NCBI RefSeq assembly: GCF_000165485.1
Contig: NC_014623.1
Span: forward strand, 9,256,893 to 9,320,892
Direction: 5' to 3'
DNA: 64,000 bases
From: Stigmatella aurantiaca DW4/3-1
GTDB lineage: Bacteria; Myxococcota; Myxococcia; Myxococcales; Myxococcaceae
The position numbers and the translations under genes were made by a program. Within the stretch, counting starts at the first letter, position 1, and every line of letters begins with the position of its first letter. Below the pieces are notes generated by a model. That model saw nothing but the letters and a program-made list of their open reading frames with translations. It was not told where the DNA came from and searched no databases. Of this stretch, positions 1-64,000 are shown piece by piece.

Positions 1-840
1 CGCGTGAAGGCCGGCCGGTCCGCGCGGGAAGTGGGCGACGGCACCCTGAAGGTCCCGGGCACGGACCCGGTGGTTATCCGGACCCTGGTCGTCCCCTTGC
101 GCTCCCTCTCGGCCGAGAACGCCGGCCTGCTGTACGTGGCGCACGATGTGACGGCGCTGCGGAGCCTGGAGCAACACCTCCAGCAAGCCAACGAGGAGCT
201 GAACACCGCCAACCTCCGGCTCCAATCCTCCAACGAGGAGATGCGCGCCTCCAACGAGGAGCTCGAGACGACCAACGAGGAGCTCCAGAGCGCCAACGAG
301 GAGCTCCAGACGACCAACGAGGAGCTTCAGTCCACCAACGAGGAGCTCGAGACGACCAACGAGGAGCTTCAGTCCACCAACGCCGAGCTGGACGCCACCA
401 ACCGGGAGTTGGCCCACCGCACCCAGGAGATGGATGCGCTGAGCTTCTCCCAGCACGCCATCATCCGTGCCCTCTCCGAGGGGGTGATGGTGCTGGATGC
501 CAACGGCTACATCACCGCGTGGAACCTTGCCGCCGAGCGGCTGCTGGGCCTCACCGAGCGAGAAACGGTGGGCCAAGTGCTGTGGACCCTGCGCATCCCA
601 GCCCTCAACCGGGCCCTGCTCAACCGCGTCCGCAAGCACCTGACGGCCAACCGGACCTTGCGCCAGGAGGATGTCAGCTATCAGCTTCCCCATGGCGGAC
701 GGGGCCGCGCCACCTTGGTGGCCACCCCCCTCATTATGGATTCCCAGGTCCTCGGGGCTATCATCCTCCTCGAGGACACTACCCGGCTGAGCACGCTCGC
801 CCAGAAGAACCGGGAAATGAAGGAGCGCATGAAGGCATGA
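1..840 (+). CDS. C-terminal part of a CheB/CheR/PAS-type chemotaxis signalling protein (5' end outside window)
   Basis: The frame is open from the first base, so the true start lies upstream. The visible 279 codons end a PAS-like segment (LYVAHDVT), continue into a long helical stretch of NEEL-type heptads around codons 60-130, and finish with a PAS domain at about codons 145-260. This heptad linker is the hallmark of the large CheB-CheR-PAS fusion proteins that combine methylesterase, methyltransferase and sensor modules in the cytoplasm. The stop codon overlaps the next gene by 4 nt (ATGA), so this protein probably feeds the hybrid kinase translated right after it. The missing N-terminus means the CheB and CheR domains are inferred from the linker type, not seen. 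Confidence 0.8.
   Translation, partial: RVKAGRSAREVGDGTLKVPGTDPVVIRTLVVPLRSLSAENAGLLYVAHDVTALRSLEQHLQQANEELNTANLRLQSSNEEMRASNEELETTNEELQSANEELQTTNEELQSTNEELETTNEELQSTNAELDATNRELAHRTQEMDALSFSQHAIIRALSEGVMVLDANGYITAWNLAAERLLGLTERETVGQVLWTLRIPALNRALLNRVRKHLTANRTLRQEDVSYQLPHGGRGRATLVATPLIMDSQVLGAIILLEDTTRLSTLAQKNREMKERMKA
189..396 (+). repeat. 21-bp heptad-coding repeat (coiled-coil linker)
   Basis: Tandem 21-bp units encode the heptad NEEL[QE][ST][TSA] about nine times in a row. The repeat predicts a parallel coiled coil linking sensor domains. The units differ mostly by silent or conservative changes, so this is a protein-level repeat and not a mobile array. Confidence 0.8.
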
Positions 841-2504
841 GTCCTCGCCGCCCTCACCCGCGTCACCCGCCCGGCATCCTCCCGGTGCCTGAGGCCAAGC
901 CCGGGGGGGCACTGCTTCGCAAGTACCAGGAGCTGACCGCCAAGCACGAGGCCCTGGTGCACCGCCTGGAGGTCCGCAACGACGAGCGCATCTCGACCTA
1001 CCAGCTCTCCACCTGGGCTCTGGAAACGACGGCGAGCGCGCTCGCTCTCCTGCGTGCCCAGTCCGTTCTGCTGGCCAACCGGCGCTGGCATGCGCTGGCG
1101 CGCAGCGGCCCCTGGCAGCAGCTGCGCCAGTGGGAGCCCACCGGCCCTGCCCTGGCGACGCTCCGGGAGGTGGTCCACCATGAAATCGATGCCTTGCTCT
1201 CCTCGAGGGAACCGGGCATCCGCGGCCAGCTCTACCGGAAGCAGGGCTCCAACGAGACGCTGGAGATTCGCGTGGAGCGGGCGGGCCCCCGGACCCGTGT
1301 CCCCCGGACCCAGATGGTCCTGGCCCTCATCCACGACGCCACCCAGGAGACGCTCGCCGCGGCCGAGTTGGAGCAGGCCCGCGCGGCGCTGGCCCGGCAA
1401 GAGCACCTGCGGGCCCTGGGGGAGATGTCCTCGGGCATCGCGCATGACCTCAACAACACCCTCAACGCCATGCGGCTCCGGCTGGAGATGCTCCAGCGCG
1501 ACGCGGCGTTCGCGCCGCACCAGGCGAAGAACCTGAAGTCCCTCATGCAGATCGTCTCCGACGCGGGCACCCGCGTGCGCCACCTGCAGGAGTTCTCGCG
1601 GCAGCGGTTCGAGCCCAGCCAGGAGCAAGTTCACCTCCACGGCATCATCCACGAGGCGGTGGAGCTTGCCCGCGACAACATCGAGCACCGCGCGCGGAAC
1701 GAGGGGGTCAAGCTCCGCATCGAGAACGAGGTGCCCGTCCTGCCCGCGGTGAACGGCGAGGCCGCGGACCTGCGCTACGTCTTCCTCAACCTGCTCCTCA
1801 ACGCGCGGGATGCCATGCCCCACGGGGGCACCGTGCACCTGCGGGGGACCGTCTGCGCCTCGAAGGTGGTCATCACCGTGGAGGACGAGGGCACGGGCAT
1901 CCCCCAGGACCACCTGGACAGCATCTTCCTGCCCTTCTTCACCACCAAGGGGGCCCAAGGCACTGGCCTGGGCCTGTCCATGGCCTATGGCGTCGTCTCG
2001 CGCGCCGGGGGGACCCTCACCGCGGCCAACCGGCCCAAGGGCGGTGCGGTCTTCACCCTGACCTTCCCGGTCCCCAACACCGCTCCAGCGGCCCCGGCGC
2101 CTGCCGCCTCGGAGCACGCATCCATGCGCGCCCTGCAGGGACGCGTGCTCGTCATCGACGATGATGACTCCAGCCGTGACGCGCTCACGATCGCCCTCGA
2201 GTCCCTCGGGATGAGCGTGGAAGGGGTGGCCAGCGGGGCCGCGGCACTCAAGCAACTGCGCAAGGGCACCCCATGGGACGCCGTGCTCTGCGACATCGGC
2301 CTGCCGGGCATGAGGGGGTGGACGGTGGCTCAACGAATGAACAAGCTCGCCCCCCAGCTCCCCCTCTACCTCATCACCGGCAGCCCGGGCGAGGCCCCTC
2401 CCAAGGGCACAAGGCCCAGCAACGTGCGCGCTCTGCTCGCCAAGCCGTTGGCGCTGACCCTCCTCTGGAAAGCCCTCGCGGACGTTCTTCCCAGCCAGAA
2501 GTAG
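837..2504 (+). CDS. Hybrid sensor histidine kinase with C-terminal receiver
   Basis: The start at 837 forms an ATGA overlap with the preceding stop; an in-frame extension back to 519 would run across the preceding gene and is not needed. The 555-residue soluble protein has an N-terminal PAS-like sensor region (about residues 45-175), a HisKA domain with phosphoacceptor His in GIAHDLNNTLNAM (about residue 203), a HATPase with N-box NLLLNARDAM and G-boxes DEGTGIP and GTGLGLS, and a receiver from about residue 435 with acidic pocket VIDDDD and phosphoacceptor Asp in LCDIGLP (about residue 485). It has no membrane segment, so it should sense a cytoplasmic cue, probably relayed by the chemotaxis-type protein encoded before it. 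Confidence 0.9.
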   Translation: MSPRRPHPRHPPGILPVPEAKPGGALLRKYQELTAKHEALVHRLEVRNDERISTYQLSTWALETTASALALLRAQSVLLANRRWHALARSGPWQQLRQWEPTGPALATLREVVHHEIDALLSSREPGIRGQLYRKQGSNETLEIRVERAGPRTRVPRTQMVLALIHDATQETLAAAELEQARAALARQEHLRALGEMSSGIAHDLNNTLNAMRLRLEMLQRDAAFAPHQAKNLKSLMQIVSDAGTRVRHLQEFSRQRFEPSQEQVHLHGIIHEAVELARDNIEHRARNEGVKLRIENEVPVLPAVNGEAADLRYVFLNLLLNARDAMPHGGTVHLRGTVCASKVVITVEDEGTGIPQDHLDSIFLPFFTTKGAQGTGLGLSMAYGVVSRAGGTLTAANRPKGGAVFTLTFPVPNTAPAAPAPAASEHASMRALQGRVLVIDDDDSSRDALTIALESLGMSVEGVASGAAALKQLRKGTPWDAVLCDIGLPGMRGWTVAQRMNKLAPQLPLYLITGSPGEAPPKGTRPSNVRALLAKPLALTLLWKALADVLPSQK

Positions 2505-2523
2505 GGCTTCCAGGCGGCCCCCG

Positions 2524-3624
2524 TCAGTTCGACTGCTGCTCCTGGGGGTCCGGCGGACCGGCCAGGACAGCTTCCTGTGGAAGGAGGACCCCGCTCATGG
2601 CCACCTGACGGATGAGCAGGGCCTGGTGCTCGACCTCCCGGGCCCTCTCTTCGTAACGCTGGACTGAGTGGGCGTGGTTTCGCTCGCGGGCATGGCTGGC
2701 CATGCGCCGGGCCAGGGCCGCGTTCTCCTCCAGGCTCCGGACCGCGGCCCACAGCGCCACGTCCAGGGCCCGGTTCTGTCCTAAAACGAGGGCGTTGTCC
2801 GTGAAGGCATGGCCCACCCGGCAATCGAAGCGCAACTGGCCCTGCTCGTCCTGCTCGAAGAGCACCCCTCCGCAGTCCGGGCAGGAGAAATGCGAGGGCT
2901 GGCCCTCGGCTGGAGGCATGTTGACGGCTTCCGGGTCCCCCTTCAGCTTGCCCATCTCCCGCTTGAGGCCCTGAGACGAACGCACCTTGGACCCCTTGGA
3001 CCCCTTGGACCCCTTGGTCCCCTTGGTCCCATTGGCCGCCCGGGGCACCGGACTGTCGGCCAACCGGCTCAACAGCGCCCCCATCCCCTCGAGCGGAACG
3101 CAATGGTCCACCTTCATGTGCTCCAGCACGCTGCGGGGCATGTCCGGGCAGTACGCGTCCGCGGGCTCTTGCACCACCGTCAGCCCCCCTTGCCTCTGGA
3201 TGGCGAGCAAACCGGCGGTGCCACAGTCCATGGCCCCGGTGAGCACCACCCCCACCACGCGCGGGCCATAGGCGAGCGCCGCGGAACGGAAGAGCGGATC
3301 CACCGCGGGCCGGTGGTTGTTCTCCCGCGGCCCCTTCACCACGCGCACCCGGCCTTGCTCCACCAGCAGGTGCCGGTCATTGGGCGCGACATAGATGCGG
3401 CCCTTCGTCAACGGCTCACCGTCCTTCGGATGGACAGCAAGCAAGGGGCCAGCCCGGGAGAGAAGTTCTGGCAGGACGCTGCGGTGGCCGGCCGAGATGT
3501 GCAGGACGATGCAGACCGCCGCGGGCAAGTCCTTGGGAAACTGCTCCACCAAGCCCATGAGCGCTTCGACGCCCCCCATGGAGGCGCCCACAACGATGAG
3601 ATCGTGCTTGTCGCGTCGAGCCAT
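2524..3624 (-). CDS. cheB: CheB-type protein-glutamate methylesterase with C-terminal Cys motif
   Basis: This 366-residue protein carries the CheB esterase domain at its N-terminus without a receiver in front. The catalytic triad is visible: Ser in VVGASMGG, His in VLHISAGH, Asp in LTGAMDCGTAG. It should demethylate or deamidate receptor glutamates. A GTKGTKGSKGSKGSK linker follows at about residues 195-215, then a C-terminal domain with FSCPDCGG and a later DCRVGH, a possible metal ribbon, and a helical tail. Start 3624 (MARRDKH) is chosen because GGAGG lies about 10 nt upstream; the longer frame to 3771 lacks support. It converges on the hybrid kinase gene with 19 nt between stops. Confidence 0.9.
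   Translation of the reverse strand: MARRDKHDLIVVGASMGGVEALMGLVEQFPKDLPAAVCIVLHISAGHRSVLPELLSRAGPLLAVHPKDGEPLTKGRIYVAPNDRHLLVEQGRVRVVKGPRENNHRPAVDPLFRSAALAYGPRVVGVVLTGAMDCGTAGLLAIQRQGGLTVVQEPADAYCPDMPRSVLEHMKVDHCVPLEGMGALLSRLADSPVPRAANGTKGTKGSKGSKGSKVRSSQGLKREMGKLKGDPEAVNMPPAEGQPSHFSCPDCGGVLFEQDEQGQLRFDCRVGHAFTDNALVLGQNRALDVALWAAVRSLEENAALARRMASHARERNHAHSVQRYEERAREVEHQALLIRQVAMSGVLLPQEAVLAGPPDPQEQQSN
2985..3029 (-). repeat. Five 9-bp tandem units in the CheB linker
   Basis: Five consecutive 9-bp units (CCTTGGACC, then CCTTGGTCC in the last two, plus-strand reading) encode the Gly-Ser/Thr-Lys linker between the esterase and C-terminal domains. Unit number could change in frame by slippage. 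Confidence 0.9.
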
Positions 3625-3975
3625 GGCGATGGGCCCCTCCAGAGGTGCCCCTTGAAGCTTGGGGATTCCCACGGCCCCATGGGTGCCCTTTTCCAGCAAG
3701 GCGTGGCTTGTTCGCTTGCAAGCTCTCCTGGATTTCAGGGGCTTCCTTTCCACCATCGCCTTCCGGTTCACCGCGATTAACGAAAAGTTACCGTATCAAC
3801 GGTTACACGGTTATCACGGGGAGTGTCACTTCTGTCCCGGGTCCCGACGCTTCTTGAACCCCCCCCCTTCAACACCGTTGCCCGGACAGCCATACTCTCG
3901 ATGTTGCGTCAGCGCGCTCGTCTCACGGAGAGATGAGGGTGGGCTGACCACAACCCTGCCCCTTGGGGGAATGAC
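3625..3975. other. Divergent intergenic region, no gene seen
   Basis: About 350 bp lie between the divergent cheB and response regulator genes. The stretch around 3780-3830 is AT-richer than its surroundings and probably holds promoters for both genes. The only open frames are extensions or shadows. A purine-rich GGGGGA sits about 6 nt before the regulator ATG at 3976. Confidence 0.5.
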
Positions 3976-4398
3976 ATGTCGGAAACCAAGATCCGAATCC
4001 TCGTCGTGGACGACGATCAGGATCAGCTCGTGCTGGCCGAGCGCACGCTCTCGGCATACGGCTTTGATGTTCGCACGCACCGCTCATCGTTGGGCGTGTC
4101 CAACCTGGTGCGCTCCGCCGCGCCGGACCTGGTGCTGCTGGACGTGAACATCCCCGCGTTGAGTGGGGACAAGGTGCTGTCGTTGGCGCGCGCGCAGGCG
4201 CCGCTGGGCACCAAGTTCATCCTGTACTCGGCCTCGGATGAGTCCAAGCTGCGCTCCCTGGCGCTCTCCTCGGGAGCCGATGGCTACATCTCGAAGAGCG
4301 TCCAGGGCGCGGACCTGGCCAAGAAGCTGACGGACCTCTACAAGCGGGGCCGCACGGCGGCGCCCGCGGGCAGCGCGCCGCACGCCCTCAACAAGTAA
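3976..4398 (+). CDS. Single-domain response regulator
   Basis: The 140-residue protein is one receiver domain: acidic residues in VVDDDQDQ, phosphoacceptor Asp in LVLLDVNIP (about residue 56), the Ser/Thr position in LYSAS, and the conserved Lys in YISKSV. There is no output domain, so it should act as a phosphorelay shuttle or a CheY-like effector by protein contact. A short Ala/Pro-rich tail follows. It stands alone on its strand between cheB and the AarF-family gene, so its kinase cannot be named from context, although several orphan kinases lie nearby. Confidence 0.9.
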   Translation: MSETKIRILVVDDDQDQLVLAERTLSAYGFDVRTHRSSLGVSNLVRSAAPDLVLLDVNIPALSGDKVLSLARAQAPLGTKFILYSASDESKLRSLALSSGADGYISKSVQGADLAKKLTDLYKRGRTAAPAGSAPHALNK

Positions 4399-4433
4399 CA
4401 GGCGTGCGCTTTGGCTGACGCCGTGAGCTCCGC

Positions 4434-5738
4434 TCACGCCAGCAGGTCGGCGACTTCCATATAGACGGCGCGGAAGTCGCCTTTGGCGCTGATGAGCTTC
4501 AGGTTGTGCATCAACCCGCCGGTGGAGCGGAAGAACATCACCCCTTCGGCGGGCGGGCGGATCTTCAGGAAGCGGCCCGCGTTCTGGGTGAAGTGCCGCC
4601 GCATGTCCCGGTTGATCTCACACGCGGCGAAGTCATACGCCTCCGAGCGCATGGGCCGGCCCACGATGGACAGCAGCTCGCGGATGAGCGCCTCGGCCTC
4701 CGGCTCGGGCAGATCCACGGTGAAGCCCACCTCGCGGCTCAAGCCCAGCACGTCCATGGGCTCCAGCTTCATGGCCTGGAGGAACATGAGGCGGTTGGCG
4801 TCCACGAAGCGCTCCGAGAAGCTCTTGATGGAGCCGAAGTCCAGCAGCCCCAGGCGCCCATCCTTCATCACCATGAAGTTGCCCGGGTGCGGGTCGGCGT
4901 GGATCTCGCCCGCGAAGAAGAAGGGGCCGTAGATGGCGCGGATGAGCTGGCGCGCCACGCGGAAGCGCTCCTCGGCGGAGGGCTCCGTCACCACCCAGTC
5001 CTTGAGCGTCTGTCCCTCCAGGAGCTCCAGCGTCAGCACGCGCCCGGAGGTGAGCGCGTCCATCACCTCGGGCACCTTGAGATCCGGCAGCCGCGCCACG
5101 CCGCGCACGAAGTTCTGGCAGAGCCGGGCCTCGCGCCGGTAGTCCAGCTCCAGCAGCATCTCCTCGCGCAGCTCCCGGAAGTACGCCGTGCCGTCGATCG
5201 CCTTGGCGGCCTTGGAGACGGTCTTCACCACCAGGCCCAGGTTGTCCAGGTCCCCTTGGAGCGAGTCGCCCACGCCGGGGTACTGCACCTTCACCACCAC
5301 CGGGCGGCCGTCCTTCATCACGGCCCGGTGCACCTGCCCGAGGGAAGCAGCGGCCAAGGGCTCTTGGTCGAACTGGTGGAAGAGCGCCTCGGGGGGCGCG
5401 CCCAGCTCGGCCTCGATGACCCGGGCCACCGTCTCGTAGCCCATGGAGGGGGCCTGGTTCTGCAACCGGGCCAGCACCTGCCGCACCTCGGGCGTCATCA
5501 GGTCCGGATCCATGGAGACCGCCTGGCCGAACTTCATCGCCGCGCCCTTCAGGTCTCCCAGGGTGGCGACGAGCTTCTCGGCCATGCCCTTGCTGAGCAG
5601 TTCCTGCTCCTGGCCCGCCACGCGGCGGGCGCCGCTCTTGAGCACCTCCGCGCCCAGCTGCGCGGAGAGCCCCGCCAGCTTGCGCAACCGGTTGAAACGG
5701 CCTTGGGGAGGAAGCGAATCGTCGGAGTCGGAAGCCAT
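4434..5738 (-). CDS. ABC1/AarF/UbiB-family atypical kinase
   Basis: The 434-residue protein belongs to the ABC1 (AarF/UbiB/COQ8) atypical kinase family, which supports ubiquinone or other isoprenoid lipid metabolism in many organisms. Family marks are the KFGQ motif in the N-terminal extension (about residue 68), an Ala-rich nucleotide loop, VVKVQYPG with the ATP-binding lysine, the catalytic loop ADPHPGNFMV, and LLDFGS as the DFG motif. No membrane helix is obvious at the C-terminus. Its neighbours are signalling genes rather than quinone genes, so the substrate is unknown. The gene converges on the response regulator 35 nt away. Confidence 0.9.
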   Translation of the reverse strand: MASDSDDSLPPQGRFNRLRKLAGLSAQLGAEVLKSGARRVAGQEQELLSKGMAEKLVATLGDLKGAAMKFGQAVSMDPDLMTPEVRQVLARLQNQAPSMGYETVARVIEAELGAPPEALFHQFDQEPLAAASLGQVHRAVMKDGRPVVVKVQYPGVGDSLQGDLDNLGLVVKTVSKAAKAIDGTAYFRELREEMLLELDYRREARLCQNFVRGVARLPDLKVPEVMDALTSGRVLTLELLEGQTLKDWVVTEPSAEERFRVARQLIRAIYGPFFFAGEIHADPHPGNFMVMKDGRLGLLDFGSIKSFSERFVDANRLMFLQAMKLEPMDVLGLSREVGFTVDLPEPEAEALIRELLSIVGRPMRSEAYDFAACEINRDMRRHFTQNAGRFLKIRPPAEGVMFFRSTGGLMHNLKLISAKGDFRAVYMEVADLLA

Positions 5739-5830
5739 GGGAACCCACGTCTTTTAACGGGGAGGCCCCCCTCGCACGCAAGCCACACACCGGCGCTGCG
5801 TGTGGCCGTCCTCCTGCCCAGGAGCCTGGC

Positions 5831-7711
<1,881 letters not shown>

Positions 7712-7884
7712 AAGGCCGCCAGGAGAACACGAGGAATCGCTCCCAGGCTTTCACCCTCCCCGCCCAGGTCATCATCCCCTATGCGACAATCGTGCCTTGC
7801 CCCGGCGCGCCCAGGAGCACCTCGGCCCCGTCCCCCCCCCGGTGGGCCGCCCGGGAAGAATCTCCAGCCCCGTGTGGGAAGGTT

Positions 7885-10389
7885 TTACACCTCCTGCGCG
7901 CTCCCGCGGGCCCGGCTCAGCAGCGCGGAGACGGCCGCCGTCAGCTCGCCCGAGGCCACCGGCTTGCACAGGTGCATCTGGAAGCCCTCTTCCAAGATGC
8001 GGCGCTGCGCCTCCATGCGCGTGTCGCCACACAGCGCCAGGGCGGGGATGCGGCCACGCACCTCGTGGTTGCGCATCAGCGCGAAGCCGTCTTCTCCCGG
8101 CAGCAGGATGTCGCTCACCAGCACGTCCGGGCGGTGCTGCGCGAGCGCCGTCAGCGCCTCCGCCAGGGAGGCCACCACCCGCACCTCGGCGCCCGCGTTG
8201 CGCAGGAAGCCCTCCACGGACTCCCGCGCCTCGACCGGGTTGCCCAGAAAGAGCACCTTCACCCCCCTCAGCGGGGGCGCCTCGCCTGCCTGCTCCCCTG
8301 TCAGCGAGGCTTCCAGGCCCGCCCGTAGCGGCAGGCGCACGGTGAAGGTGGCCCCGGTGCCCGGCCCGTCGCTGTGCACATCCACGGTGCCGCCATGCAG
8401 CTCCACCATGGTGCGCACGATGGCCAGCCCCAGCCCCAGCCCGCCATGCCCGCGCCCGGTGTTGCCCTGCCGGAAACGCTCGAAGACGTGCGGCAAGAAG
8501 CCCGCCTCGATGCCCTTGCCGGTGTCGCTCACCGTGAGCGCCACGAACGCCTCCTCGCGGCGCGCCTCCAGCCGCACGCACCCCCCCCGCTCGGTGAACT
8601 TCAGGGCGTTGGTGAGCAGGTTCCACAGCACCTGCTGAAGGCGCGTGGAGTCCGCCAGGACGCTCTCGGAGACCTCGCCCGGCGCCGCCTGGAGCACCAC
8701 CCCGCGGGCCTCCGCCGTCGGGCGCACGCTCTCCAGCGCGGCATCCACCACCTCCCGCAGCTTCACCTCGCGCAGGTCCAGCGTCAGCTTGCCCGCGGCG
8801 ATGCGCGACACGTCCAGCAAGTCCTCCACGAGCTGGCGCTGCACGCGTGCATTGCGCTCGATGGTCTCCAGGCCGCGCCGCCGGCCCGCCTCGTCCAGGT
8901 CGTCGCGCCGCAGCAACATCTGCGTCCACCCCAGGATGGACGTCAGCGGCGTGCGCAGCTCGTGGGAGAGCGTGGCGAGGAACTCGTCCTTGAGGCGGTT
9001 GGCCTCCTGGGCCTCCTGCTGGGCGCGCTGGGCGTCGCGGTAGAGCAGCGCGTTGTCCATGGCCACCGCGGCGCGCCGGCCCAGCTCCTCGGCCAGCGCC
9101 ACGTCCCGCCGGTCATAGCGCGGGCGGGCCCCGCTGATGCCGAAGGTGAGGGCGCCGAAGTTCCGCTCGCGCGCGCGGATGGGCACGCAGATGCGCGACT
9201 GGTGCCCCACCTCCCGGAGCAGCTCCAGGTGCGCCTCGTCCATGGCCATGCGGCGCAGCATCGGCTCCGGCAGCTCGGACAGCAGCTCCGGCTGGCCGGT
9301 GAGCAGCACGCGCGCCACGCCCGAGAGGTCATCCTCCCGGGGCGGGTAGCGCTGGTGCAACTCCAGCACCCGCTCGGCCTTGCCCTGCTCCGCGTGCGCC
9401 ACCGCCACGCGGGTGAGCCCCGCCAGGGACGCGCCCCGGTCGAGCACATCCACCGTGCACCAGTCGGCGAAGCGGGGCACCACGAGCTGCGCCAACCGCG
9501 CGAGCGTGGCGTGGTAATCCAGCGAGGAGGAGAGCATCACGCTGGCGTGCGACAGGAGCTGGGAGATCTGCTGCGTGCGGTGCTCGTCGTCGATGTCCGT
9601 CGCCGTGCAGAGAAAGCCGCTCCAGGCCTCCGCGCTCGCGGGCAGCGGCGTCACCTTGAGGTGGTGCCAGCGGTAGGCCTCGGGGCGCCCCATGCGGTGC
9701 TGCCCATCCCAGGGCCGGCCCGAGCGCAACGCCTCGCGGATGCCCGCGAGCACCGACTCGCGCTCGCCCGGGTGCACGCACTCCACCAGCGCGTGGCGCT
9801 CAGGCCCCGCGCCATTGCCGCCCAAGAGCGCCGTCCAGGCCGCGTTGCACCAGGCCTGCGTCCCATCGGGCCGCGCCGCCCACACCGCCTGCGGCATGGC
9901 GTTGAGCAGCGCGCGCGCATGCGCCTCGCCCTGGCGCAGCAGCGCCTCGCGCTCCTGCTCCCGGAGCCGCGCCTCGCGCAGCTTCAGCGCCTCGTTGCGC
10001 CGGTGCAGGTCCACGAAGACGGCCACCTTGGCCCGCAGCACCTCGGGCTCGAAAGGTTTGAGCAGGTAGTCCACCGCCCCCTGCGCATAGCCCCGCAGCA
10101 GGTGCTGGTCCTCGCGCTGCAACGCGGTGAGGAACAGCAAGGGGATGTGGCGGGTGCGCTCCTGGGCTTTGATGAGATGTGCGGTCTGGTACCCGTCCAG
10201 GTCAGGCATGCGCACATCCAGGAGGATGACGGCGAAGTCCTCCTCCTCGAGCCGCCGCAGCGCCTCGCGTCCAGACGTGGCCTTCACCAACCGCTGGCCC
10301 AAGGGCTCCAGCGCAGCCCCCAGCACCACCAGGTTCTGGAGGTGGTCATCGACCAGGAGAATGCTGGCGACGGGTGGCTCTTCGCTCAT
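7885..10389 (-). CDS. Hybrid histidine kinase: REC-PAS-GAF-HisKA-HATPase-REC
   Basis: The 834-residue cytoplasmic protein begins with a receiver (LLVDDHLQN, Asp in VILLDVRMPD, Lys in YLLKPFEP), then a coiled coil, a PAS domain (about 165-275), a GAF domain (about 290-450), HisKA with His in [12 protein letters not shown] (about residue 475), and HATPase with NLLTNALKFTE, DTGKGIE and GGLGLGL. A second receiver ends it, but its acidic pair is replaced by LFLGNP, while the Asp in VLVSDILLP and Lys in LCKPV remain; it may not phosphorylate normally. N-terminal receivers in such proteins usually let an upstream kinase control them. The upstream partner is not identifiable here. Confidence 0.9.
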   Translation of the reverse strand: MSEEPPVASILLVDDHLQNLVVLGAALEPLGQRLVKATSGREALRRLEEEDFAVILLDVRMPDLDGYQTAHLIKAQERTRHIPLLFLTALQREDQHLLRGYAQGAVDYLLKPFEPEVLRAKVAVFVDLHRRNEALKLREARLREQEREALLRQGEAHARALLNAMPQAVWAARPDGTQAWCNAAWTALLGGNGAGPERHALVECVHPGERESVLAGIREALRSGRPWDGQHRMGRPEAYRWHHLKVTPLPASAEAWSGFLCTATDIDDEHRTQQISQLLSHASVMLSSSLDYHATLARLAQLVVPRFADWCTVDVLDRGASLAGLTRVAVAHAEQGKAERVLELHQRYPPREDDLSGVARVLLTGQPELLSELPEPMLRRMAMDEAHLELLREVGHQSRICVPIRARERNFGALTFGISGARPRYDRRDVALAEELGRRAAVAMDNALLYRDAQRAQQEAQEANRLKDEFLATLSHELRTPLTSILGWTQMLLRRDDLDEAGRRRGLETIERNARVQRQLVEDLLDVSRIAAGKLTLDLREVKLREVVDAALESVRPTAEARGVVLQAAPGEVSESVLADSTRLQQVLWNLLTNALKFTERGGCVRLEARREEAFVALTVSDTGKGIEAGFLPHVFERFRQGNTGRGHGGLGLGLAIVRTMVELHGGTVDVHSDGPGTGATFTVRLPLRAGLEASLTGEQAGEAPPLRGVKVLFLGNPVEARESVEGFLRNAGAEVRVVASLAEALTALAQHRPDVLVSDILLPGEDGFALMRNHEVRGRIPALALCGDTRMEAQRRILEEGFQMHLCKPVASGELTAAVSALLSRARGSAQEV

Positions 10390-10559
10390 GAGCAGTCCCT
10401 CTCACCGGCGGGCGCACAGCCGCGGCACAATGGTGATTGATTCCAAGCACCGCAACTGGCTCCCCTAAAACCCCTTTTTGCCTGCTTACCCGCCAGGTGA
10501 GGGGGCGGACAGACAAGGCCGAAAGGTATTCCAGGGTGGGCGCTGCGAGGAATGTCCCC

Positions 10560-10835
10560 TCAGGGGGCCTTTGCCCCGCGCACCCGGTTCTTGTCCCAGA
10601 TGGCATAGAGGATGAGGAGAAAGGAGATGAGCCGCAGCACGTAGACGAAATGGCGCCGCTCGTCGTCCACATCCAGCAAGGTCAAGGCCAGCCAGTTGAA
10701 GCCCATGCCCAGGAAGGCCAACGCGAAGAAGACGAAGAGGCGATCCCTCGAGGCCCGCCAGAAGCGCACGAAGAACAGGGCGCACGCCAGGCACCCCATG
10801 ACCAGGGCTCCATTCAGCATTGCCTTGAGCGCCAC
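10560..10835 (-). CDS. DUF5985-family small membrane protein
   Basis: The 91-residue protein has three hydrophobic helices and the DUF5985 look (GMGFNWLALTLLD, then a helix ending ILYAIWDKN). Function is unknown. It is the last of three minus-strand genes: a wHTH protein, one DUF5985 protein and this second, related one. The gap to the previous gene is 9 nt, so co-translation is likely. The two DUF5985 proteins may form a heteromeric membrane assembly; that is inference. Confidence 0.75.
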   Translation of the reverse strand: MALKAMLNGALVMGCLACALFFVRFWRASRDRLFVFFALAFLGMGFNWLALTLLDVDDERRHFVYVLRLISFLLILYAIWDKNRVRGAKAP

Positions 10836-10844
10836 GGCTTCCTC

Positions 10845-11111
10845 CTAGGCTGAGTCCCAGATCAGGCCATAGAGCAACGTACCAATCCCCACCAACGCGC
10901 TGGCACTGCGCCACACCGACAGATCCCTGCCCGGAAAGAGCACCAGATCCACGAAGAGGATCACGTTGCTCACCGCCAGGGCCACGAAGCACAACCCGCT
11001 CCACAGCAGCAGCCGGGTCCTCGTGCGGCGATAGCCCCGGAGCAGCAGCACCGTACACGCCAGGCTCGTCAACCCGCAGAGGATGTAGACCGCCTCAACC
11101 ATCGCCCTCAT
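10845..11111 (-). CDS. DUF5985-family small membrane protein
   Basis: This 88-residue protein has three predicted transmembrane helices and is a paralogue of its downstream neighbour by length, topology and the final LLYGLIWD segment. Its start overlaps the end of the wHTH gene by 17 nt, which implies coupled translation. No catalytic motif is visible. A membrane sensor or scaffold role for the upstream wHTH protein is possible but not shown. Confidence 0.75.
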   Translation of the reverse strand: MRAMVEAVYILCGLTSLACTVLLLRGYRRTRTRLLLWSGLCFVALAVSNVILFVDLVLFPGRDLSVWRSASALVGIGTLLYGLIWDSA

Positions 11112-11499
11112 CCTTGTCCCGCTTCAACCGGAACGCATCCGCGAAACCCCTCACCCGGTCGAGCGGCTTGGAGAAGATGAACGAAATGACACTCACCCGC
11201 CGCAGGCTGTAGGTGGCCTGCAGCTCGGCGATGTCCTGCGCATCCTCGACGGTGGCGGGGTGGTAGCGGTAGGTGGGCGGGCTGGTCTCGAACTCCATCA
11301 GCAACCGGCGCGCCGACAGGTCCTTCAGCCGGGCCACGGCCGAGGCTTCGGTAATGCGCAGCTCCAAGCTCACGGCCTTCGCAGTCCACTCCCGGCTGGT
11401 ATGCGCCCGCAATAGCAGCAGAATCTCCAGCTTCTCGATGGAGTCGATGTGCGTCGCGATGAACCGTTGGACGCGCGGTGGGATAGCGGCATCACTCAC
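11095..11499 (-). CDS. Winged-helix (MarR-like) regulatory protein
   Basis: The 134-residue protein has an N-terminal helical segment and a winged-helix fold typical of MarR-like regulators (about residues 18-85: EKLEILLLLRAH, AVSLELRI, SAVARLKDLSARRLLMEF). The tail from about 95 is basic and helical. It is first in an operon with two DUF5985 membrane proteins and overlaps the first by 17 nt. It probably regulates that operon or works with those proteins; the target sites are not known. Confidence 0.7.
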   Translation of the reverse strand: MSDAAIPPRVQRFIATHIDSIEKLEILLLLRAHTSREWTAKAVSLELRITEASAVARLKDLSARRLLMEFETSPPTYRYHPATVEDAQDIAELQATYSLRRVSVISFIFSKPLDRVRGFADAFRLKRDKDEGDG

Positions 11500-11578
11500 A
11501 CGCCCACCTTGCGCACGATAGTTTGTAGGTCAACTACTTTTTCACGGCTTTCAATCGAACCTGTTCACGCTTGAGCTG

Positions 11579-12502
11579 CTACTTGGTGAGGGTGGCCACG
11601 TCGAAGAGGGCCAGGAGCGCCGTCTCCGGCCGGCCGTGCATGGGGGGCAGGCGGGAGGAGAAAGCCAGCGCGGCCCCCTGCTGCTCGCCCGAGCGCCATT
11701 CCACGCGGACCCCGGCGAGCACCTCGCCCCGCACGGCGCGGGCGGCCGGCAGGGACTCCTCGGAGAGGGGGCGGTGATCGCCCCCGGTGAGCACGATGTC
11801 CGGGCGCAGCCGCCGGGCTTCCTCGTAGACGAGGCACCCCTCGGCGAGCCCCTGGGCGGCGCGGTTGGCGAACAGGGTGCGGCCGGTGCCCGGCTCCAGC
11901 AGGGCCAGGGGCGTGGGCAGCTCCGAGAGCAGCGCCTCCAGCCACCGCTGGTGGTGGCGGCCCGCCTCCATCTCCTTGCGCAGCACCTCCTCGCGCACCC
12001 GGAGCCGCTCGGCCTCCAGGCGCTGGTACAGCTCGGCCCGCTCGCGCTCGTGCTCCCGCTGCAACACCTCGCGCAGCGCCTCGGCCTGCCGACGCACCAG
12101 CTCCGTCTTGCGGAACAGGTCCACGAAGATGCTCACCTTGGAGCGGAGAATGTCCGGCTCGAAGGGCTTGAGCAGGTAGTCCACCGCGCCCACGGCGTAG
12201 GCCCGGAACTCGGGCACCTCGCCTTGGGACAGGGCGGTGAGAAAGACGATGGGGGTGTTGCGGCTCTTCTCGCGCTCGCGGATGAGCTGCGCCGTCTCGA
12301 AGCCATCCATCTCCGGCATCACCACGTCCAAAAGGACGACGGCGAAGTCCTGGTGCAGCAGGTGGCGCAGCGCCTCGCGCCCGCTCCGGGCGACGACGAC
12401 GGGGTGGCCCAGGGGCGCCAGGGTGGCCTCCAGCGCCAGCACCCCCTCGGGCTGATCGTCCACGACCAGGATGGGAACCTTCTCTCGGGACATCAAACTC
12501 AT
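11579..12502 (-). CDS. Response regulator with receiver, coiled coil and PAS-like domain
   Basis: The start at 12502 makes an ATGA overlap with the CheB-like gene and directly precedes the receiver, so the 92-residue longer frame is dropped. The 307-residue protein has a complete receiver (VVDDQPEG, Asp in VVLLDVVMPEMDG, Lys in YLLKPFEP), a long Glu/Arg-rich coiled coil (about residues 130-190) and a PAS-like domain to the end. It has no DNA-binding, kinase or cyclase domain, so it probably acts by protein interaction. It is the last gene of the coupled operon headed by the poly-HAMP kinase and is the natural candidate output of that kinase. Confidence 0.85.
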   Translation of the reverse strand: MSLMSREKVPILVVDDQPEGVLALEATLAPLGHPVVVARSGREALRHLLHQDFAVVLLDVVMPEMDGFETAQLIREREKSRNTPIVFLTALSQGEVPEFRAYAVGAVDYLLKPFEPDILRSKVSIFVDLFRKTELVRRQAEALREVLQREHERERAELYQRLEAERLRVREEVLRKEMEAGRHHQRWLEALLSELPTPLALLEPGTGRTLFANRAAQGLAEGCLVYEEARRLRPDIVLTGGDHRPLSEESLPAARAVRGEVLAGVRVEWRSGEQQGAALAFSSRLPPMHGRPETALLALFDVATLTK

Positions 12503-13041
12503 GGCAGTACCTTCATCCGGGTGACGGGGACGAGCCGCGCCAACCAGTCCTTGACCCCGCCCGGCGGCACACGCTCCACGCCCTCGGTCTCCTCCGCCGC
12601 CCGGGTCACCGCCGCGCGGCCGCCCTGCTCGCGCAGCGCGGCGAGCCCCGCCCACCCATCTTCGTGGCCTCCGAAGAGCAGCCCCGCAACGCCAGGCCCA
12701 TGGGCCTCGGAGGCGGACTCGAAGAGCGCGTCGATGGAGGGCCGCTGGCCATGCTCGGCCGGCTCGCGCGAAAGGCACACGCAGTTGCCATCCACCAGCA
12801 GGTGGTACCCCGCGGGCGCCAGATACACCCGGCCGGGCAACAGGGCCTCCTTGTCATCCGGCTCCACCACCGGCAACGGGCAGCGGTGCCCCAGGGGGCC
12901 CGCGAGCACCTCGTGGAGGCCCCGGTGAAGCACCAGCACCACGGGCACGGGCATGCGCGCCGGCATCTCCGCGAGCGCGGCCTGCACCTCCTCCAACGCC
13001 TCCCGGGGAGCGCCCACCACCAGCAATCCCAGTGGACTCAC
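12499..13041 (-). CDS. CheB-like methylesterase domain protein lacking the catalytic serine
   Basis: The 180-residue protein is a free-standing CheB esterase domain with a GTG start forming a GTGA overlap with cheR. The family motif VGAS, whose Ser is the nucleophile, reads VGAPREAL here, while the His (VLVLHRGLH) and Asp (FGGHEDGWAG) positions remain. If the fold aligns as expected, the protein cannot hydrolyse methyl esters by the known mechanism and may only bind methylated helices or CheR. The codons there are clean, with no frameshift, so this is not a decayed gene. It sits between cheR and the REC-PAS gene, overlapping both by 4 nt. Confidence 0.8.
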   Translation of the reverse strand: MSPLGLLVVGAPREALEEVQAALAEMPARMPVPVVLVLHRGLHEVLAGPLGHRCPLPVVEPDDKEALLPGRVYLAPAGYHLLVDGNCVCLSREPAEHGQRPSIDALFESASEAHGPGVAGLLFGGHEDGWAGLAALREQGGRAAVTRAAEETEGVERVPPGGVKDWLARLVPVTRMKVLP

Positions 13042-13871
13042 GCCACCCTCCGGAAGACGCGGCCCGAGTCCTCGAGTTCCTCATAGGCCGCGGCGTGAGG
13101 GGTGCTCGCGACGGACTCCTTGCGCCCCAGGCACAGAAAGCCGAAGCGCGACAGGCTCTCGTAGAGGCGCCTGTGCACGCGGTGGGAGAGCGCGCGGTTG
13201 TAGGCCAGCAGCGTGTCGCGGCAGAGGACGACCTGGAACTCGTTGAAGGAGCCATCCGTCGCGAGGTTGTGCTGGGTGAAGAAGATCCCTTCGCGCAGGG
13301 CGCGCGAGAACACCGCCCAGTTCCCATCCCGCGTGTAGTAGTCCGACAGGGCGCGCCGTCCCCCCGCCTCCAGGTAGTGGCGCGACTCCTCCTCGTCCGG
13401 CAGGGGGATGACCCCGGTGCGCGCGTCGGCGAGCAACCCTTCGCTGGCGTCCGAGGCGTACAGGCGGCAGCGCCCCCACAACCCCTCCTCCATCAGGAGG
13501 ATGGCCAGGGCATACGTCTCCTCGCCCGAGCCGCAGCCCGCGTGCCACACGCGCACGGAGGGCCAGGTGCGCAGCACCGGCACCACCCGCGCCCGGAAGG
13601 ACCGGAAGAAGGCCGGCTCGGCGAACAAGGGGCGGGACGGGCCCGCCAGCGCCCGCAGCAGCCCCTCCATCGCATCGGCGTCGTGCAGCACACGGCCCTG
13701 GAGGGCGGAGAGGGTGTCCAGCCGCTCCTCGCGCAGGTGGCGCCGCAGCTGCCGCAGCAGCAGCGGCCGGGCATGGTCGCGCAAATCGAAGCCGTAGTGC
13801 CGCCACACGGCCTCCAGCAACAGTTCCAACTCGAGCCGCTCCAGCTCCGAGCCCCGCTCCGGGGGGCTCAC
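13038..13871 (-). CDS. cheR: CheR-type SAM-dependent protein-glutamate methyltransferase
   Basis: The 277-residue protein has the CheR helical N-domain and a methyltransferase domain with SAM motif [17 protein letters not shown] (about residue 110), [10 protein letters not shown] and the later CRDTLLAYN segment matching the family CRN region. It should methylate glutamates on helical receptor bundles. The GTG start at 13871 overlaps the stop of the poly-HAMP kinase gene by 4 nt (GTGA); the frame extends further back but only across that gene. No methyl-accepting receptor is encoded nearby, so its substrate may be the helical HAMP array of its operon partner. That last point is inference. Confidence 0.9.
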
Positions 13872-16800
13872 CCGGGAATCTCCGGACGCGGCGGACGGGT
13901 GGCGCCGCGCGGCACGTGCAACCAGACGCGCAGCAGGCTGAGCAGCTTCTCGATGTCCACCGGCTTGGTGATGTAGTCGGACGCCCCGGCCTCCAGACAC
14001 TTCTCCCGGTCTCCCTTCATCGCCTTGGCGGTGAGGGCGAGGATGGGCAGGTGGGCGAAGCGCTCCATGCCGCGGATGGCCCGCATGGCTTGATAGCCGT
14101 CCATCTCCGGCATCATGACGTCCATCAGGACGAGCTCCACCTCGGTGTCCTTCTCCAGCAGGGAGATGCCCTCGGCGCCGCTCTCGGCGAACGCCACCTT
14201 CATGCCATAGCGCTCCAACACGGTGTTGAGGGCGAAGATGTTGCGCACATCGTCGTCCACCACGAGCACCTTGCGGCCCACGAGGAGCGGATCCCTCTCG
14301 CGGGCCTTCTCCAGCATGCGGCGCTTGGGCTCGGTGAGCTGCGCGGGCGCGCGGTGGAGGAAGAGGCTCGTCTCCTCCAGGAGCCGCTCGGGGCTCTGGG
14401 CGTCCTTGACGATGATGGCCTCGGCCAGGCGCCGCAGCTCCGTCTCCTGGGCGCGCGTCAGCTCGCGCCCCGTGTAGACGATGGCGGGCGGCGTCGAGGC
14501 GCCGTGCTCGGCGTGGAGCTGGCGCAGCAGGTCGGCGCCGGGCAAGTCTGGCAGCCCCAGGTCCATCACCATGCAGTCGAAGCGCCGCCCGGCGATGGCC
14601 TCCTGGGCCTGCGCGGCGGTGCTCACGGCCACCGTCTGCACATCCTCGCTGCCCAGCAGCTCCGTGAGCGCCTGGCGGTGCACATCGTCGTCCTCGACGA
14701 TGAGCAGGCTGCGGGCCTTGCGGTCCACGAAGCTCCGCAGCTCGCGCAAGGCAAGCTCCGCGGCCGACGGGTCCGCGGAGGCCCGGAGGTGGCCCAGCGC
14801 CCCGAGGGTGAGCGAGCGGTCGCGGTGGTCCTCTCCCGAGACCGTGTAGACCGGCAGCGCCCGCGTGGCGGCATCATGCTTGAGCCGGTCGAGGACGACC
14901 CAGCCCGCCATGTCCGGCAGATCCAGGTCCACGGCGACGGCCACGGTCCGCGCATTGCGCGCCATCTCCAGCGCGGACTCCGCCTCCGTGGAGACGAGCA
15001 GCTTGAAGCCCACCCCTTGCGCCGCGGCGCGCAGCCGGGTGGCATGGTCCTGCGTGTGCGTCACCGCGAGCAGCACCGCATCGCCCGGAAGGATGGAGGC
15101 ACTGTCGTCCTCGATGTCCGGGCGGTGGAGGGCCTCCACCTCCGGGGCGAGCACCTCCACGGTGGGAGGGGGCAGCGCTTGGACGTTGGCGGCCACCCGC
15201 GCCAGGGTCTGGCCTGTCTCCGTGGGGCGCGGGGCCACATACTTGAGCGGCAAGAAGAGGGTAAAGGTGCTGCCGCGGCCCACCTCGCTCTCCAGACGGA
15301 TCTCTCCCCCGAGCAACCGGGCAATCTCTCGCGAGATGGAGAGCCCGAGGCCCGTGCCCCCGTACTTGCGCGCGGTGGAGCCGTCGGCCTGCTGGAAGGC
15401 CTCGAAGATGATCTGGTGCTTGTCCTTGGGAATGCCGATGCCCGTGTCCCGCACCACGAAGGCCACCACGGTGGGGGCGGTGCGCAGGATGGGGTGATCC
15501 GACGACCAGCCGGCACGGGCGCGCTGGATGCTGAGGGTGACCTGGCCGGACTCGGTGAACTTGAAGGCGTTGGACAGGAGGTTCTTGAGCACCTGCTGGA
15601 GGCGCTTGGCGTCCGTCTGCACCTCGCCGGGCAGCGCGCCCTCCAGGGAGATGTCGAACTGGAGCGACTTCTTGTCGGCCACCTGCCGGAAGGTGCGCTC
15701 CACGAACTCGCGCAGGTCGCCGAAGCGCAGCGGCCCCACGTCCACCGTCATGGTGCCGGACTCGATCTTCGACAGGTCGAGGATGTCGTTGATGAGCTCC
15801 AGCAGGTCCGAGCCGGAGGCGTGAATGGTGCGGGCGAACTCCACCTGACGGCCGGTGAGGTTGCCGTCGGTGTTCTCGCTGAGCGTCTGGCTGAGGATGA
15901 GCAGGGAGTTGAGCGGGGTGCGCAGCTCGTGGCTCATGTTGGCGAGGAACTCGCTCTTGTACTTGGAGGTGAGCGAGAGCTGCTCGGCCTTCTCTTCCAG
16001 GGCGCGCTTGGCCTGCTCCACCTCGAGGTTCTTGTGCTCCACCTCGTTCTTCTGCTCGGAGAGCAGCTTGGCCTTCTCCTGAAGCTCCTCGTTGGTGCGG
16101 CGCAGCTCCTCCTGCTGGCGCTTGAGGAGTTCCTCGGACTGCTGGAGCGAGTTGGCCTGCTGCTCCAGGCGCTTGTTGGTCTCGGTGAGCTCTTCCTGCT
16201 GCTTGCGAAGCTCATCGGTGAGCGCCTGGGACTGCTTGAGCAGCGCCTCGGTGCGCATGTTGGCGGCGATGGTGTTGAGCACGATGCCGATGGACTCGGT
16301 GAGCTGCTCGAGGAAGCCCAGGTGCACGTCGCTGAACTTGTGGAAGCTGGCCAGCTCGATGACAGCCTTGATGTCGCCCTCGAAGAGCACCGGCAGGACG
16401 ACGATGTTGCGGGGGACCTCTTCGCCCAGACCGGAGGAGATGCGGATATAGGAGTCCGGGATGTCGGACAGGAGGATGGGCTCCTTCTCCAGGGCGCACT
16501 GGCCGACGAGCCCCTCGCCCAGCTTGAAGGTGTTGGAGAGCCCCTTGCGCTCGCGGTAGGCGTAGGAGGCGAGCAGCTTGAGGACCTGGTCCTCCTCGAT
16601 GCGCTCGGAGATGTAGAAGACGCCGTGCTGGGCATCCACGAGCGGCGCCAGCTCGGAGAGGATGACCTTGGAGACGGTGAGCAAGTCTCTCTGGCCCTGA
16701 AGGACGCGGGTGAACTTGGCGAGGTTGGTCTTGAGCCAGTCCTGCTCGGTGTTCTTGCGCGTGGTGTCCTTGAGGTTGCGGATCATCTCATTGATGTTGT

Positions 16801-19800
16801 CCTTGAGGGCAGCCACTTCGCCCTGGGCGGACACGGTGATGAACCGCGTGAGGTCACCCTTGGTCACGGCGGTGGCGACCTCGGCGATGGCGCGCACCTG
16901 GGTGGTGAGGTTGGCGGCGAGCTGGTTCACGTTGTCCGTGAGGTCGCGCCAGATGCCGGCGGTGCCGGGCACGCGGGCCTGGCCACCGAGCTTTCCTTCG
17001 ATTCCCACCTCGCGCGCCACCGTGGTCACCTGGTCGGCGAACACCGCGAGCGTGTCGATCATGCCGTTGATGGTGTCGGCCAGCTCGGCGATCTCGCCCT
17101 TGGCATCCACGACGAGCTTGCGCTTGAGGTCGCCGTTGGCCACGGAGGTCACCACCTTGGCGATGCCGCGCACCTGGGTGGTGAGGTTGGTGGCCATGGA
17201 GTTCACGTTGTCCGTGAGGTCCTTCCACGTCCCGGCCACGCCTTTCACCACCGCCTGCCCACCCAGCTTTCCTTCGGTACCCACCTCGCGCGCCACACGC
17301 GTCACTTCCGAGGCGAACGACGACAGCTGATCCACCATCGTGTTGATGGTGTTCTTCAGCTCGGCGATTTCTCCCTGCACATCCACGGTGATCTTCTTGG
17401 ACAGGTCCCCGTTGGCCACCGCCGTGGTCACCTCCGCGATGTTGCGCACCTGCGCCGTCAGGTTGCTGGCCATGGAGTTCACGTTGTCCGTGAGGTCCTT
17501 CCACGTCCCGGCCACCCCCTTCACCACCGCCTGCCCACCCAGCTTTCCTTCGGTACCCACCTCGCGCGCCACGCGCGTCACTTCCGAGGCGAACGACGAC
17601 AGCTGGTCCACCATCGTGTTGATGGTGTTCTTCAGCTCCAGAATCTCTCCTCGCACGTCCACGGTGATCTTCTTGGACAGGTCCCCGTTGGCCACGGCTG
17701 TGGTCACCTCGGCGATGTTGCGCACCTGTGCCGTCAGGTTGCTGGCCATGGAGTTCACGTTGTCCGTGAGGTCCTTCCACGTCCCACCCACCCCCTTCAC
17801 CACCGCCTGACCACCCAGCTTTCCTTCGGTACCCACTTCGCGCGCCACGCGCGTCACTTCCGAGGCGAACGACGACAGCTGGTCCACCATCGTGTTGATG
17901 GTGTTCTTCAGCTCCAGGATCTCTCCTCGCACGTCCACGGTGATCTTCTTGGACAAGTCGCCACGGGCCACGGCCGTGGTCACCTCCGCGATGTTGCGCA
18001 CCTGGGACGTCAGGTTGGAGGCCATGGAGTTCACGTTGTCCGTGAGGTCCTTCCACGTCCCACCGACACCACGAACGATGGCCTGCCCGCCCAGCTTTCC
18101 TTCGGTACCCACTTCGCGCGCCACACGCGTCACTTCCGAGGCGAACGACGACAGCTGATCCACCATCGTGTTGATGGTGTTCTTCAGCTCCAGGATCTCT
18201 CCTCGCACGTCCACGGTGATCTTCTTGGACAGGTCCCCGTTGGCCACCGCCGTGGTCACCTCCGCGATGTTGCGCACCTGCGCCGTCAGGTTGCTGGCCA
18301 TGGAGTTCACGTTGTCCGTGAGGTCCTTCCACGTCCCACCCACCCCCTTCACCACCGCCTGACCACCCAGCTTTCCTTCCGTTCCCACCTCGCGCGCCAC
18401 ACGCGTCACTTCCGAGGCGAACGACGACAGCTGGTCCACCATCGTGTTGATGGTGTTCTTCAGCTCCAGGATCTCTCCTCGCACGTCCACGGTGATCTTC
18501 TTGGACAGGTCCCCGTTGGCCACCGCCGTGGTCACCTCCGCGATGTTGCGCACTTGCGCCGTCAGGTTGCTGGCCATGGAGTTCACGTTGTCCGTGAGGT
18601 CCTTCCACGTCCCACCCACCCCCTTCACCACCGCCTGACCACCCAGCTTTCCTTCGGTACCCACTTCGCGCGCCACGCGCGTCACTTCCGAGGCGAACGA
18701 CGACAGCTGATCCACCATCGTGTTGATGGTGTTCTTCAGCTCCAGGATCTCTCCTCGCACGTCCACGGTGATCTTCTTGGACAGGTCACCATTGGCCACG
18801 GCTGTGGTCACTTCCGCGATGTTGCGCACCTGCGCCGTCAGGTTGCTGGCCATGGAGTTCACGTTGTCCGTGAGGTCCTTCCACGTCCCACCCACCCCCT
18901 TCACCACCGCCTGACCACCCAGCTTTCCTTCGGTACCCACCTCGCGCGCCACGCGCGTCACTTCCGAGGCGAACGACGACAGCTGGTCCACCATCGTGTT
19001 GATGGTGTTCTTCAGCTCCAGAATCTCACCCTGCACGTCCACGGTGATCTTCTTGGACAGGTCCCCGTTGGCCACCGCCGTGGTCACCTCCGCGATGTTG
19101 CGCACCTGCGCCGTCAGGTTGCTGGCCATGGAGTTCACGTTGTCCGTGAGGTCCTTCCACGTCCCGGCCACCCCCTTCACCACCGCCTGACCACCCAGCT
19201 TTCCTTCGGTACCCACCTCGCGCGCCACACGCGTCACTTCCGAGGCGAACGACGACAGCTGATCCACCATCGTGTTGATGGTGTTCTTCAGCTCCAGGAT
19301 CTCTCCTCGCACGTCCACGGTGATCTTCTGAGACAGATCCCCGTTGGCCACCGCCGTGGTCACCTCCGCGATGTTGCGCACCTGCGCCGTCAGGTTGCTG
19401 GCCATGGAGTTCACGTTGTCCGTGAGGTCCTTCCACGTCCCACCCACCCCCTTCACCACCGCCTGACCACCCAGCTTTCCTTCGGTACCCACTTCGCGCG
19501 CCACGCGCGTCACTTCCGAGGCGAACGACGACAGCTGATCCACCATCGTGTTGATGGTGTTTTTCAGCTCCAGGATCTCTCCTCGCACATCCACGGTGAT
19601 CTTCTTGGACAAGTCGCCACGGGCCACGGCCGTGGTCACCTCCGCGATGTTGCGCACCTGGGACGTCAGGTTGGAGGCCATGGAGTTCACGTTGTCCGTG
19701 AGGTCCTTCCACGTCCCGGCCACCCCCTTCACCTTGGCCTGGCCACCCAGCTTTCCTTCGGTACCCACCTCGCGCGCCACACGCGTCACTTCCGAGGCGA

Positions 19801-20296
19801 AGGAGCCCAGCTGCTCCACCATGCCGTTCACCAGGCGGGCGGTGCGCAGGAACTCGCCCTTGAGGGGGCGGCCATCCACCTCGAGCGCCATGGTCTGGAA
19901 GAGGTCGCCCTTGGCCACGGCGCCGATGACGCGTCCCATTTCCGTGGTCGGCTGGATGAGGTCCGCCACCAGCATGTTCACGGACTCGACGCAATCGGCC
20001 CAGGAGCCGACGGCACTGGCCACGGTGGCACGCTGGGTGATGCGGCCCTCCTTGCCAACCATGGTCCCGATGCGCTCGAACTCCTTGGCCATGCGCTCAT
20101 TGAGATCGATGATGTCATTGAGCGTATCGGCCACCTTGCCGGCGACCCCCACCGTGTCCACGGGCATCCGGACGGTGAAATCCCCCTTCTGGACGGCAGC
20201 GAGGACGCGGAGAAGCTGACGGGTGTCGAGCGAGTCAGAGGCGGGCTCCACCACCTTCGCGGAGACCTTCCGGACCGGGTTCTTCTGGGTGCGCAT
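13868..20296 (-). CDS. Giant poly-HAMP hybrid histidine kinase with GAF domain and three receivers
   Basis: This 2142-residue soluble protein has two degenerate HAMP-like units (residues 20-160), 11 tandem 92-residue HAMP units (about 164-1176), a GAF domain (about 1200-1345), a Glu-rich coiled coil (1345-1450), HisKA with His in [14 protein letters not shown] (about 1454), HATPase with [18 protein letters not shown] and GGTGLGLS, and three receivers (about 1740-1860, 1862-1985, 2010-2130). Receiver 1 lacks the acidic pocket; receivers 2 and 3 keep IVEDDD and VVDDDV plus their Asp. The HAMP units resemble those of fungal group III kinases (Nik1/Os-1), which respond to osmotic stress. It heads a coupled operon with cheR, a CheB-like gene and a REC-PAS gene. 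Confidence 0.95.
16770..19805 (-). repeat. Eleven tandem 276-bp units encoding HAMP modules
   Basis: Each unit encodes 92 residues beginning [20 protein letters not shown] and containing [10 protein letters not shown] and ITVDV. Period 276 bp is exact across the array; for example the same motif recurs at 17334, 17610, 17886, 18162, 18438, 18714, 18990, 19266 and 19542. Units 1-9, the first read on the minus strand, are close to identical at base level; the last two are diverged. Near-identity of DNA implies recent homogenisation or expansion by recombination. Confidence 0.95.
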
Positions 20297-20488
20297 TCAA
20301 GCCCCTGGCTGGCCAATCCGGGGGAAAATGCTCCCCCCAACTGTTGGCACGGGAATACTGAAGGAGGCCGTTTTCTCATGGATCGGCCCCCCTCACGCCA
20401 GTCCAGGTCTCACGCTCGGCTGGTGGGTAGGGAACAGTCCCTTCCCAAAGGTGTTCTCCACTCAACACCCGAGTGGGGGGAGGTGGGC

Positions 20489-21316
20489 TCAGTTCCGGAT
20501 GCGCGGGGCGGGAGCGATGACGCGCACCGCCAGTTGCTCGCTGCCCGCCACCAGGGTGCTCAGCACTTCGCGGTGGGAGGGCGTCAGCCGGGCCATGGCG
20601 CGCAGGGTGGCCACCAGCACCACGGCCTCCATCGGGGACGGAACGGACAGCCCCGAGGGGCCCGTCTTGAGGGGCAGCGGCAACCGCGGCGCCCGGTGGG
20701 CCGCGGCCAGCGCCTCCACGGCATAGGAAGGCCGGTGGTCCAGGGTGACGGCGATGGCGGGCAGCGCGGTGGCGGCCCGGCCCTTGCCCTGCCCTTGCAG
20801 TTCCATCAGCACCTGAAGGGCGCCGGACTGCTCGTAGAGGGCAATCCCCTCGCCGCCCTCGTCACCGCCGCCGAAGACGCTGCCCTCGTAGGTGTGCGAG
20901 TGTGCCCCCGACAAGGTGATGGCGAAGGGCTGGCTGTCGTCCCAGTGGGTCCAGGGTTGGGCCTCCCAGAACTCGGTGGCGGCCTGAACGAAGAGCAGCG
21001 CCTTGTCCGCCCCGAGCGCGGCCACGCCCCGCTGCTCCCAGGCCATGAAGGTGGCGATGGCCGCCCGCGCCGTGAGGGCCTGCTCTGGGGGAGGCTCCAC
21101 CCGGAGGCCCAGACTCTGTGCGACGTCCGCCAGGGCCGGCTCGCAGCACACCTCCGAGGCCTCCACCCCGAGGAGGAGGGCCTGCACCCCCACGGCATCG
21201 TCCTGCTCGAAGACCGGGGAGGCGAACTCCCCGGACGCCGAGATGCGCAGGTACACGTTGGTGCTCCCCTGTGCCTGGGAGAGGGGCACGGGGCCGAGCT
21301 TGAGCAGGTGAAACAT
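20489..21316 (-). CDS. Conserved-looking hypothetical protein
   Basis: The 275-residue protein has codon use like its neighbours and no signal peptide, membrane helix or recognised catalytic motif. A middle segment rich in Gly and Tyr (GAHSHTYEGSVFGGGDEGGEG) followed by IALYEQ looks like a beta-sheet domain, and the C-terminal third is helical. It stands alone upstream of the poly-HAMP operon on the same strand, about 190 nt away, so it need not belong to it. I do not recognise the family and assign no function. Confidence 0.7.
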   Translation of the reverse strand: MFHLLKLGPVPLSQAQGSTNVYLRISASGEFASPVFEQDDAVGVQALLLGVEASEVCCEPALADVAQSLGLRVEPPPEQALTARAAIATFMAWEQRGVAALGADKALLFVQAATEFWEAQPWTHWDDSQPFAITLSGAHSHTYEGSVFGGGDEGGEGIALYEQSGALQVLMELQGQGKGRAATALPAIAVTLDHRPSYAVEALAAAHRAPRLPLPLKTGPSGLSVPSPMEAVVLVATLRAMARLTPSHREVLSTLVAGSEQLAVRVIAPAPRIRN

Positions 21317-21587
21317 GGTGCCTCCGGGCTATCGCGTCTGGAGCTGTCTGGCGAGTGTTACCCGCTTCGGCCTTCTCCAGAAGCGGCGCCCGGTGTCATC
21401 GGCGTGCAGCAGGAAGTCCAACAGGGCGCAGCGCTTGAGCAGCACGACGACCGGCAGTAGCGGAGCGAAACCAAGATCCTGGACATGAATGTTGAGCACC
21501 TGCTGGTGAGTGGCGTTCAAGCGACCCTGTCAGCGGGTAGAAGAGCCGCCTCACACGCCATCAGCACCCGTTCCACCGTGCCCCTCT
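21317..21587. other. Intergenic stretch without a supported gene
   Basis: A 63-codon minus-strand frame with a TTG start (21329-21520) is the only open frame of note. It lacks a ribosome-binding site and a recognisable family, so it is not called. The region separates the hypothetical gene from the GntR gene on the same strand. Confidence 0.4.
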
Positions 21588-22778
21588 TCAGGCACTCGAT
21601 GGCCGGTCACGGGCCCCGCTTCCTCGTTCACCCTCCGCCGTTCCATCCAGGAGAAGGTGTCCGCCCTCTCTGCCCAGGAGTTCAACCCCAGAGCCCGAGC
21701 CAACCGGAGCTTGGGACGGTCGCTCCTGGTGGCCAGGCGGAACCCTTCGCGACACTTCCTGGCCCTGAGGCACATCCGTGCCGGGAGTCCCGTCTCCCAG
21801 AGGGGTGCATGAGTCAGAGGAGGGGACCTCGGGTGGGGAGCCGCCCGTGGGCGGCCGTTGGCTCGAACCTGTAGGACAAGCAGACTGGATGGGACGATTC
21901 GCCTCCGACAGCCTCTCCGTGGCGTCCCCATGCTCCGGGGTGGGGTGAGAGGGGACTGTGTCTGCGCAGAGTGGGGGCTGTGACGACCCCTTTGGCTCCT
22001 GCGGGGAGGGTGAGTGAGGGGCTGTGTCTGCGCAGAGTGGGGGCAGTAACGACCCTCTTGGCTCCTGCGGGGGTGGGAGGCCTGCGAGCAGGTGCCCATC
22101 ACTCACCTGGAGCAAGGCGGGCAGTTCCTGGCGCAGGGGCTGCGCGTCCTTGGCTGCCAGGGCATGGAGCGCACAGAGTGCCCACTGGCGAGTGGCCTGC
22201 GCATTCAAGTGGGGCACCAGCCGCCGGGCCATTCCTCGGTACGAGCGCTCCAGCGACTGCAGCAGCAGCGCCTGTCCAGGACGCTCCACCGCGCGGGCCG
22301 CCTGCCTCAGCAACGCGAACTCCAACTCCGCCCACCTCTCGGGGTGTTCGCCCCAGCGGGCCTCCTCCGCCAACTCGAAGCACAGGCCTGCCAGCGTGTC
22401 CAAGTCCCTGGCAGAGGCCTGCTGGCAACACGCCGCCAGCAGTTCCACTGCCGTCTCTCGCTTGAGGGCCAGAAAGCCTTCCAGAAGCTTGCGTCTCTCC
22501 GGTTGAGCGGCGCCCGGGCCCTCCAGCACCACTCCCAGGTTCTCCAGGGTCACCGCCCCCTCCCAGGGGAGGGCTCGGCTGCGGCGGCCTGGGTGCTGCT
22601 CAATCAACGCTCTGGCGGCCAGGCGCTTCAGCGCTTCACGGACGGTGCTGCGTGAAAGTCCGTAGTGCTTGGCCAGCGAGTTTTCCGAGGGAAGAAAGCC
22701 GTCCTGGGGCAGCAGGCCTTGCGAAATCATCCGCTCCAGGTCCTGCTCCACTCGTCCGACCAGCCCCACCCATTCCAT
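21588..22778 (-). CDS. GntR-type regulator with helical effector domain and long low-complexity tail
   Basis: The 396-residue protein starts with a GntR winged helix (about residues 5-75; LPSENSLAKHYGLSRSTVREA is the recognition part), followed by an all-helical domain resembling FCD/FadR-C effector domains (about 85-225). From about 235 to the end it is Pro/Ser/Gly-rich low complexity, including a duplicated 22-residue unit with PPLCADT. ATG 22778 is chosen because AAGGAGG lies about 9 nt upstream; the longer frame to 22832 has no such site. A headless, frameshifted relative lies at 46.5-47.4 kb. FCD regulators bind small organic acids, but no ligand can be named here. The tail may be poorly constrained. 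Confidence 0.75.
   Translation of the reverse strand: MEWVGLVGRVEQDLERMISQGLLPQDGFLPSENSLAKHYGLSRSTVREALKRLAARALIEQHPGRRSRALPWEGAVTLENLGVVLEGPGAAQPERRKLLEGFLALKRETAVELLAACCQQASARDLDTLAGLCFELAEEARWGEHPERWAELEFALLRQAARAVERPGQALLLQSLERSYRGMARRLVPHLNAQATRQWALCALHALAAKDAQPLRQELPALLQVSDGHLLAGLPPPQEPRGSLLPPLCADTAPHSPSPQEPKGSSQPPLCADTVPSHPTPEHGDATERLSEANRPIQSACPTGSSQRPPTGGSPPEVPSSDSCTPLGDGTPGTDVPQGQEVSRRVPPGHQERPSQAPVGSGSGVELLGREGGHLLLDGTAEGERGSGARDRPSSA
21957..22088 (-). repeat. Two tandem ~66-bp units in the GntR tail
   Basis: Two adjacent units of about 66 bp encode similar 22-residue segments (PPPQEPRGS and PSPQEPKGS, each followed by PPLCADT). The duplication is in frame and lies in the low-complexity tail. 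Confidence 0.75.
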
Positions 22779-23605
22779 CTCCGTCCCCCTCCTTGTTTCA
22801 GGCAAGGCCATTACATCACCTGGGGCTGACATGCGGGGTCAGGTGTTCACCCTCTTTGTCCGAGTGCTTAGTTGCGCCCAGTTTGAGCCGGGCGGAGCCC
22901 TTGCATTGCCGCTATGCGGCACGCGTCGGTGATTCCGTCCAGCCATTGCTGGCAGCCGCGCCTCGTTTTCGGCAGCCTTCGCACCCGGCGTTCTGCATCC
23001 GCTAGGAGCGCGAAAGCGTCCCGCGCACGCTCCGGAAACAAACCAACTGCCTGGACGTATAGGCAGGCGATCGATGGTTCTACGCCACTCTCGACAGGTG
23101 GAAGTCATTGCGAGCCTCCCGAGCAAGAATCTGACCGGGGTACTCATGGGTGCACTCCATACCTCTTTGCGCGACTGCCCCCGGTTGGTCGTTGCTTTGA
23201 ATGGCGCCAGCCCTTGGCGCCGAGGCGTTCAAGCTCCCCAAGTCCCAGCACGGAGCCGATCAAGAAGAGCGCGCGTCAGGTGCCGAGGGAGTGTTGAGGG
23301 GTGCTGGTGCCTTGCATGTCTTGAATTTCCGATATTTCGTTTGCGCCCTGCTGGGCGGAGGCATCGTCTCCAGTCGGCGGTGGATATCAGGCAGCACCTC
23401 CTGCTGTGCCCATCAAGACCGCAGCTGCCTGGCTGTGTGCATCCGCTTCACCGTGGGCTGTCCTGCGGCCCATCCAGCCTGAGACGCTCGTCGAGCCTGT
23501 CCAGCGCCGTCCATCAGTCCATCCCCCCCTGTAGACGGGATAAGCTCAGCGACCGGCCCGGAAGCGCGTAACCTTGTCCACCTTCCCCCGGTGGAGAGGA
23601 GCTTC
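22779..23605. other. Long gene-free region between gntR-like and atoE-like genes
   Basis: About 825 bp, less GC-rich in parts than the surroundings (for example around 23310-23345). Short frames on both strands have no ribosome-binding site, no motif and poor codon bias, so none is called. It probably holds promoters for the two divergent genes and perhaps remains of lost genes. AGAGGAG at about 23594-23600 is the atoE-like ribosome-binding site. Confidence 0.5.
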
Positions 23606-24949
23606 ATGGAAACCCTGGTTCGCATCGCGGAGGGCCTCGGCCGCTTCTCCGCGCGCTTCGTGCCCAGCGCCTTCGCCATCGCGGTCCTGCTCAGCCTGCT
23701 GACCATGGGGATGGCCATCGGCTGGGCTGGGGCGGCGCCCGAGGCGGTGCTGAGCGGCTGGGGCAGCGGCTTCTGGGAACTGCTCACCTTCTCCATGCAG
23801 ATGGCCCTGGTGATGTTCACCGGTTACCTGCTGGCGCTCACCGCGCCGGTGCGCAAGGGGCTGGAGTGGCTCGCGGGGCTGGCGAAGGGGCCTCGCGGCG
23901 CGGTGGCGCTGATGGCATTCGTGTCCATGGCGCTGGCGTACCTCAACTGGGGCCTGTCGCTGGTGGCGAGCGCCATGCTGGTGCGCTTTGTGGCGCGGCG
24001 GCGGCCGGAGGTGGACTACCGGCTGCTGGTGGCGTGCGCCTACTTCGGGCTGGGGGCCACGTGGCACTCGGGGCTGTCCGCCTCGGCCCCGCTGCTCGTC
24101 GCCACCCCAGGCCACTTCCTGGAGAAGCAGCTCGGGGTGCTGTCCATTGACCGGACGCTCTTCTCGCCCTTCAACCTGGGCCTTACGGTGGCGGTGGTGG
24201 CGGGGCTGACGCTGCTGGCGTGGGCGCTGCACCCGAAGCCTGAGAACACGGTGCGCGTGGACCCGGCCGTGCTGGAGAAGCTGGGAGACTTCGTGCCACC
24301 GGAGCGCCCGGCGGACCGGAGCCTCGCGGTGTGGCTGGACCACACGCGGTGGCTCAACCTCGTGTTCGGGGTGCTGGGGCTGCTGTGGTTCGCGCGGCAC
24401 CTGGCGCTCAACGGCGGCTGGAGGGCCCTCAACCTCAACGTGGTGAACTTCCTGTTCCTGGTGCTGGCGGTGCTGCTGCATGGCACCCCGGCGCGGCTGC
24501 TCAAGGCCAGCGAGGAGGCCGGCGGCGTGCTGCACGGCATCGTCCTCCAGTTCCCCCTGTACGCGGGCATCTACGGCATCTTCAAGACCACGGGGCTGAC
24601 GGATCAGATTGGCGAGCTGTTCGTCTCGATGTCCACGAAGGACACGTTTCCCGCCGTCGTCTACCTTTATAGCGGGGTGGTGAACTACTTCGTCCCCTCG
24701 GGCGGCTCGAAGTGGGCCATCGAGGCGCCGTATCTGTTGAACGCGGCCGGGACGCTGGGAGTGGAACCCGAGAAGGTGGTGCTCGCCTATGCCTGGGGAG
24801 ACATGGCCACGGACCTCATCCAACCGTTCTGGGCACTGCCCCTGCTGACAGTGGCCCGGCTGGAGTTCAAAGACATCCTCGGGTTCCTCCTCCTAGCGTT
24901 CCTGCTCTATCTGCCTTTTGTCACCGCGGCCTTCTTCCTCTTCGGGTGA
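23606..24949 (+). CDS. atoE: AtoE-family short-chain fatty acid transporter
   Basis: The 447-residue protein is highly hydrophobic with around 12 membrane segments and matches the AtoE/short-chain fatty acid transporter family (ARFVPSAFAIAVLLSL near the start, LNWGLSLV, a Gly/His stretch near YFGLGATWHSG, and VVNYFVPSGGSKW). AtoE-type proteins import acetoacetate, butyrate or similar acids across the inner membrane. ATG 23606 is preceded by GAGAGGAG at 5-6 nt, which decides the start over a GTG 15 nt upstream. No ato catabolic genes are adjacent, so the true substrate is open. The gene converges on a lipoprotein gene 9 nt beyond its stop. Confidence 0.9.
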   Translation: METLVRIAEGLGRFSARFVPSAFAIAVLLSLLTMGMAIGWAGAAPEAVLSGWGSGFWELLTFSMQMALVMFTGYLLALTAPVRKGLEWLAGLAKGPRGAVALMAFVSMALAYLNWGLSLVASAMLVRFVARRRPEVDYRLLVACAYFGLGATWHSGLSASAPLLVATPGHFLEKQLGVLSIDRTLFSPFNLGLTVAVVAGLTLLAWALHPKPENTVRVDPAVLEKLGDFVPPERPADRSLAVWLDHTRWLNLVFGVLGLLWFARHLALNGGWRALNLNVVNFLFLVLAVLLHGTPARLLKASEEAGGVLHGIVLQFPLYAGIYGIFKTTGLTDQIGELFVSMSTKDTFPAVVYLYSGVVNYFVPSGGSKWAIEAPYLLNAAGTLGVEPEKVVLAYAWGDMATDLIQPFWALPLLTVARLEFKDILGFLLLAFLLYLPFVTAAFFLFG

Positions 24950-24958
24950 GCGTCCGAG

Positions 24959-26767
24959 CTACCAGGGGCAGTTGACGACTTCGACGGTGCGTGTGACGGG
25001 CGTGGCGCTGTTTCCGCCACTGTCGGTCAGCGTGTAGTTCACCGTATAGGTGCCCTCCACCCAGCCATTCACCTCGCCCGTGTGCCACACCTGGGCCGTG
25101 AGGTTGCCGTAGCACGCGTCCGTCGCCTCCACGCCGGGGTCCACCCACGGGCTGCCGCACGTGTGCGTGGACGAGGCCGGGCCCTTGAGCGTCAGCGCCG
25201 GGGGCGTCTGATCCTCCACCACCACGGTCCGGATGGCATTGGCGGCACCCGTGGAATCCCAGGCCGCATACGAGACGGAGTAGGTGCCCTCCGCGCCCGT
25301 GTTCGGGCCCGATCCGAAGGAGTCATTGCCCGCGTTGTACGCCGTCACGGACAGCGGGGCCCCACAGCCGTTGAACGCCTGGGCCCCCGGGTCCACATAC
25401 GGCCCCGAGCCACACTCCAAAGTCAGCGTCGCCGCGCCGTTGAGGCTCACGGCCGGCTGCCCCGCGGTGCATGCCTCTACCTGCGCGTCCTCGACAAGGC
25501 GCACCTTGATGCGGGAGTAGCTCGTTGACGGCCCGTACTGCTTGTAAGCCACCGCCTTCTGGACCGTTCCCAGGGAGGCGAACGCGGGCCGCTCCGTGCT
25601 CGGGGTGGTCGCCAGCGTCTGCTCCGCGTTAGGCGGCACCACCCCATCGGGGAGCACCCGGGTGCTGACGAGTTGGGCAACTCCGTTGCGCGTGGCATGG
25701 TGGGTGACGAGGAAGCTCTGCGGGTCGGCACTCACGACGGCCGGCGAGGTGGCGCCCTCGCCCACGAGGAAGCTCGTGTCGCTGAACGGCTGTCCCTTCA
25801 CCTGTGACAGCCTCACCCGCCGGGCCTTCACGATGCCACCGGCCTCGTTCCAGACCACCAGGAAGGTGTCGCCATTGTAGGCAATCGCCGGGTTGCTGCC
25901 CCCCGACTCAGTCACGGTGAAGGTCAGAATCGCCAGGGGGGCGGTCCCGGAGAACCAGCCCACGACGATCTTCCCCTGAGAACCCTCGGTCCAGACCCCC
26001 AGGGAGTCGCTCCCCGAGCCGAAGGCCAGCTGAGGGCTGAAGACATTCGAAGTCACCTGGAAGCTCGAGGGAGCCGTGAGCTGGCCAGCGGGGCTCACAT
26101 AGGCCCCATAGAGCCCCCAGCTCGGGTAGGCCAGCGTCTCCCAGAGGACCAGGTAGTAGGTGCCATTGAAGATCACCGTGGGGTGGCGGGTGTCGTCGGA
26201 GTTGGCGATGTTGCTGATGCGAATGGGGGTGCTGTCGACCACCGCTCCATCCAAGGCCCTCACCCGCTTCCCCCAGATGTCCTCGTTGTAAAAGCGGTTG
26301 CTGGGCTCGAGCTTGCTGTAGACCACCAAGAAGTGGGTTCCATCGAAGCTGACCGCGGGATCCGTCACGCGTCCAGCGGGAAGGGGCTGCGCGTCGATGT
26401 GGATGGGGGAAGAATCCAGCACGGCTCCGTCGGATGCCCGCACCCGCGCCGCGACGAGTTGGATGGTATTGCCGATGTATTCCGTCCACGCCACGAGGTA
26501 GACACCATTGCCAGCCGCCAGCACGGGCGTCACCTGGTCCTGCGTGGCGAGGGGGTGGATCGGCGGAACGCTGATCTCACCAGAGGGGGTGAGGGCGCTG
26601 GGCGCCACCGCGACATGGGCCGGCAAGGAAGCGGCGCTCGAATCCCTTGCAGGGGCCGAATCGACGGGAGGGGTCGGGCCGCAAGCCGAGAGCGCGCTCC
26701 ACAGAGCACATAACGCGACGGTGCGCGACAGCCGGGGGGGGTTAACGCGAGGGGGGATGGTTTTCAT
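24959..26767 (-). CDS. Secreted lipoprotein with C-terminal DUF5011/HYR-like domains
   Basis: Start 26767 gives a lipoprotein signal peptide with basic n-region and lipobox LSAC (Cys about residue 29); the longer frame to 26962 would bury it. The 602-residue protein has a large middle region of repeated beta segments (GTHFLVVYSK, GTYYLVLWE, GDTFLVVWNE), suggesting a beta-propeller-like fold, then two Ig-like DUF5011 domains near the end (DPGAQAFNGC, DPGVEATDAC) with paired cysteines. It is probably anchored to the envelope and exposed to the periplasm or cell surface. No enzymatic motif is visible; a binding or adhesive role is likely but unproven. Confidence 0.8.
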   Translation of the reverse strand: MKTIPPRVNPPRLSRTVALCALWSALSACGPTPPVDSAPARDSSAASLPAHVAVAPSALTPSGEISVPPIHPLATQDQVTPVLAAGNGVYLVAWTEYIGNTIQLVAARVRASDGAVLDSSPIHIDAQPLPAGRVTDPAVSFDGTHFLVVYSKLEPSNRFYNEDIWGKRVRALDGAVVDSTPIRISNIANSDDTRHPTVIFNGTYYLVLWETLAYPSWGLYGAYVSPAGQLTAPSSFQVTSNVFSPQLAFGSGSDSLGVWTEGSQGKIVVGWFSGTAPLAILTFTVTESGGSNPAIAYNGDTFLVVWNEAGGIVKARRVRLSQVKGQPFSDTSFLVGEGATSPAVVSADPQSFLVTHHATRNGVAQLVSTRVLPDGVVPPNAEQTLATTPSTERPAFASLGTVQKAVAYKQYGPSTSYSRIKVRLVEDAQVEACTAGQPAVSLNGAATLTLECGSGPYVDPGAQAFNGCGAPLSVTAYNAGNDSFGSGPNTGAEGTYSVSYAAWDSTGAANAIRTVVVEDQTPPALTLKGPASSTHTCGSPWVDPGVEATDACYGNLTAQVWHTGEVNGWVEGTYTVNYTLTDSGGNSATPVTRTVEVVNCPW

Positions 26768-26886
26768 TGCCGTCCTGGGGGATTCGCTCACCAGACGCGA
26801 GCGAAGGGCATTCGCTGCCCCGGTTAAATGATGACGTAATGGGTCTTGCAAGTCATTCGCAGAATGAGCGGAATCTCTGGCGGGTC

Positions 26887-27771
26887 TTACGGGCGCGCCG
26901 CGAGGCGCTGCTTGCGCCGCCTCCGCGCGGAGGGCTCGAACACGGTGAGGCGCCCCTGCCACGTCTGGACATCTTCCTCGTGCGTGCCCCCGTAGTGGCC
27001 TCGCTGGTAGTTCTCCAGACAGCGGACCAGGTTGCGGTGCTCGCTGGCGCCCCGGCTCTCGCCTTCGAGCGCACGGAGCTCATCCCCGTGGGTGAGGTGG
27101 ACAATGCGGCCATGCCGCCGCTGCTTCAGGCCCAACGCCAATTGCAAACGCACCAACAGGTCCAGATCCTCCCAACCCCAGCCGAGGAGATCCGAGTTCA
27201 TCCCCTTCACCGCCTCGAAATGCTTGCGGCGAAGCAACACCATGCCGGGGCCGCCACGGCTGCCCTCGCGCAAGTTCAGGTGGTGGGTGTCGACGAAGGC
27301 GGTGCGGCCCTTCGAGTCCACGAAGCTCATGGCGTAGGACAGCTCGCACAGGTACGTGCTCCGCTCGGACGCGGGCCGCTCGGACTCGAAGACGCGCTCC
27401 ACCGTCAGGAAGTGCTTCGTGCCCAGCTTCTTCAAGGACTCGCCCAGGAAGTCCCCCCTCAGCACCACGTCCGCATCGAGAAAGAAGAGGCGATCGGACC
27501 GGGCCAGGGATGCGCCGATGTTGAGCGCCAGGGACTTGTTGAACGCAACGCCCGGCAACTCCACCCCGCGCAGGCCTGGAAAGCGCCGGGCGCGCAACAG
27601 CCGCCGGAACGGCTTCGGCGCGCCCCCACAGCTCACCACCAGCACCTCATAGGCGTTCGCGACGAAGACGCGGCGGTTGCGCTGGAGCGTGACGCCCAGC
27701 TCGGGCCGGTCTCTCCAGGGGATGATGACGGACAGGGGCGGGCGAGCGAGCATCCGCGGGGACCAAGTCAC
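26887..27771 (-). CDS. Family 2 glycosyltransferase with galactosyltransferase-type C-domain
   Basis: The 294-residue protein has a GT-A fold: SVIIPWRDRPE at the start, LFFLDADVV as the DXD-type motif (about residue 97), then a GMNSDLLGWGWEDLDLLVRL segment typical of the C-terminal domain of beta-galactosyltransferase-like enzymes, where the Glu/Asp pair contacts the acceptor. It should transfer a sugar from a nucleotide donor onto a polysaccharide or protein in the cytoplasm. The GTG start at 27771 has GGGGGGA upstream; ATG 27753 is an alternative only six codons later. No polysaccharide gene cluster surrounds it, so the product is unknown. Confidence 0.85.
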   Translation of the reverse strand: MTWSPRMLARPPLSVIIPWRDRPELGVTLQRNRRVFVANAYEVLVVSCGGAPKPFRRLLRARRFPGLRGVELPGVAFNKSLALNIGASLARSDRLFFLDADVVLRGDFLGESLKKLGTKHFLTVERVFESERPASERSTYLCELSYAMSFVDSKGRTAFVDTHHLNLREGSRGGPGMVLLRRKHFEAVKGMNSDLLGWGWEDLDLLVRLQLALGLKQRRHGRIVHLTHGDELRALEGESRGASEHRNLVRCLENYQRGHYGGTHEEDVQTWQGRLTVFEPSARRRRKQRLAARP

Positions 27772-27870
27772 GGGGTCCCCCCGCCGTCAATCTCCGCACG
27801 GGAGGGGAGTTCCGGTCCGCGCGCATGTGGGATATGAGCCAGCCCCTCACCCTCGAAGGGATTGATCCTC

Positions 27871-28389
27871 ATGAAGAAGATGCTGCTCCGGAGCGTGGTG
27901 TGTGCGGCAATGGCCCTGTCCTCGGGCGCGCTGGCCCAGGAGGCGGAGTCCGCGGCGGCCCCCGACACCGCCCCCGTGAACAAGCCGAGCGCCGAGGCCG
28001 TGAAGGACACCTGGAACTACTTCTATAAGGGCAAGGACCAGGGCCCCGTCCTCGTCGAGGCGAAGATCTGCACCGAGGTGGCCAAGGACGGCCCCAACAA
28101 GTTCGACTGCATCACCGAGGTGGACCCCGCCGTGGGCGTGAAGGCCAACGCCACGGGCCTGATGCTGTGGCAGTCCTACCTCGTCCCCCAGGGTGCGGTC
28201 GTCGAGGACATCATGGTCCAGACCAAGCAGGGCACCACCGTGCGCGAGACCAAGGACGTGAAGCTCAAGGGCGAGGGCTGGCGCACCCGCCAGTGGACGG
28301 GCCTGCGGCTGAACAAACCCGGAACTTGGACAATCGCCATTCTCCGGGGAGATCAAGTCCTCCAGGAGATCCAGGTCAAAGTGAATTGA
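27871..28389 (+). CDS. Secreted hypothetical protein
   Basis: The 172-residue protein has a clear Sec signal peptide (MKKMLLRSVVCAAMALSSG, cleavage near ALAQ). The mature part is about 148 residues and looks like a single beta domain with two Cys (KICTEV and FDCITEV). ATG 27871 follows GAAGGG by about 10 nt; an ATT at 27862 is in frame but not used. It stands alone. I do not recognise the family. Similar small periplasmic proteins are common in myxobacteria with no assigned role. Confidence 0.7.
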   Translation: MKKMLLRSVVCAAMALSSGALAQEAESAAAPDTAPVNKPSAEAVKDTWNYFYKGKDQGPVLVEAKICTEVAKDGPNKFDCITEVDPAVGVKANATGLMLWQSYLVPQGAVVEDIMVQTKQGTTVRETKDVKLKGEGWRTRQWTGLRLNKPGTWTIAILRGDQVLQEIQVKVN

Positions 28390-28667
28390 GGCACGCTCGC
28401 CGGCCCCAGGCGTTCTCCTGAGCACGCCTGCCTGCCCTGGGGGACGCTTCCCCGGGATGGAACCGTTCCTTTTTTCGCCCTGCCCACCGGAAAACTTTGC
28501 AGGTTCAGCGAACCTCGCGCCCCTCCCGGAAGGCCGGCTTCGCGCCCTGCCTCCGAGCGAAGACCCGTGGGTGAGGCGGGTGGCAATCGCCTTGCAATGA
28601 AACCCTTCGCACGGTTCGAAGGGCAGGGGCTGTTGGGCGGGTAGGCGGGGCGGGCAGGGGTTTGGGG

Positions 28668-30050
28668 ATGGTGGGTTGGGTTCGGGGCATGGGCGGGGTG
28701 TTCGCGGCAGGGTGGCTCCTCGCGGGATGCGAGAAACCGCCCCCTTCCGCGGCGGGGGGAGGAGCGGGTCTCGAGGAAGCACGGGCTGTTGCCGGTGAGG
28801 GCATGGGGGCCATGGCGGGGTCGCGGGCGCTGGCGCTGGGGGTTGGCCAGGCGCTCCGGGCCGCGGTGGCACCCGATGGGGACGTTCTCCTGGTGGCGGA
28901 CTACGAGAGGCCGGTGAGCCTGGGCGGGAAGCCCCTGCCCTTCGAACGTGGAGTTTCAGGGCCCCACCTGCTGGTGGCGCGCGTCTCCCCCGAGGGGACG
29001 CCGCGCTGGACTCAGGGGTGGATTCCCACCGGCGAGGGCGCCGTGCGCGCCCAGGTGGGGGCCATCGCCGTGGCGCCGGATGGAGGCCTCATGCTGGCAG
29101 GCACCTCCGCGGGCTTCCAGGTGGACCAGGCGTGGCTGGCCGAGGGACCCTTCCTGGCGCGGCTGTCCCCAGAGGGGCACCTCCAGTGGGCCCGCAACTT
29201 CCCGGGCGAAGGCCCCTTCACGGTGGCGGCGCTGGCGGTGGAGCCCTCGTCCGGAGAGGTGGTGATGGCGGGGGACTTCGGCGGCCGGAGGGACTTCGGC
29301 GGCGGCGCCCACGCGGTGCCCGTGGACCGGTTCGGGGCCTTCGTGGCGCGCTTCACCTCGGCCGGGGTGCCCCGTTGGAGCCGCAGGCTGGGAGGCCCCC
29401 GGGGGGATGTCTCCGTCCGGGCCGTCGCGGTGGGAGGCCAGGGCGAAGTGGTCGTCGCGGGCGGCTACTCGGGCGCGGTGAACTTTGGCGGCGCCACGTT
29501 CGCCACCCTCCTGCCCCGCTCTCCGTATGTTCTCAAACTGTCCGCGGCGGGAGACCACCACTGGAGCCACGATGTGCCGGGCGCGGAGGGCACGGCCCAG
29601 GCGGTGGCCCTGGGGCCCGATCGCGTCTTCGTGGCCGGCACGTACACCGGTCGCTTCTTCTTCCAGAACGGCACTTTCCAGTCTGACTGGCAGGATGGGT
29701 TCCTGGTGGCGTACGCCGAGGAAGGCCAATCGCGCTGGGCGCGCTCCTTTGCCGCCTCGGCCACGGCGCTGGCCACCGACGGCGCCGGCCAGGTGCTGGT
29801 GACGGGGGAACATGACGGTGGCAGCGATTGGGGGCCGGGCGGGGGGGCCGGCCTCTACGTCAGCAAACTGTTGCCCGAGGATGGCGCGTCTGTCTGGTCT
29901 CGCGGCTTCACGGGCACCGGTGCGCCCCGGGCCAGCACGCTGGGCGTTGACGCAACTGGCCATGCGGTGGTGGCCGGCAGCCTGGTCCAGGCCCAGGGCA
30001 CCGGGCACCTGCCTTCCCGGGAGGGATTCGTGCTGCGGCTGAGGCCCTGA
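28668..30050 (+). CDS. Lipoprotein with beta-propeller-type repeats
   Basis: The 460-residue protein starts with a short signal and lipobox LLAGC, then a Gly/Ala spacer. The rest is made of repeated segments of about 50-60 residues with the pattern VAVAPDGGLMLAG, LSPEGHLQWAR and KLSAAGDHHWS, the look of SBBP-type beta-propeller repeats. At least six units are visible. It should be anchored in the outer or inner membrane with the propeller outside the cytoplasm; a binding role is likely. ATG 28668 is chosen over TTG 28662 and over ATG 28689, which would leave a very short signal. Confidence 0.8.
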   Translation: MVGWVRGMGGVFAAGWLLAGCEKPPPSAAGGGAGLEEARAVAGEGMGAMAGSRALALGVGQALRAAVAPDGDVLLVADYERPVSLGGKPLPFERGVSGPHLLVARVSPEGTPRWTQGWIPTGEGAVRAQVGAIAVAPDGGLMLAGTSAGFQVDQAWLAEGPFLARLSPEGHLQWARNFPGEGPFTVAALAVEPSSGEVVMAGDFGGRRDFGGGAHAVPVDRFGAFVARFTSAGVPRWSRRLGGPRGDVSVRAVAVGGQGEVVVAGGYSGAVNFGGATFATLLPRSPYVLKLSAAGDHHWSHDVPGAEGTAQAVALGPDRVFVAGTYTGRFFFQNGTFQSDWQDGFLVAYAEEGQSRWARSFAASATALATDGAGQVLVTGEHDGGSDWGPGGGAGLYVSKLLPEDGASVWSRGFTGTGAPRASTLGVDATGHAVVAGSLVQAQGTGHLPSREGFVLRLRP

Positions 30051-30253
30051 AGACCCCTTTCGGGGGGTGCTTTACAACCGGTGTTCGTGGAATTCGACTT
30101 CTCTACCGTGCCCGTGCTAATCGGCCGCGGCCTTCTGGTTTGTGCTGCGGCCAGAAGGGCGAGGCTGCGCTGAAGCGTCGGCGTGCGGTACTCCCGCTCG
30201 CAGGCGGCCAACCCCTCGATTCTCCCCCGAGTCTCTTGAGGAGTTGCATACCC

Positions 30254-32767
30254 ATGACACCCACCGTTTCACGGATGGACGCCCTCCGAAAAGGCGTCAC
30301 CGGCACGGCCGCCAGGGTCCTCGGACTGCTGGCAGTGCTGGCCAGCGGTACCGCCTTGGCGAGCGAGGCGGACCTCATTCTGCCGGACTTTGCTTCCCAG
30401 TCGTTCCTCGGCGGCGCGCTCAACGGCTACCAGTTGCTCCTCGGGGGCGTGGTGGTCTGCGTGCTGGGCCTCGGCTTCGGCTTCCTCCAGTACGGCCAGC
30501 TCAAGAACCTGCCCGTGCACAAGTCGATGCTCGAGATCTCCGAGCTCATCTACGAGACGTGCAAGACGTACCTCATCACCCAGGGCAAGTTCATCCTCGG
30601 CCTGTGGGTGCTGCTGCTGGTGGTGATGGTGGGCTACTTCGGCGTCCTCCAGCACATGCTGAGCGAGGCGCCGGCCAAGCTGTTCGCCATCCTCATCTTC
30701 AGCCTCATCGGCATCGCGGGCAGCTACGGCGTGGCGTGGTTCGGCATCCGCGTGAACACCTTCGCCAACAGCCGCACCGCCTTTGCCAGCTTGCGCGGCA
30801 AGCCCTACCCCACCTACGCGATTCCGCTCCAGGCCGGTATGTCCATCGGCATGGTGCTCATCAGCACCGAGCTGCTGCTGATGCTCATCATCCTGCTGGC
30901 GGTTCCCTCTGACTTCGCGGGCCCGTGCTTCATCGGCTTCGCCATCGGCGAGTCGCTGGGCGCCTCCGTGCTGCGCATCGCCGGCGGTATCTTCACGAAG
31001 ATCGCCGACATCGGCTCGGACCTGATGAAGATCGTCTTCAAGATCAAGGAAGACGACGCGCGCAACCCGGGCGTCATCGCCGACTGCACGGGCGACAACG
31101 CGGGCGACAGCGTGGGCCCCTCGGCCGACGGCTTCGAGACCTACGGCGTGACGGGCGTGGCGCTCATCACCTTCATCCTCTTGGCGGTGCCGCCTGCGTT
31201 CCAGGTGCAGTTGCTGGTGTGGATCTTCGTGATGCGCATCGTGATGGTGGTGGCCAGCCTCCTGTCCTACTTCGTCAACGAGGTCATCCAGGGCGGCAAG
31301 TACAAGAACGCCGACAAGATGAACTTCGAGCACCCGCTGACGTTCCTGGTGTGGCTGACCTCGTTCGTGTCCGTGGCGCTCACCTTCGTGGTGAGCTACC
31401 TGCTCATCCCGGACCTGGCCGGTGACGGCAGCCTGTGGTGGAAGCTGTCGGCCATCATCACCTGCGGCACCCTGGCGGGCGCCATCATCCCGGAGGCCAT
31501 CAAGGCGTTCACCTCCACCGAGAGCCGCCACGTGCGCGAGGTGGTGACGGCCAGCCGCGAGGGCGGCGCGAGCCTCAACGTCATCTCCGGCATCGTGGCC
31601 GGTAACTTCTCCGCGTACTGGATGGGCATCATCATCGCGGGCCTGATGGCCATCGCGTACTGGGTGAGCATCGACGTGCCCAACACGCTGATGCTGGCCC
31701 CGGCGGTGTTTGCCTTCGGCCTGGTGGCGTTCGGCTTCCTGGGCATGGGCCCGGTCACCATCGCGGTGGACTCCTACGGCCCGGTGACGGACAACGCGCA
31801 GAGCGTGTACGAGCTGTCGCTCATCGAGAACGTGCCCAACGTGAAGGCGGAAGTGGCCAAGGACTTCGGCTTCACTCCGGACTTCGAGAAGGGCAAGGAG
31901 TACCTGGAAGAGAACGACGGCGCGGGCAACACGTTCAAGGCCACGGCGAAGCCGGTGCTCATCGGCACGGCGGTCGTGGGCGCCACGACGATGATCTTCT
32001 CCATCATCGTGCTGCTGGTGGGCACGGAGACCGTCAACGGCGTGCTGTCGCTGAAGACCGAGGGCCTGGGCAACCTGTCGCTCCTGCACGCGCCCTTCCT
32101 CCTGGGCCTGGTGACGGGCGGCGCGGTCATCTACTGGTTCTCGGGCGCCTCCATGCAGGCGGTGTCCACGGGCGCCTACCGCGCGGTGGAGTTCATCAAG
32201 GCGAACATCAAGCTGGAAGGCGTGGAGAAGGCGAGCGTGACGGACTCGAAGCGCGTGGTGGAGATCTGCACCCAGTACGCGCAGAAGGGCATGCTCAACA
32301 TCTTCCTGGGCGTCTTCTTCAGCACCCTGGCGTTCGCGTGCGCCGAGCCGTTCTTCTTCATCGGCTACCTCATCAGCATCGCCATCTTCGGCCTGTACCA
32401 GGCGGTGTTCATGGCGAACGCGGGTGGCGCGTGGGACAACGCCAAGAAGCTGGTCGAGACGGAGCTGCGCGCCAAGGGCACGGACCTGCACGCGGCCACG
32501 GTGGTCGGTGACACGGTGGGCGATCCGTTCAAGGACACCTCCTCCGTGGCGCTCAACCCGGTCATCAAGTTCACCACGCTCTTCGGCCTCCTGGCGGTGG
32601 AGCTGGCGGTGGAGCTGAACAAGTCGGGCAACGGCGGGCTCACCCGCGTGCTGGCGGTGGTGTTCTTCCTCCTGTCGCTCGTGTTCGTGTACCGGTCGTT
32701 CTACGGCATGCGCATCGAGAGCCCGGTGGGCAGCGAGAGCGCCAAGACCCACGCGAAGGCCGCCTAG
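30254..32767 (+). CDS. hppA: Membrane-bound proton-translocating pyrophosphatase
   Basis: The 837-residue protein has about 16-17 membrane helices and hydrolyses pyrophosphate to pump protons across the inner membrane. Substrate-site motifs are EDDARNPGVIADCTGDNAGD (about residues 270-290), GGAWDNAKK and VVGDTVGDPFKDT near the end. At the position that separates potassium-dependent from independent enzymes, the motif reads GNTFKAT, with Lys, suggesting potassium independence. The usual DX7KXE motif before EDD is altered (DIGSDLMKIVFK), so it is a divergent member. The first 35 residues resemble a signal peptide or extra helix. ATG 30254 has GAGGAG about 10 nt upstream. A terminator follows. 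Confidence 0.93.
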   Translation: MTPTVSRMDALRKGVTGTAARVLGLLAVLASGTALASEADLILPDFASQSFLGGALNGYQLLLGGVVVCVLGLGFGFLQYGQLKNLPVHKSMLEISELIYETCKTYLITQGKFILGLWVLLLVVMVGYFGVLQHMLSEAPAKLFAILIFSLIGIAGSYGVAWFGIRVNTFANSRTAFASLRGKPYPTYAIPLQAGMSIGMVLISTELLLMLIILLAVPSDFAGPCFIGFAIGESLGASVLRIAGGIFTKIADIGSDLMKIVFKIKEDDARNPGVIADCTGDNAGDSVGPSADGFETYGVTGVALITFILLAVPPAFQVQLLVWIFVMRIVMVVASLLSYFVNEVIQGGKYKNADKMNFEHPLTFLVWLTSFVSVALTFVVSYLLIPDLAGDGSLWWKLSAIITCGTLAGAIIPEAIKAFTSTESRHVREVVTASREGGASLNVISGIVAGNFSAYWMGIIIAGLMAIAYWVSIDVPNTLMLAPAVFAFGLVAFGFLGMGPVTIAVDSYGPVTDNAQSVYELSLIENVPNVKAEVAKDFGFTPDFEKGKEYLEENDGAGNTFKATAKPVLIGTAVVGATTMIFSIIVLLVGTETVNGVLSLKTEGLGNLSLLHAPFLLGLVTGGAVIYWFSGASMQAVSTGAYRAVEFIKANIKLEGVEKASVTDSKRVVEICTQYAQKGMLNIFLGVFFSTLAFACAEPFFFIGYLISIAIFGLYQAVFMANAGGAWDNAKKLVETELRAKGTDLHAATVVGDTVGDPFKDTSSVALNPVIKFTTLFGLLAVELAVELNKSGNGGLTRVLAVVFFLLSLVFVYRSFYGMRIESPVGSESAKTHAKAA

Positions 32768-32798
32768 TCCGGCGCCTCGCCTGAAAAGGCTTCACGTG

Positions 32799-32838
32799 AG
32801 CGGCAGGGTGCCTCCGGGGGCCCTGCCGCTTTCGTTTT
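32799..32838 (+). terminator. Rho-independent terminator after hppA
   Basis: Perfect 10-bp arms, AGCGGCAGGG (32799-32808) and its complement (32821-32830), enclose a 12-nt loop and are followed by TTCGTTTT. It lies 31 nt past the hppA stop and just before the convergent zinc-ribbon gene. Confidence 0.85.
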
Positions 32839-32847
32839 CAGGGGCCG

Positions 32848-33168
32848 CTACCGCTCCGCGCGGAAGGCGGGCGGATCCACGCGGGTGGCACGGCACTCGG
32901 GGCAAGCGCCCGGGCGGGTGAAGCGCTTGCGGTCCCGGAAGACGAAGCCGCAGGCGATGCACTCGGCGGGCAGCACCTTCAGCCGTCCCCCGGTGGCCTG
33001 GAGGGATTTCTGCAAGTGGACCAGGTGCTCGGCCACGTCCTTCTCGGGAATGCCCACGGCCGCGGACAGCTCGCGCGCGGTGAGGCCCGCCTCGGGCGCG
33101 GCCATGAGCGCGGCCTCGAGGGCGGCGCGCACCGTGCTTCCCCGCGCCTGAGGACCCGGCTGGCTCAT
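32848..33168 (-). CDS. HTH plus zinc-ribbon predicted transcriptional regulator
   Basis: The 106-residue protein pairs a winged-helix-like N-terminal part (TARELSAAVGIPEKDVAEHLVHL, about residues 28-55) with a C-terminal four-Cys ribbon, CIAC and CPEC (about residues 72-95). This is the architecture of a small regulator family (COG3357 type). ATG 33168 makes an ATGA overlap with the membrane protein gene before it, so the two are translated together; the longer frame lies across that gene. The Cys set suggests zinc binding. The target is unknown. Confidence 0.8.
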   Translation of the reverse strand: MSQPGPQARGSTVRAALEAALMAAPEAGLTARELSAAVGIPEKDVAEHLVHLQKSLQATGGRLKVLPAECIACGFVFRDRKRFTRPGACPECRATRVDPPAFRAER

Positions 33169-33710
33169 GCGCCCACGGGCCCCAGGTCCGTCATCCGCTC
33201 GCGGCCCAGGTGCATGCCGCTGGTGCACCGGTAGTCCGTCAGCAGCGAGGCCACCAGCAGGGCGGCCCCTGCCACGGCCTGCACCGCGGCGAGGGCGGGC
33301 GCACGGCGGGCATAGCCGCCCACGAAGGGCGCGGCGAGGGCGGCGAGGCCCCAGCCGCAATCGGCCAGCGCGTGCAGTTCGATGGGCACCAGCCGCGAGA
33401 GGCTCAGCCGGGTGTCGGTGAGCAGGCTCAAGCCCACGAGCCCCAGCCCCAGGGCCACCCCGGCCCGCCGGGCGGACGGCGCTTCGGAGAGGGAACTGGC
33501 CCCGGCGACGCCCAGCCCCACGGCATAGTCCAGCAGGGAGTGGGCCCCCTGGGGAACCCAGCGGCGCAAGGGGAGGTCCCCGGGCAGGGGATGGGCGGGA
33601 ATACCCGCCGCGGCGCTGCGGTCCAGCAGGGGGTGCAGGGCCCCCGAGCCGGCCTGCAAGAGGCCTCCTCGCAGGGAGGGGGAGCGGTTTTCCTGGGTCG
33701 GATCGGCCAT
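33165..33710 (-). CDS. Small multi-pass membrane protein of unknown function
   Basis: The 181-residue protein has a hydrophilic 50-residue N-terminus and then four hydrophobic helices (GLGVAGASSL, LGLGLVGLSLLTD, WGLAALAAPFVGG, AVAGAALLVASLLTD). LLTD recurs at the end of two helices, hinting at an internal duplication like that of SPW-repeat proteins; that assignment is tentative. ATG 33710 is backed by GGAGGTG about 8 nt upstream, so the frame back to 33872 is rejected. The gene is coupled to the HTH/zinc-ribbon gene by a 4-nt overlap. Confidence 0.75.
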   Translation of the reverse strand: MADPTQENRSPSLRGGLLQAGSGALHPLLDRSAAAGIPAHPLPGDLPLRRWVPQGAHSLLDYAVGLGVAGASSLSEAPSARRAGVALGLGLVGLSLLTDTRLSLSRLVPIELHALADCGWGLAALAAPFVGGYARRAPALAAVQAVAGAALLVASLLTDYRCTSGMHLGRERMTDLGPVGA

Positions 33711-33913
33711 GTGGGACACCTCCGGAAGGTTCCCCTCCAAGCTAGTCACGGCCGAGGCCGGGGAGGACAGGGACCGGGATGTTCTCGGGTGGCCCAAGCG
33801 TTCCACCCACTGTCCACCGGTCGATATCCGCCGGGGGACATCCCGTGGGGGCTCTCTCGACATTCCGCACAACCCGGATTAAGTCGAGGGCGCCCGTTTT
33901 TGGGTAGAAGAAG

Positions 33914-33929
33914 GGCGGCGCAAGCCGCC
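33914..33929 (+). promoter_or_regulatory. Hairpin with GCAA tetraloop in the cold-shock gene leader
   Basis: GGCGGC and GCCGCC arms close a GCAA (GNRA-type) loop 22 nt before the cold-shock ATG. The ribosome-binding site AAAAAGG lies between the hairpin and the start. It may stabilise or thermally tune the leader; this is inference. Confidence 0.45.
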
Positions 33930-33951
33930 TCGCAACGAAAGAAAAAGGTTC

Positions 33952-34155
33952 ATGGCAACTGGTACTGTGAAGTGGTTCAACGATGCGAAGGGTTTCGGAT
34001 TCCTCACGCAGGACGGAGGGGGCGAGGACGTGTTCTGCCACCATTCCGCCATCAACATGGATGGTTTCCGCACCCTGGCTGAGGGCCAGAAGGTCTCCTT
34101 CGACGTGACGCGCGGCCCCAAGGGGCTTCAGGCGCAGAACGTTCGCCCGGCCTAA
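33952..34155 (+). CDS. Cold-shock domain protein (CspA family)
   Basis: The 67-residue protein is one cold-shock domain with RNP1 [11 protein letters not shown] and RNP2-like DVFCHHSAI. It binds single-stranded RNA and DNA and acts as an RNA chaperone and antiterminator in the cytoplasm. Length and motif spacing match the family exactly, although the RNP2 VFVHxS is VFCHHS here. A leader hairpin lies upstream and a strong terminator downstream, so it is a single-gene unit. Confidence 0.95.
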
Positions 34156-34180
34156 TTCGGAAGTCCTGGTGAAGTGCCGG

Positions 34181-34217
34181 AGCCCGGCCTCCTCAAGGAG
34201 GCCGGGCTTCTGTCTTT
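34181..34217 (+). terminator. Rho-independent terminator after the cold-shock gene
   Basis: Perfect 12-bp arms (AGCCCGGCCTCC at 34181-34192 and its complement at 34197-34208) close a TCAA loop and lead into TCTGTCTTT. It lies 25 nt past the stop. Confidence 0.9.
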
Positions 34218-34226
34218 CGGAAGCCT

Positions 34227-34565
34227 TCAGGAGAAGCTCGCCAGCGCCTCCGCCTCGGAGTCGTACACCTCGAACACCGTGATGAGCTGGGTGATGGTGA
34301 GGATGTCTTGGACCTTGGAGGGCAGGCCGAACAGCTTGAGCTTACCGCCTCGAGAGGTGACCCGGGTATAGGCGCTGACCAGTTCGCCGACCCCCGAGGA
34401 ATCGACGGTGGTCACTCCGGACAGGTCGAGCAGGAGCTTGGTCGTGCCCCGCGCCAAGCTCTCCTGAACGGCATTGCGCAGCGCCACATCGCCGACGCCG
34501 ATGGTGATCTTGCCTTCTGGCTTGAGGATCTCGACGCCCTGAACGCTACGGGAAGTGATCTTCAT
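34227..34565 (-). CDS. STAS-domain anti-sigma factor antagonist (SpoIIAA/RsbV-like)
   Basis: The 112-residue protein is a single STAS domain: VEILKPEGKITIG, then LLLDLSGVTTVDSSGVGEL, where the Ser pair in DSSG is the site phosphorylated in SpoIIAA/RsbV proteins. It should bind and be phosphorylated by a partner anti-sigma kinase, releasing a target. Its start overlaps the stop of the anti-sigma kinase gene by 4 nt (ATGA), so the pair forms a partner-switching module. No sigma factor gene is adjacent, so the released target is encoded elsewhere or is not a sigma factor. Confidence 0.92.
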   Translation of the reverse strand: MKITSRSVQGVEILKPEGKITIGVGDVALRNAVQESLARGTTKLLLDLSGVTTVDSSGVGELVSAYTRVTSRGGKLKLFGLPSKVQDILTITQLITVFEVYDSEAEALASFS

Positions 34566-35101
34566 TTCGGATGGACTCCTGGGTTGAGGTGAACTTCAGC
34601 ATCCTTATCCTTCTGACAGGTGAGCGCCTTGCTCATGAGCACCTCATGCCCGCCGTCTCCGGTGCCCGAGAAGACGACCTGATCCATGAATTGTCTCATC
34701 AGGAAGAGCCCTCGGCCGCGGGCCTTCATCCGGTGCTCCGGGTGAAGCGGATCGGCGACCTGAACCGGATCGAACCCCCGGCCCTCGTCCCGGATCCGCG
34801 CGGTCAACCGCGCGCCCCGGAGCTCCAAGACCACCCAGACGCGCTTGCGCGCATCGAACCGGTTGCCATGCTGAACGGCGTTGGCGGCCGCCTCGCGCAC
34901 GGCCAGCCCGACGTGGAACGCGTCACCGGCCGCGCCCACGCTCTCGCAGAGGCGCTCGGCGACGCGTTGGGCAAAATCCAGGCCTTCCAGGCGGTGGGTG
35001 AGCGTCAGTTGAATGGCGGCATCATTGTGTCCAGCGTGAGGTGGCGCCACACAAAAAACCGGAGCGAGGGGGCGCCACGAAGCGGTGTCCGAAAGCAGCA
35101 C
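34562..35101 (-). CDS. Anti-sigma regulatory factor, RsbW-type kinase
   Basis: The recognisable HATPase_c_2 domain covers the last 140 residues: N-box VREAAANAVQHGN, IRDEGRGFDP, and GRGLFLMRQFMD with the closing glycine box. Such proteins phosphorylate STAS antagonists and hold sigma factors inactive. The start is uncertain. GTG 35101 with AAGGGG about 11 nt upstream gives 179 residues; GTG 35173 would overlap the stop of the surface protein gene by 4 nt. The frame continues to 35557 but only antisense-free inside the preceding gene, which is rejected. Overlap with the STAS gene supports a coupled pair. Confidence 0.85.
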   Translation of the reverse strand: MLLSDTASWRPLAPVFCVAPPHAGHNDAAIQLTLTHRLEGLDFAQRVAERLCESVGAAGDAFHVGLAVREAAANAVQHGNRFDARKRVWVVLELRGARLTARIRDEGRGFDPVQVADPLHPEHRMKARGRGLFLMRQFMDQVVFSGTGDGGHEVLMSKALTCQKDKDAEVHLNPGVHPK

Positions 35102-35169
35102 TTGCGAATCATCCCCTTGTGCCGGAGGTGAAAGGGCCTCCTCCGTGGCGAGGCCCTCCACCGCTTTCC

Positions 35170-38100
35170 TCACGGGCAGCTGTCGTAGTCGTTGAGCGGA
35201 TTGATGTGGCCCTCGGCGTTGCCCGTCAGCGACACCGCATACAGGCCACCATCCCAGGATCCGTCGCTGAACGTGACGTGAGCATAGGGCGCCAGCATCG
35301 TTCCCTGGATTCCGATGCTCCTGGCATGGATGTGAGTCGCATCCACGAAGTTGTAGAGCACGCCGCGCTGATCGATTCCGCCGCTGAAGGTGAAGCTGAA
35401 CTGAGCGAGGGTGACCGCGGTTCCGCGGATATTCACCACGGCCATGGAACCGGCCGGCGCGTGAATGTGGAACAGCTTGGCCCCCGCCAATGCGCTGGCA
35501 TTCATCTCGAAGACATTCAAGGACGGATTCGTGCCGTTCAACATCACGCCGCCCCACGGCTCGAGCGATGTGCGGCCATTGGCCGGCAAATGGTGGAGCC
35601 TTGAGGACAAATTCCGCAGGTCAGCAAACCGGGCCGCGAATTGAATGGGTGTGCCTTTCCTCGGACGGCCTCGCGGATAAACCACGCTTGGATCCGCACT
35701 GTAGGTGCCTCCGTACCAGGCATCCCCCCAGACTGCCCCGCGCGACAGGGTCAGGTTCCCCCCAGCGACCAGCGTGTTGGCGATCCCGTTGTCCGGTAGC
35801 CCCGAGCCCACCGCAAAATTCGTCAGGGTGATGTTTCCACCTGCCGCCACTTTGCCCACGATGTCGTGCCCTCCTGTGTAGTCCTCCAGCAAGAACAGGT
35901 TGTAATCGCCCAGACGGACATTCAAGCAACAGGAGCCGACCGAAAGGTGGCGGACGGCGGTACTCGTGTGCCCCGCAGGATCCTTGACCGTGTAGGAGAC
36001 CGTATACTGGCCCTCACGGGACTGATCGAGGTTGCTGGAGACAACGATGTTCGACGAGAGGTCTCCAGAACAGACGTCTTCGGCCGTGGCACCTGGGTCC
36101 TGATAGGGCGTACCGGAGCACGCGAGGACGTCGGGGCCGGGCTTCATGTGGATGACCGGGGCGAGCGTGTCCTGAACGGTCACCACACGATCCGCGGAGG
36201 CCGTGAGGCCGACCCCGTCCGCGACTTCGTAGTGGACGGAGTACGTGCCGACGGCCGCGCTGTTCACCCCCGCCGTGGTGACGATGGAGGCCGTCAGATC
36301 CCCGCTGCAGATGTCTGACGCGGCCGCCCCTTGTTCCAGATAAGGGGTGCCACACTCGAGCGTCGTGTCTGAAGCTCCCAGAAGTTGCAGAACGGGAGGA
36401 GTGGTGTCCACGACCGTGACGGTGAAGGCCCCACTGGCCACATTGCCATGACCATCCTGGGCGCCACAGGTGACGGTGGCCGTCCCCAGAGCGAAGGTGG
36501 TCCCGGAAGCCGGCGTGCAAGTGACCGGCAGCGAGCCGGAGATTGCGTCCGTGGCCGTCGCGCTGAAAACCGCCACGGCGCCAGCGGGGCTGGTCCCCTC
36601 CAGCACGATGGGGGCAGGCAACTGCAACACAGGCAGATCGACATCGAAGAGGCACTCGCCCTGAGGGCTGCAGTAATGACCGGTCAAGCAATCTTCGAAG
36701 GTCGTGCACTGGGTGAGACAAGCGGTGGCTCCGCACACAAACTGAGTACAGGCCGCGGCCGTGGGCGCTGGGCAAGCGCCACCGCCGTCGCAAAATGCCG
36801 CTTGAATCTCGACATTCGCGGCACAGCTCGCTTGGCGGCACTCGACGGCCGCCCCGGGATAGGAACAATGACCGCTCGTGCCGTCGCAGCTGCCGCCACA
36901 GACAGAGCCGTCAGAGGCGCACGCCGGACGGCCGCCCGATGGAGCACCCGTGACAGGTGAGCACGTCCCCTCCAGGCCTGGCACGTTGCAAGCCATGCAC
37001 TGCTCCGTACAAGCGCTCTCGCAGCAAACACCATCCACACAGGATCCGCTGAGGCACTCCTCGGGGCTCGAGCAGGTGTTTCCATCGGGCCCTTTCACCA
37101 AAGCGAACTGTGCGGTGAGGACGGTGTCTCCGGTGATGACGAAGTTGCACGGGTTGACGGTACCGGTGCAAACACCCGTCCAGCCCATGAATGTGCTGCC
37201 AGGGTCGGCGGTCGCGGTGACACTCACCAGGGTCCCCGCCATAAACTGCGCAGTCGCGTGGGTGCAGGCACCATCGCAGGTGATGGCCGCCGGACTGGTG
37301 ACCACCGAGCCAGTTCCTTGGAAGCCAGGCGCCTTGTTCACGGTCACTTGGAAGAGCTCTCCGATCGAGTCGGTGTCGGTGCTCTGGTTGTTGTGGAGAT
37401 GGTTGTCGGCCATTCCGGAGGGAACCGTGACAGAAGCCTGGTTGGAGAGGATGCCACTTCCGGATCCGCTGACAACGGCCGCGCTCAACGTGAAGATGGC
37501 CTTGGCATTGACCGGCAGGTCGACTTCCGCATCGATGGAACCGGTGCCTGAGGGCGTGGCGCAGGAGCCACCGTCCACCGCGGTGCAGGTCCACGAGAGC
37601 CCGGTGAGCTGTGCCGGCAGGGTGTCGATCACGCGCGCGCCAGCCACCGCCGAGGGCCCCCGGTTCGTCACCTCAATGACGTACTGAAGGGGCTGACCCC
37701 AGGTGACCGCAGCCAGACCATCGCTCTTCGTGAGCACCAGATCCGCGAACACCATGTCCTGGGTGATGGCCGTCTCGACCAGCGGCCCGAGAAGCGGGGA
37801 AGCGGTGTCTGAGCGGACGGTGTAGGTGCCGTTGCTCACGAACGACGTCTCGCCAGGATCAATCTTCACCGTCAGCGAGAAGGTCGTGCTCGCGTTGGGA
37901 TTGAGGGTGCCCAGGTTGCAGGAGACCGTGCCTACCGCACCGGCTGCGGGAGTGGTGCAGCTCGCGCCCGGTGCATTCACCGCAACGAAAGTGGTCTTCG
38001 CAGGAAGGGGCTGTTCGACGATGACGTTGGTGGCCATGTCAGGGCCAGCGTTCTTCACCAGATAGGTGTAGGTCAGATCACTGCCAGCATTCGCATGGGA

Positions 38101-38928
38101 GGGGGCGCTCGCGGCGATCGACGGACCAGGAAGGAAGGCACCGAAGTTGTCCACATAGACATGGCCGAAGTGGCCCCCCTGAGAACACCCGGCGGAGACA
38201 ATGGTGAGCTCCAGTTGGTCCCCGATTGTGAAGTCTTCGTCTGCCGGGGTCAGATCGAAGGCCCTCCAATTGGTGTAGAGAACCCGGGTTTCAGGATCTG
38301 TTTGCCACGGGACACCGCCCTGTCTCGAATACGCGAACGACGAAGACATCTGCTTGTTTCGAGAGACATTCCATACCGAAACATAAAAATAGGGCTGCTC
38401 AACGTCCGAGTGTCCCGGATCCTCGAAAACCAGCGCCAGCGTGAACCTCAGGTGTATTTTCCCATCCGCTGGATCGACGTCCGCGTTGGTGGTGTGGAAG
38501 ACCTGGCTCAGGCTGTTGGTGTTGTAGTCCTTGCCCAGGCTGTTGATGACCGCGGACCACTGGCCATGATACGGATAGCGCAGTTGCGAGCTCGCGCTGA
38601 GGCCCGCCGGAATCTGCGTTCCTTGCGCCCCTCCCACCGCGGAAGTCAGATCCAAACCCACGGCAGCGTCAAGGTTCAAATCAAAAAAGCTGGCAGGTGG
38701 GACCGCGCGCAGCCCTCTGCGATTGGCATACACGTTCACAGTCCATCCGCTCAGGCTGCCGTCCTCGAAGCCGCCATTGGCAATCAGCGGCACCTCGATA
38801 TGGCTGAGCGTCTGTTTCTGATGCGAATTGTCCGTCGCATTCGGCTCAGCAGTGCAACCCGATAAGAGCAGCGTGACAGCAACCACAACAAGTGTAGCCA
38901 AACCAACCGAACCGAGCTTCTGTGGCAT
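35170..38928 (-). CDS. Large surface lipoprotein with DUF11, DUF5011 and choice-of-anchor A domains
   Basis: ATG 38928 gives a lipoprotein signal with lipobox LLSGC (Cys about residue 25) and GGGGGGG at about 8 nt upstream. The 1252-residue protein has an N-terminal beta-rich domain, two DUF11-like domains (AGSDLTYTYLVKNAGPDM, then VTWGQPLQYVIEVTNRGPS), an EGF-like Cys-rich region (about residues 620-770), HYR/DUF5011 Ig-like domains (two with DPGATAEDVC-type ends) and a C-terminal choice-of-anchor A domain (LGDYNLFLLEDYTGG, KVAAGGNITL, AHVTFSDGSWDGGLY). It is probably displayed on the cell surface as an adhesin or matrix protein. The anti-sigma/STAS pair follows 69 nt downstream. Confidence 0.85.
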   Translation of the reverse strand: MPQKLGSVGLATLVVVAVTLLLSGCTAEPNATDNSHQKQTLSHIEVPLIANGGFEDGSLSGWTVNVYANRRGLRAVPPASFFDLNLDAAVGLDLTSAVGGAQGTQIPAGLSASSQLRYPYHGQWSAVINSLGKDYNTNSLSQVFHTTNADVDPADGKIHLRFTLALVFEDPGHSDVEQPYFYVSVWNVSRNKQMSSSFAYSRQGGVPWQTDPETRVLYTNWRAFDLTPADEDFTIGDQLELTIVSAGCSQGGHFGHVYVDNFGAFLPGPSIAASAPSHANAGSDLTYTYLVKNAGPDMATNVIVEQPLPAKTTFVAVNAPGASCTTPAAGAVGTVSCNLGTLNPNASTTFSLTVKIDPGETSFVSNGTYTVRSDTASPLLGPLVETAITQDMVFADLVLTKSDGLAAVTWGQPLQYVIEVTNRGPSAVAGARVIDTLPAQLTGLSWTCTAVDGGSCATPSGTGSIDAEVDLPVNAKAIFTLSAAVVSGSGSGILSNQASVTVPSGMADNHLHNNQSTDTDSIGELFQVTVNKAPGFQGTGSVVTSPAAITCDGACTHATAQFMAGTLVSVTATADPGSTFMGWTGVCTGTVNPCNFVITGDTVLTAQFALVKGPDGNTCSSPEECLSGSCVDGVCCESACTEQCMACNVPGLEGTCSPVTGAPSGGRPACASDGSVCGGSCDGTSGHCSYPGAAVECRQASCAANVEIQAAFCDGGGACPAPTAAACTQFVCGATACLTQCTTFEDCLTGHYCSPQGECLFDVDLPVLQLPAPIVLEGTSPAGAVAVFSATATDAISGSLPVTCTPASGTTFALGTATVTCGAQDGHGNVASGAFTVTVVDTTPPVLQLLGASDTTLECGTPYLEQGAAASDICSGDLTASIVTTAGVNSAAVGTYSVHYEVADGVGLTASADRVVTVQDTLAPVIHMKPGPDVLACSGTPYQDPGATAEDVCSGDLSSNIVVSSNLDQSREGQYTVSYTVKDPAGHTSTAVRHLSVGSCCLNVRLGDYNLFLLEDYTGGHDIVGKVAAGGNITLTNFAVGSGLPDNGIANTLVAGGNLTLSRGAVWGDAWYGGTYSADPSVVYPRGRPRKGTPIQFAARFADLRNLSSRLHHLPANGRTSLEPWGGVMLNGTNPSLNVFEMNASALAGAKLFHIHAPAGSMAVVNIRGTAVTLAQFSFTFSGGIDQRGVLYNFVDATHIHARSIGIQGTMLAPYAHVTFSDGSWDGGLYAVSLTGNAEGHINPLNDYDSCP

Positions 38929-39115
38929 TGTCACCACCCCCCCCTGCTGAGCCGGCGCAAAACATGTGCCCGGCTTTACGGGCCGCGTATGTAGAGCGTC
39001 CGGCAGGACGCGTCTGTAGAACGCAGAGCAGAGAGATCAGTTGGCAGTTTATCGAATGGGGGTGCTCACCCCCGTACCAGCCCCCACCGCCTGCTTCTCC
39101 CACGTGCGCCACACG

Positions 39116-39140
39116 AACGCGGACTCAGAAGGTCTGCGTT
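39116..39140 (+). promoter_or_regulatory. Rrf2 operator candidate 1
   Basis: A 25-bp dyad, AACGCGGAC, 7 bp, GTCTGCGTT, with one mismatch between arms. It lies 43-67 nt before the Rrf2-type gene and matches operator 2. Confidence 0.65.
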
Positions 39141-39157
39141 TTTCGCTTGCCCCCTCG

Positions 39158-39182
39158 AACGCGGACCCGTAGAGTCCGTGTT
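39158..39182 (+). promoter_or_regulatory. Rrf2 operator candidate 2
   Basis: A second 25-bp dyad, AACGCGGAC, 7 bp, GTCCGTGTT, one mismatch between arms, ending exactly one base before the Rrf2-type ATG. The centre is 42 bp from that of operator 1, about four DNA turns, so two dimers could bind the same face. Confidence 0.65.
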
Positions 39183-39716
39183 ATGGCTCACCTGACCACG
39201 AGCGTCGAATACGGCATCCACTGCCTCATCTGGCTGGTCGACTCGAACGACACGCCGCTGAGCAGCCGTGACCTGGCCGAGCTCCAGGGCATCTCGCCCA
39301 CCTTCCTGGCCAAGATCTTCCCCAAGCTCGAGAAAGCGGGAATCGTCGCCGCGAGCGAGGGGGTGCGCGGCGGGTACCGGCTCGCCAAGGCCCCAGAGGA
39401 CATCAGCTTCCTGGAGATCGTCGATGCCATCGAGGGAGAGAAGCCGCTCTTCGACTGCCAGCAGATCCGCGGCCGTTGCGCCGTGTTCGAAGGCACCACG
39501 CCCCCCTGGGCCACGGCAGGCGTCTGCGCGGTTCATGCCGTGATGCTGCGCGCGGAGAAGTCGATGCGCGAAACGCTGGCCAAGGAATCGCTCGCCGACG
39601 TCGCGAAGACCTTCCGCCGGAAGTCGCCGCCAGCGTTTTCAAGCGACCTCCAGAACTGGGTCGGCAATCGGGTCCAGGCCCGCGCCTCCCCGCGCAAATC
39701 GCGAACGCCCAAGTAG
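39183..39716 (+). CDS. Rrf2-family transcriptional regulator
   Basis: The 177-residue protein has the Rrf2 winged helix (SSRDLAELQGISPTFLAKIF as recognition region, then GVRGGYRLAK wing) and a central region with three Cys: FDCQQ, GRCAVF and GVCAVH. The first two are six residues apart, unlike the tight spacing of typical Fe-S NsrR/IscR clusters, so cluster binding is possible but unsure. Two dyads overlap its start region, which suggests autorepression. It precedes and is probably cotranscribed with an NDH-2-like flavoprotein, so it likely senses redox state, NO or a similar stress. Confidence 0.9.
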   Translation: MAHLTTSVEYGIHCLIWLVDSNDTPLSSRDLAELQGISPTFLAKIFPKLEKAGIVAASEGVRGGYRLAKAPEDISFLEIVDAIEGEKPLFDCQQIRGRCAVFEGTTPPWATAGVCAVHAVMLRAEKSMRETLAKESLADVAKTFRRKSPPAFSSDLQNWVGNRVQARASPRKSRTPK

Positions 39717-39743
39717 CCGTCAGCCACTCAAACCCCTGAGCTT

Positions 39744-39773
39744 CTTCTCGGCTTCCGCCGGACGGCCGAGAAG
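39744..39773 (+). promoter_or_regulatory. Hairpin between the Rrf2 gene and the flavoprotein gene
   Basis: Perfect 9-bp arms, CTTCTCGGC (39744-39752) and GCCGAGAAG (39765-39773), enclose 12 nt. No T-run follows, so it may be an attenuator or mRNA-stability element rather than a terminator. Confidence 0.5.
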
Positions 39774-39848
39774 CCCACCGTGCACCCGCACGGCGGCACG
39801 ATGCTCCGCGTCCGGCGCCTCAACGACAACCCGACAGAAAGCAAGACC

Positions 39849-41057
39849 ATGACCCAGAAGATCGTCATCGCCGGCTCAGGATTCGCAGGCATGTGGGCGG
39901 CCATCTCCGCCGCCCGCGCCGTGTCGCTGGCAGGAAAAGAGAACGAGGTGGAGATCACCATCGTGTCGCCGTCGCCCCACCTGCACATCCGCCCTCGCCT
40001 TTATGAAACCGTGTTCGAGGAGATGGCACCGGACCTGGCACCGCTGTTCAAGGCGATCGGCGTTCGCCACCTGGCTGGCACGGTCGAGGCGATCCATGCC
40101 GGCTCACATCAAGTCGAAGTGCTCGGAGCGGACGGTCAACGCACGACGTTGCCCTATGACCGGTTCGTGCTGGCGGCCGGCAGCCGCCTGTTCATGCCGA
40201 ATGTGCCGGGCCTCAAGGAACACGCTTTCAACGTCGACCAACTGTCGAGCGCGATGGCGCTCGATGCGCACCTGAAGGCGCTCGCCCACAAGCCGGAGAC
40301 GGCCGCCCGGAACACGGTGGTGGTCGCGGGCGGTGGCTTCACCGGCATCGAGACCGCGACCGAGATGCCGCAGCGGCTGCGCGCCATCTTCGGCCAGGAC
40401 GCGAAGATCCGTGTCGTGGTGGTGGAGCAGGCGCCTGTCATCGGACCCGATCTCGGGCCAGTTCCCCGCCCCATCATTGAAGAGGCCTTGGCGGAGTGCG
40501 GCGTGGAGGTGCGCACTTCCACGGGGGCCACGGCGATCGACGCGAAGGGGGTCACCCTGTCCACCGGGGAGCGGATCGACACCCAGACGGTGGTCTGGAC
40601 CGCCGGTTCGAGAGCCAACCCGCTCGCCGCGCAGATCGAAGGTGAACATGATCGCTTTGGCCGGGTTCACGCCGACCCGTATCTGCGCGCCAAGAGCGTC
40701 AAGGACATCTTCGTCACCGGGGACGTGGCGTTGGCCGCGACCGACGATCAAGGCAATGTGGCCTCGATGTCGTGCCAACACGCGATACGCCTCGGCCGCT
40801 TCGCCGGCCACAACGCCGCCGCGGAGCTGGTCGGTTTGCCGGTCCAGCCGTACCGCCAGCCGAGGTATGTCACGTGCCTTGATCTCGGCGCCTGGGGCGC
40901 GATCTTCACCGAGGGCTGGGATCGCCAGGTGAGGCTGAAACGTGCAGAGGGCAAGGCCACCAAGCGCGAGATCAACACCAAGTGGATCTACCCGCCCCAG
41001 GCGGACCGGGACGCTGCCTTCGCGCTCGCCAATCTGGACGACGCGGTCGTCGCCTGA
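39849..41057 (+). CDS. NDH-2-like FAD-dependent pyridine nucleotide oxidoreductase
   Basis: The 402-residue protein has an N-terminal FAD-binding Rossmann motif (IVIAGSGFAGMWAA, residues 5-18), a second nucleotide-binding motif in VVVAGGGFTGIETA (about residue 160) and the C-terminal FAD contact IFVTGDVA. This is the layout of type II NADH dehydrogenases and related flavoproteins that pass electrons from NAD(P)H to quinone or another acceptor. The C-terminal amphipathic region (about 345-390) could contact the membrane. The start at 39849 is preceded by a weak AGAAAG; upstream codons in frame are not conserved-looking. It follows the Rrf2 gene by 132 nt and shares its strand. Confidence 0.88.
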   Translation: MTQKIVIAGSGFAGMWAAISAARAVSLAGKENEVEITIVSPSPHLHIRPRLYETVFEEMAPDLAPLFKAIGVRHLAGTVEAIHAGSHQVEVLGADGQRTTLPYDRFVLAAGSRLFMPNVPGLKEHAFNVDQLSSAMALDAHLKALAHKPETAARNTVVVAGGGFTGIETATEMPQRLRAIFGQDAKIRVVVVEQAPVIGPDLGPVPRPIIEEALAECGVEVRTSTGATAIDAKGVTLSTGERIDTQTVVWTAGSRANPLAAQIEGEHDRFGRVHADPYLRAKSVKDIFVTGDVALAATDDQGNVASMSCQHAIRLGRFAGHNAAAELVGLPVQPYRQPRYVTCLDLGAWGAIFTEGWDRQVRLKRAEGKATKREINTKWIYPPQADRDAAFALANLDDAVVA

Positions 41058-41107
41058 AGTGAACCCGGAAAGACCCCTGCCTCGGCACCTCCGTGGCGTA
41101 AAGTCCG

Positions 41108-41121
41108 CGTGTGGAGACACG
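41108..41121 (+). promoter_or_regulatory. Ribosome-binding site in a hairpin loop (copy A)
   Basis: CGTGT and ACACG form 5-bp arms with the Shine-Dalgarno GGAG as the four-base loop, ending just before ATG 41123. Present identically in copy B. Confidence 0.4.
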
Positions 41122-41122
41122 G

Positions 41123-42490
41123 ATGAATCCTCCCCCTGAGCCTTCCCGGCTTCCTCCTGGCACCGAGGTGGGCTCCTGGCGCGTGCTGGAACGCATCGGC
41201 CATGGCACCTACGGCACTGTCTATCGCGTCGAGCCTCTCGGCCACATCGGCGCTCAGCCTCTGGCGCTGAAGCTGGCCCTCCACCGGGCCGATCCTCGCT
41301 TCGAGCGGGAGGCGGTACTGCTCTCCCGCCTCGCACACCCCCACGTGCCCAGCCTCCACGGCCAGGGGCTCTGGGCTCACCCCTCGGGCCCCTTCCCCTT
41401 CCTCGTCATGGACTGGGCCGGGGGCATCCCCCTTTACGCCTGGGCGCTTGCTCACAGTCCCTCCTCCCGCCAAGTCCTGTCCGTGCTGGCCCAGGTGGCT
41501 CACGCCCTGGCCGCACTCCATGCCGTGGGGGGCGTTCACCGGGACGTCAAAGGCGACAACATCCTCGTACGGCCCTCGGACTTCCACGCCACGCTGATCG
41601 ACTTCGGCGCGGGCAGCTTTCACGGCGCGCGGCCTCTGACCGAGGAACTGCTTCCTCCAGGCACTCCTCCCTACCGCAGCCCGGAGGCCCTGGAGTTCCG
41701 GTGGCGCTTCTGGTTCCAGCACGGCATGCATTACGCCCCTGCTCCGGCGGACGATGTGTATGCGCTCGGCGTCACCGCCTATCGCCTCCTCACCGGCACC
41801 TATCCCAGCAGCCACCCCAAGCACCCACCCGCCGAGACCTTGGCCACCTTCAGCCCCGAGTTGGCCAAGCTTCTGCGGCGAATGCTCTCCCGGAAGCCCT
41901 CGGCCCGAGGCCTCATGGACGAGGTAGCACGCGCGCTCCAAATCGCAGCGGAGCGGGCGGGGCCTGAAGCGGATCGCTCCATCCTCCGCCGTCCCCAACC
42001 CTCGCCTGGCCCCGCCAGGCACCGGCGTCCACCCGCGCGCTCCTCGGGCTCTCGCAGAACGTGGGTAGGCGTGGCGGTAGGGCTGGGTGCTTCGTTTGCC
42101 CTTCAGGCAGGGTGGGCCGCTTGGCGTCACGCACAAGAGGGGGCGGGGATGGGCTGGGCCTGGCCAGCCCTTGATCCCGCGCGTGAGGACACGGGAAACA
42201 CGGGGCTTGCGAAGGAGGCACTCCCGGACAATGCCGTCCCTCACCCACCCGAATCCGCCTGGGCGCGGATCAGCCTCGAATTTCCGAAGCGACCCCTTCC
42301 CTCTCAGGCTCGGCCACCCTGCAAGAAGCGCGAAGCGGAACTCAACGGAGGGTGCTGGATCCGGCCGGCGGATGCGACGCCTCCCTGTGGGGATCGGTAC
42401 TACGAATGGAAGGGCCTCTGCTACTTCCCGGTCCTCGCGCCTCCTCCTCCCGCGACTTCGGCGCCCTCCTTGAAGCATCCCTCGGAATGA
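41123..42490 (+). CDS. Ser/Thr protein kinase with C-terminal Cys-rich extracytoplasmic tail, copy A
   Basis: The 455-residue protein has a Hanks kinase domain (about residues 15-285) with P-loop GHGTYGTVY, LALKLAL lysine, VHRDVKGDNILV catalytic loop and IDFGAG, so it should phosphorylate Ser/Thr. One membrane helix (about 315-335) follows a basic linker, leaving a Pro-rich stalk and a short tail with four Cys (CKK, GGCW, PPCG, GLCYFP) outside the cytoplasm. ATG 41123 is used because GGAG sits 6 nt upstream; a GTG 12 nt earlier is in frame. It faces the Imm52-like gene, stops 66 bp apart. Copy B at 44.8-46.1 kb is nearly identical outside the tail. Confidence 0.9.
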   Translation: MNPPPEPSRLPPGTEVGSWRVLERIGHGTYGTVYRVEPLGHIGAQPLALKLALHRADPRFEREAVLLSRLAHPHVPSLHGQGLWAHPSGPFPFLVMDWAGGIPLYAWALAHSPSSRQVLSVLAQVAHALAALHAVGGVHRDVKGDNILVRPSDFHATLIDFGAGSFHGARPLTEELLPPGTPPYRSPEALEFRWRFWFQHGMHYAPAPADDVYALGVTAYRLLTGTYPSSHPKHPPAETLATFSPELAKLLRRMLSRKPSARGLMDEVARALQIAAERAGPEADRSILRRPQPSPGPARHRRPPARSSGSRRTWVGVAVGLGASFALQAGWAAWRHAQEGAGMGWAWPALDPAREDTGNTGLAKEALPDNAVPHPPESAWARISLEFPKRPLPSQARPPCKKREAELNGGCWIRPADATPPCGDRYYEWKGLCYFPVLAPPPPATSAPSLKHPSE

Positions 42491-42556
42491 ACGGCGGGAG
42501 AGCGGAAGCCTTCCGCCGCAACCCGTGCTGTCTCCTTCCATGGCCCCTCGCCGCGC

Positions 42557-43276
42557 CTACTTGGAACTCATGGGCTGAAGGGGCCTCAAGAGCCCCGCCC
42601 CTTCCAGCAGCCCATGGACGCGCCCCGCCAGGGCCACATGCTCTGGATTGGAGACGCTGAACCGCTCAGGGGTCAGAACCACGAGCGTCCCCTTGTCCTC
42701 CACCGCCTCAACCCTCACGGGTTCAGGCAGCGGGGGTATCCGACCTCTCTGACGCGAGAAATACGTGACCCATCCCGTAAATGTGCCTGGCCGAGGGCGC
42801 TCGGTCTCCTGAGGACCGGACGCATCGGATGTTGCAATCGCCCACTCAGGTTCCCATGCCAGCGCCAAGGCGCGCACGACTTCGGCCAAAAGAGAAGCAC
42901 TCAGCAACCGCTCCACACTGGCCCCCTGCTTGGGTGGCTTGAGCAAGCAAACAGAGGTTGTCAGCGGCGACGATGAACCGCAGGCCACATTGACGGTTGT
43001 TGTTTCATCTGGCTTCTCGCCTGACCACAGCCAGAAGTGGAAACCGTCACCTATCCGATTCCTCTTTCGCCCGAACATCTTCAGAAACGCGGCGGCATCC
43101 GTGTTGACACTCCGTTGACGCGCCTCCTCAAAGGAGTTCGCTGTTTCATGCCATCGATTCCAGTCTTTGTTGCAGCGGCCCAGAATGCTGAAAAAGCGCT
43201 CCGAGCGCCGGGCGCAATCCTGGGCAGACTCGTGGCGGGCCAACCAATATGCCCCCGCATGATAAGTCTCTCTCAT
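42557..43276 (-). CDS. Imm52-like immunity protein
   Basis: The 239-residue protein starts METYHAGAYW-like (MRETYHAGAYWLARHESAQDCARR), the opening typical of the Imm52 immunity family, which accompanies polymorphic toxin nucleases. It has no signal peptide, so it should stay in the cytoplasm and bind the toxin's nuclease domain. It follows the toxin gene by 14 nt with AAGGA overlapping the toxin stop, so the two are one operon, toxin first. A truncated copy lies at 46.2-46.5 kb. The family call is from memory of the motif and needs a profile search. Confidence 0.75.
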   Translation of the reverse strand: MRETYHAGAYWLARHESAQDCARRSERFFSILGRCNKDWNRWHETANSFEEARQRSVNTDAAAFLKMFGRKRNRIGDGFHFWLWSGEKPDETTTVNVACGSSSPLTTSVCLLKPPKQGASVERLLSASLLAEVVRALALAWEPEWAIATSDASGPQETERPRPGTFTGWVTYFSRQRGRIPPLPEPVRVEAVEDKGTLVVLTPERFSVSNPEHVALAGRVHGLLEGAGLLRPLQPMSSK

Positions 43277-43290
43277 TGGCTGTCTATTCC

Positions 43291-44637
43291 TTATGAACCT
43301 GGGGGGACATGAATGACCTCGATACCGATATCATTGAGGCGAAAGAGCTTGCGGAGAGCTGCCGCGAATCTCTCTTCCGCGACAACCCACCGAACGGGAG
43401 TCCCCTGAGATGCAACCCACTGGCGGCGGGCTTGCTCGATCACGTTATCGGCCCCCTTGAAAAAACCAACAGGGTCCAGATCATCATCGATGAACTTCGC
43501 ATACCCAGGCCCCTTGGCCTCCAGCAAGACCCCATCTCGATACCCATCAAAGTCCGCTTTCTCTCCTCCACCCTTCACCCGGTAAGCCGAACCCTCCGGA
43601 GCTCCTGTCACCTGGGCCTGATACTTCCGGGCACTCGCGGACATGCTCTCGTTCACCTGCACCCATGTTCCGGGGCCTCCTCCGGAAGCTCCTCCCGAGC
43701 CCATGGCCGCCATGGCCACGGCCGTGGGCGCCAACGTGAGCGCAAGCTGTCCCTCCACCACCGCCACCGCACCCACCTGCTCCACCGCCGACAGCCTCAG
43801 CCCTACCTGGCTCGCTGCCAATGCCGCCGCCTCCGGGAAACTCGGCAACAACGGCATCCTCGCCGCCAACCACGTGGCCGTTCCTCCGGTTCCACGGCTC
43901 ACCACCACCGTCACCGCCAGGATGAAGACCCGCGCGCCCTGGGTGCCCAGGCTTTGGCCGAAGCGCTGCCCCGCCCTCTCCAGTTCCGCCACGGTGGCGG
44001 CCACGTCCGTGGCCCTCTTCAATTCCATGCTGGCCTTCAACACCTCCAGGAAGGCGTCCACGCCCAAGTAGGCCATCATCACGGCGGCCACCACCGCCGC
44101 TGTCTTGGTGAACACCGGCTCGGGGGCTGCCGCCAACGCTACCCATGACACCAGTCCAGTGACAACCACGGCGTAGAAGAGCTGCGGGGTCAGCGTCTGC
44201 TTCACTGCTTCAGCGATGCTCCTCTTGAGCGGCCCCAGCGACAGGCCCAGCGCCACCATCAGCCTGTCCTCCTCCGTCCACCTTCCCACGTCCTCCAGCG
44301 AGGACAGGCAGTCTTGATGGGACGCAGACGTCTCGCAGACCCCCCCATCGCTCTTGCGCAGCAGGACATGCCACGGCGTGTCTGCCTCCCCCCCTGCGTG
44401 GGTGGTCCGCACCAGCCACCGAGCTTGCGTCGAGCGGATGGCCAGCGGAGCTTCCAACACCCAGGCTGCCAGCGCGCCCTTGAACTCGTCCTCGTTTATC
44501 CGCACCGCCTTGTTCCAGCTCGGCGGCACGTACTCCCGCGCAGGCCCCTCCCCCGTCTCAAGGCGCACCCTGCGCGAGGTTCCACACCCGCTGGCCACTA
44601 TCAGCAGGATGCCCCACGCGATCCATCGAGCGTTCAC
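43291..44637 (-). CDS. Lipoprotein toxin with C-terminal Tox-REase-5-like nuclease domain
   Basis: GTG 44637 with GGAAGG upstream opens a lipoprotein signal (WGILLIVASGC, lipobox ASGC, Cys about residue 18); the frame back to 45675 is antisense to the kinase and rejected. The 448-residue protein has a variable exported N-domain (two Cys in VCETSASHQDC), a hydrophobic middle with two possible helices (about 160-210), a Gly-rich linker and a C-terminal domain (about 355-448) with DFDGYRDGVLLEAKGPG, a PD-(D/E)xK-type Asp/Glu-x-Lys set, as in Tox-REase-5. It should cut nucleic acid in target cells. The architecture matches SitA-type toxins of myxobacteria; that is inference. Confidence 0.8.
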   Translation of the reverse strand: MNARWIAWGILLIVASGCGTSRRVRLETGEGPAREYVPPSWNKAVRINEDEFKGALAAWVLEAPLAIRSTQARWLVRTTHAGGEADTPWHVLLRKSDGGVCETSASHQDCLSSLEDVGRWTEEDRLMVALGLSLGPLKRSIAEAVKQTLTPQLFYAVVVTGLVSWVALAAAPEPVFTKTAAVVAAVMMAYLGVDAFLEVLKASMELKRATDVAATVAELERAGQRFGQSLGTQGARVFILAVTVVVSRGTGGTATWLAARMPLLPSFPEAAALAASQVGLRLSAVEQVGAVAVVEGQLALTLAPTAVAMAAMGSGGASGGGPGTWVQVNESMSASARKYQAQVTGAPEGSAYRVKGGGEKADFDGYRDGVLLEAKGPGYAKFIDDDLDPVGFFKGADNVIEQARRQWVASQGTPVRWVVAEERFAAALRKLFRLNDIGIEVIHVPPGS

Positions 44638-44760
44638 GAGCACCTTCCTTCCGAGAGTCCTTGCAGCGTCTGAACTCCATCCTCGTTCTTCTGACCAGTC
44701 TCTGGCGAATGATGCGTGGGAAACTCTCAGTTCCTTCCCACCTCCGTGGCGTAAAGTCCG

Positions 44761-44774
44761 CGTGTGGAGACACG
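44761..44774 (+). promoter_or_regulatory. Ribosome-binding site in a hairpin loop (copy B)
   Basis: Same CGTGT, GGAG, ACACG arrangement as in copy A, ending just before ATG 44776. Confidence 0.4.
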
Positions 44775-44775
44775 G

Positions 44776-46143
44776 ATGAATCCTCCCCCTGAGCCTTCCC
44801 GGCTTCCTCCTGGCACCGAGGTGGGCTCCTGGCGCGTGCTGGAACGCATCGGCCATGGCACCTACGGCACTGTCTATCGCGTCGAGCCTCTCGGCCACAT
44901 CGGCGCTCAGCCTCTGGCGCTGAAGCTGGCCCTCCACCGGGCCGATCCTCGCTTCGAGCGGGAGGCGGTACTGCTCTCCCGCCTCGCACACCCCCACGTG
45001 CCCAGCCTCCACGGCCAGGGGCTCTGGGCTCACCCCTCGGGCCCCTTCCCCTTCCTCGTCATGGACTGGGCCGAAGGCATTCCCCTTTACGCCTGGGCCC
45101 TCGCGCACAGTCCCACCTCCCGCCAAGTCCTGGCCGTGCTGGCCCAGGTGGCTCACGCCCTGGCCGCACTTCATGCCGGGGGGGGCGTTCACCGGGACGT
45201 CAAAGGCGACAACATCCTCGTACGGCCCTCGGACTTCCACGCCACGCTGATCGACTTCGGCGCGGGCAGCTTTCACGGCGCGCGGCCTCTGACCGAGGAA
45301 CTGCTTCCTCCAGGCACTCCTCCCTACCGCAGCCCGGAGGCCCTGGAGTTCCGGTGGCGCTTCTGGTTCCAGCACGGCATGCATTACGCCCCCGCCCCGG
45401 CGGACGATGTGTATGCGCTCGGCGTCACCGCCTATCGCCTCCTCACGGGGACCTATCCCAGCAGCCACCCCAAGCACCCACCCGCCGAGACCTTGGCCAC
45501 CTTCAGCCCCGAGTTGGCCAAGCTTCTGCGGCGAATGCTCTCCCGGAAGCCCTCGGCCCGAGGCCTCATGGACGAGGTAGCACGCGCGCTCCAAATCGCA
45601 GCGGAGCGGGCGGGGCCTGAAGCGGATCGCTCCATCCTCCGCCGTCCCCAACCATCGCCCGTCCCAGCCAGGCACCGGCGTTCACCCGCGCGCTCCTCGG
45701 GCTCTCGCAGAACGTGGGTAGGCGTGGCGGTAGGGCTGGGTGCTTCGTTTGCCCTTCAGGCAGGGTGGGCCGCTTGGCGTCACGCACAAGAGGGGGCGGG
45801 GATGGGCTGGGCCTGGCCAGCCCTTGATCCCGCGCGTGGGGACACGGGAAACACGGGGCTTGCGAAGGAGGCACTTCCGGACAATGCCGTCCCTCCTCCA
45901 CCCGAACCCGCCTGGGCGCGGATCAGCCTCGAATTTCCGAAGCGACCCCTTCCCTCTCAGGCTCGGCCACCCTGTAAGAAGAGCGAAATCGAGCTCCTGG
46001 GCGGGTGCTGGGTTCGACCGGAGAAGTCTGCTCCTCCCTGCGGGGAGAGGGCCTATGAATGGAAAGGCCTCTGCTACTTCCCGGTCCTCGCGCCTTCTCC
46101 TCCCGCGACCTCGGCGCCCCCCTTGAAGCATCCCTCGGAATGA
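44776..46143 (+). CDS. Ser/Thr protein kinase, copy B
   Basis: This 455-residue kinase keeps every catalytic motif of copy A (GHGTYGTVY, VHRDVKGDNILV, IDFGAG), the same membrane helix and the same length. It differs mainly in the extracytoplasmic tail, where AELNGGCWIRPADATPPCGD of copy A becomes IELLGGCWVRPEKSAPPCGE, with all four Cys kept. It is divergent from the intact toxin gene, starts 138 bp apart, and faces the truncated immunity copy. The intact frame beside broken neighbours suggests it is still selected or recently copied. Confidence 0.9.
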   Translation: MNPPPEPSRLPPGTEVGSWRVLERIGHGTYGTVYRVEPLGHIGAQPLALKLALHRADPRFEREAVLLSRLAHPHVPSLHGQGLWAHPSGPFPFLVMDWAEGIPLYAWALAHSPTSRQVLAVLAQVAHALAALHAGGGVHRDVKGDNILVRPSDFHATLIDFGAGSFHGARPLTEELLPPGTPPYRSPEALEFRWRFWFQHGMHYAPAPADDVYALGVTAYRLLTGTYPSSHPKHPPAETLATFSPELAKLLRRMLSRKPSARGLMDEVARALQIAAERAGPEADRSILRRPQPSPVPARHRRSPARSSGSRRTWVGVAVGLGASFALQAGWAAWRHAQEGAGMGWAWPALDPARGDTGNTGLAKEALPDNAVPPPPEPAWARISLEFPKRPLPSQARPPCKKSEIELLGGCWVRPEKSAPPCGERAYEWKGLCYFPVLAPSPPATSAPPLKHPSE

Positions 46144-46209
46144 ACGGCGGGAGAGCGGAAGCCTTCCGCCGCAACCCGTGCTGTCTCCTTCCATGGCCCC
46201 TCGCCGCGC

Positions 46210-46512
46210 CTACTTGGAACTCATGGGCTGAAGGGGCCTCAAGAGCCCCGCCCCCTCCAGCAGCGCATGGACGCACCCCGCCAGGGCCACATGCTCTGGA
46301 TTGGAGACGCTGAACCGCTCAGGGGTCAGAACCACGAGCGTCCCCTTGTCCTCCACCGCCTCAACCCTCACGGGTTCAGGCAGCGGGGGAACCTTTCCCC
46401 GCGCGGCAGAGAAGTACATGATCCATCCAGAGAAAGTGCCTGGCCGAGGGCGCTCGGTCTCCTGAGGACTGGACGCGTCGGATGTTGCAATCGCCCACTC
46501 AAAGCTCCTCAC
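46210..46512 (-). pseudogene. Truncated Imm52-like immunity gene (copy B)
   Basis: The 100-codon frame matches the last 95 or so residues of the intact immunity protein (from WAIATSDAS to the identical end LLRPLQPMSSK). About 140 N-terminal residues are gone; the apparent ATG comes from the joined inverted repeat. Residues GWVTYFSRQRGRIPPL of copy A read GWIMYFSAARGKVPPL here, a patch of conservative change. Confidence 0.85.
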
Positions 46513-46529
46513 AAAAATAAGGTTTGAGG
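46503..46529 (+). repeat. Left 27-bp inverted repeat
   Basis: Starts AGCTCCTCACAAAAA and ends AAGGTTTGAGG. It matches the reverse complement of 47681-47707 at 25 of 27 bases. Confidence 0.9.
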
Positions 46530-46539
46530 GGTGGAATCA

Positions 46540-47365
46540 GGAATGGACGGACGGGAGGGCCATGAGCACCTGAGCCTCGCGGCCCGCGACCTCGTACCGG
46601 ACACGTTGTGGGAGCCAGTGGACCCTCTGCTGCCAGTGGCCAAGAAGAAGGAGTTTGGGCGAGGCCTGCCTCGGGCAAGCCCAGCGGGGTGCGTGGGTCA
46701 GCCGAGAGCGCCTCGGGTGGGGAGCCGCCCGTGGGCGTCCGTTGGCTCAAACCTGTAGGACAAGCAGACAGGTTGGGGCCCTTCTCCTGCGACAGCCTCG
46801 CCGAGGCGTCCTCATCCTCCGGGGTGGGGTGAGCGGGGGCTGTGTCTGTGCAGAGAGGGAGACGTGACGACCCCCTTGGCGCCTGCGGAGGTGGGAGGTG
46901 GGCGAGCAGGTGCGCATCGCTGGCCTGGAGCAGGGCTGGCCGTTCCCGGCGCAGTGGCTGTGCGTCCTTGGCGGCCAAGGCGTACAGCGCACAGAGCGCC
47001 CACTGATGAGTGGCCTGCGCATTCAGGTGCGGCCTCAGCCGACGGGCCAGTCCCCGGTCCGCGCGCTCCAGGGATTGCAGCAGCAGCCCCTGGCCGGGAC
47101 GGTCCACCGCGCGGGCTGCCTGCCTCAGCAACTCGAACTCCCACTGCGCCCACCTGCCGGGGGTGTTATCCAGCGGGCCGCCTCCGCCAACTCGAAGCAG
47201 AGGCTTGCTGGCCACTCGCCGCCAGCAGTTCCACAGTTGTCTGTCGCTGGAGGGCCAGAAAACCCTCCAGCCGCCTGCGCCTCTCCGGGTGAGCGGCGCC
47301 CGGGCCCTCCAGCACCACCGCCAGATTCTCCAGGGTCACCGCCCCCTCCCAGATGACACCACCTG
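46540..47365 (-). pseudogene. Headless, frameshifted GntR-type regulator relative
   Basis: Two minus-strand frames together match the gene at 21588-22778. One (47166-47365) resembles WEGAVTLENLGVVLEGPGAA and on; the other (to about 46540) resembles ELEFALLRQAARAVERPGQALLLQS through the tail with SACPTG and PTGGSPPE. The winged-helix part is missing and the two pieces are in different frames near 47170-47200. It lies within the inverted-repeat segment. Confidence 0.85.
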
Positions 47366-47680
47366 GGGCTGACAGGGAGGGGGGGCTTGCCCCGCTTGGG
47401 AGACTCTCCCTCACTTCGCCTGGATGACGCAGCCAGAAGCACTCGACGCCTCAGCCCATCAACGCTGGCGCGCCTGGACCTTGGACGCTTGAGGCACTTG
47501 AGCCTCGGGCATTCAGCGCTCGAGCCGGGATGCCCTTTCGTCTGGGGCAGCACCGGTGGGGGGGGAGTGCTCCAACGCGTGGCTCCACCCCCAGAAGCGT
47601 CTGCGCGTGCGCGATGAGCCGCGCGACGAGGTCCACTTCGGCTTCCTTGTTCTGAGCGGCTGCCTCATCTTCTTCCGGAA

Positions 47681-47707
47681 CCTCAAACCTTCTTTTTGTT
47701 AGGAGCT
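47681..47707 (-). repeat. Right 27-bp inverted repeat
   Basis: Read on the minus strand it starts AGCTCCTAACAAAAA and ends AAGGTTTGAGG, two mismatches from the left copy. Confidence 0.9.
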
Positions 47708-47708
47708 C

Positions 47709-48406
47709 TAAGCCGAACCCTCCGGAGCTCCTGTCACCTGTGCCTGATACTTCCGGGCACTCGCGGACATGCTCTCGTTCACCTGCACCCATGTTCCGGG
47801 GCCTCCTCCGGCAGCTCCCCCCGAGCCCACGGCCGCCATGGCCACGGCCGTGGGCGCCAACGTGAGCGCAAGCTGTCCCTCCACCACCGCCACTGCACCC
47901 ACCTGCTCCACCGCCGACAGCCTCAGCCCTACCTGGCTCGCTGCAGAAGAGCTGCGGGGTGAGCGTCTCCTTCACTGCTTCAGCGATGCTCCTCTTGAGC
48001 GGCCCCAGCGACAGGCCCAGCGCCACCATCAGCCTGTCCCCCCCGTCCACCTTCCCACGTCCTCCCGCGAGGACAGGCAGTCTTGATGGGGCGCAGACGC
48101 CTGGCAGACGCCCCCATCGCTCTTGCGCAGCAGGACATGCCACGGCGTGTCCGCCTCCCCCTCAGCGTGGGAGGTCCTCACCAGCCAACGAGCCTGCGTC
48201 GAGCGGATGGCCAGCGGAGCTTCCAACACCCAGGCTGCCAGCGCGCCCTTGAACTCGTCCTCGTGTAACCGCACGGCCTTGTTCCAACTGGGCGGCACGT
48301 ACTCCCGCGCAGGCCCCTCCCCCGTCTCAAGGCGCACCCTGCGCGAGGTTCCACACCCGCTGGCCACTATCAGCAGGATGCCCCACGCGATCCATCGAGC
48401 GTTCAC
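47709..48406 (-). pseudogene. Broken lipoprotein toxin gene (copy B)
   Basis: The start (GTG 48406) and first 120 codons match the intact toxin gene, including the signal peptide and lipobox. A run of seven C at 48038-48044 is one base shorter than in copy A and shifts the frame. A 358-bp internal deletion joins 47944 and 47945. The nuclease domain is missing entirely, since homology stops at 47711. All three lesions are independent, so the gene is dead. Confidence 0.92.
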
Positions 48407-48494
48407 GAGCACCTTCCTTCGGAGAGGCCTTGCAGCATCTGAACCCCATCCTCGTTCTTCTGACCGGTCTCTGGCGAATGATGCATGGGAAACT

Positions 48495-48779
48495 GGGTGG
48501 GCGTGGCGGCAGGACGGGTCTCTGTTCGCCGTGCCCCGTCGCCGCCCCGACTTCCGGCTTGCCCGTATGTCCAGGCCATCTCGTAGTGCAGGAAGTGGGC
48601 TTGCCCCGATAGGGCGGCTCTCCCCGCACTTCGTGTGGATCGCGCTCTGAGGCATTCACAAAGGCGTCGTGCCAGTCGCAGCCTCGCGGAGCCTGTCTGC
48701 TTGTCGGACAGGTTCGTGCCTTCCCCCGTCGGCAGGGCGAAGCGCGGGCTCCTGGCGGGCCGCCACACATTGTGCGGGA
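48495..48779. other. Mosaic stretch without a gene
   Basis: Toxin homology stops at 48494. A segment at 48597-48643 repeats, with changes, sequence at 47388-47435 (shared GGGCTTGCCCCG and CACTTCG). No intact frame with a start site was found. Confidence 0.5.
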
Positions 48780-49555
48780 GAGCCGATTGGGTGGCTCACC
48801 ACGTACTCCTCGAGCGTCGTGGACTGGGACAACGAGGCGGGCCGGGCCTGGGTGGACTTCAATGTCGATGGCCTGGCGGACTACTGCCGCCATGTGGGCG
48901 GCGCCCCGTCCCGCTGCGGAGCGTGCACGGCCTCCACGGGCACAGGCTTTGGGAACCCCACTCAGGCCGCGCTCCCCATCGTCGAGGATGGGATCAAGGT
49001 GGAGAGCCGCGATCCATCCGTCAAGGGAGGCGTCGTCATCCACACGGAGAGGGCGTGGGGGATGATCAGACCTCCCACACGGTCTTCTCCTCCGCGTCGA
49101 AGGAGGGCAATACGAGCACGGCGACCCTGGATCAGAGGTGGACTATTCGGCCGCCTTCTTCCGAGGGGACGCGAAGCCCACGTACTCCGTGCTCATCTAT
49201 CGCGAGGGCGTCCTCCAGGGCCTCCATGGGGGGCATTGCCAACGGCGAGGCCGTGGTTCGCTCCGTGCCTAACTCGGAGCTGACGCCAATCGCACGCCCT
49301 CTCGGCATGACCTACGCTCAGTGCATCAGCGCCTGCATCCGGATCAACTGCGTCGGCTATTGCTATCACTTGTACAACGGCGCCCAGCGCACCCTGCCCG
49401 GAGGGGTCCGCGAGTGGCAGTTCGACGTCTCCCATCCGGAGCTCCACCTGTCGGAGCGCCAGCCCCATCCGGTGGGCGCCGAGCAGATCCAGACCACGGC
49501 CCCGGACATCGACCTGCGTGACGAGGACGCCTCGAAGGCCTGTCTCAGCTGGTAG
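48780..49555 (+). pseudogene. Decayed secreted-protein remnants, FG-GAP-type fragment first
   Basis: Coding-like pieces appear in succession in changing frames: VVDWDNEAGRAWVDFNVDG then LADYCRHVGG and CTASTGTGFG (about 48810-48955), typical of FG-GAP/VCBS repeats; then YSAAFFRGDAKPTYSVLIYREG (second half written as LIYREG, about 49140-49215); then a Cys-bearing piece with AQCISACIRINCVGYCYH ending at 49555. At least two frame changes separate them. It may be one frameshifted gene or fused fragments of several. Confidence 0.6.
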
Positions 49556-49587
49556 CTCTCCAGACGAATCCAAACCCGTCAGGAGCG

Positions 49588-49677
49588 CTGGACCTGGCCA
49601 CCCCTTGAGCCCGCGCGTGAGGACACGGGAAGCACGGGGCTTGCGCAGGAGGCACTCCCGGGCAGCGCCGTCCCTCA
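49588..49677 (+). pseudogene. Fragment of a third kinase copy
   Basis: About 90 bp match the stalk region of the two kinase genes (copy A about 42155-42245), sharing CCCGCGCGTGAGGACACGGG and GAGGCACTCCCGG. It is out of any open context. It suggests that a third module once stood here. Confidence 0.8.
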
Positions 49678-50138
49678 TCGAAGCACCTCGCGGACTGAAG
49701 CGCAGTGTCACCTTCACGACGGTGAACCGCTTCACAGGGGCCTGCTTCACGGTAGTGAGAGGTGAGAGCCGCCGCCGCACCGGCTTCTCCGAGTCTTCCT
49801 GTTCACACCCCGCTCAGACACACCCAACGGCTGTCGTCCTCCTCTGCTACGAAAGGAATGCAGACCTTCCGTGCCTGAGTCAGGCCCTCTTCCGAGATGC
49901 CCGTGTCCGAGCCCATCTCACCTCTGCATCCCCTCGACAGGCTCTCGCAGCCTTGGCCCGTCCAGGTGGACACCGGCGCGCAGCGGCGATCCAGATCGGA
50001 CCGGGACGGCCGTTATCAATTTATCAATCTTCAGGATGAGGGGTCCGCCCGTTTCAAGTGTCTGATGGCGTACAGACACGAAGAGAACAATTCCGTCTCA
50101 TTGGAGTACACTCCCATCTCACCTAGGGGGGAGCGGTG
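49678..50138. other. Region before the GAF/PAS kinase gene, no gene seen
   Basis: Short overlapping frames have no supporting site or motif. AT-richer sequence at 50010-50035 and 50085-50115 may hold the kinase promoter; AGGGGGGAG at about 50124-50132 is its ribosome-binding site. Confidence 0.5.
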
Positions 50139-53114
50139 ATGGGCTTCGCGGCACTCATCTCGGATGTGACGCCTGTGAGAAGCGTACCGGGGCGGCTTCA
50201 GTGGATCTTGGACGCCTCGCGCTCCTTGCTGGAAACACGGCTGGAGTCTCAGGCGCTCTTTCGCGCGCTCGTGCGCAGCACCGTGGGGCCCTTCGCGGAT
50301 CTCTCCACCGTCTTTCTCCTCGAGGAGGGAGGCGCCACCCTCGTGCTCGGTGCCGCCCAGCATGTGGAGCCCTCGCTCACCGAAGCGCTCCAGGTGCGCT
50401 CCGCGCCCATCCGCCTCCGGGCGGACGAAGGCCTTCCGGGGCAGGTCATCCAGACGGGCAAGGCCGTGCTGGGGTCCTCCCTGACACAGGGCGTCCCCAG
50501 CCTCCCCGCCGAGCTGCACGCCCTGTTGGAGCGGCATCCTCCGCTGAACTTCCTCGCGGTGCCGCTGCGCGTCTCGGGCTCCCTGCTGGGCGTGCTGGCC
50601 GTGGGGCGGGAGACGCCCCTCACCGAGGAGGATCTGCTCTTCTTCCAGGAGTTGGCGGACCGGACCGCGCTCCGGCTTCAGGACGCTCGCCTGCTCGAGG
50701 CGGCGCAGGACTCGCGCAAGAAGACCGAGACGCGCACCGAGCCCCTGCACCTCCAGCGAGAGCTGCCCAAGCTGCACACCCGCATCCTGGAGAGCATGGC
50801 GGAGGGGGTCAGCGTCTCGGACGAGCAAGGCTTCCTGCGCTACGCCAACCCCGCCCTGGAGAAGCTGCTCGGGTACGGGGCTGGTGGGCTGAACGGCAAG
50901 CACCTCTCCACCCTCAACAACTCCGGGCCGGCGGATGCCGTCCAACAGTCCCTGGCCGTCGCCGAGGCCTTGAAGACCCGGGGCGAGTGGGTGGGGGAGT
51001 GGTGCAACCTCCGCAAGGATGGCACCTGTTTCATGACACGGGTGCGCATCACCGCGATGGACCTGGGCGGTGCGCGCCACTGGGTGAGCGTGCACCAGGA
51101 CGTGACGGCGCAGGTGCGGACCATTCACAAGGTGGAGGCGCTGGCGATCGAGCTGCGCCAGGGGGAGGAGCGCTACCGCTCCCTCGTGGAGGCGACGTCC
51201 GAGATTGTGTGGAACACGCCGCCCTCGGGCCAGTTCACCACCAAGCAGCCCGGCTGGAGCGCCTTCACGGGCCAGCGCTTCGAGGAGCTGCGGGGATGGG
51301 GCTGGCTCGACGCCGTCCACCCGGAGGACCGGGTCCAGTCCCACCATGCCTGGGACGAGGCGGTGCTCAACCGCACCACGTACCAGGTGGAGCACCGCGT
51401 GCGCCGCCATGACGGCGTGTACCGGTACATGCAGGGGCGGGCCGTGCCGGTGAAGAACGAGGACGGCACCGTCCGGGAGTGGATCGGCATCCACCGGGAC
51501 ATCACGCCCCGCATCGAGGTGGAGCAGGCCCTGCGGCAGAGCGCCGAGCGCGAGCGTCAAGCCCGGGCCGAGACGGAGCGGGCCCTGGCGCTCGTGGACT
51601 CGCTGGTGACCGCCAGCCCCGTGAGCTTCGCCCTGCTCGACACCCAGCTGCGCTACCTCAAGGTCAACCCCGCGCTGGCCTGCATCAACGGCGTCCCCGT
51701 GGAGGAGCACCTGGGCCGCACGGTGCGCGAGGTGCTGCCCCGGGTCTGGGGCGATGTGGAGCCGCCGCTGCGCCAGGTGCTGGAGACGGGCCAACCCCTC
51801 GTCAACCAAGAAGGCGCCACGGAGGCCCCGGCCCACCCGGGCGTCATCCGCCACTACCTCTCCAGCTACTTCCCCGTGAAGGGCTCGGACGGGGAGGTGG
51901 CCGGCGTGGGCACCACCTTCATTGAAGTGACGGATCAGGTGAAGGCCCGCCGCCAGGTGGCCCTCCTGGCCGAGGCCGGCCAGCGGCTGTTCGCGTCCCT
52001 GGACGAGAAGGAGACCCTCGAGCAGGTGGCCCAGTTGATGGTGGAGACCGTCGCGGAGGGCTGTCTGGTGGATCTGCTCAGCGAGGAAGGCCGGCTGGAG
52101 CAGGCCGTGGCCATCCACCGGGCTCCGGGCGCCGCCGCGCCATCCTGGGAGCCGTTCCGCCCCTGGGAGCTGAGCGTGCCGCTGGAGCGGCGCCAGGAGG
52201 CCCTGGGCGCGGACCAGCCCCTCGTCTTCCAGCAGGACCGCACCGTCTGCATCCTCCCGCTGCGCGTGCGGGGCCGGGCCCTGGGCACCATTTCGGTCGT
52301 CACCCCCCCGCCCAGCCGCCCCTTCCATCCGGACGAGGTGAGGCTGCTGGAAGAGCTGGCCTCGCGCGCCGCCGTGGCCATTGACCATGCCCGGCTGCAC
52401 ACCGCGCTCCAGAAGGCCATCCACGTCCGGGACGAGTTCCTGTCCGTCGCCAGCCACGAGCTGAAGACGCCGCTGACGCCCCTGAGCCTCAAGCTCCAGG
52501 TGCTCGCCCGCGAGGTGGCGCAGCAGCCCGAGACGCCCTTCACGCGGCGGGTCCAGGGCTACATCGACACGGGGCGCAAGCAGATCAGCAAGCTGACGGA
52601 GCTCATTGGGGACCTGCTGGATGTTTCCCGCATCGGCGCGGGCCGGCTCCAGTTGGAGCGGCAGGAGATCGACCTGGGCGCGCTCGCCCGCGAGGTGGCG
52701 TCCCGGTTCGAGCCCGCGGCGGCCCAGGCCGGCTCGACGCTCTCGGTGCGGGTGGAGCACACGTGCCTGGGCTCGTGGGACTCGGCGCGCATCGAGCAGA
52801 TCCTCACCAACCTCCTGGACAACGCGCTGAAGTACGGCTTTGGCCGCCCGGTCTCCTTGCACGTGCGTGCCGAGGCGGAGAAGGCCGTGGTGACGGTGAT
52901 GGACCACGGCATCGGCATCGAGCCAGTCCACCTGTCGCGCATCTTCGAGCGGTTCGAGCGCGCCGTGTCCGAGCGCCACTATGGGGGCCTGGGGCTGGGC
53001 CTCTACATCACCCGGGAGCTCGTCCAGGCCCACGGCGGCAGCATCCGGGTCGAGAGCGAGCCCAATATCAGGACCCTCTTCACGGTGGAGCTGCCGCTGG
53101 CCCGGGCGGGGTGA
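50139..53114 (+). CDS. Sensor histidine kinase: GAF-PAS-PAS-PAS-GAF-HisKA-HATPase
   Basis: ATG 50139 follows GGGGGAG by 6 nt. The 991-residue soluble protein has a GAF domain (about residues 25-190), three PAS domains (about 215-340, 350-465 with the PAS/PAC ending WIGIHRDIT, 485-600), a second GAF (about 605-755), HisKA with His in SVASHELKTPLTPL (about 773) and HATPase with NLLDNALKYG, DHGIGIE and GGLGLGLYI. It has no receiver, so it must pass phosphate to a separate regulator. Many sensor domains suggest it integrates several cytoplasmic cues. Its stop abuts the purL stop. Confidence 0.92.
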   Translation: MGFAALISDVTPVRSVPGRLQWILDASRSLLETRLESQALFRALVRSTVGPFADLSTVFLLEEGGATLVLGAAQHVEPSLTEALQVRSAPIRLRADEGLPGQVIQTGKAVLGSSLTQGVPSLPAELHALLERHPPLNFLAVPLRVSGSLLGVLAVGRETPLTEEDLLFFQELADRTALRLQDARLLEAAQDSRKKTETRTEPLHLQRELPKLHTRILESMAEGVSVSDEQGFLRYANPALEKLLGYGAGGLNGKHLSTLNNSGPADAVQQSLAVAEALKTRGEWVGEWCNLRKDGTCFMTRVRITAMDLGGARHWVSVHQDVTAQVRTIHKVEALAIELRQGEERYRSLVEATSEIVWNTPPSGQFTTKQPGWSAFTGQRFEELRGWGWLDAVHPEDRVQSHHAWDEAVLNRTTYQVEHRVRRHDGVYRYMQGRAVPVKNEDGTVREWIGIHRDITPRIEVEQALRQSAERERQARAETERALALVDSLVTASPVSFALLDTQLRYLKVNPALACINGVPVEEHLGRTVREVLPRVWGDVEPPLRQVLETGQPLVNQEGATEAPAHPGVIRHYLSSYFPVKGSDGEVAGVGTTFIEVTDQVKARRQVALLAEAGQRLFASLDEKETLEQVAQLMVETVAEGCLVDLLSEEGRLEQAVAIHRAPGAAAPSWEPFRPWELSVPLERRQEALGADQPLVFQQDRTVCILPLRVRGRALGTISVVTPPPSRPFHPDEVRLLEELASRAAVAIDHARLHTALQKAIHVRDEFLSVASHELKTPLTPLSLKLQVLAREVAQQPETPFTRRVQGYIDTGRKQISKLTELIGDLLDVSRIGAGRLQLERQEIDLGALAREVASRFEPAAAQAGSTLSVRVEHTCLGSWDSARIEQILTNLLDNALKYGFGRPVSLHVRAEAEKAVVTVMDHGIGIEPVHLSRIFERFERAVSERHYGGLGLGLYITRELVQAHGGSIRVESEPNIRTLFTVELPLARAG

Positions 53115-56100
53115 TCAGCCGAGCGCCACCCGGGCGTTGCGGAAGAAGCGCATCCACGGCCCCTCCTCGCCCCACTCGCTCGGCCGCCACGAGTGCTGCA
53201 CCGAGCGGTGGACGCGCTCCGGGTGCGGCATCATCAGGGTGAAGCGCCCCTCGCGCGTCGTCAGCCCGCAGATGCCAAAGGGCGAGCCGTTCGGGTTGGC
53301 CGGGTACCGCTCGGTCACCTGGCCCAGGTTGTCCACGAAGCGCGCCGTCACCAGCCCCAGCCTGTTCACCCGCGCCGCCTCTTCCTCGCTCGCGAACTCC
53401 GCCCGCCCCTCGCCGTGCGACGAGGCGATGAGCATCCGGCTGCCCGCCATGCCCTGGAAGAACAGCGAGGGGCTCTGCGCCACCTCCACCTGCACCAGCC
53501 GCGCCTCGAACTGCTCCGAGGCGTTGCGCACGAAGCGAGGGAAGTGCTCGGCGCCGGGGATGAGCTCCTTGAGCTGCGCCATCATCTGGCAGCCGTTGCA
53601 GATGCCCAGGCCGAAGCTGTCGGGGCGTGCGAAGAAGGCCGCGAACTCATCGCGCGCCCGGGAGTTGAAGAGGATGGACTTCGCCCACCCGCCCCCTGCC
53701 CCCAGCACGTCTCCGTAGGAGAAGCCGCCGCACGCGAGCACGCCCGCGAAGTCTTTCAGGGAGACGCGCCCGGACAGCAGGTCGCTCATGTGCACGTCCA
53801 CCGCGGTGAAGCCCGCGCGCGTGAACGCCGCCGCCATCTCTGACTGGCTGTTCACGCCCTGCTCGCGCAGCACCGCCACCCGGGGCCTCGCGCCCTTGGC
53901 GATGAACGGCGCCGCCACGTCTTCCGACGGATCGAACGTGAGCTTCGGCGAGAGCCCGGGGTCGCCCGCATCGCACTTCGCGGCGAACTCCTCGTCCGCG
54001 CAGCGCGGGTTGTCGCGCAACCGCTGCATCTCGTAGCTGACGCGGGACCAGGTCTCCCGCAGCGCCATGGTGGGCACCGAGAGCAGCGTCTGGCCTCCGT
54101 GGCGCAGACTCACCTCGAGTTCTTTCCGGGGCCGCCCCACCTCGTGGGCATGTCCGCCCAGCCCATGCCGGGCCAGCACGGCGCGCACCCGCTCCACCTC
54201 CCCGGCCCGCACCTGCACCACCGCGCCCAGCTCCTCGTTGAACAGGGCCGCGGCCGCATCCGCCCCCAGCGCCGACACGTCCACGTCCAGCCCGCAGTGG
54301 CCCGCGAAGGCCATCTCGCACAGCGCCGCCAGCAGGCCCCCGTCCGAGCGGTCGTGGTACGCGAGGAGGAGCCCCGCCCCGTTCAGCTCCTGCACCGCCG
54401 CGAAGAAGCCCCGCAGCGCCGCCGGGTCCTCCACGTCCGGGCACTCGGGGCCCACCTGCCGGTACACGTGCGCCAGCACCGAGCCGCCCAACCGCTGCTT
54501 GCCCGCCGCGAGATCCACGAAGAGCAGCCGCGTGTCCTCGCCCAGCGCCTGGAGCTGAGGCGTCAAGGACAGGCGCACGTCCACCACCGGCGCGAACGCC
54601 GAGACGATGAGCGACACCGGGGCCGTCACCGCCTTGCGGGCCCCGCCCTCTTCCCACACCGTGCGCATGGACAGAGAGTCCTTGCCCACGGGGATGGTGA
54701 GCCCCAGGGCCGGGCACAGCTCCAAGCCCACTGCCCGCACCGCCGCGAAGAGGTTCGCGTCCTCGCCCGGGCTGCCCGCCGCCGCCATCCAGTTGGCCGA
54801 CAACTTCACGTCCGGGAGCCGGGCAATGCGCGCGGCGGCGATGTTGGTGAGGGCCTCCCCCACCGCCATGCGCGCCGAGGCCGCCGCGTTGATGAGCGCC
54901 AGCGGCGTCCGCTCGCCCATGGCCATGGCCTCGCCCGTGTGGCTGGTGAGCGTGGTGAGCGTCACCGCGCAGTCGGCCACCGGCACCTGCCAGGGCCCCA
55001 CCATCTGGTCGCGGCTCGTGTGGCCCGACACCGTCCGGTCCCCGATGGTGATGAGGAAGGACTTGTCCGCCACCGTCGGGTGGCTCAGCACCCGCGCCAC
55101 CATGTCCCCCAGCTCTGCCCCCTCCAGGTTCAGCGGCGCGTGGGTGAGCGGGCGCGACGTCACATCCCGGTGCATGCGCGGCGGCTTGCCGAACAGCACG
55201 TCCATCGGCAGGTCGATGGGCGCCGCGCCCAGCAGGCGGTCCCCCAGCTTCAGCACCTGCGCGGCCGTGGCCTCGCCCAGCACCGCGTACGGCGCGCGCT
55301 CCCGCTCGCACAACGCCACGAAGCGGGCCAGGTGCTCCGGCGCCACGGCGAGCACATAGCGCTCTTGCGCCTCGTTGCACCAGATCTCCACGGGAGACAT
55401 GCCCAGCTCGGCGTTGGGCACCTCGCGCAGCTCGAAGCGGCCCCCGAGGCCATTGTCGTGGACCAGCTCCGGCACCGCGTTGGACAGGCCGCCCGCCCCC
55501 ACGTCGTGGATGGAGCGGATGGGGTTCTGCTCGCCCAGCGACCAGCAGCGGTCAATCACCTCCTGGCACCGCCGCTCCATCTCGGCGTTGTCCCGCTGCA
55601 CCGAGGCGAAATCGAGGTCCGCCGCGCTCGCGCCCTGCGCCATCGAGGACGCGGCCCCACCGCCCAGGCCGATGAGCATCGCCGGCCCCCCGAGCACGAT
55701 GATCTTGTCGCCCGGCTGGAGCTGGCCCTTGCGCACGTGTCCGGCGCGGATGTTGCCCAGGCCGCCGGCGATCATGATGGGCTTGTGGTAGCCGCGCACC
55801 TCCTCCCCCTCGGGCGTGGACACCCGCGCCTCGAAGCTGCGGAAGTAGCCGCTCAGGTTCGGCCGGCCAAACTCGTTGTTGAAGGCCGCCCCGCCGATGG
55901 GCCCCTCCAGCATGATGTCCAGCGCGGAGGCGATGCGGCCGGGCCGGCCATAGGCCTGCTCCCAGGGCTGCTCCCGGCCGGGGATGAGCAGGTGCGAGAC
56001 GGTGAAGCCCGTGAGCCCCGCCTTCGGCTTCGCGCCCCGCCCGGTGGCCCCCTCGTCGCGAATCTCTCCGCCCGCACCGGTGGCCGCGCCCGGGTACGGC

Positions 56101-57029
56101 GAGATGGCCGTCGGATGGTTGTGCGTCTCCACCTTCATCAGGATGTGGGTGGGCTCGCGCACCGTGCCCCACTCGCCGGTGGTGGCATCCGGAAAGAAGC
56201 GATCGGCCTCGAATCCCTCGATGACCGAGGCGTTGTCCTTGTAGGCCGACAGCACGCCCTCGCTGTGCACCGCGTGGGTGTTCTTGATGGCCTGGAACAG
56301 CGAGCCCTCCTGGGGCACGCCGTCCACCGTCCAGCTCGCGTTGAAGATCTTGTGCCGGCAGTGCTCGCTGTTGGCCTGCGCGAACATCATCAGCTCGGTG
56401 TCCGTGGGGTTGCGCCCCAGCTGCCCGAAGCGCTCGCACAGGTAGTCGATCTCATCCTCGGCCAGGGCCAGCCCCAGCTCGCGGTTGGCCGCCACCAGCG
56501 CCGCCCGGCCTCCGCCCACCAGGTCCACCGAGGTGAGCGGGCGGGGCTCCTGTCCGGTGAACAGCTGGGACGCCTGCTCCATGCGCCCCATCACCACCTG
56601 GGTCATCCGGTCGTGCAACAGGGGCTTGAGCTGCTCGAGGTCCGCGTCCTCCAGGGGCAGCCCGTCCTCGCCCGCCACGAAGAAGACCGTGCCGCGCTCC
56701 ATGCGCCGCACCTGGGCAAGGCCGCAGTTGCGGGCAATGTCCGTGGCCTTGGACGACCAGGGCGAGACGGTGCCGGGCCGGGGCAGGACGAGCAAGCGGC
56801 TGCCCAGCCAGTCCCCACGGGGAATGCTCGGGCCGTACTCCAGGAGCTGGAGCAGGGTGGTGAACGCTTTGGCCGACAGGCTGCCGTCCACGTCCACGAA
56901 GTGCATGAACTCCGCGTAGACGGAGGTGACCTCGGACACCCGCTCGCGGCACTGGGCGAGCAGCTTGTCCCGGCGGAACAGAGAGAGGGCGGGGGCACCG
57001 CGCAAGGTGAGCAGGTTCATGAGGGACAT
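53115..57029 (-). CDS. purL: Phosphoribosylformylglycinamidine synthase, single-chain type
   Basis: The 1304-residue enzyme converts FGAR, glutamine and ATP to FGAM, step four of purine synthesis, in the cytoplasm. Its length matches the single-chain E. coli type (about 1295). The N-terminal domain opens [18 protein letters not shown] and [17 protein letters not shown]; the synthetase core has [18 protein letters not shown]-type motifs and EQVGAG-like [10 protein letters not shown]; the glutaminase domain has the nucleophile in [11 protein letters not shown] (about residue 1150) and [10 protein letters not shown]. The start 57029 lacks a clear ribosome-binding site; Met at 57020 is an alternative. 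It stands alone, unlike purLQS operons. Confidence 0.97.
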
Positions 57030-57150
57030 GGCGGAACGAGGACCGGGGAAAACGGACGAAGCGTGCTTATCACCGAGCCTGCGGGCCAGTCCTGAAGAGT
57101 TCGCACCGGTCCGCCTGCCTCCCGGACAGGCAGCCCCCAGGTCCGGGCCC

Positions 57151-57188
57151 TGAAACGAAACGGGCGGCCCCCGGAAGGAGCCGCCCGT
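57151..57188 (-). terminator. Rho-independent terminator after the metalloprotease gene
   Basis: On the minus strand, perfect 9-bp arms ACGGGCGGC and GCCGCCCGT enclose 11 nt and are followed by TTTCGTTTCA. It lies 30 nt beyond the metalloprotease stop. Confidence 0.85.
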
Positions 57189-57218
57189 GGAATGCCCCTC
57201 TCTGGGGGGGACGAGCGC

Positions 57219-58034
57219 TTACGGATACAGGGCGCGCGCGCCGGTCTTGTCGGAGCTGGTCAGCACGAGGTCACCCGTCTGGGTGCCCTTGCACTGGGGG
57301 TAGTGCATGACCGAGCTGGAGTCGTAGTTGGTCAGCCCACGCCAGTTCGCATCCTCGTAGCAGCCAGTGCTGCTCAGCCGGGTGTGCTCGTGGCGGAAGC
57401 CGAGCGTGTGGCCCAGCTCGTGGCGCAGCACGCCCGTGAGCGTCCACACGCCCAGGTTGCCGAAGGCGCTGCTGTCGATGAGCACGTTGCGGCTGGAGCG
57501 GCTGGAGTTGGGGAAGAAGGCGCGCGCCGTGTACCCCGCGCCGGAGACCTGACGCACGTCGAACACGACGTTGGCGTTGCTGGCCGTGCAGTTGCCGTCC
57601 TGGCCGCTGGAGTGCACGAAGTTGACGCGGGCGGTGGCCTCCCACGCGGCGGCGGCATTCGTCATCGCCGTCACCACCGCGTTGTACCGGCTGCCGAAGG
57701 ACGACTGGCTGATGCAGTAGGTGATGTTCGCCGCCTGGGTGGTGTTCCACTTGATGTCGGTGGAACCCGTGCGGTAGACGGCCAGGCCGCCCGTGGAGGT
57801 GCCGAGGTCGCCCTGGGCAAAGCCGTCATAGAACTCGCGCAGCTCCGCCTCGGTGCCCAGCGCGATGTCACCGTCGACGATGAACGCGCCCTCGGGATCC
57901 TGCTGAGCGCTCGCGCGGAACTCCTCCCACGAGGGAAGGACCTGCGTGGGGGCGGCCTGCTCGGCCTCGGGACCACAGGCGGAACCCAACAGCGCAACAC
58001 CCGCCAGAACGGCAACTGAACGGAACTTCGACAT
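57219..58034 (-). CDS. Secreted zinc metalloprotease, HEIGH/M57-like
   Basis: ATG 58034 with GAGG 9 nt upstream opens a lipoprotein-type signal (LAGVALLGSACGPE). The 271-residue protein has a prodomain-like segment and a metzincin-type site HELGHTLGFRHEHTR (about residues 200-214), with the third His and following Glu, and a Met-turn SVMHYP. This matches small M57-like proteases common in myxobacteria. It should be exported, cleave its own N-terminus or other proteins, and act in the periplasm or outside. The frame back to 58190 is rejected for lack of a start site. Confidence 0.88.
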   Translation of the reverse strand: MSKFRSVAVLAGVALLGSACGPEAEQAAPTQVLPSWEEFRASAQQDPEGAFIVDGDIALGTEAELREFYDGFAQGDLGTSTGGLAVYRTGSTDIKWNTTQAANITYCISQSSFGSRYNAVVTAMTNAAAAWEATARVNFVHSSGQDGNCTASNANVVFDVRQVSGAGYTARAFFPNSSRSSRNVLIDSSAFGNLGVWTLTGVLRHELGHTLGFRHEHTRLSSTGCYEDANWRGLTNYDSSSVMHYPQCKGTQTGDLVLTSSDKTGARALYP

Positions 58035-58346
58035 GGGGGATGACCTCGTAACGTCGTTGAACACGCGGGGACGGTCGGGGGACGACCCCGTCCAGCGCGT
58101 GACGCGTTCGTAGCAATCTCCAGGCCAACCTCTAAACGTTGGAAAACCCAGGATATAAGAATCGGAATCGCACAAAACTGGAGCAGCCATGCTCCACCGT
58201 CTTCCCGATCTGTTCTCGTTTCCACGGCTCAGGGAAGAAAAAGAAGTCTAAAATTCAACGACTTAAGCCTTCTCGGGGGACTGTCCGAAAAGAGGACATG
58301 GGGGGTGTCCGTTTTGAGGTCATCCCCCGCGCTTCACGCCGGGGCC
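58035..58346. other. AT-richer intergenic region with two related 17-bp motifs
   Basis: About 310 bp, distinctly less GC-rich at 58130-58270 than its flanks, with no open frame supported. Two 17-bp motifs lie at its end near the DUF2293 stop. Confidence 0.6.
58282..58322 (+). repeat. Pair of 17-bp TGTCC motifs
   Basis: TGTCCGAAAAGAGGACA (58282-58298) and TGTCCGTTTTGAGGTCA (58306-58322), 24 bp apart start to start. The five differences are all A/T swaps. Such spaced TGTCC..GAGG.CA units resemble end repeats of IS21-type elements. Confidence 0.5.
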
Positions 58347-59036
58347 TCACCTCGGCTGGGGCGGGTGCTCCACGGCGGTGCACAAGGCGCAGGCGGAGGG
58401 GGCGTGCGGCACTTCCCGGCGGTGCACCTCGAGCAGGGCGCGGGAGATCTCCGCCAGTTCGCGGCGCACCTCGCGGCGGGCCCCCTTCACCCGGGCGATG
58501 CGCATGTTGTCGTAGGCGGTCGTCTGGTGGCGCAGCCAGGCGATGACGGCGGCCTCGGCCCGGCGCTCCAGGGGAATGCGCTCGGTCCGCGCCACGGTGC
58601 CGCTGCCCACGGGAATGGCGTGGGCCGTCACCGCCACGGCCAGCCGCTTGGCCAGCGCGGTGAACGTCGAGGAGAAGCGGAGGAAGCGCAGCACGGCGTT
58701 GGCGAACTCCACCTCATATTCGGCCTGCTCCCGCTCGCGGCGGGCCACGTCCGAGGCGCGGCGCTTCGCATAGGCGGGGGTGGCGCGCTCGGCCTCCAGC
58801 CCGGCGCGGGCGGCCTGAATGTGGGCCTCCGGCGCCCAGACGCCCCGCGAGAAGAGCTTGCGGCCCACCTTCTCCACCACCGTCCAGCTGGGGCCGGCGG
58901 CCTTCACCCGGCGGGTGAGCCCCGCATCCCCGGGCGGCAGCAGGGCCCAGCCCGCGGGAGGGGTCAAGAGGGAGCCATCGGGGGCACGCACGCGGCGCGG
59001 ATCCGGGGTGGGGGCAACCGTCAGGGAGTCAGGCAT
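58347..59036 (-). CDS. DUF2293-domain protein
   Basis: The 229-residue cytoplasmic protein has the DUF2293 core: WTVVEKVGRKLFSRGVWAP early, then VGSGTVARTERIPLERRAEA and AVIAWLRHQTTAYD (about residues 140-180), followed by a basic helical stretch. The core Arg/Lys-rich helices suggest nucleic acid contact, but no function is established. It ends with a CALCTA Cys pair. ATG 59036 has only weak upstream purines. It stands alone between the metalloprotease and RNase Z genes. Confidence 0.85.
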   Translation of the reverse strand: MPDSLTVAPTPDPRRVRAPDGSLLTPPAGWALLPPGDAGLTRRVKAAGPSWTVVEKVGRKLFSRGVWAPEAHIQAARAGLEAERATPAYAKRRASDVARREREQAEYEVEFANAVLRFLRFSSTFTALAKRLAVAVTAHAIPVGSGTVARTERIPLERRAEAAVIAWLRHQTTAYDNMRIARVKGARREVRRELAEISRALLEVHRREVPHAPSACALCTAVEHPPQPR

Positions 59037-59199
59037 GGGACAGGGCGCGGCTGCATAGCGTAACGGGCGTCAGCAGGGGAAGCGCGCTTCCGTCCAAGCC
59101 TGCTAAATGGCTCCCAGCGTGTGCGCCCGTGGTGCCCTCCCTTGCCCGGGAGGCCGGGACGTGGGCGCGGGAGACTCTCGTTCCGTGGGAAGTGCCGGC

Positions 59200-60123
59200 A
59201 TGTCCCTCCTCAGACTCACTTTCCTTGGCACCTCGGCCGCGCAGCCCACCCTGCACCGCAACCTCTCGGGGCTCGCGGTGAAGGCGGACGCGGATCTGCT
59301 GCTGTTCGACTGTGGCGAGGGCAGCCAGCGGCAGATGGTGCGCTTTGGCACCGGCTTCACCGTGGAGGCCGTCTTCTTCACGCACTTTCACGCGGACCAC
59401 TACCTGGGCATCATCGGCTTTCTGCGGACGCTGGGGATGATGGGCCGCGAGCACCCCATCCAGCTCTATGGCCCGCCCCCCGCGCGGCGGCTGCTGCACC
59501 AGGCGGTGCACCTGGGGGTGGACACGCTGTCCTTCCCGGTGGAGATCCACGAGTTGAAGGATGGGGACCGCGTCCGCCGGTCCGGCTACTCCGTGCAGGC
59601 GGTGGGGGTGGACCACCGCATCAACGCCCTGGGGTACGTGATGGAGGAGGACGGACGGCCCGGGCGCTTCCACCTGGAGAAGGCGCGCGCGCTGGGCGTG
59701 CCCGAGGGGCCCTACTTCGGCAAGCTCCAGCGGGGCGAGGCGGTGACGCTGGAGAACGGCACCACGGTGCGGCCCGAGGACGTGCTGGGCGCCTCACGGC
59801 CCGGCAGGAAGCTGGTCATCTCCGGGGACACGCGGCCGTGCACCTCCCTGGCGCAGGCGGCGAAGGACGCGGACCTGCTGGTGCACGAATCCACCTTCAG
59901 CGACGACGAGCAGGAGCGGGCCCTGGAGACGCGGCACTCCACGGCGCGCGAGGCGGCGCGGGTGGCGCGCGACGCGGGCGCCCGGCGCCTCATCCTCACG
60001 CACCTGTCCAGCCGGCACGACACGGACCCCTCGAAGCTGCTGGGCCAGGCCCGCGAGGAGTACACGGGGCCGGTGGAGGTGGCCCACGACGGGCTCACCG
60101 TGGAGTTGCCGCTCCGGGACTGA
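59200..60123 (+). CDS. rnz: Ribonuclease Z
   Basis: The 307-residue short-form enzyme cuts the 3' trailer of tRNA precursors. The metallo-beta-lactamase fold is clear: FLGTSAAQPT at the start, FDCGEGSQ, metal site FTHFHADHYLG (HxHxDH, about residue 65), and later GDTRPC, LVHESTF and ILTHLSSRH. Start ATG 59200 (MSLLRLTFLGTS) matches the family's usual beginning; the frame to 59107 does not. Its last 29 nt overlap the convergent hydrolase gene. Confidence 0.95.
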   Translation: MSLLRLTFLGTSAAQPTLHRNLSGLAVKADADLLLFDCGEGSQRQMVRFGTGFTVEAVFFTHFHADHYLGIIGFLRTLGMMGREHPIQLYGPPPARRLLHQAVHLGVDTLSFPVEIHELKDGDRVRRSGYSVQAVGVDHRINALGYVMEEDGRPGRFHLEKARALGVPEGPYFGKLQRGEAVTLENGTTVRPEDVLGASRPGRKLVISGDTRPCTSLAQAAKDADLLVHESTFSDDEQERALETRHSTAREAARVARDAGARRLILTHLSSRHDTDPSKLLGQAREEYTGPVEVAHDGLTVELPLRD

Positions 60124-60988
60124 CGGACAGGTGCTCCCGGATGAGGGCCGCCACCTGTCCGGGGGCCTCCAGGGGCGCGAAGTGCCCTACCCCGGGCAGG
60201 TAGCTGACCTGGGGGGGATGCTCGAACCAGGGCTCCAGCCCTTGGGTGAGCTCGAGGCCCAGGGCGTCATCTTCCTTTCCCCAGATGAGCCGGAAGGGGG
60301 CGCGGATGCGGGGCGTGCGCCGGGAGCCTCTTTGGAAGAGCAGGCGCCGCGCGGCTTGCCGGTAGTACGCCAGCGCCGCGCTCGCCGCCTCCGGGCGCGA
60401 GAAGTTTCCAGCCAGGCGCGCCAGGCGCTCTTCGGACACCTGGGCGGGGTTCACCAGGGCGCGGCGGATGAGCCGGGCCACGGCGGCGCCCCCCTGCTTG
60501 GAGAGATGGCGCTCCGGCAACCAGGGCACCTGGAAGTACGCGATGTACCAGGAGCGCAAGAGCTGGGCCGGGTTCCTCAGGTTCCGGACCATCACCTCCA
60601 TGTGGGGCGCGTTGACGGCCACCAGCCGGTCCACGGTCTCGGGGTGCCAGGCGGCCAGGTGAAAGGCGATGACGCCTCCCCAGTCATGCCCCACCACGTG
60701 CGCGGGGCGGTCTGGCTGAAGGTAGCGGGCCAGTTGCTGGATGTCCCGCGCCAGCGTGTCGATGTCATACCCGGACTTCGGCCGGTCCGTGCCCCCATAG
60801 CCCCGCAGGTCCGGCGCCACGGCCCGGAAGCCCGCGTCGCCGAGCACGGGCAGCACCTCGCGCCAGCTCTCCGATGACTCCGGGAAGCCGTGCAGCAGCA
60901 ACACGAGCGGCCCGTTCGAGGGACCTGCCTGGAGGGCCTGCATGCGCAGCGAAGGAAGCGGCAACGACAGCGTGGAGAGGGAACCCAT
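60095..60988 (-). CDS. Alpha/beta hydrolase, epoxide-hydrolase-like
   Basis: The 297-residue protein has the fold's oxyanion motif LLHGFPESSESW, the nucleophile region GHDWGG with Asp (about residue 100), typical of epoxide hydrolases and haloalkane dehalogenases, IWGKEDDAL with the acid-region Asp, and the catalytic His in LPGVGHFAPLE. Epoxide hydrolases open epoxides with water via an Asp-ester. Tyr residues in the cap (SWYIAYFQVP) fit that group. Its stop lies inside the end of rnz on the other strand. Physiological substrate unknown. Confidence 0.88.
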   Translation of the reverse strand: MGSLSTLSLPLPSLRMQALQAGPSNGPLVLLLHGFPESSESWREVLPVLGDAGFRAVAPDLRGYGGTDRPKSGYDIDTLARDIQQLARYLQPDRPAHVVGHDWGGVIAFHLAAWHPETVDRLVAVNAPHMEVMVRNLRNPAQLLRSWYIAYFQVPWLPERHLSKQGGAAVARLIRRALVNPAQVSEERLARLAGNFSRPEAASAALAYYRQAARRLLFQRGSRRTPRIRAPFRLIWGKEDDALGLELTQGLEPWFEHPPQVSYLPGVGHFAPLEAPGQVAALIREHLSVSPGAATPR

Positions 60989-61116
60989 GGGCCGGAGACC
61001 CTAGCCGGGCGCCCGTCGCGAAAAAGGGCTTCGCATGCCCAGACGTCCTGCGTCATACAAGACGCCGCTTCTCGAATGTCCTCCCCCCCCCTCCAGGACC
61101 ATGATGGACACCGGCC

Positions 61117-61890
61117 ATGTTTCCCATCAGTGACGACAACCCGACGCTGCGCACCCCGGTAATGACCTATGGCCTGCTGGGCCTCATCGTGGCGGCCTGG
61201 GCGCTGGTGCAAGGGGCGGGGTTCAACACCGTGGCGCTCGCCTCGAGCGTGTGCAACTGGGGCATGGTGCCCGGCGAGCTGACCGGGCGGGCGCCGCTGG
61301 GCTTCGCGGTGCCGCTGGGCGACGGGCTCGCGTGCGTCGTGGATGCCGAGCCGCTCAACTGGCTCACCCCGCTCACCTCCATGTTCCTCCATGGCAGCTG
61401 GGGCCACATCCTCGGCAACTGCCTCTTCTTCTGGGTCTTCGGCAACAACGTCGAGGACAGCATGGGGCGGGCGCGCTTCCTGGTGTTCTACCTGGTGTGC
61501 GGGCTGGTGGCCGCCGGGGCGCACGTGATGATCGATCCGGGCTCGCCCGTGCCCACCGTGGGGGCCTCGGGCGCCATCTCGGGGGTGCTCGGCGCGTACC
61601 TGGTGCTCTACCCGCGCGTGCGGGTGAAGCTGCTCTTGCCCCTCTTCATCATCTTCACCTTCGTCTCGCTGCCGGCCTGGGTGGTGCTCATCTACTGGTT
61701 CGTCCTCCAGGTCATCACCGGCCTGCCCCAGCTCATGACGCTCCGGCCAGAAGTGTCCGGGGGCGTGGCCGTGTGGGCGCACATCGGCGGCTTCGTGGCC
61801 GGCATGGTGCTCATCAAGCTGTTCGAGAACCGCAACTACACCTACCGGCGCACCTCGTGGCGCCACCGGCTGCACCCCGACCACCCCTGA
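61117..61890 (+). CDS. Rhomboid-family intramembrane serine protease
   Basis: The 257-residue protein has about six or seven membrane helices and rhomboid motifs: HGSWGHILGNCLFFWVFG (Asn and His of the oxyanion region), GASGAISGVLGAYL with the catalytic Ser (about residue 151), and AHIGGFVAG with the catalytic His (about residue 227). It should cleave membrane proteins within or near their helices. A 35-residue loop between helix 1 and the HGSWGH helix is typical. Upstream sequence has GGACC but no strong ribosome-binding site. The amidohydrolase gene follows 95 nt downstream on the same strand. Confidence 0.93.
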   Translation: MFPISDDNPTLRTPVMTYGLLGLIVAAWALVQGAGFNTVALASSVCNWGMVPGELTGRAPLGFAVPLGDGLACVVDAEPLNWLTPLTSMFLHGSWGHILGNCLFFWVFGNNVEDSMGRARFLVFYLVCGLVAAGAHVMIDPGSPVPTVGASGAISGVLGAYLVLYPRVRVKLLLPLFIIFTFVSLPAWVVLIYWFVLQVITGLPQLMTLRPEVSGGVAVWAHIGGFVAGMVLIKLFENRNYTYRRTSWRHRLHPDHP

Positions 61891-61985
61891 GGGGCCCGCC
61901 AACACCGTGGCCAGCGCCCGCCAGGTGCGCCACAGTGCCGCGCCCGCGCCCCGGCGTCCGGGGCGGGACCATGGCAGGTGTCTTG

Positions 61986-63674
61986 ATGCAACGTGTCCGG
62001 TATTCCCTCGCGGCGGTGCTCCTCGTGGCAGGCGTGGCCGGCTGTGCCCGGCGCGCCGCGGAGCCTTCCTCCTCGGCCTCTCCGGTGACGGTGTACGTCG
62101 CCCAGCAGGTGCGGACGCTCGACCCCGAGCGCCCCCGGGCCGAGGCCCTCGCCGTCCGGGGCGGCAAGGTGCTGGCGGTGGGCAGCCGGCAGGACGTGCT
62201 CGCCGCCGCGGGCGGTGACGCGCGGGTCGTGGACCTCGGCGAGGCCACGGTGGTGCCGGGCCTCACCGACGCGCACGGACACCTCGCGGCGCTCGGGCGT
62301 GCACTCGCCACGGTGAGGCTCTTGGAGACCCGCTCGCGCGCGGAGGTGCTGGAGCGCCTGGCCGCGGCCCCAGCGTCCGCCTACCAGGGCGACTGGCTCA
62401 TCGGCGGCGGGTGGGACCAGAACGACTGGCCGGAGAAGGCCTTTCCGGACCGCGCGGAGCTGGACGCGCGCTGGCCTTCCACGCCCGTGTCCCTCGGCCG
62501 CGTGGATGGCCATGCGCTGTGGGTGAACGGCGAGGCGCTGCGGCGCGCGGGCATCACCCGGAACACGAAGGACCCGGAAGGCGGCCGCATCCTGCGCGGC
62601 CCCGGCGGGGAGCCCACCGGCGTACTCGTGGACAACGCGATGGACCTCGTCTACGCCGTGATTCCGCCGCCCACGGACAAGCAGTTCGAAGCCCAGCTGG
62701 AGGCGGCCTTGGCCCGCTGCGCCCAAGGGGGCATGACGGGCGTCCATGACGCGGGCATGGACCTGCGCACCTTCCGCCTGCTCCAGCGGTGGGACGCCGA
62801 GGGACGGCTGCCCCTGCGCGTCTACGCGATGGCGGACGGCCAGGGCGCCGATCAGGAGGCCTACCTGGCCCAGGGGACCTTCCAGGGTGACCGGCTGACG
62901 ATGCGCGCGGTGAAGTTCTCCGCGGATGGGGCGCTGGGCAGCCGGGGCGCGGCGCTGCATGCGCCCTACAGCGACGAGGCGGGCCACCGGGGCCTGCTCC
63001 TGCTCACCCCGGAGCAGTACGAGGCGCGGGTGCGGGCCTTCACGGCGCGCGGCTTCCAGGTGGCCACCCATGCCATCGGAGACCGGGCCAACACGCTCGT
63101 GCTCGACACCTTATTAAAGGTGGTGGGCCCCGAAGGGGTCCGGGCCGGCCGGCACCGCGTGGAGCACGCGCAGGTGATGCGCCTGGAGGACATCCAGACG
63201 CTGGGGGCCCACGGCTTCATCGCCAGCGTGCAGCCCACCCACGCCACCAGCGACATGCCCTGGGCGGAAGCGCGCGTGGGCCCCGAGCGCATCCAGGGCG
63301 CCTACGCCTGGCAGCGGCTCAAGGCGGCGGGGGCCCCGTTGGCGCTCGGCAGCGACTTCCCGGTGGAGCGGCCGGACATGCTGGCCGGGCTCTACGCCGC
63401 GCGCACCCGGCAGGACGCCGCGGGGCACCCGCCCGGCGGATGGTTCCCGGCGCAGCGCCTCAGCGGGGAGGAGGCGCTGGAAGGCTTCACCCTGGGGGCG
63501 GCCTTCGCTGCCTTCGCGGAAACGTCCCGGGGGCCTCTGAAGCCCGGCATGGACGCGGACTTCGTCGCGCTCTCCGTGGACCCGGTGGACGCCCCCGCCC
63601 AGGAGCTGCTCACGGCCCGGGTCCGTCTCACGGTGGTGGCGGGGAACGAGGTGTACCCGGCCCCGGGACACTGA
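61986..63674 (+). CDS. YtcJ-type amidohydrolase lipoprotein
   Basis: ATG 61986 preceded by AGGTG at 5 nt opens a lipoprotein signal ([12 protein letters not shown]). The 562-residue protein is an amidohydrolase of the YtcJ/N-substituted formamide deformylase type: DAHGH metal site (about residue 95), a [12 protein letters not shown] segment, [15 protein letters not shown] and GSDFPVE as later metal ligands, and GMDADFVAL near the end. It should hydrolyse amide bonds of small compounds outside the cytoplasm. A start at 61971 is in frame; the longer frame to 61251 runs over the rhomboid gene and is rejected. Confidence 0.9.
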
Positions 63675-63692
63675 CCCAAGGGCCTGGGGGCC

Positions 63693-64000
63693 TCACTTCT
63701 TCCCGCTGGGTGCCTTGGCCACCTTCCGCATCGACGCGAACAGCTTGATCATCGTGTCCGGCCGACAGAACGCGGTGTGCTGCACCCGCTCATACCCGCG
63801 CTTGAAGAACTCCACGCGGATGGGCTTTCCCGGCAGGCAATCGAGCGTGAGCGAGACAGGGGTTTCCCCCTGATCGCTCCCGTCCACCTCGACGGCGACG
63901 CCCCCGGGCTGGGAGTAGACGACCAGGACCGAAGCCCCATCGAAGGACGACGTCTGCTCGGTGACCGTTCCATCCAGCCCCTCGGCGGACGTGGGGGCAT
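63693..64000 (-). CDS. C-terminal part of a PEGA-domain protein (5' end outside window)
   Basis: The frame is open to the window edge, so the gene continues beyond 64000. The visible 101 codons have a PEGA-type beta domain (VAVEVDGSDQGETPVSLTL, then GKPIRVEFFKRGYE) and a Lys-rich tail ending KAPSGKK. PEGA domains occur at the ends of myxobacterial Ser/Thr kinases and envelope proteins, so a membrane kinase is a fair guess but the catalytic part is not in view. It converges on the amidohydrolase with 18 nt between stops. Confidence 0.75.
   Translation of the reverse strand, partial: APTSAEGLDGTVTEQTSSFDGASVLVVYSQPGGVAVEVDGSDQGETPVSLTLDCLPGKPIRVEFFKRGYERVQHTAFCRPDTMIKLFASMRKVAKAPSGKK

Follow-up and report, generated by a model that had tools for sequence, protein, structure and literature searches.

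Paired dyads before an RsrR-like Rrf2 gene of Stigmatella aurantiaca: predicted operators of an autorepressor and putative redox switch for an NAD(P)/FAD-dependent oxidoreductase

In Stigmatella aurantiaca DW4/3-1, two matched dyads stand directly in front of a gene of the Rrf2 family. They are quite probably the paired operators of an RsrR-like autorepressor that would act as a redox switch for an NAD(P)/FAD-dependent oxidoreductase. The stretch of 64,000 nucleotides analysed here is called the window, and its pertinent features are compiled in Table 1. In the mechanism that we infer from sequence comparison, a dimer of the regulator would bind to operator 2 and cover the -10 hexamer and the start site of a promoter of the sigma-70 type, which is probably leaderless. 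A second, cooperating dimer would sit on operator 1, about four helical turns (42 bp) upstream and just above the -35 hexamer. With both operators occupied, RNA polymerase would be excluded, and the regulator's own gene and the presumably cotranscribed oxidoreductase gene would be repressed. The signal is probably a redox one: by analogy with RsrR, the oxidised [2Fe-2S] form would bind and reduction would release it. The outcome would be a negative-feedback switch tied to the state of NAD(P)H or of an electron carrier.

Table 1. Features of the predicted regulatory unit; positions are those of the window.
Feature	Positions	Strand	Basis or remark
Operator 1 (distal dyad)	39116-39140	.	predicted; counterparts in the 48 of 83 upstream regions with two dyads
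-35 hexamer TTGCCC, predicted	39147-39152	+	sequence; TTG at this place in 44 of the 51 genes whose dyad adjoins the ATG
Operator 2 (proximal dyad)	39158-39182	.	predicted; extends from within the spacer over the -10 hexamer to the base before the ATG
-10 hexamer TAGAGT, predicted	39170-39175	+	family consensus TATAGT; 17 bp from the -35 hexamer
Rrf2-family regulator, RsrR-like, 177 aa	39183-39716	+	Pfam, NCBIfam, sequence and fold searches
NAD(P)/FAD-dependent oxidoreductase (Pyr_redox_2)	39849-41057	+	presumed second gene of the operon

The distal dyad reads AACGCGGAC-TCAGAAG-GTCTGCGTT, the proximal one AACGCGGAC-CCGTAGA-GTCCGTGTT. Both are 25 bp long, their left arms are identical, and in either of them 8 of the 9 arm positions pair. 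An earlier note on this DNA had described two matched dyads at 39116-39182 with centres 42 bp apart, the second reaching the start codon. Coordinates and arm pairing bear this out: the centres lie at 39128 and 39170, and the last base of the proximal dyad, 39182, directly abuts the ATG (39183-39185). The distal dyad ends 6 bp upstream of the predicted -35 hexamer. Symmetry alone is a weak argument, since imperfect 9-7-9 dyads with one mismatch in the arms are common in the window, which holds 21 of them, the two dyads included; an inverted-repeat search that requires an exact arm of 9 bases does not list the pair. The dyad consensus, with up to 3 mismatches allowed, is matched at 2 sites of the 64-kb window, both with 0 mismatches, versus 0.24 expected; 3 of 100 shuffles of the window yielded at least two such matches. 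In the genome of 10.26 Mb, the two dyads are the sole copies with 0 or 1 mismatch. The 16 other forward matches have 2 mismatches each and look like background; the reversed pattern, run as a control, gives 26 matches against a total of 18 forward ones. With an exact pattern that is slightly looser, 2 matches were retrieved from the whole genome, again the two dyads, and 0 with its reversed control. The genome scan that the earlier note had proposed has thus returned only this pair below two mismatches, and neither the mismatch scan nor the looser pattern revealed a wider regulon with this dyad in the 10.26 Mb. It is shared sequence, position and, above all, conservation that carry the case for the dyads.

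Conservation was examined in 83 genes: the best 80 of 135 confirmed loci, picked by similarity to the query, the gene of the window itself and 2 others; three distant homologues (L099-L101) were left out of this set. A dyad was sought at 14 defined positions within 150 nt upstream of each gene. The pattern had been derived from the window, so that the other 82 genes constitute an independent test. All 83 genes have a dyad that agrees at 11 or more of the 14 positions (14 in 41 genes, 13 in 29, 12 in 11 and 11 in 2). Shuffled upstream sequences reach this level in 0.57% of 8,300 cases, and a control stretch inside every gene attains 10 of 14 at most. The earlier note had made its reading depend on the presence of the dyad before orthologous genes; there it is, without exception. 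Two dyads lie within 150 nt in 48 of the 83 genes, with centres 36-43 bp apart; the spacing is 40-43 bp in 40 of these 48, being 40 bp in 21 and 42 bp in 7. Two further loci, L057 and L065, have their second dyad just beyond the 150-nt limit, as judged by the matrix score introduced below. As 35 of the 83 genes show a single dyad within that limit, the pair is not essential. The dyad follows the regulator gene across alpha-, beta- and gammaproteobacteria and the lineage of the window, at varying distances from the ATG. The three distant homologues, which are about 40% identical, are preceded by a diverged dyad only, such as AACTGCGAC-N7-GTGCAAGTT, with matrix scores of 0.4, -5.1 and -15.5, as if operator and regulator had changed together. 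At the locus of the genome's own second full-length Rrf2 gene (L121), no good dyad was found; the best one scores 3.6.

The dyads do not just fit operators of the Rrf2 family, as the earlier note had it; they specifically match the operator of RsrR. The oligonucleotides used in gel shifts with this protein contain AACTCGGATACCCGATGTCCGAGAT and TACTCGGATAGTCTGTGTCCGAGTC (PMC5015018). These have in common with the dyads of the window a CGGA-N9-TCCG core and the half-site AAC.CGGA. In a matrix made from 129 sites of relatives, the window's own two being excluded, the RsrR sites score 13.0 and 14.7 and the dyads of the window 25.9 and 24.1. The sites of the family start at 8.4 and have a median of 31.0, which means that the RsrR operators score below a typical family site. 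None of 200,000 random GC-rich 25-mers scored above -1.8, and 0 of 20,000 shuffles of the probes attained the best RsrR score. A Rhizobium protein (L128) that groups with RsrR in the tree (100/99) has a dyad 16 nt before its ATG that scores 7.3; it displays the same core geometry with other ends. RsrR binds strongly to both of its full sites, the motif is described as 11-3-11, and the positions of the sites suggest repression by blocking of RNA polymerase (PMC5015018). The RsrR of PMC5506826 is an unrelated two-component regulator, another protein under the same name.

That the gene behind the dyads codes for an Rrf2 protein, another claim of the earlier note, is confirmed by Pfam with 5.2e-35 (PF02082, 120.9 bits versus a cut-off of 30); TIGR00738 gives 103.4 bits (cut-off 73.3). 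The best solved relative by sequence is RsrR of Streptomyces venezuelae (4.4e-22), and the next protein follows at 1.9e-11. A fold search with an AlphaFold2 model (53 aligned rows, mean pLDDT 88) placed RsrR entries at ranks 1-11, then CymR, IscR and NsrR. The NCBIfam equivalog cut-offs for IscR, NsrR, RirA, CymR, HypR and the Xanthomonas-type SUF regulator were all missed, e.g., that for IscR (TIGR02010) with 52.1 bits versus 207.55, which Serratia IscR passes, and that for NsrR (NF008240) with 38.1 bits versus 182. In a tree of Rrf2 proteins, a split that would group the regulator with RsrR, apart from IscR and the others, came out at 93/98, but it is drawn open, with very long branches. Its outgroups are few: 7 of 12 other Rrf2 loci gave usable proteins, and two of them are copies of the RsrR-like family.

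E9, H13, C92 and C115 of the regulator are invariant in 83/83 proteins and align with E8, H12, C90 and C110, the ligands of RsrR (numbering as in PMC9218516). The residues of an RsrR-type ligand set are present; a [2Fe-2S] cluster would be expected by analogy. C99 is likewise invariant (83/83) and H118 is found in 82/83, and C115-xx-H118 aligns with the final Cys and the His in IscR of Serratia (L116). As the residues of both the RsrR and the IscR ligand set are present, the latter with another Cys spacing than in IscR, the cluster could be ligated in a way unlike that of RsrR. The place of RsrR's Trp9 is occupied by Tyr10 in 83/83. With Tyr10 instead of the switch Trp9, we call the protein an RsrR-like variant, not RsrR itself.

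The start of the oxidoreductase was set at 39849, the residue from which most relatives align. A similar oxidoreductase is encoded downstream on the same strand in 43 of the 83 loci, the window included, with 54-100% identity over the matched part; a relative lies upstream of the regulator in 5 more. None was found at the three distant loci (L099-L101). In L071, the frame of the oxidoreductase begins 4 bases inside the end of the regulator, which suggests cotranscription there. In the window, the gap between the two genes amounts to 132 bases, and an inverted repeat of 9 bp with a 12-nt loop (39744-39773) separates the two genes of the presumed operon, which is a counter-point to it. As a terminator, this repeat was not accepted, because it lacks a T run.

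Other partners were identified by protein comparison and by Pfam/NCBIfam on chosen examples (one set of 10, 3 of them with no match). Calling the longest open frame leads to wrong genes in GC-rich loci, and the clusters of open frames are therefore approximate. With this proviso, downstream frames of another kind cluster in 23 loci; three that were typed are LuxR-type response regulators (L030, L055, L078). Within the flanks examined of the 83 loci, relatives of an Azospirillum NmrA-like protein occur at 15 and cupin relatives at 13, both of them at 12, and NAD-dependent epimerase-like proteins are seen downstream in L066 and L069. In six Azospirillum loci (L018, L020, L021, L022, L024, L026), dyads occur as a pair once more, spaced 40-42 bp and some 1.5 kb upstream of the regulator. 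This second pair stands before an NmrA-like gene, and a cupin gene comes next (one each typed); in G066 a dyad pair stands before such a gene pair elsewhere in the genome. RsrR of Streptomyces represses its neighbour nmrA (PMC5015018), so that the link between an RsrR-like and an NmrA-like protein recurs. In 19 genomes, the exact pattern was found in 0-3 copies each, with any copy in 15 of the 19 and 2 in total for the reversed control. Four genomes that bear the gene have no exact copy, and these counts are therefore lower bounds. Such numbers of exact dyads per genome would fit local control.

Some Azospirillum loci deserve a separate remark. In L016, L017, L019, L036 and L040, the regulator lies downstream of genes that belong to one cluster of open frames; those of L017 and L036 were typed as nifK. 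Behind the regulator of L040, typing gave nifE and nifN. A putative redox sensor would thus reside within the nif cluster of these loci. In Azospirillum oryzae (L104), a second Rrf2 gene (511-1074, minus strand) adjoins the NmrA-cupin pair; its product is NsrR/RirA-like, under both equivalog cut-offs.

The same operators could also serve a regulator working like IscR or NsrR, in which loss or conversion of a cluster held by Cys3-His would signal iron, oxygen or NO. We consider this possible, yet rather unlikely. The residues point in both directions: the conserved C99 and H118, both missing in RsrR, and the IscR-like C115-xx-H118 would suit such a mode, whereas the invariant Glu and His ligands of RsrR are absent from Serratia IscR. 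Similarly, the vicinity of nif genes in Azospirillum would agree with it, but typing of the partners gave NAD(P)- or FAD-binding proteins, cupins and response regulators and no gene of Fe-S assembly. Moreover, RsrR is nearest in both sequence and fold searches, and the operator matches that of RsrR. We thus prefer an RsrR-like switch. In RsrR itself, the oxidised cluster binds DNA, and reduction weakens the binding (PMC5015018, PMC11138216). A bolder picture would be a widespread proteobacterial RsrR-like branch with both ligand sets, whose cluster might change its ligands with the redox state and in this way shift the DNA-binding domain. The regulator would be a leaderless autorepressor with paired operators, whose regulator, promoter, operators and flavoprotein move between lineages as one unit, in some Azospirillum among nif genes. 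In its entirety, this picture is tentative and we deem it unlikely.

Might the dyads be targets of another regulator, or activator sites, the Rrf2 protein being a bystander? The operator role of the dyads is predicted from sequence, and the genome has only one pair of them, which leaves some room for this view. We hold it for quite improbable, however, for the dyad accompanies the gene through the proteobacterial classes and matches the operator known from the closest homologue that has been characterised, and its overlap with the -10 hexamer and the start site favours repression.

This overlap is best seen in the family. In the window, the predicted -10 hexamer lies inside the proximal dyad, with 7 nt between it and the ATG. 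The promoter is weak, agreeing with the consensus at 8 of 12 positions (by eye), and a simple promoter scan of 38900-39900 at 9/12 positions found none; as the promoter is below the threshold of that scan, its call rests on family comparison. The same scanned stretch contains a single terminator-like site (38968-38983, minus strand). The proximal dyad comes within 0-2 nt of the ATG in 51 of the 83 genes and directly abuts it in 44 of them. A TTG is found 17 bp from the -10 hexamer in 44 of these 51, and the hexamer matches TATAAT at 4 or 5 positions in 43 and at 2 or 3 in 8. The remaining 32 genes, among them those of Azospirillum, nine of Acinetobacter and five of Serratia, have 24-90 nt between the dyad and the ATG. 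There, TTG is kept at unchanged distance in 21 and is missing from that place in 11; the nine Acinetobacter rows have it two bases closer (by eye), while L070 and L092 have no TTG and a best dyad that does not cover a -10 hexamer. The -10 place of these 32 shows 4 or 5 matches to TATAAT in 15 and at most 3 in 17. Overall, TTG is kept relative to the dyad in 65 of the 83 genes. With the distance to the ATG varying and TTG being kept, the dyad tracks the promoter and not the start codon, if less sharply in the far group. This favours a transcriptional operator over a ribosome site. The earlier note had expected promoter and ribosome-binding region to be blocked together. Its first half agrees with the dyad lying over the -10 hexamer; its second half is not supported, and with the variable distance we rejected blocking of the ribosome site as the main mechanism.

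In the 51 genes mentioned, a -10 hexamer inside the dyad would leave no more than 7-9 nt up to the ATG, so that the mRNA is predicted to be leaderless. Transcription of the regulator gene would probably start at the A of the ATG or one base before. Leaderless translation prefers ATG start codons, and the start codon is ATG in 83/83 genes. A Shine-Dalgarno-like tetramer at -18..-4 is absent from 51/51 of the near-ATG genes and from 31/32 of those with a far dyad; being common to both groups, this absence does not discriminate.

Dyads that can form stems, one of them abutting the start codon, might also act in the RNA as a hairpin controlling translation. This is very improbable: a start at or just before the ATG would leave both dyads outside the mRNA, the left arm of the proximal dyad is upstream of the -10 hexamer, and the arms are of fixed sequence (AAC.CGGA), not freely covarying. 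That the dyads are chance products or relics of repeats, as the 21 one-mismatch dyads of the window might insinuate, is refuted by the conservation (83/83 genes versus 0.57% of shuffles) and has a practically negligible probability.

Transcriptional operators of an RsrR-like autorepressor being the preferred reading, with strong support from comparison, the question arises where the unit came from. Besides the genome of the window, a search of 59 genomes (E up to 1e-20) found the regulator gene in 1 of 6 others from the genus and in 1 of 28 others from the family; a homologue of about 40% identity is present in 3 of 24 genomes of the rest of the order. The best 80 of 135 relatives are Pseudomonadota in the tree. 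A tree of 86 proteins, midpoint-rooted and with 24 of its 83 inner branches open, unites the three genes found in the window's family in a single clade (99/92), which is nested within the proteobacterial sequences. This clade sits below a 98/97 fork; two Sphingomonas sequences are outside that fork. This nesting, and the fact that only 2 of the 7 searched genomes of the genus have the gene, suggest a joint acquisition by transfer of regulator, operators, promoter and flavoprotein.

Next to the unit in the window, a large surface protein is encoded divergently (35170-38937, minus strand); DUF11, Ig-like and choice-of-anchor A / ice-binding-like adhesive domains were recognised in it. Some 180 bp separate the start of its frame from operator 1, and no other dyad copy is nearer to it. 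On the other side, an Imm52 immunity protein (42557-43276, minus strand) lies beside a frame with a Tox-REase-5 domain (43291-45675, minus strand), and the flanking protein-kinase-like frames (41111-42490 and 44764-46143) are near-identical by eye. The stretch 41111-46143 thus appears to hold a polymorphic toxin with its immunity protein, in a block that is duplicated in part.

Detailed knowledge of RsrR comes from a single Streptomyces species. Our searches of the open-licence literature yielded neither an operator of nor an experiment on an RsrR-like protein from beyond Streptomyces. As a group of proteins, these relatives may already be in print: in PMC9218516, the RsrRs fall into one similarity cluster, and three large uncharacterised Rrf2 clusters are named. 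If our reading is true, the operator code of RsrR is common to proteobacterial relatives, and these would be much simpler systems, in which one or two promoters are controlled, the partner enzyme is defined and the operator covers the promoter. Their extra conserved Cys and His would make it directly testable which residues hold the cluster in which redox state.

The closest known system is RsrR of Streptomyces venezuelae (Sven6563; class 1 operators, nmrA-rsrR intergenic; PDB 6hsd, 6y42). The two regulators have in common the Rrf2 fold, Glu, His, Cys and Cys at the ligand positions and a similar region, SPTFLAK versus SPSYLAK, which we take to be the recognition helix. The half-site AAC.CGGA, the 9-bp gap from CGGA to TCCG and two operators before the own gene are also shared, as are, in several relatives, NAD(P)-binding partner proteins. 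Unlike RsrR, the regulator of the window has the additional conserved C99 and H118 and Tyr10 for Trp9, its operators are 42 bp apart versus 27 bp, its promoter is predicted to be leaderless, and its partner is an FAD oxidoreductase. The scale differs, too: one operator place in the S. aurantiaca genome contrasts with 630 ChIP-exo sites in Streptomyces, where, of the class 1 ChIP-seq targets of RsrR, a single one was significantly changed upon loss of the protein (PMC5015018). IscR (Serratia, L116) has the same fold and three Cys in the same region, the last in C-xx-H. It lacks the Glu and His of helix 1, its Cys spacing differs from the C-x6-C-x15-C of the window protein, and no Fe-S assembly gene is among the typed neighbours. 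NsrR of Streptomyces coelicolor also shares the fold, and its dimer sits on a site of 23 bp (PMC9338935). Its [4Fe-4S] cluster, however, is ligated by Asp and three Cys (PMC5411485), which are different ligands, and it is lower in sequence score and in fold rank (20). The system of the window thus appears to be of a known kind, and a variant of it: what would set it apart are extra ligand candidates, the Tyr in place of the switch Trp, operators spaced more widely and a promoter that is probably leaderless.
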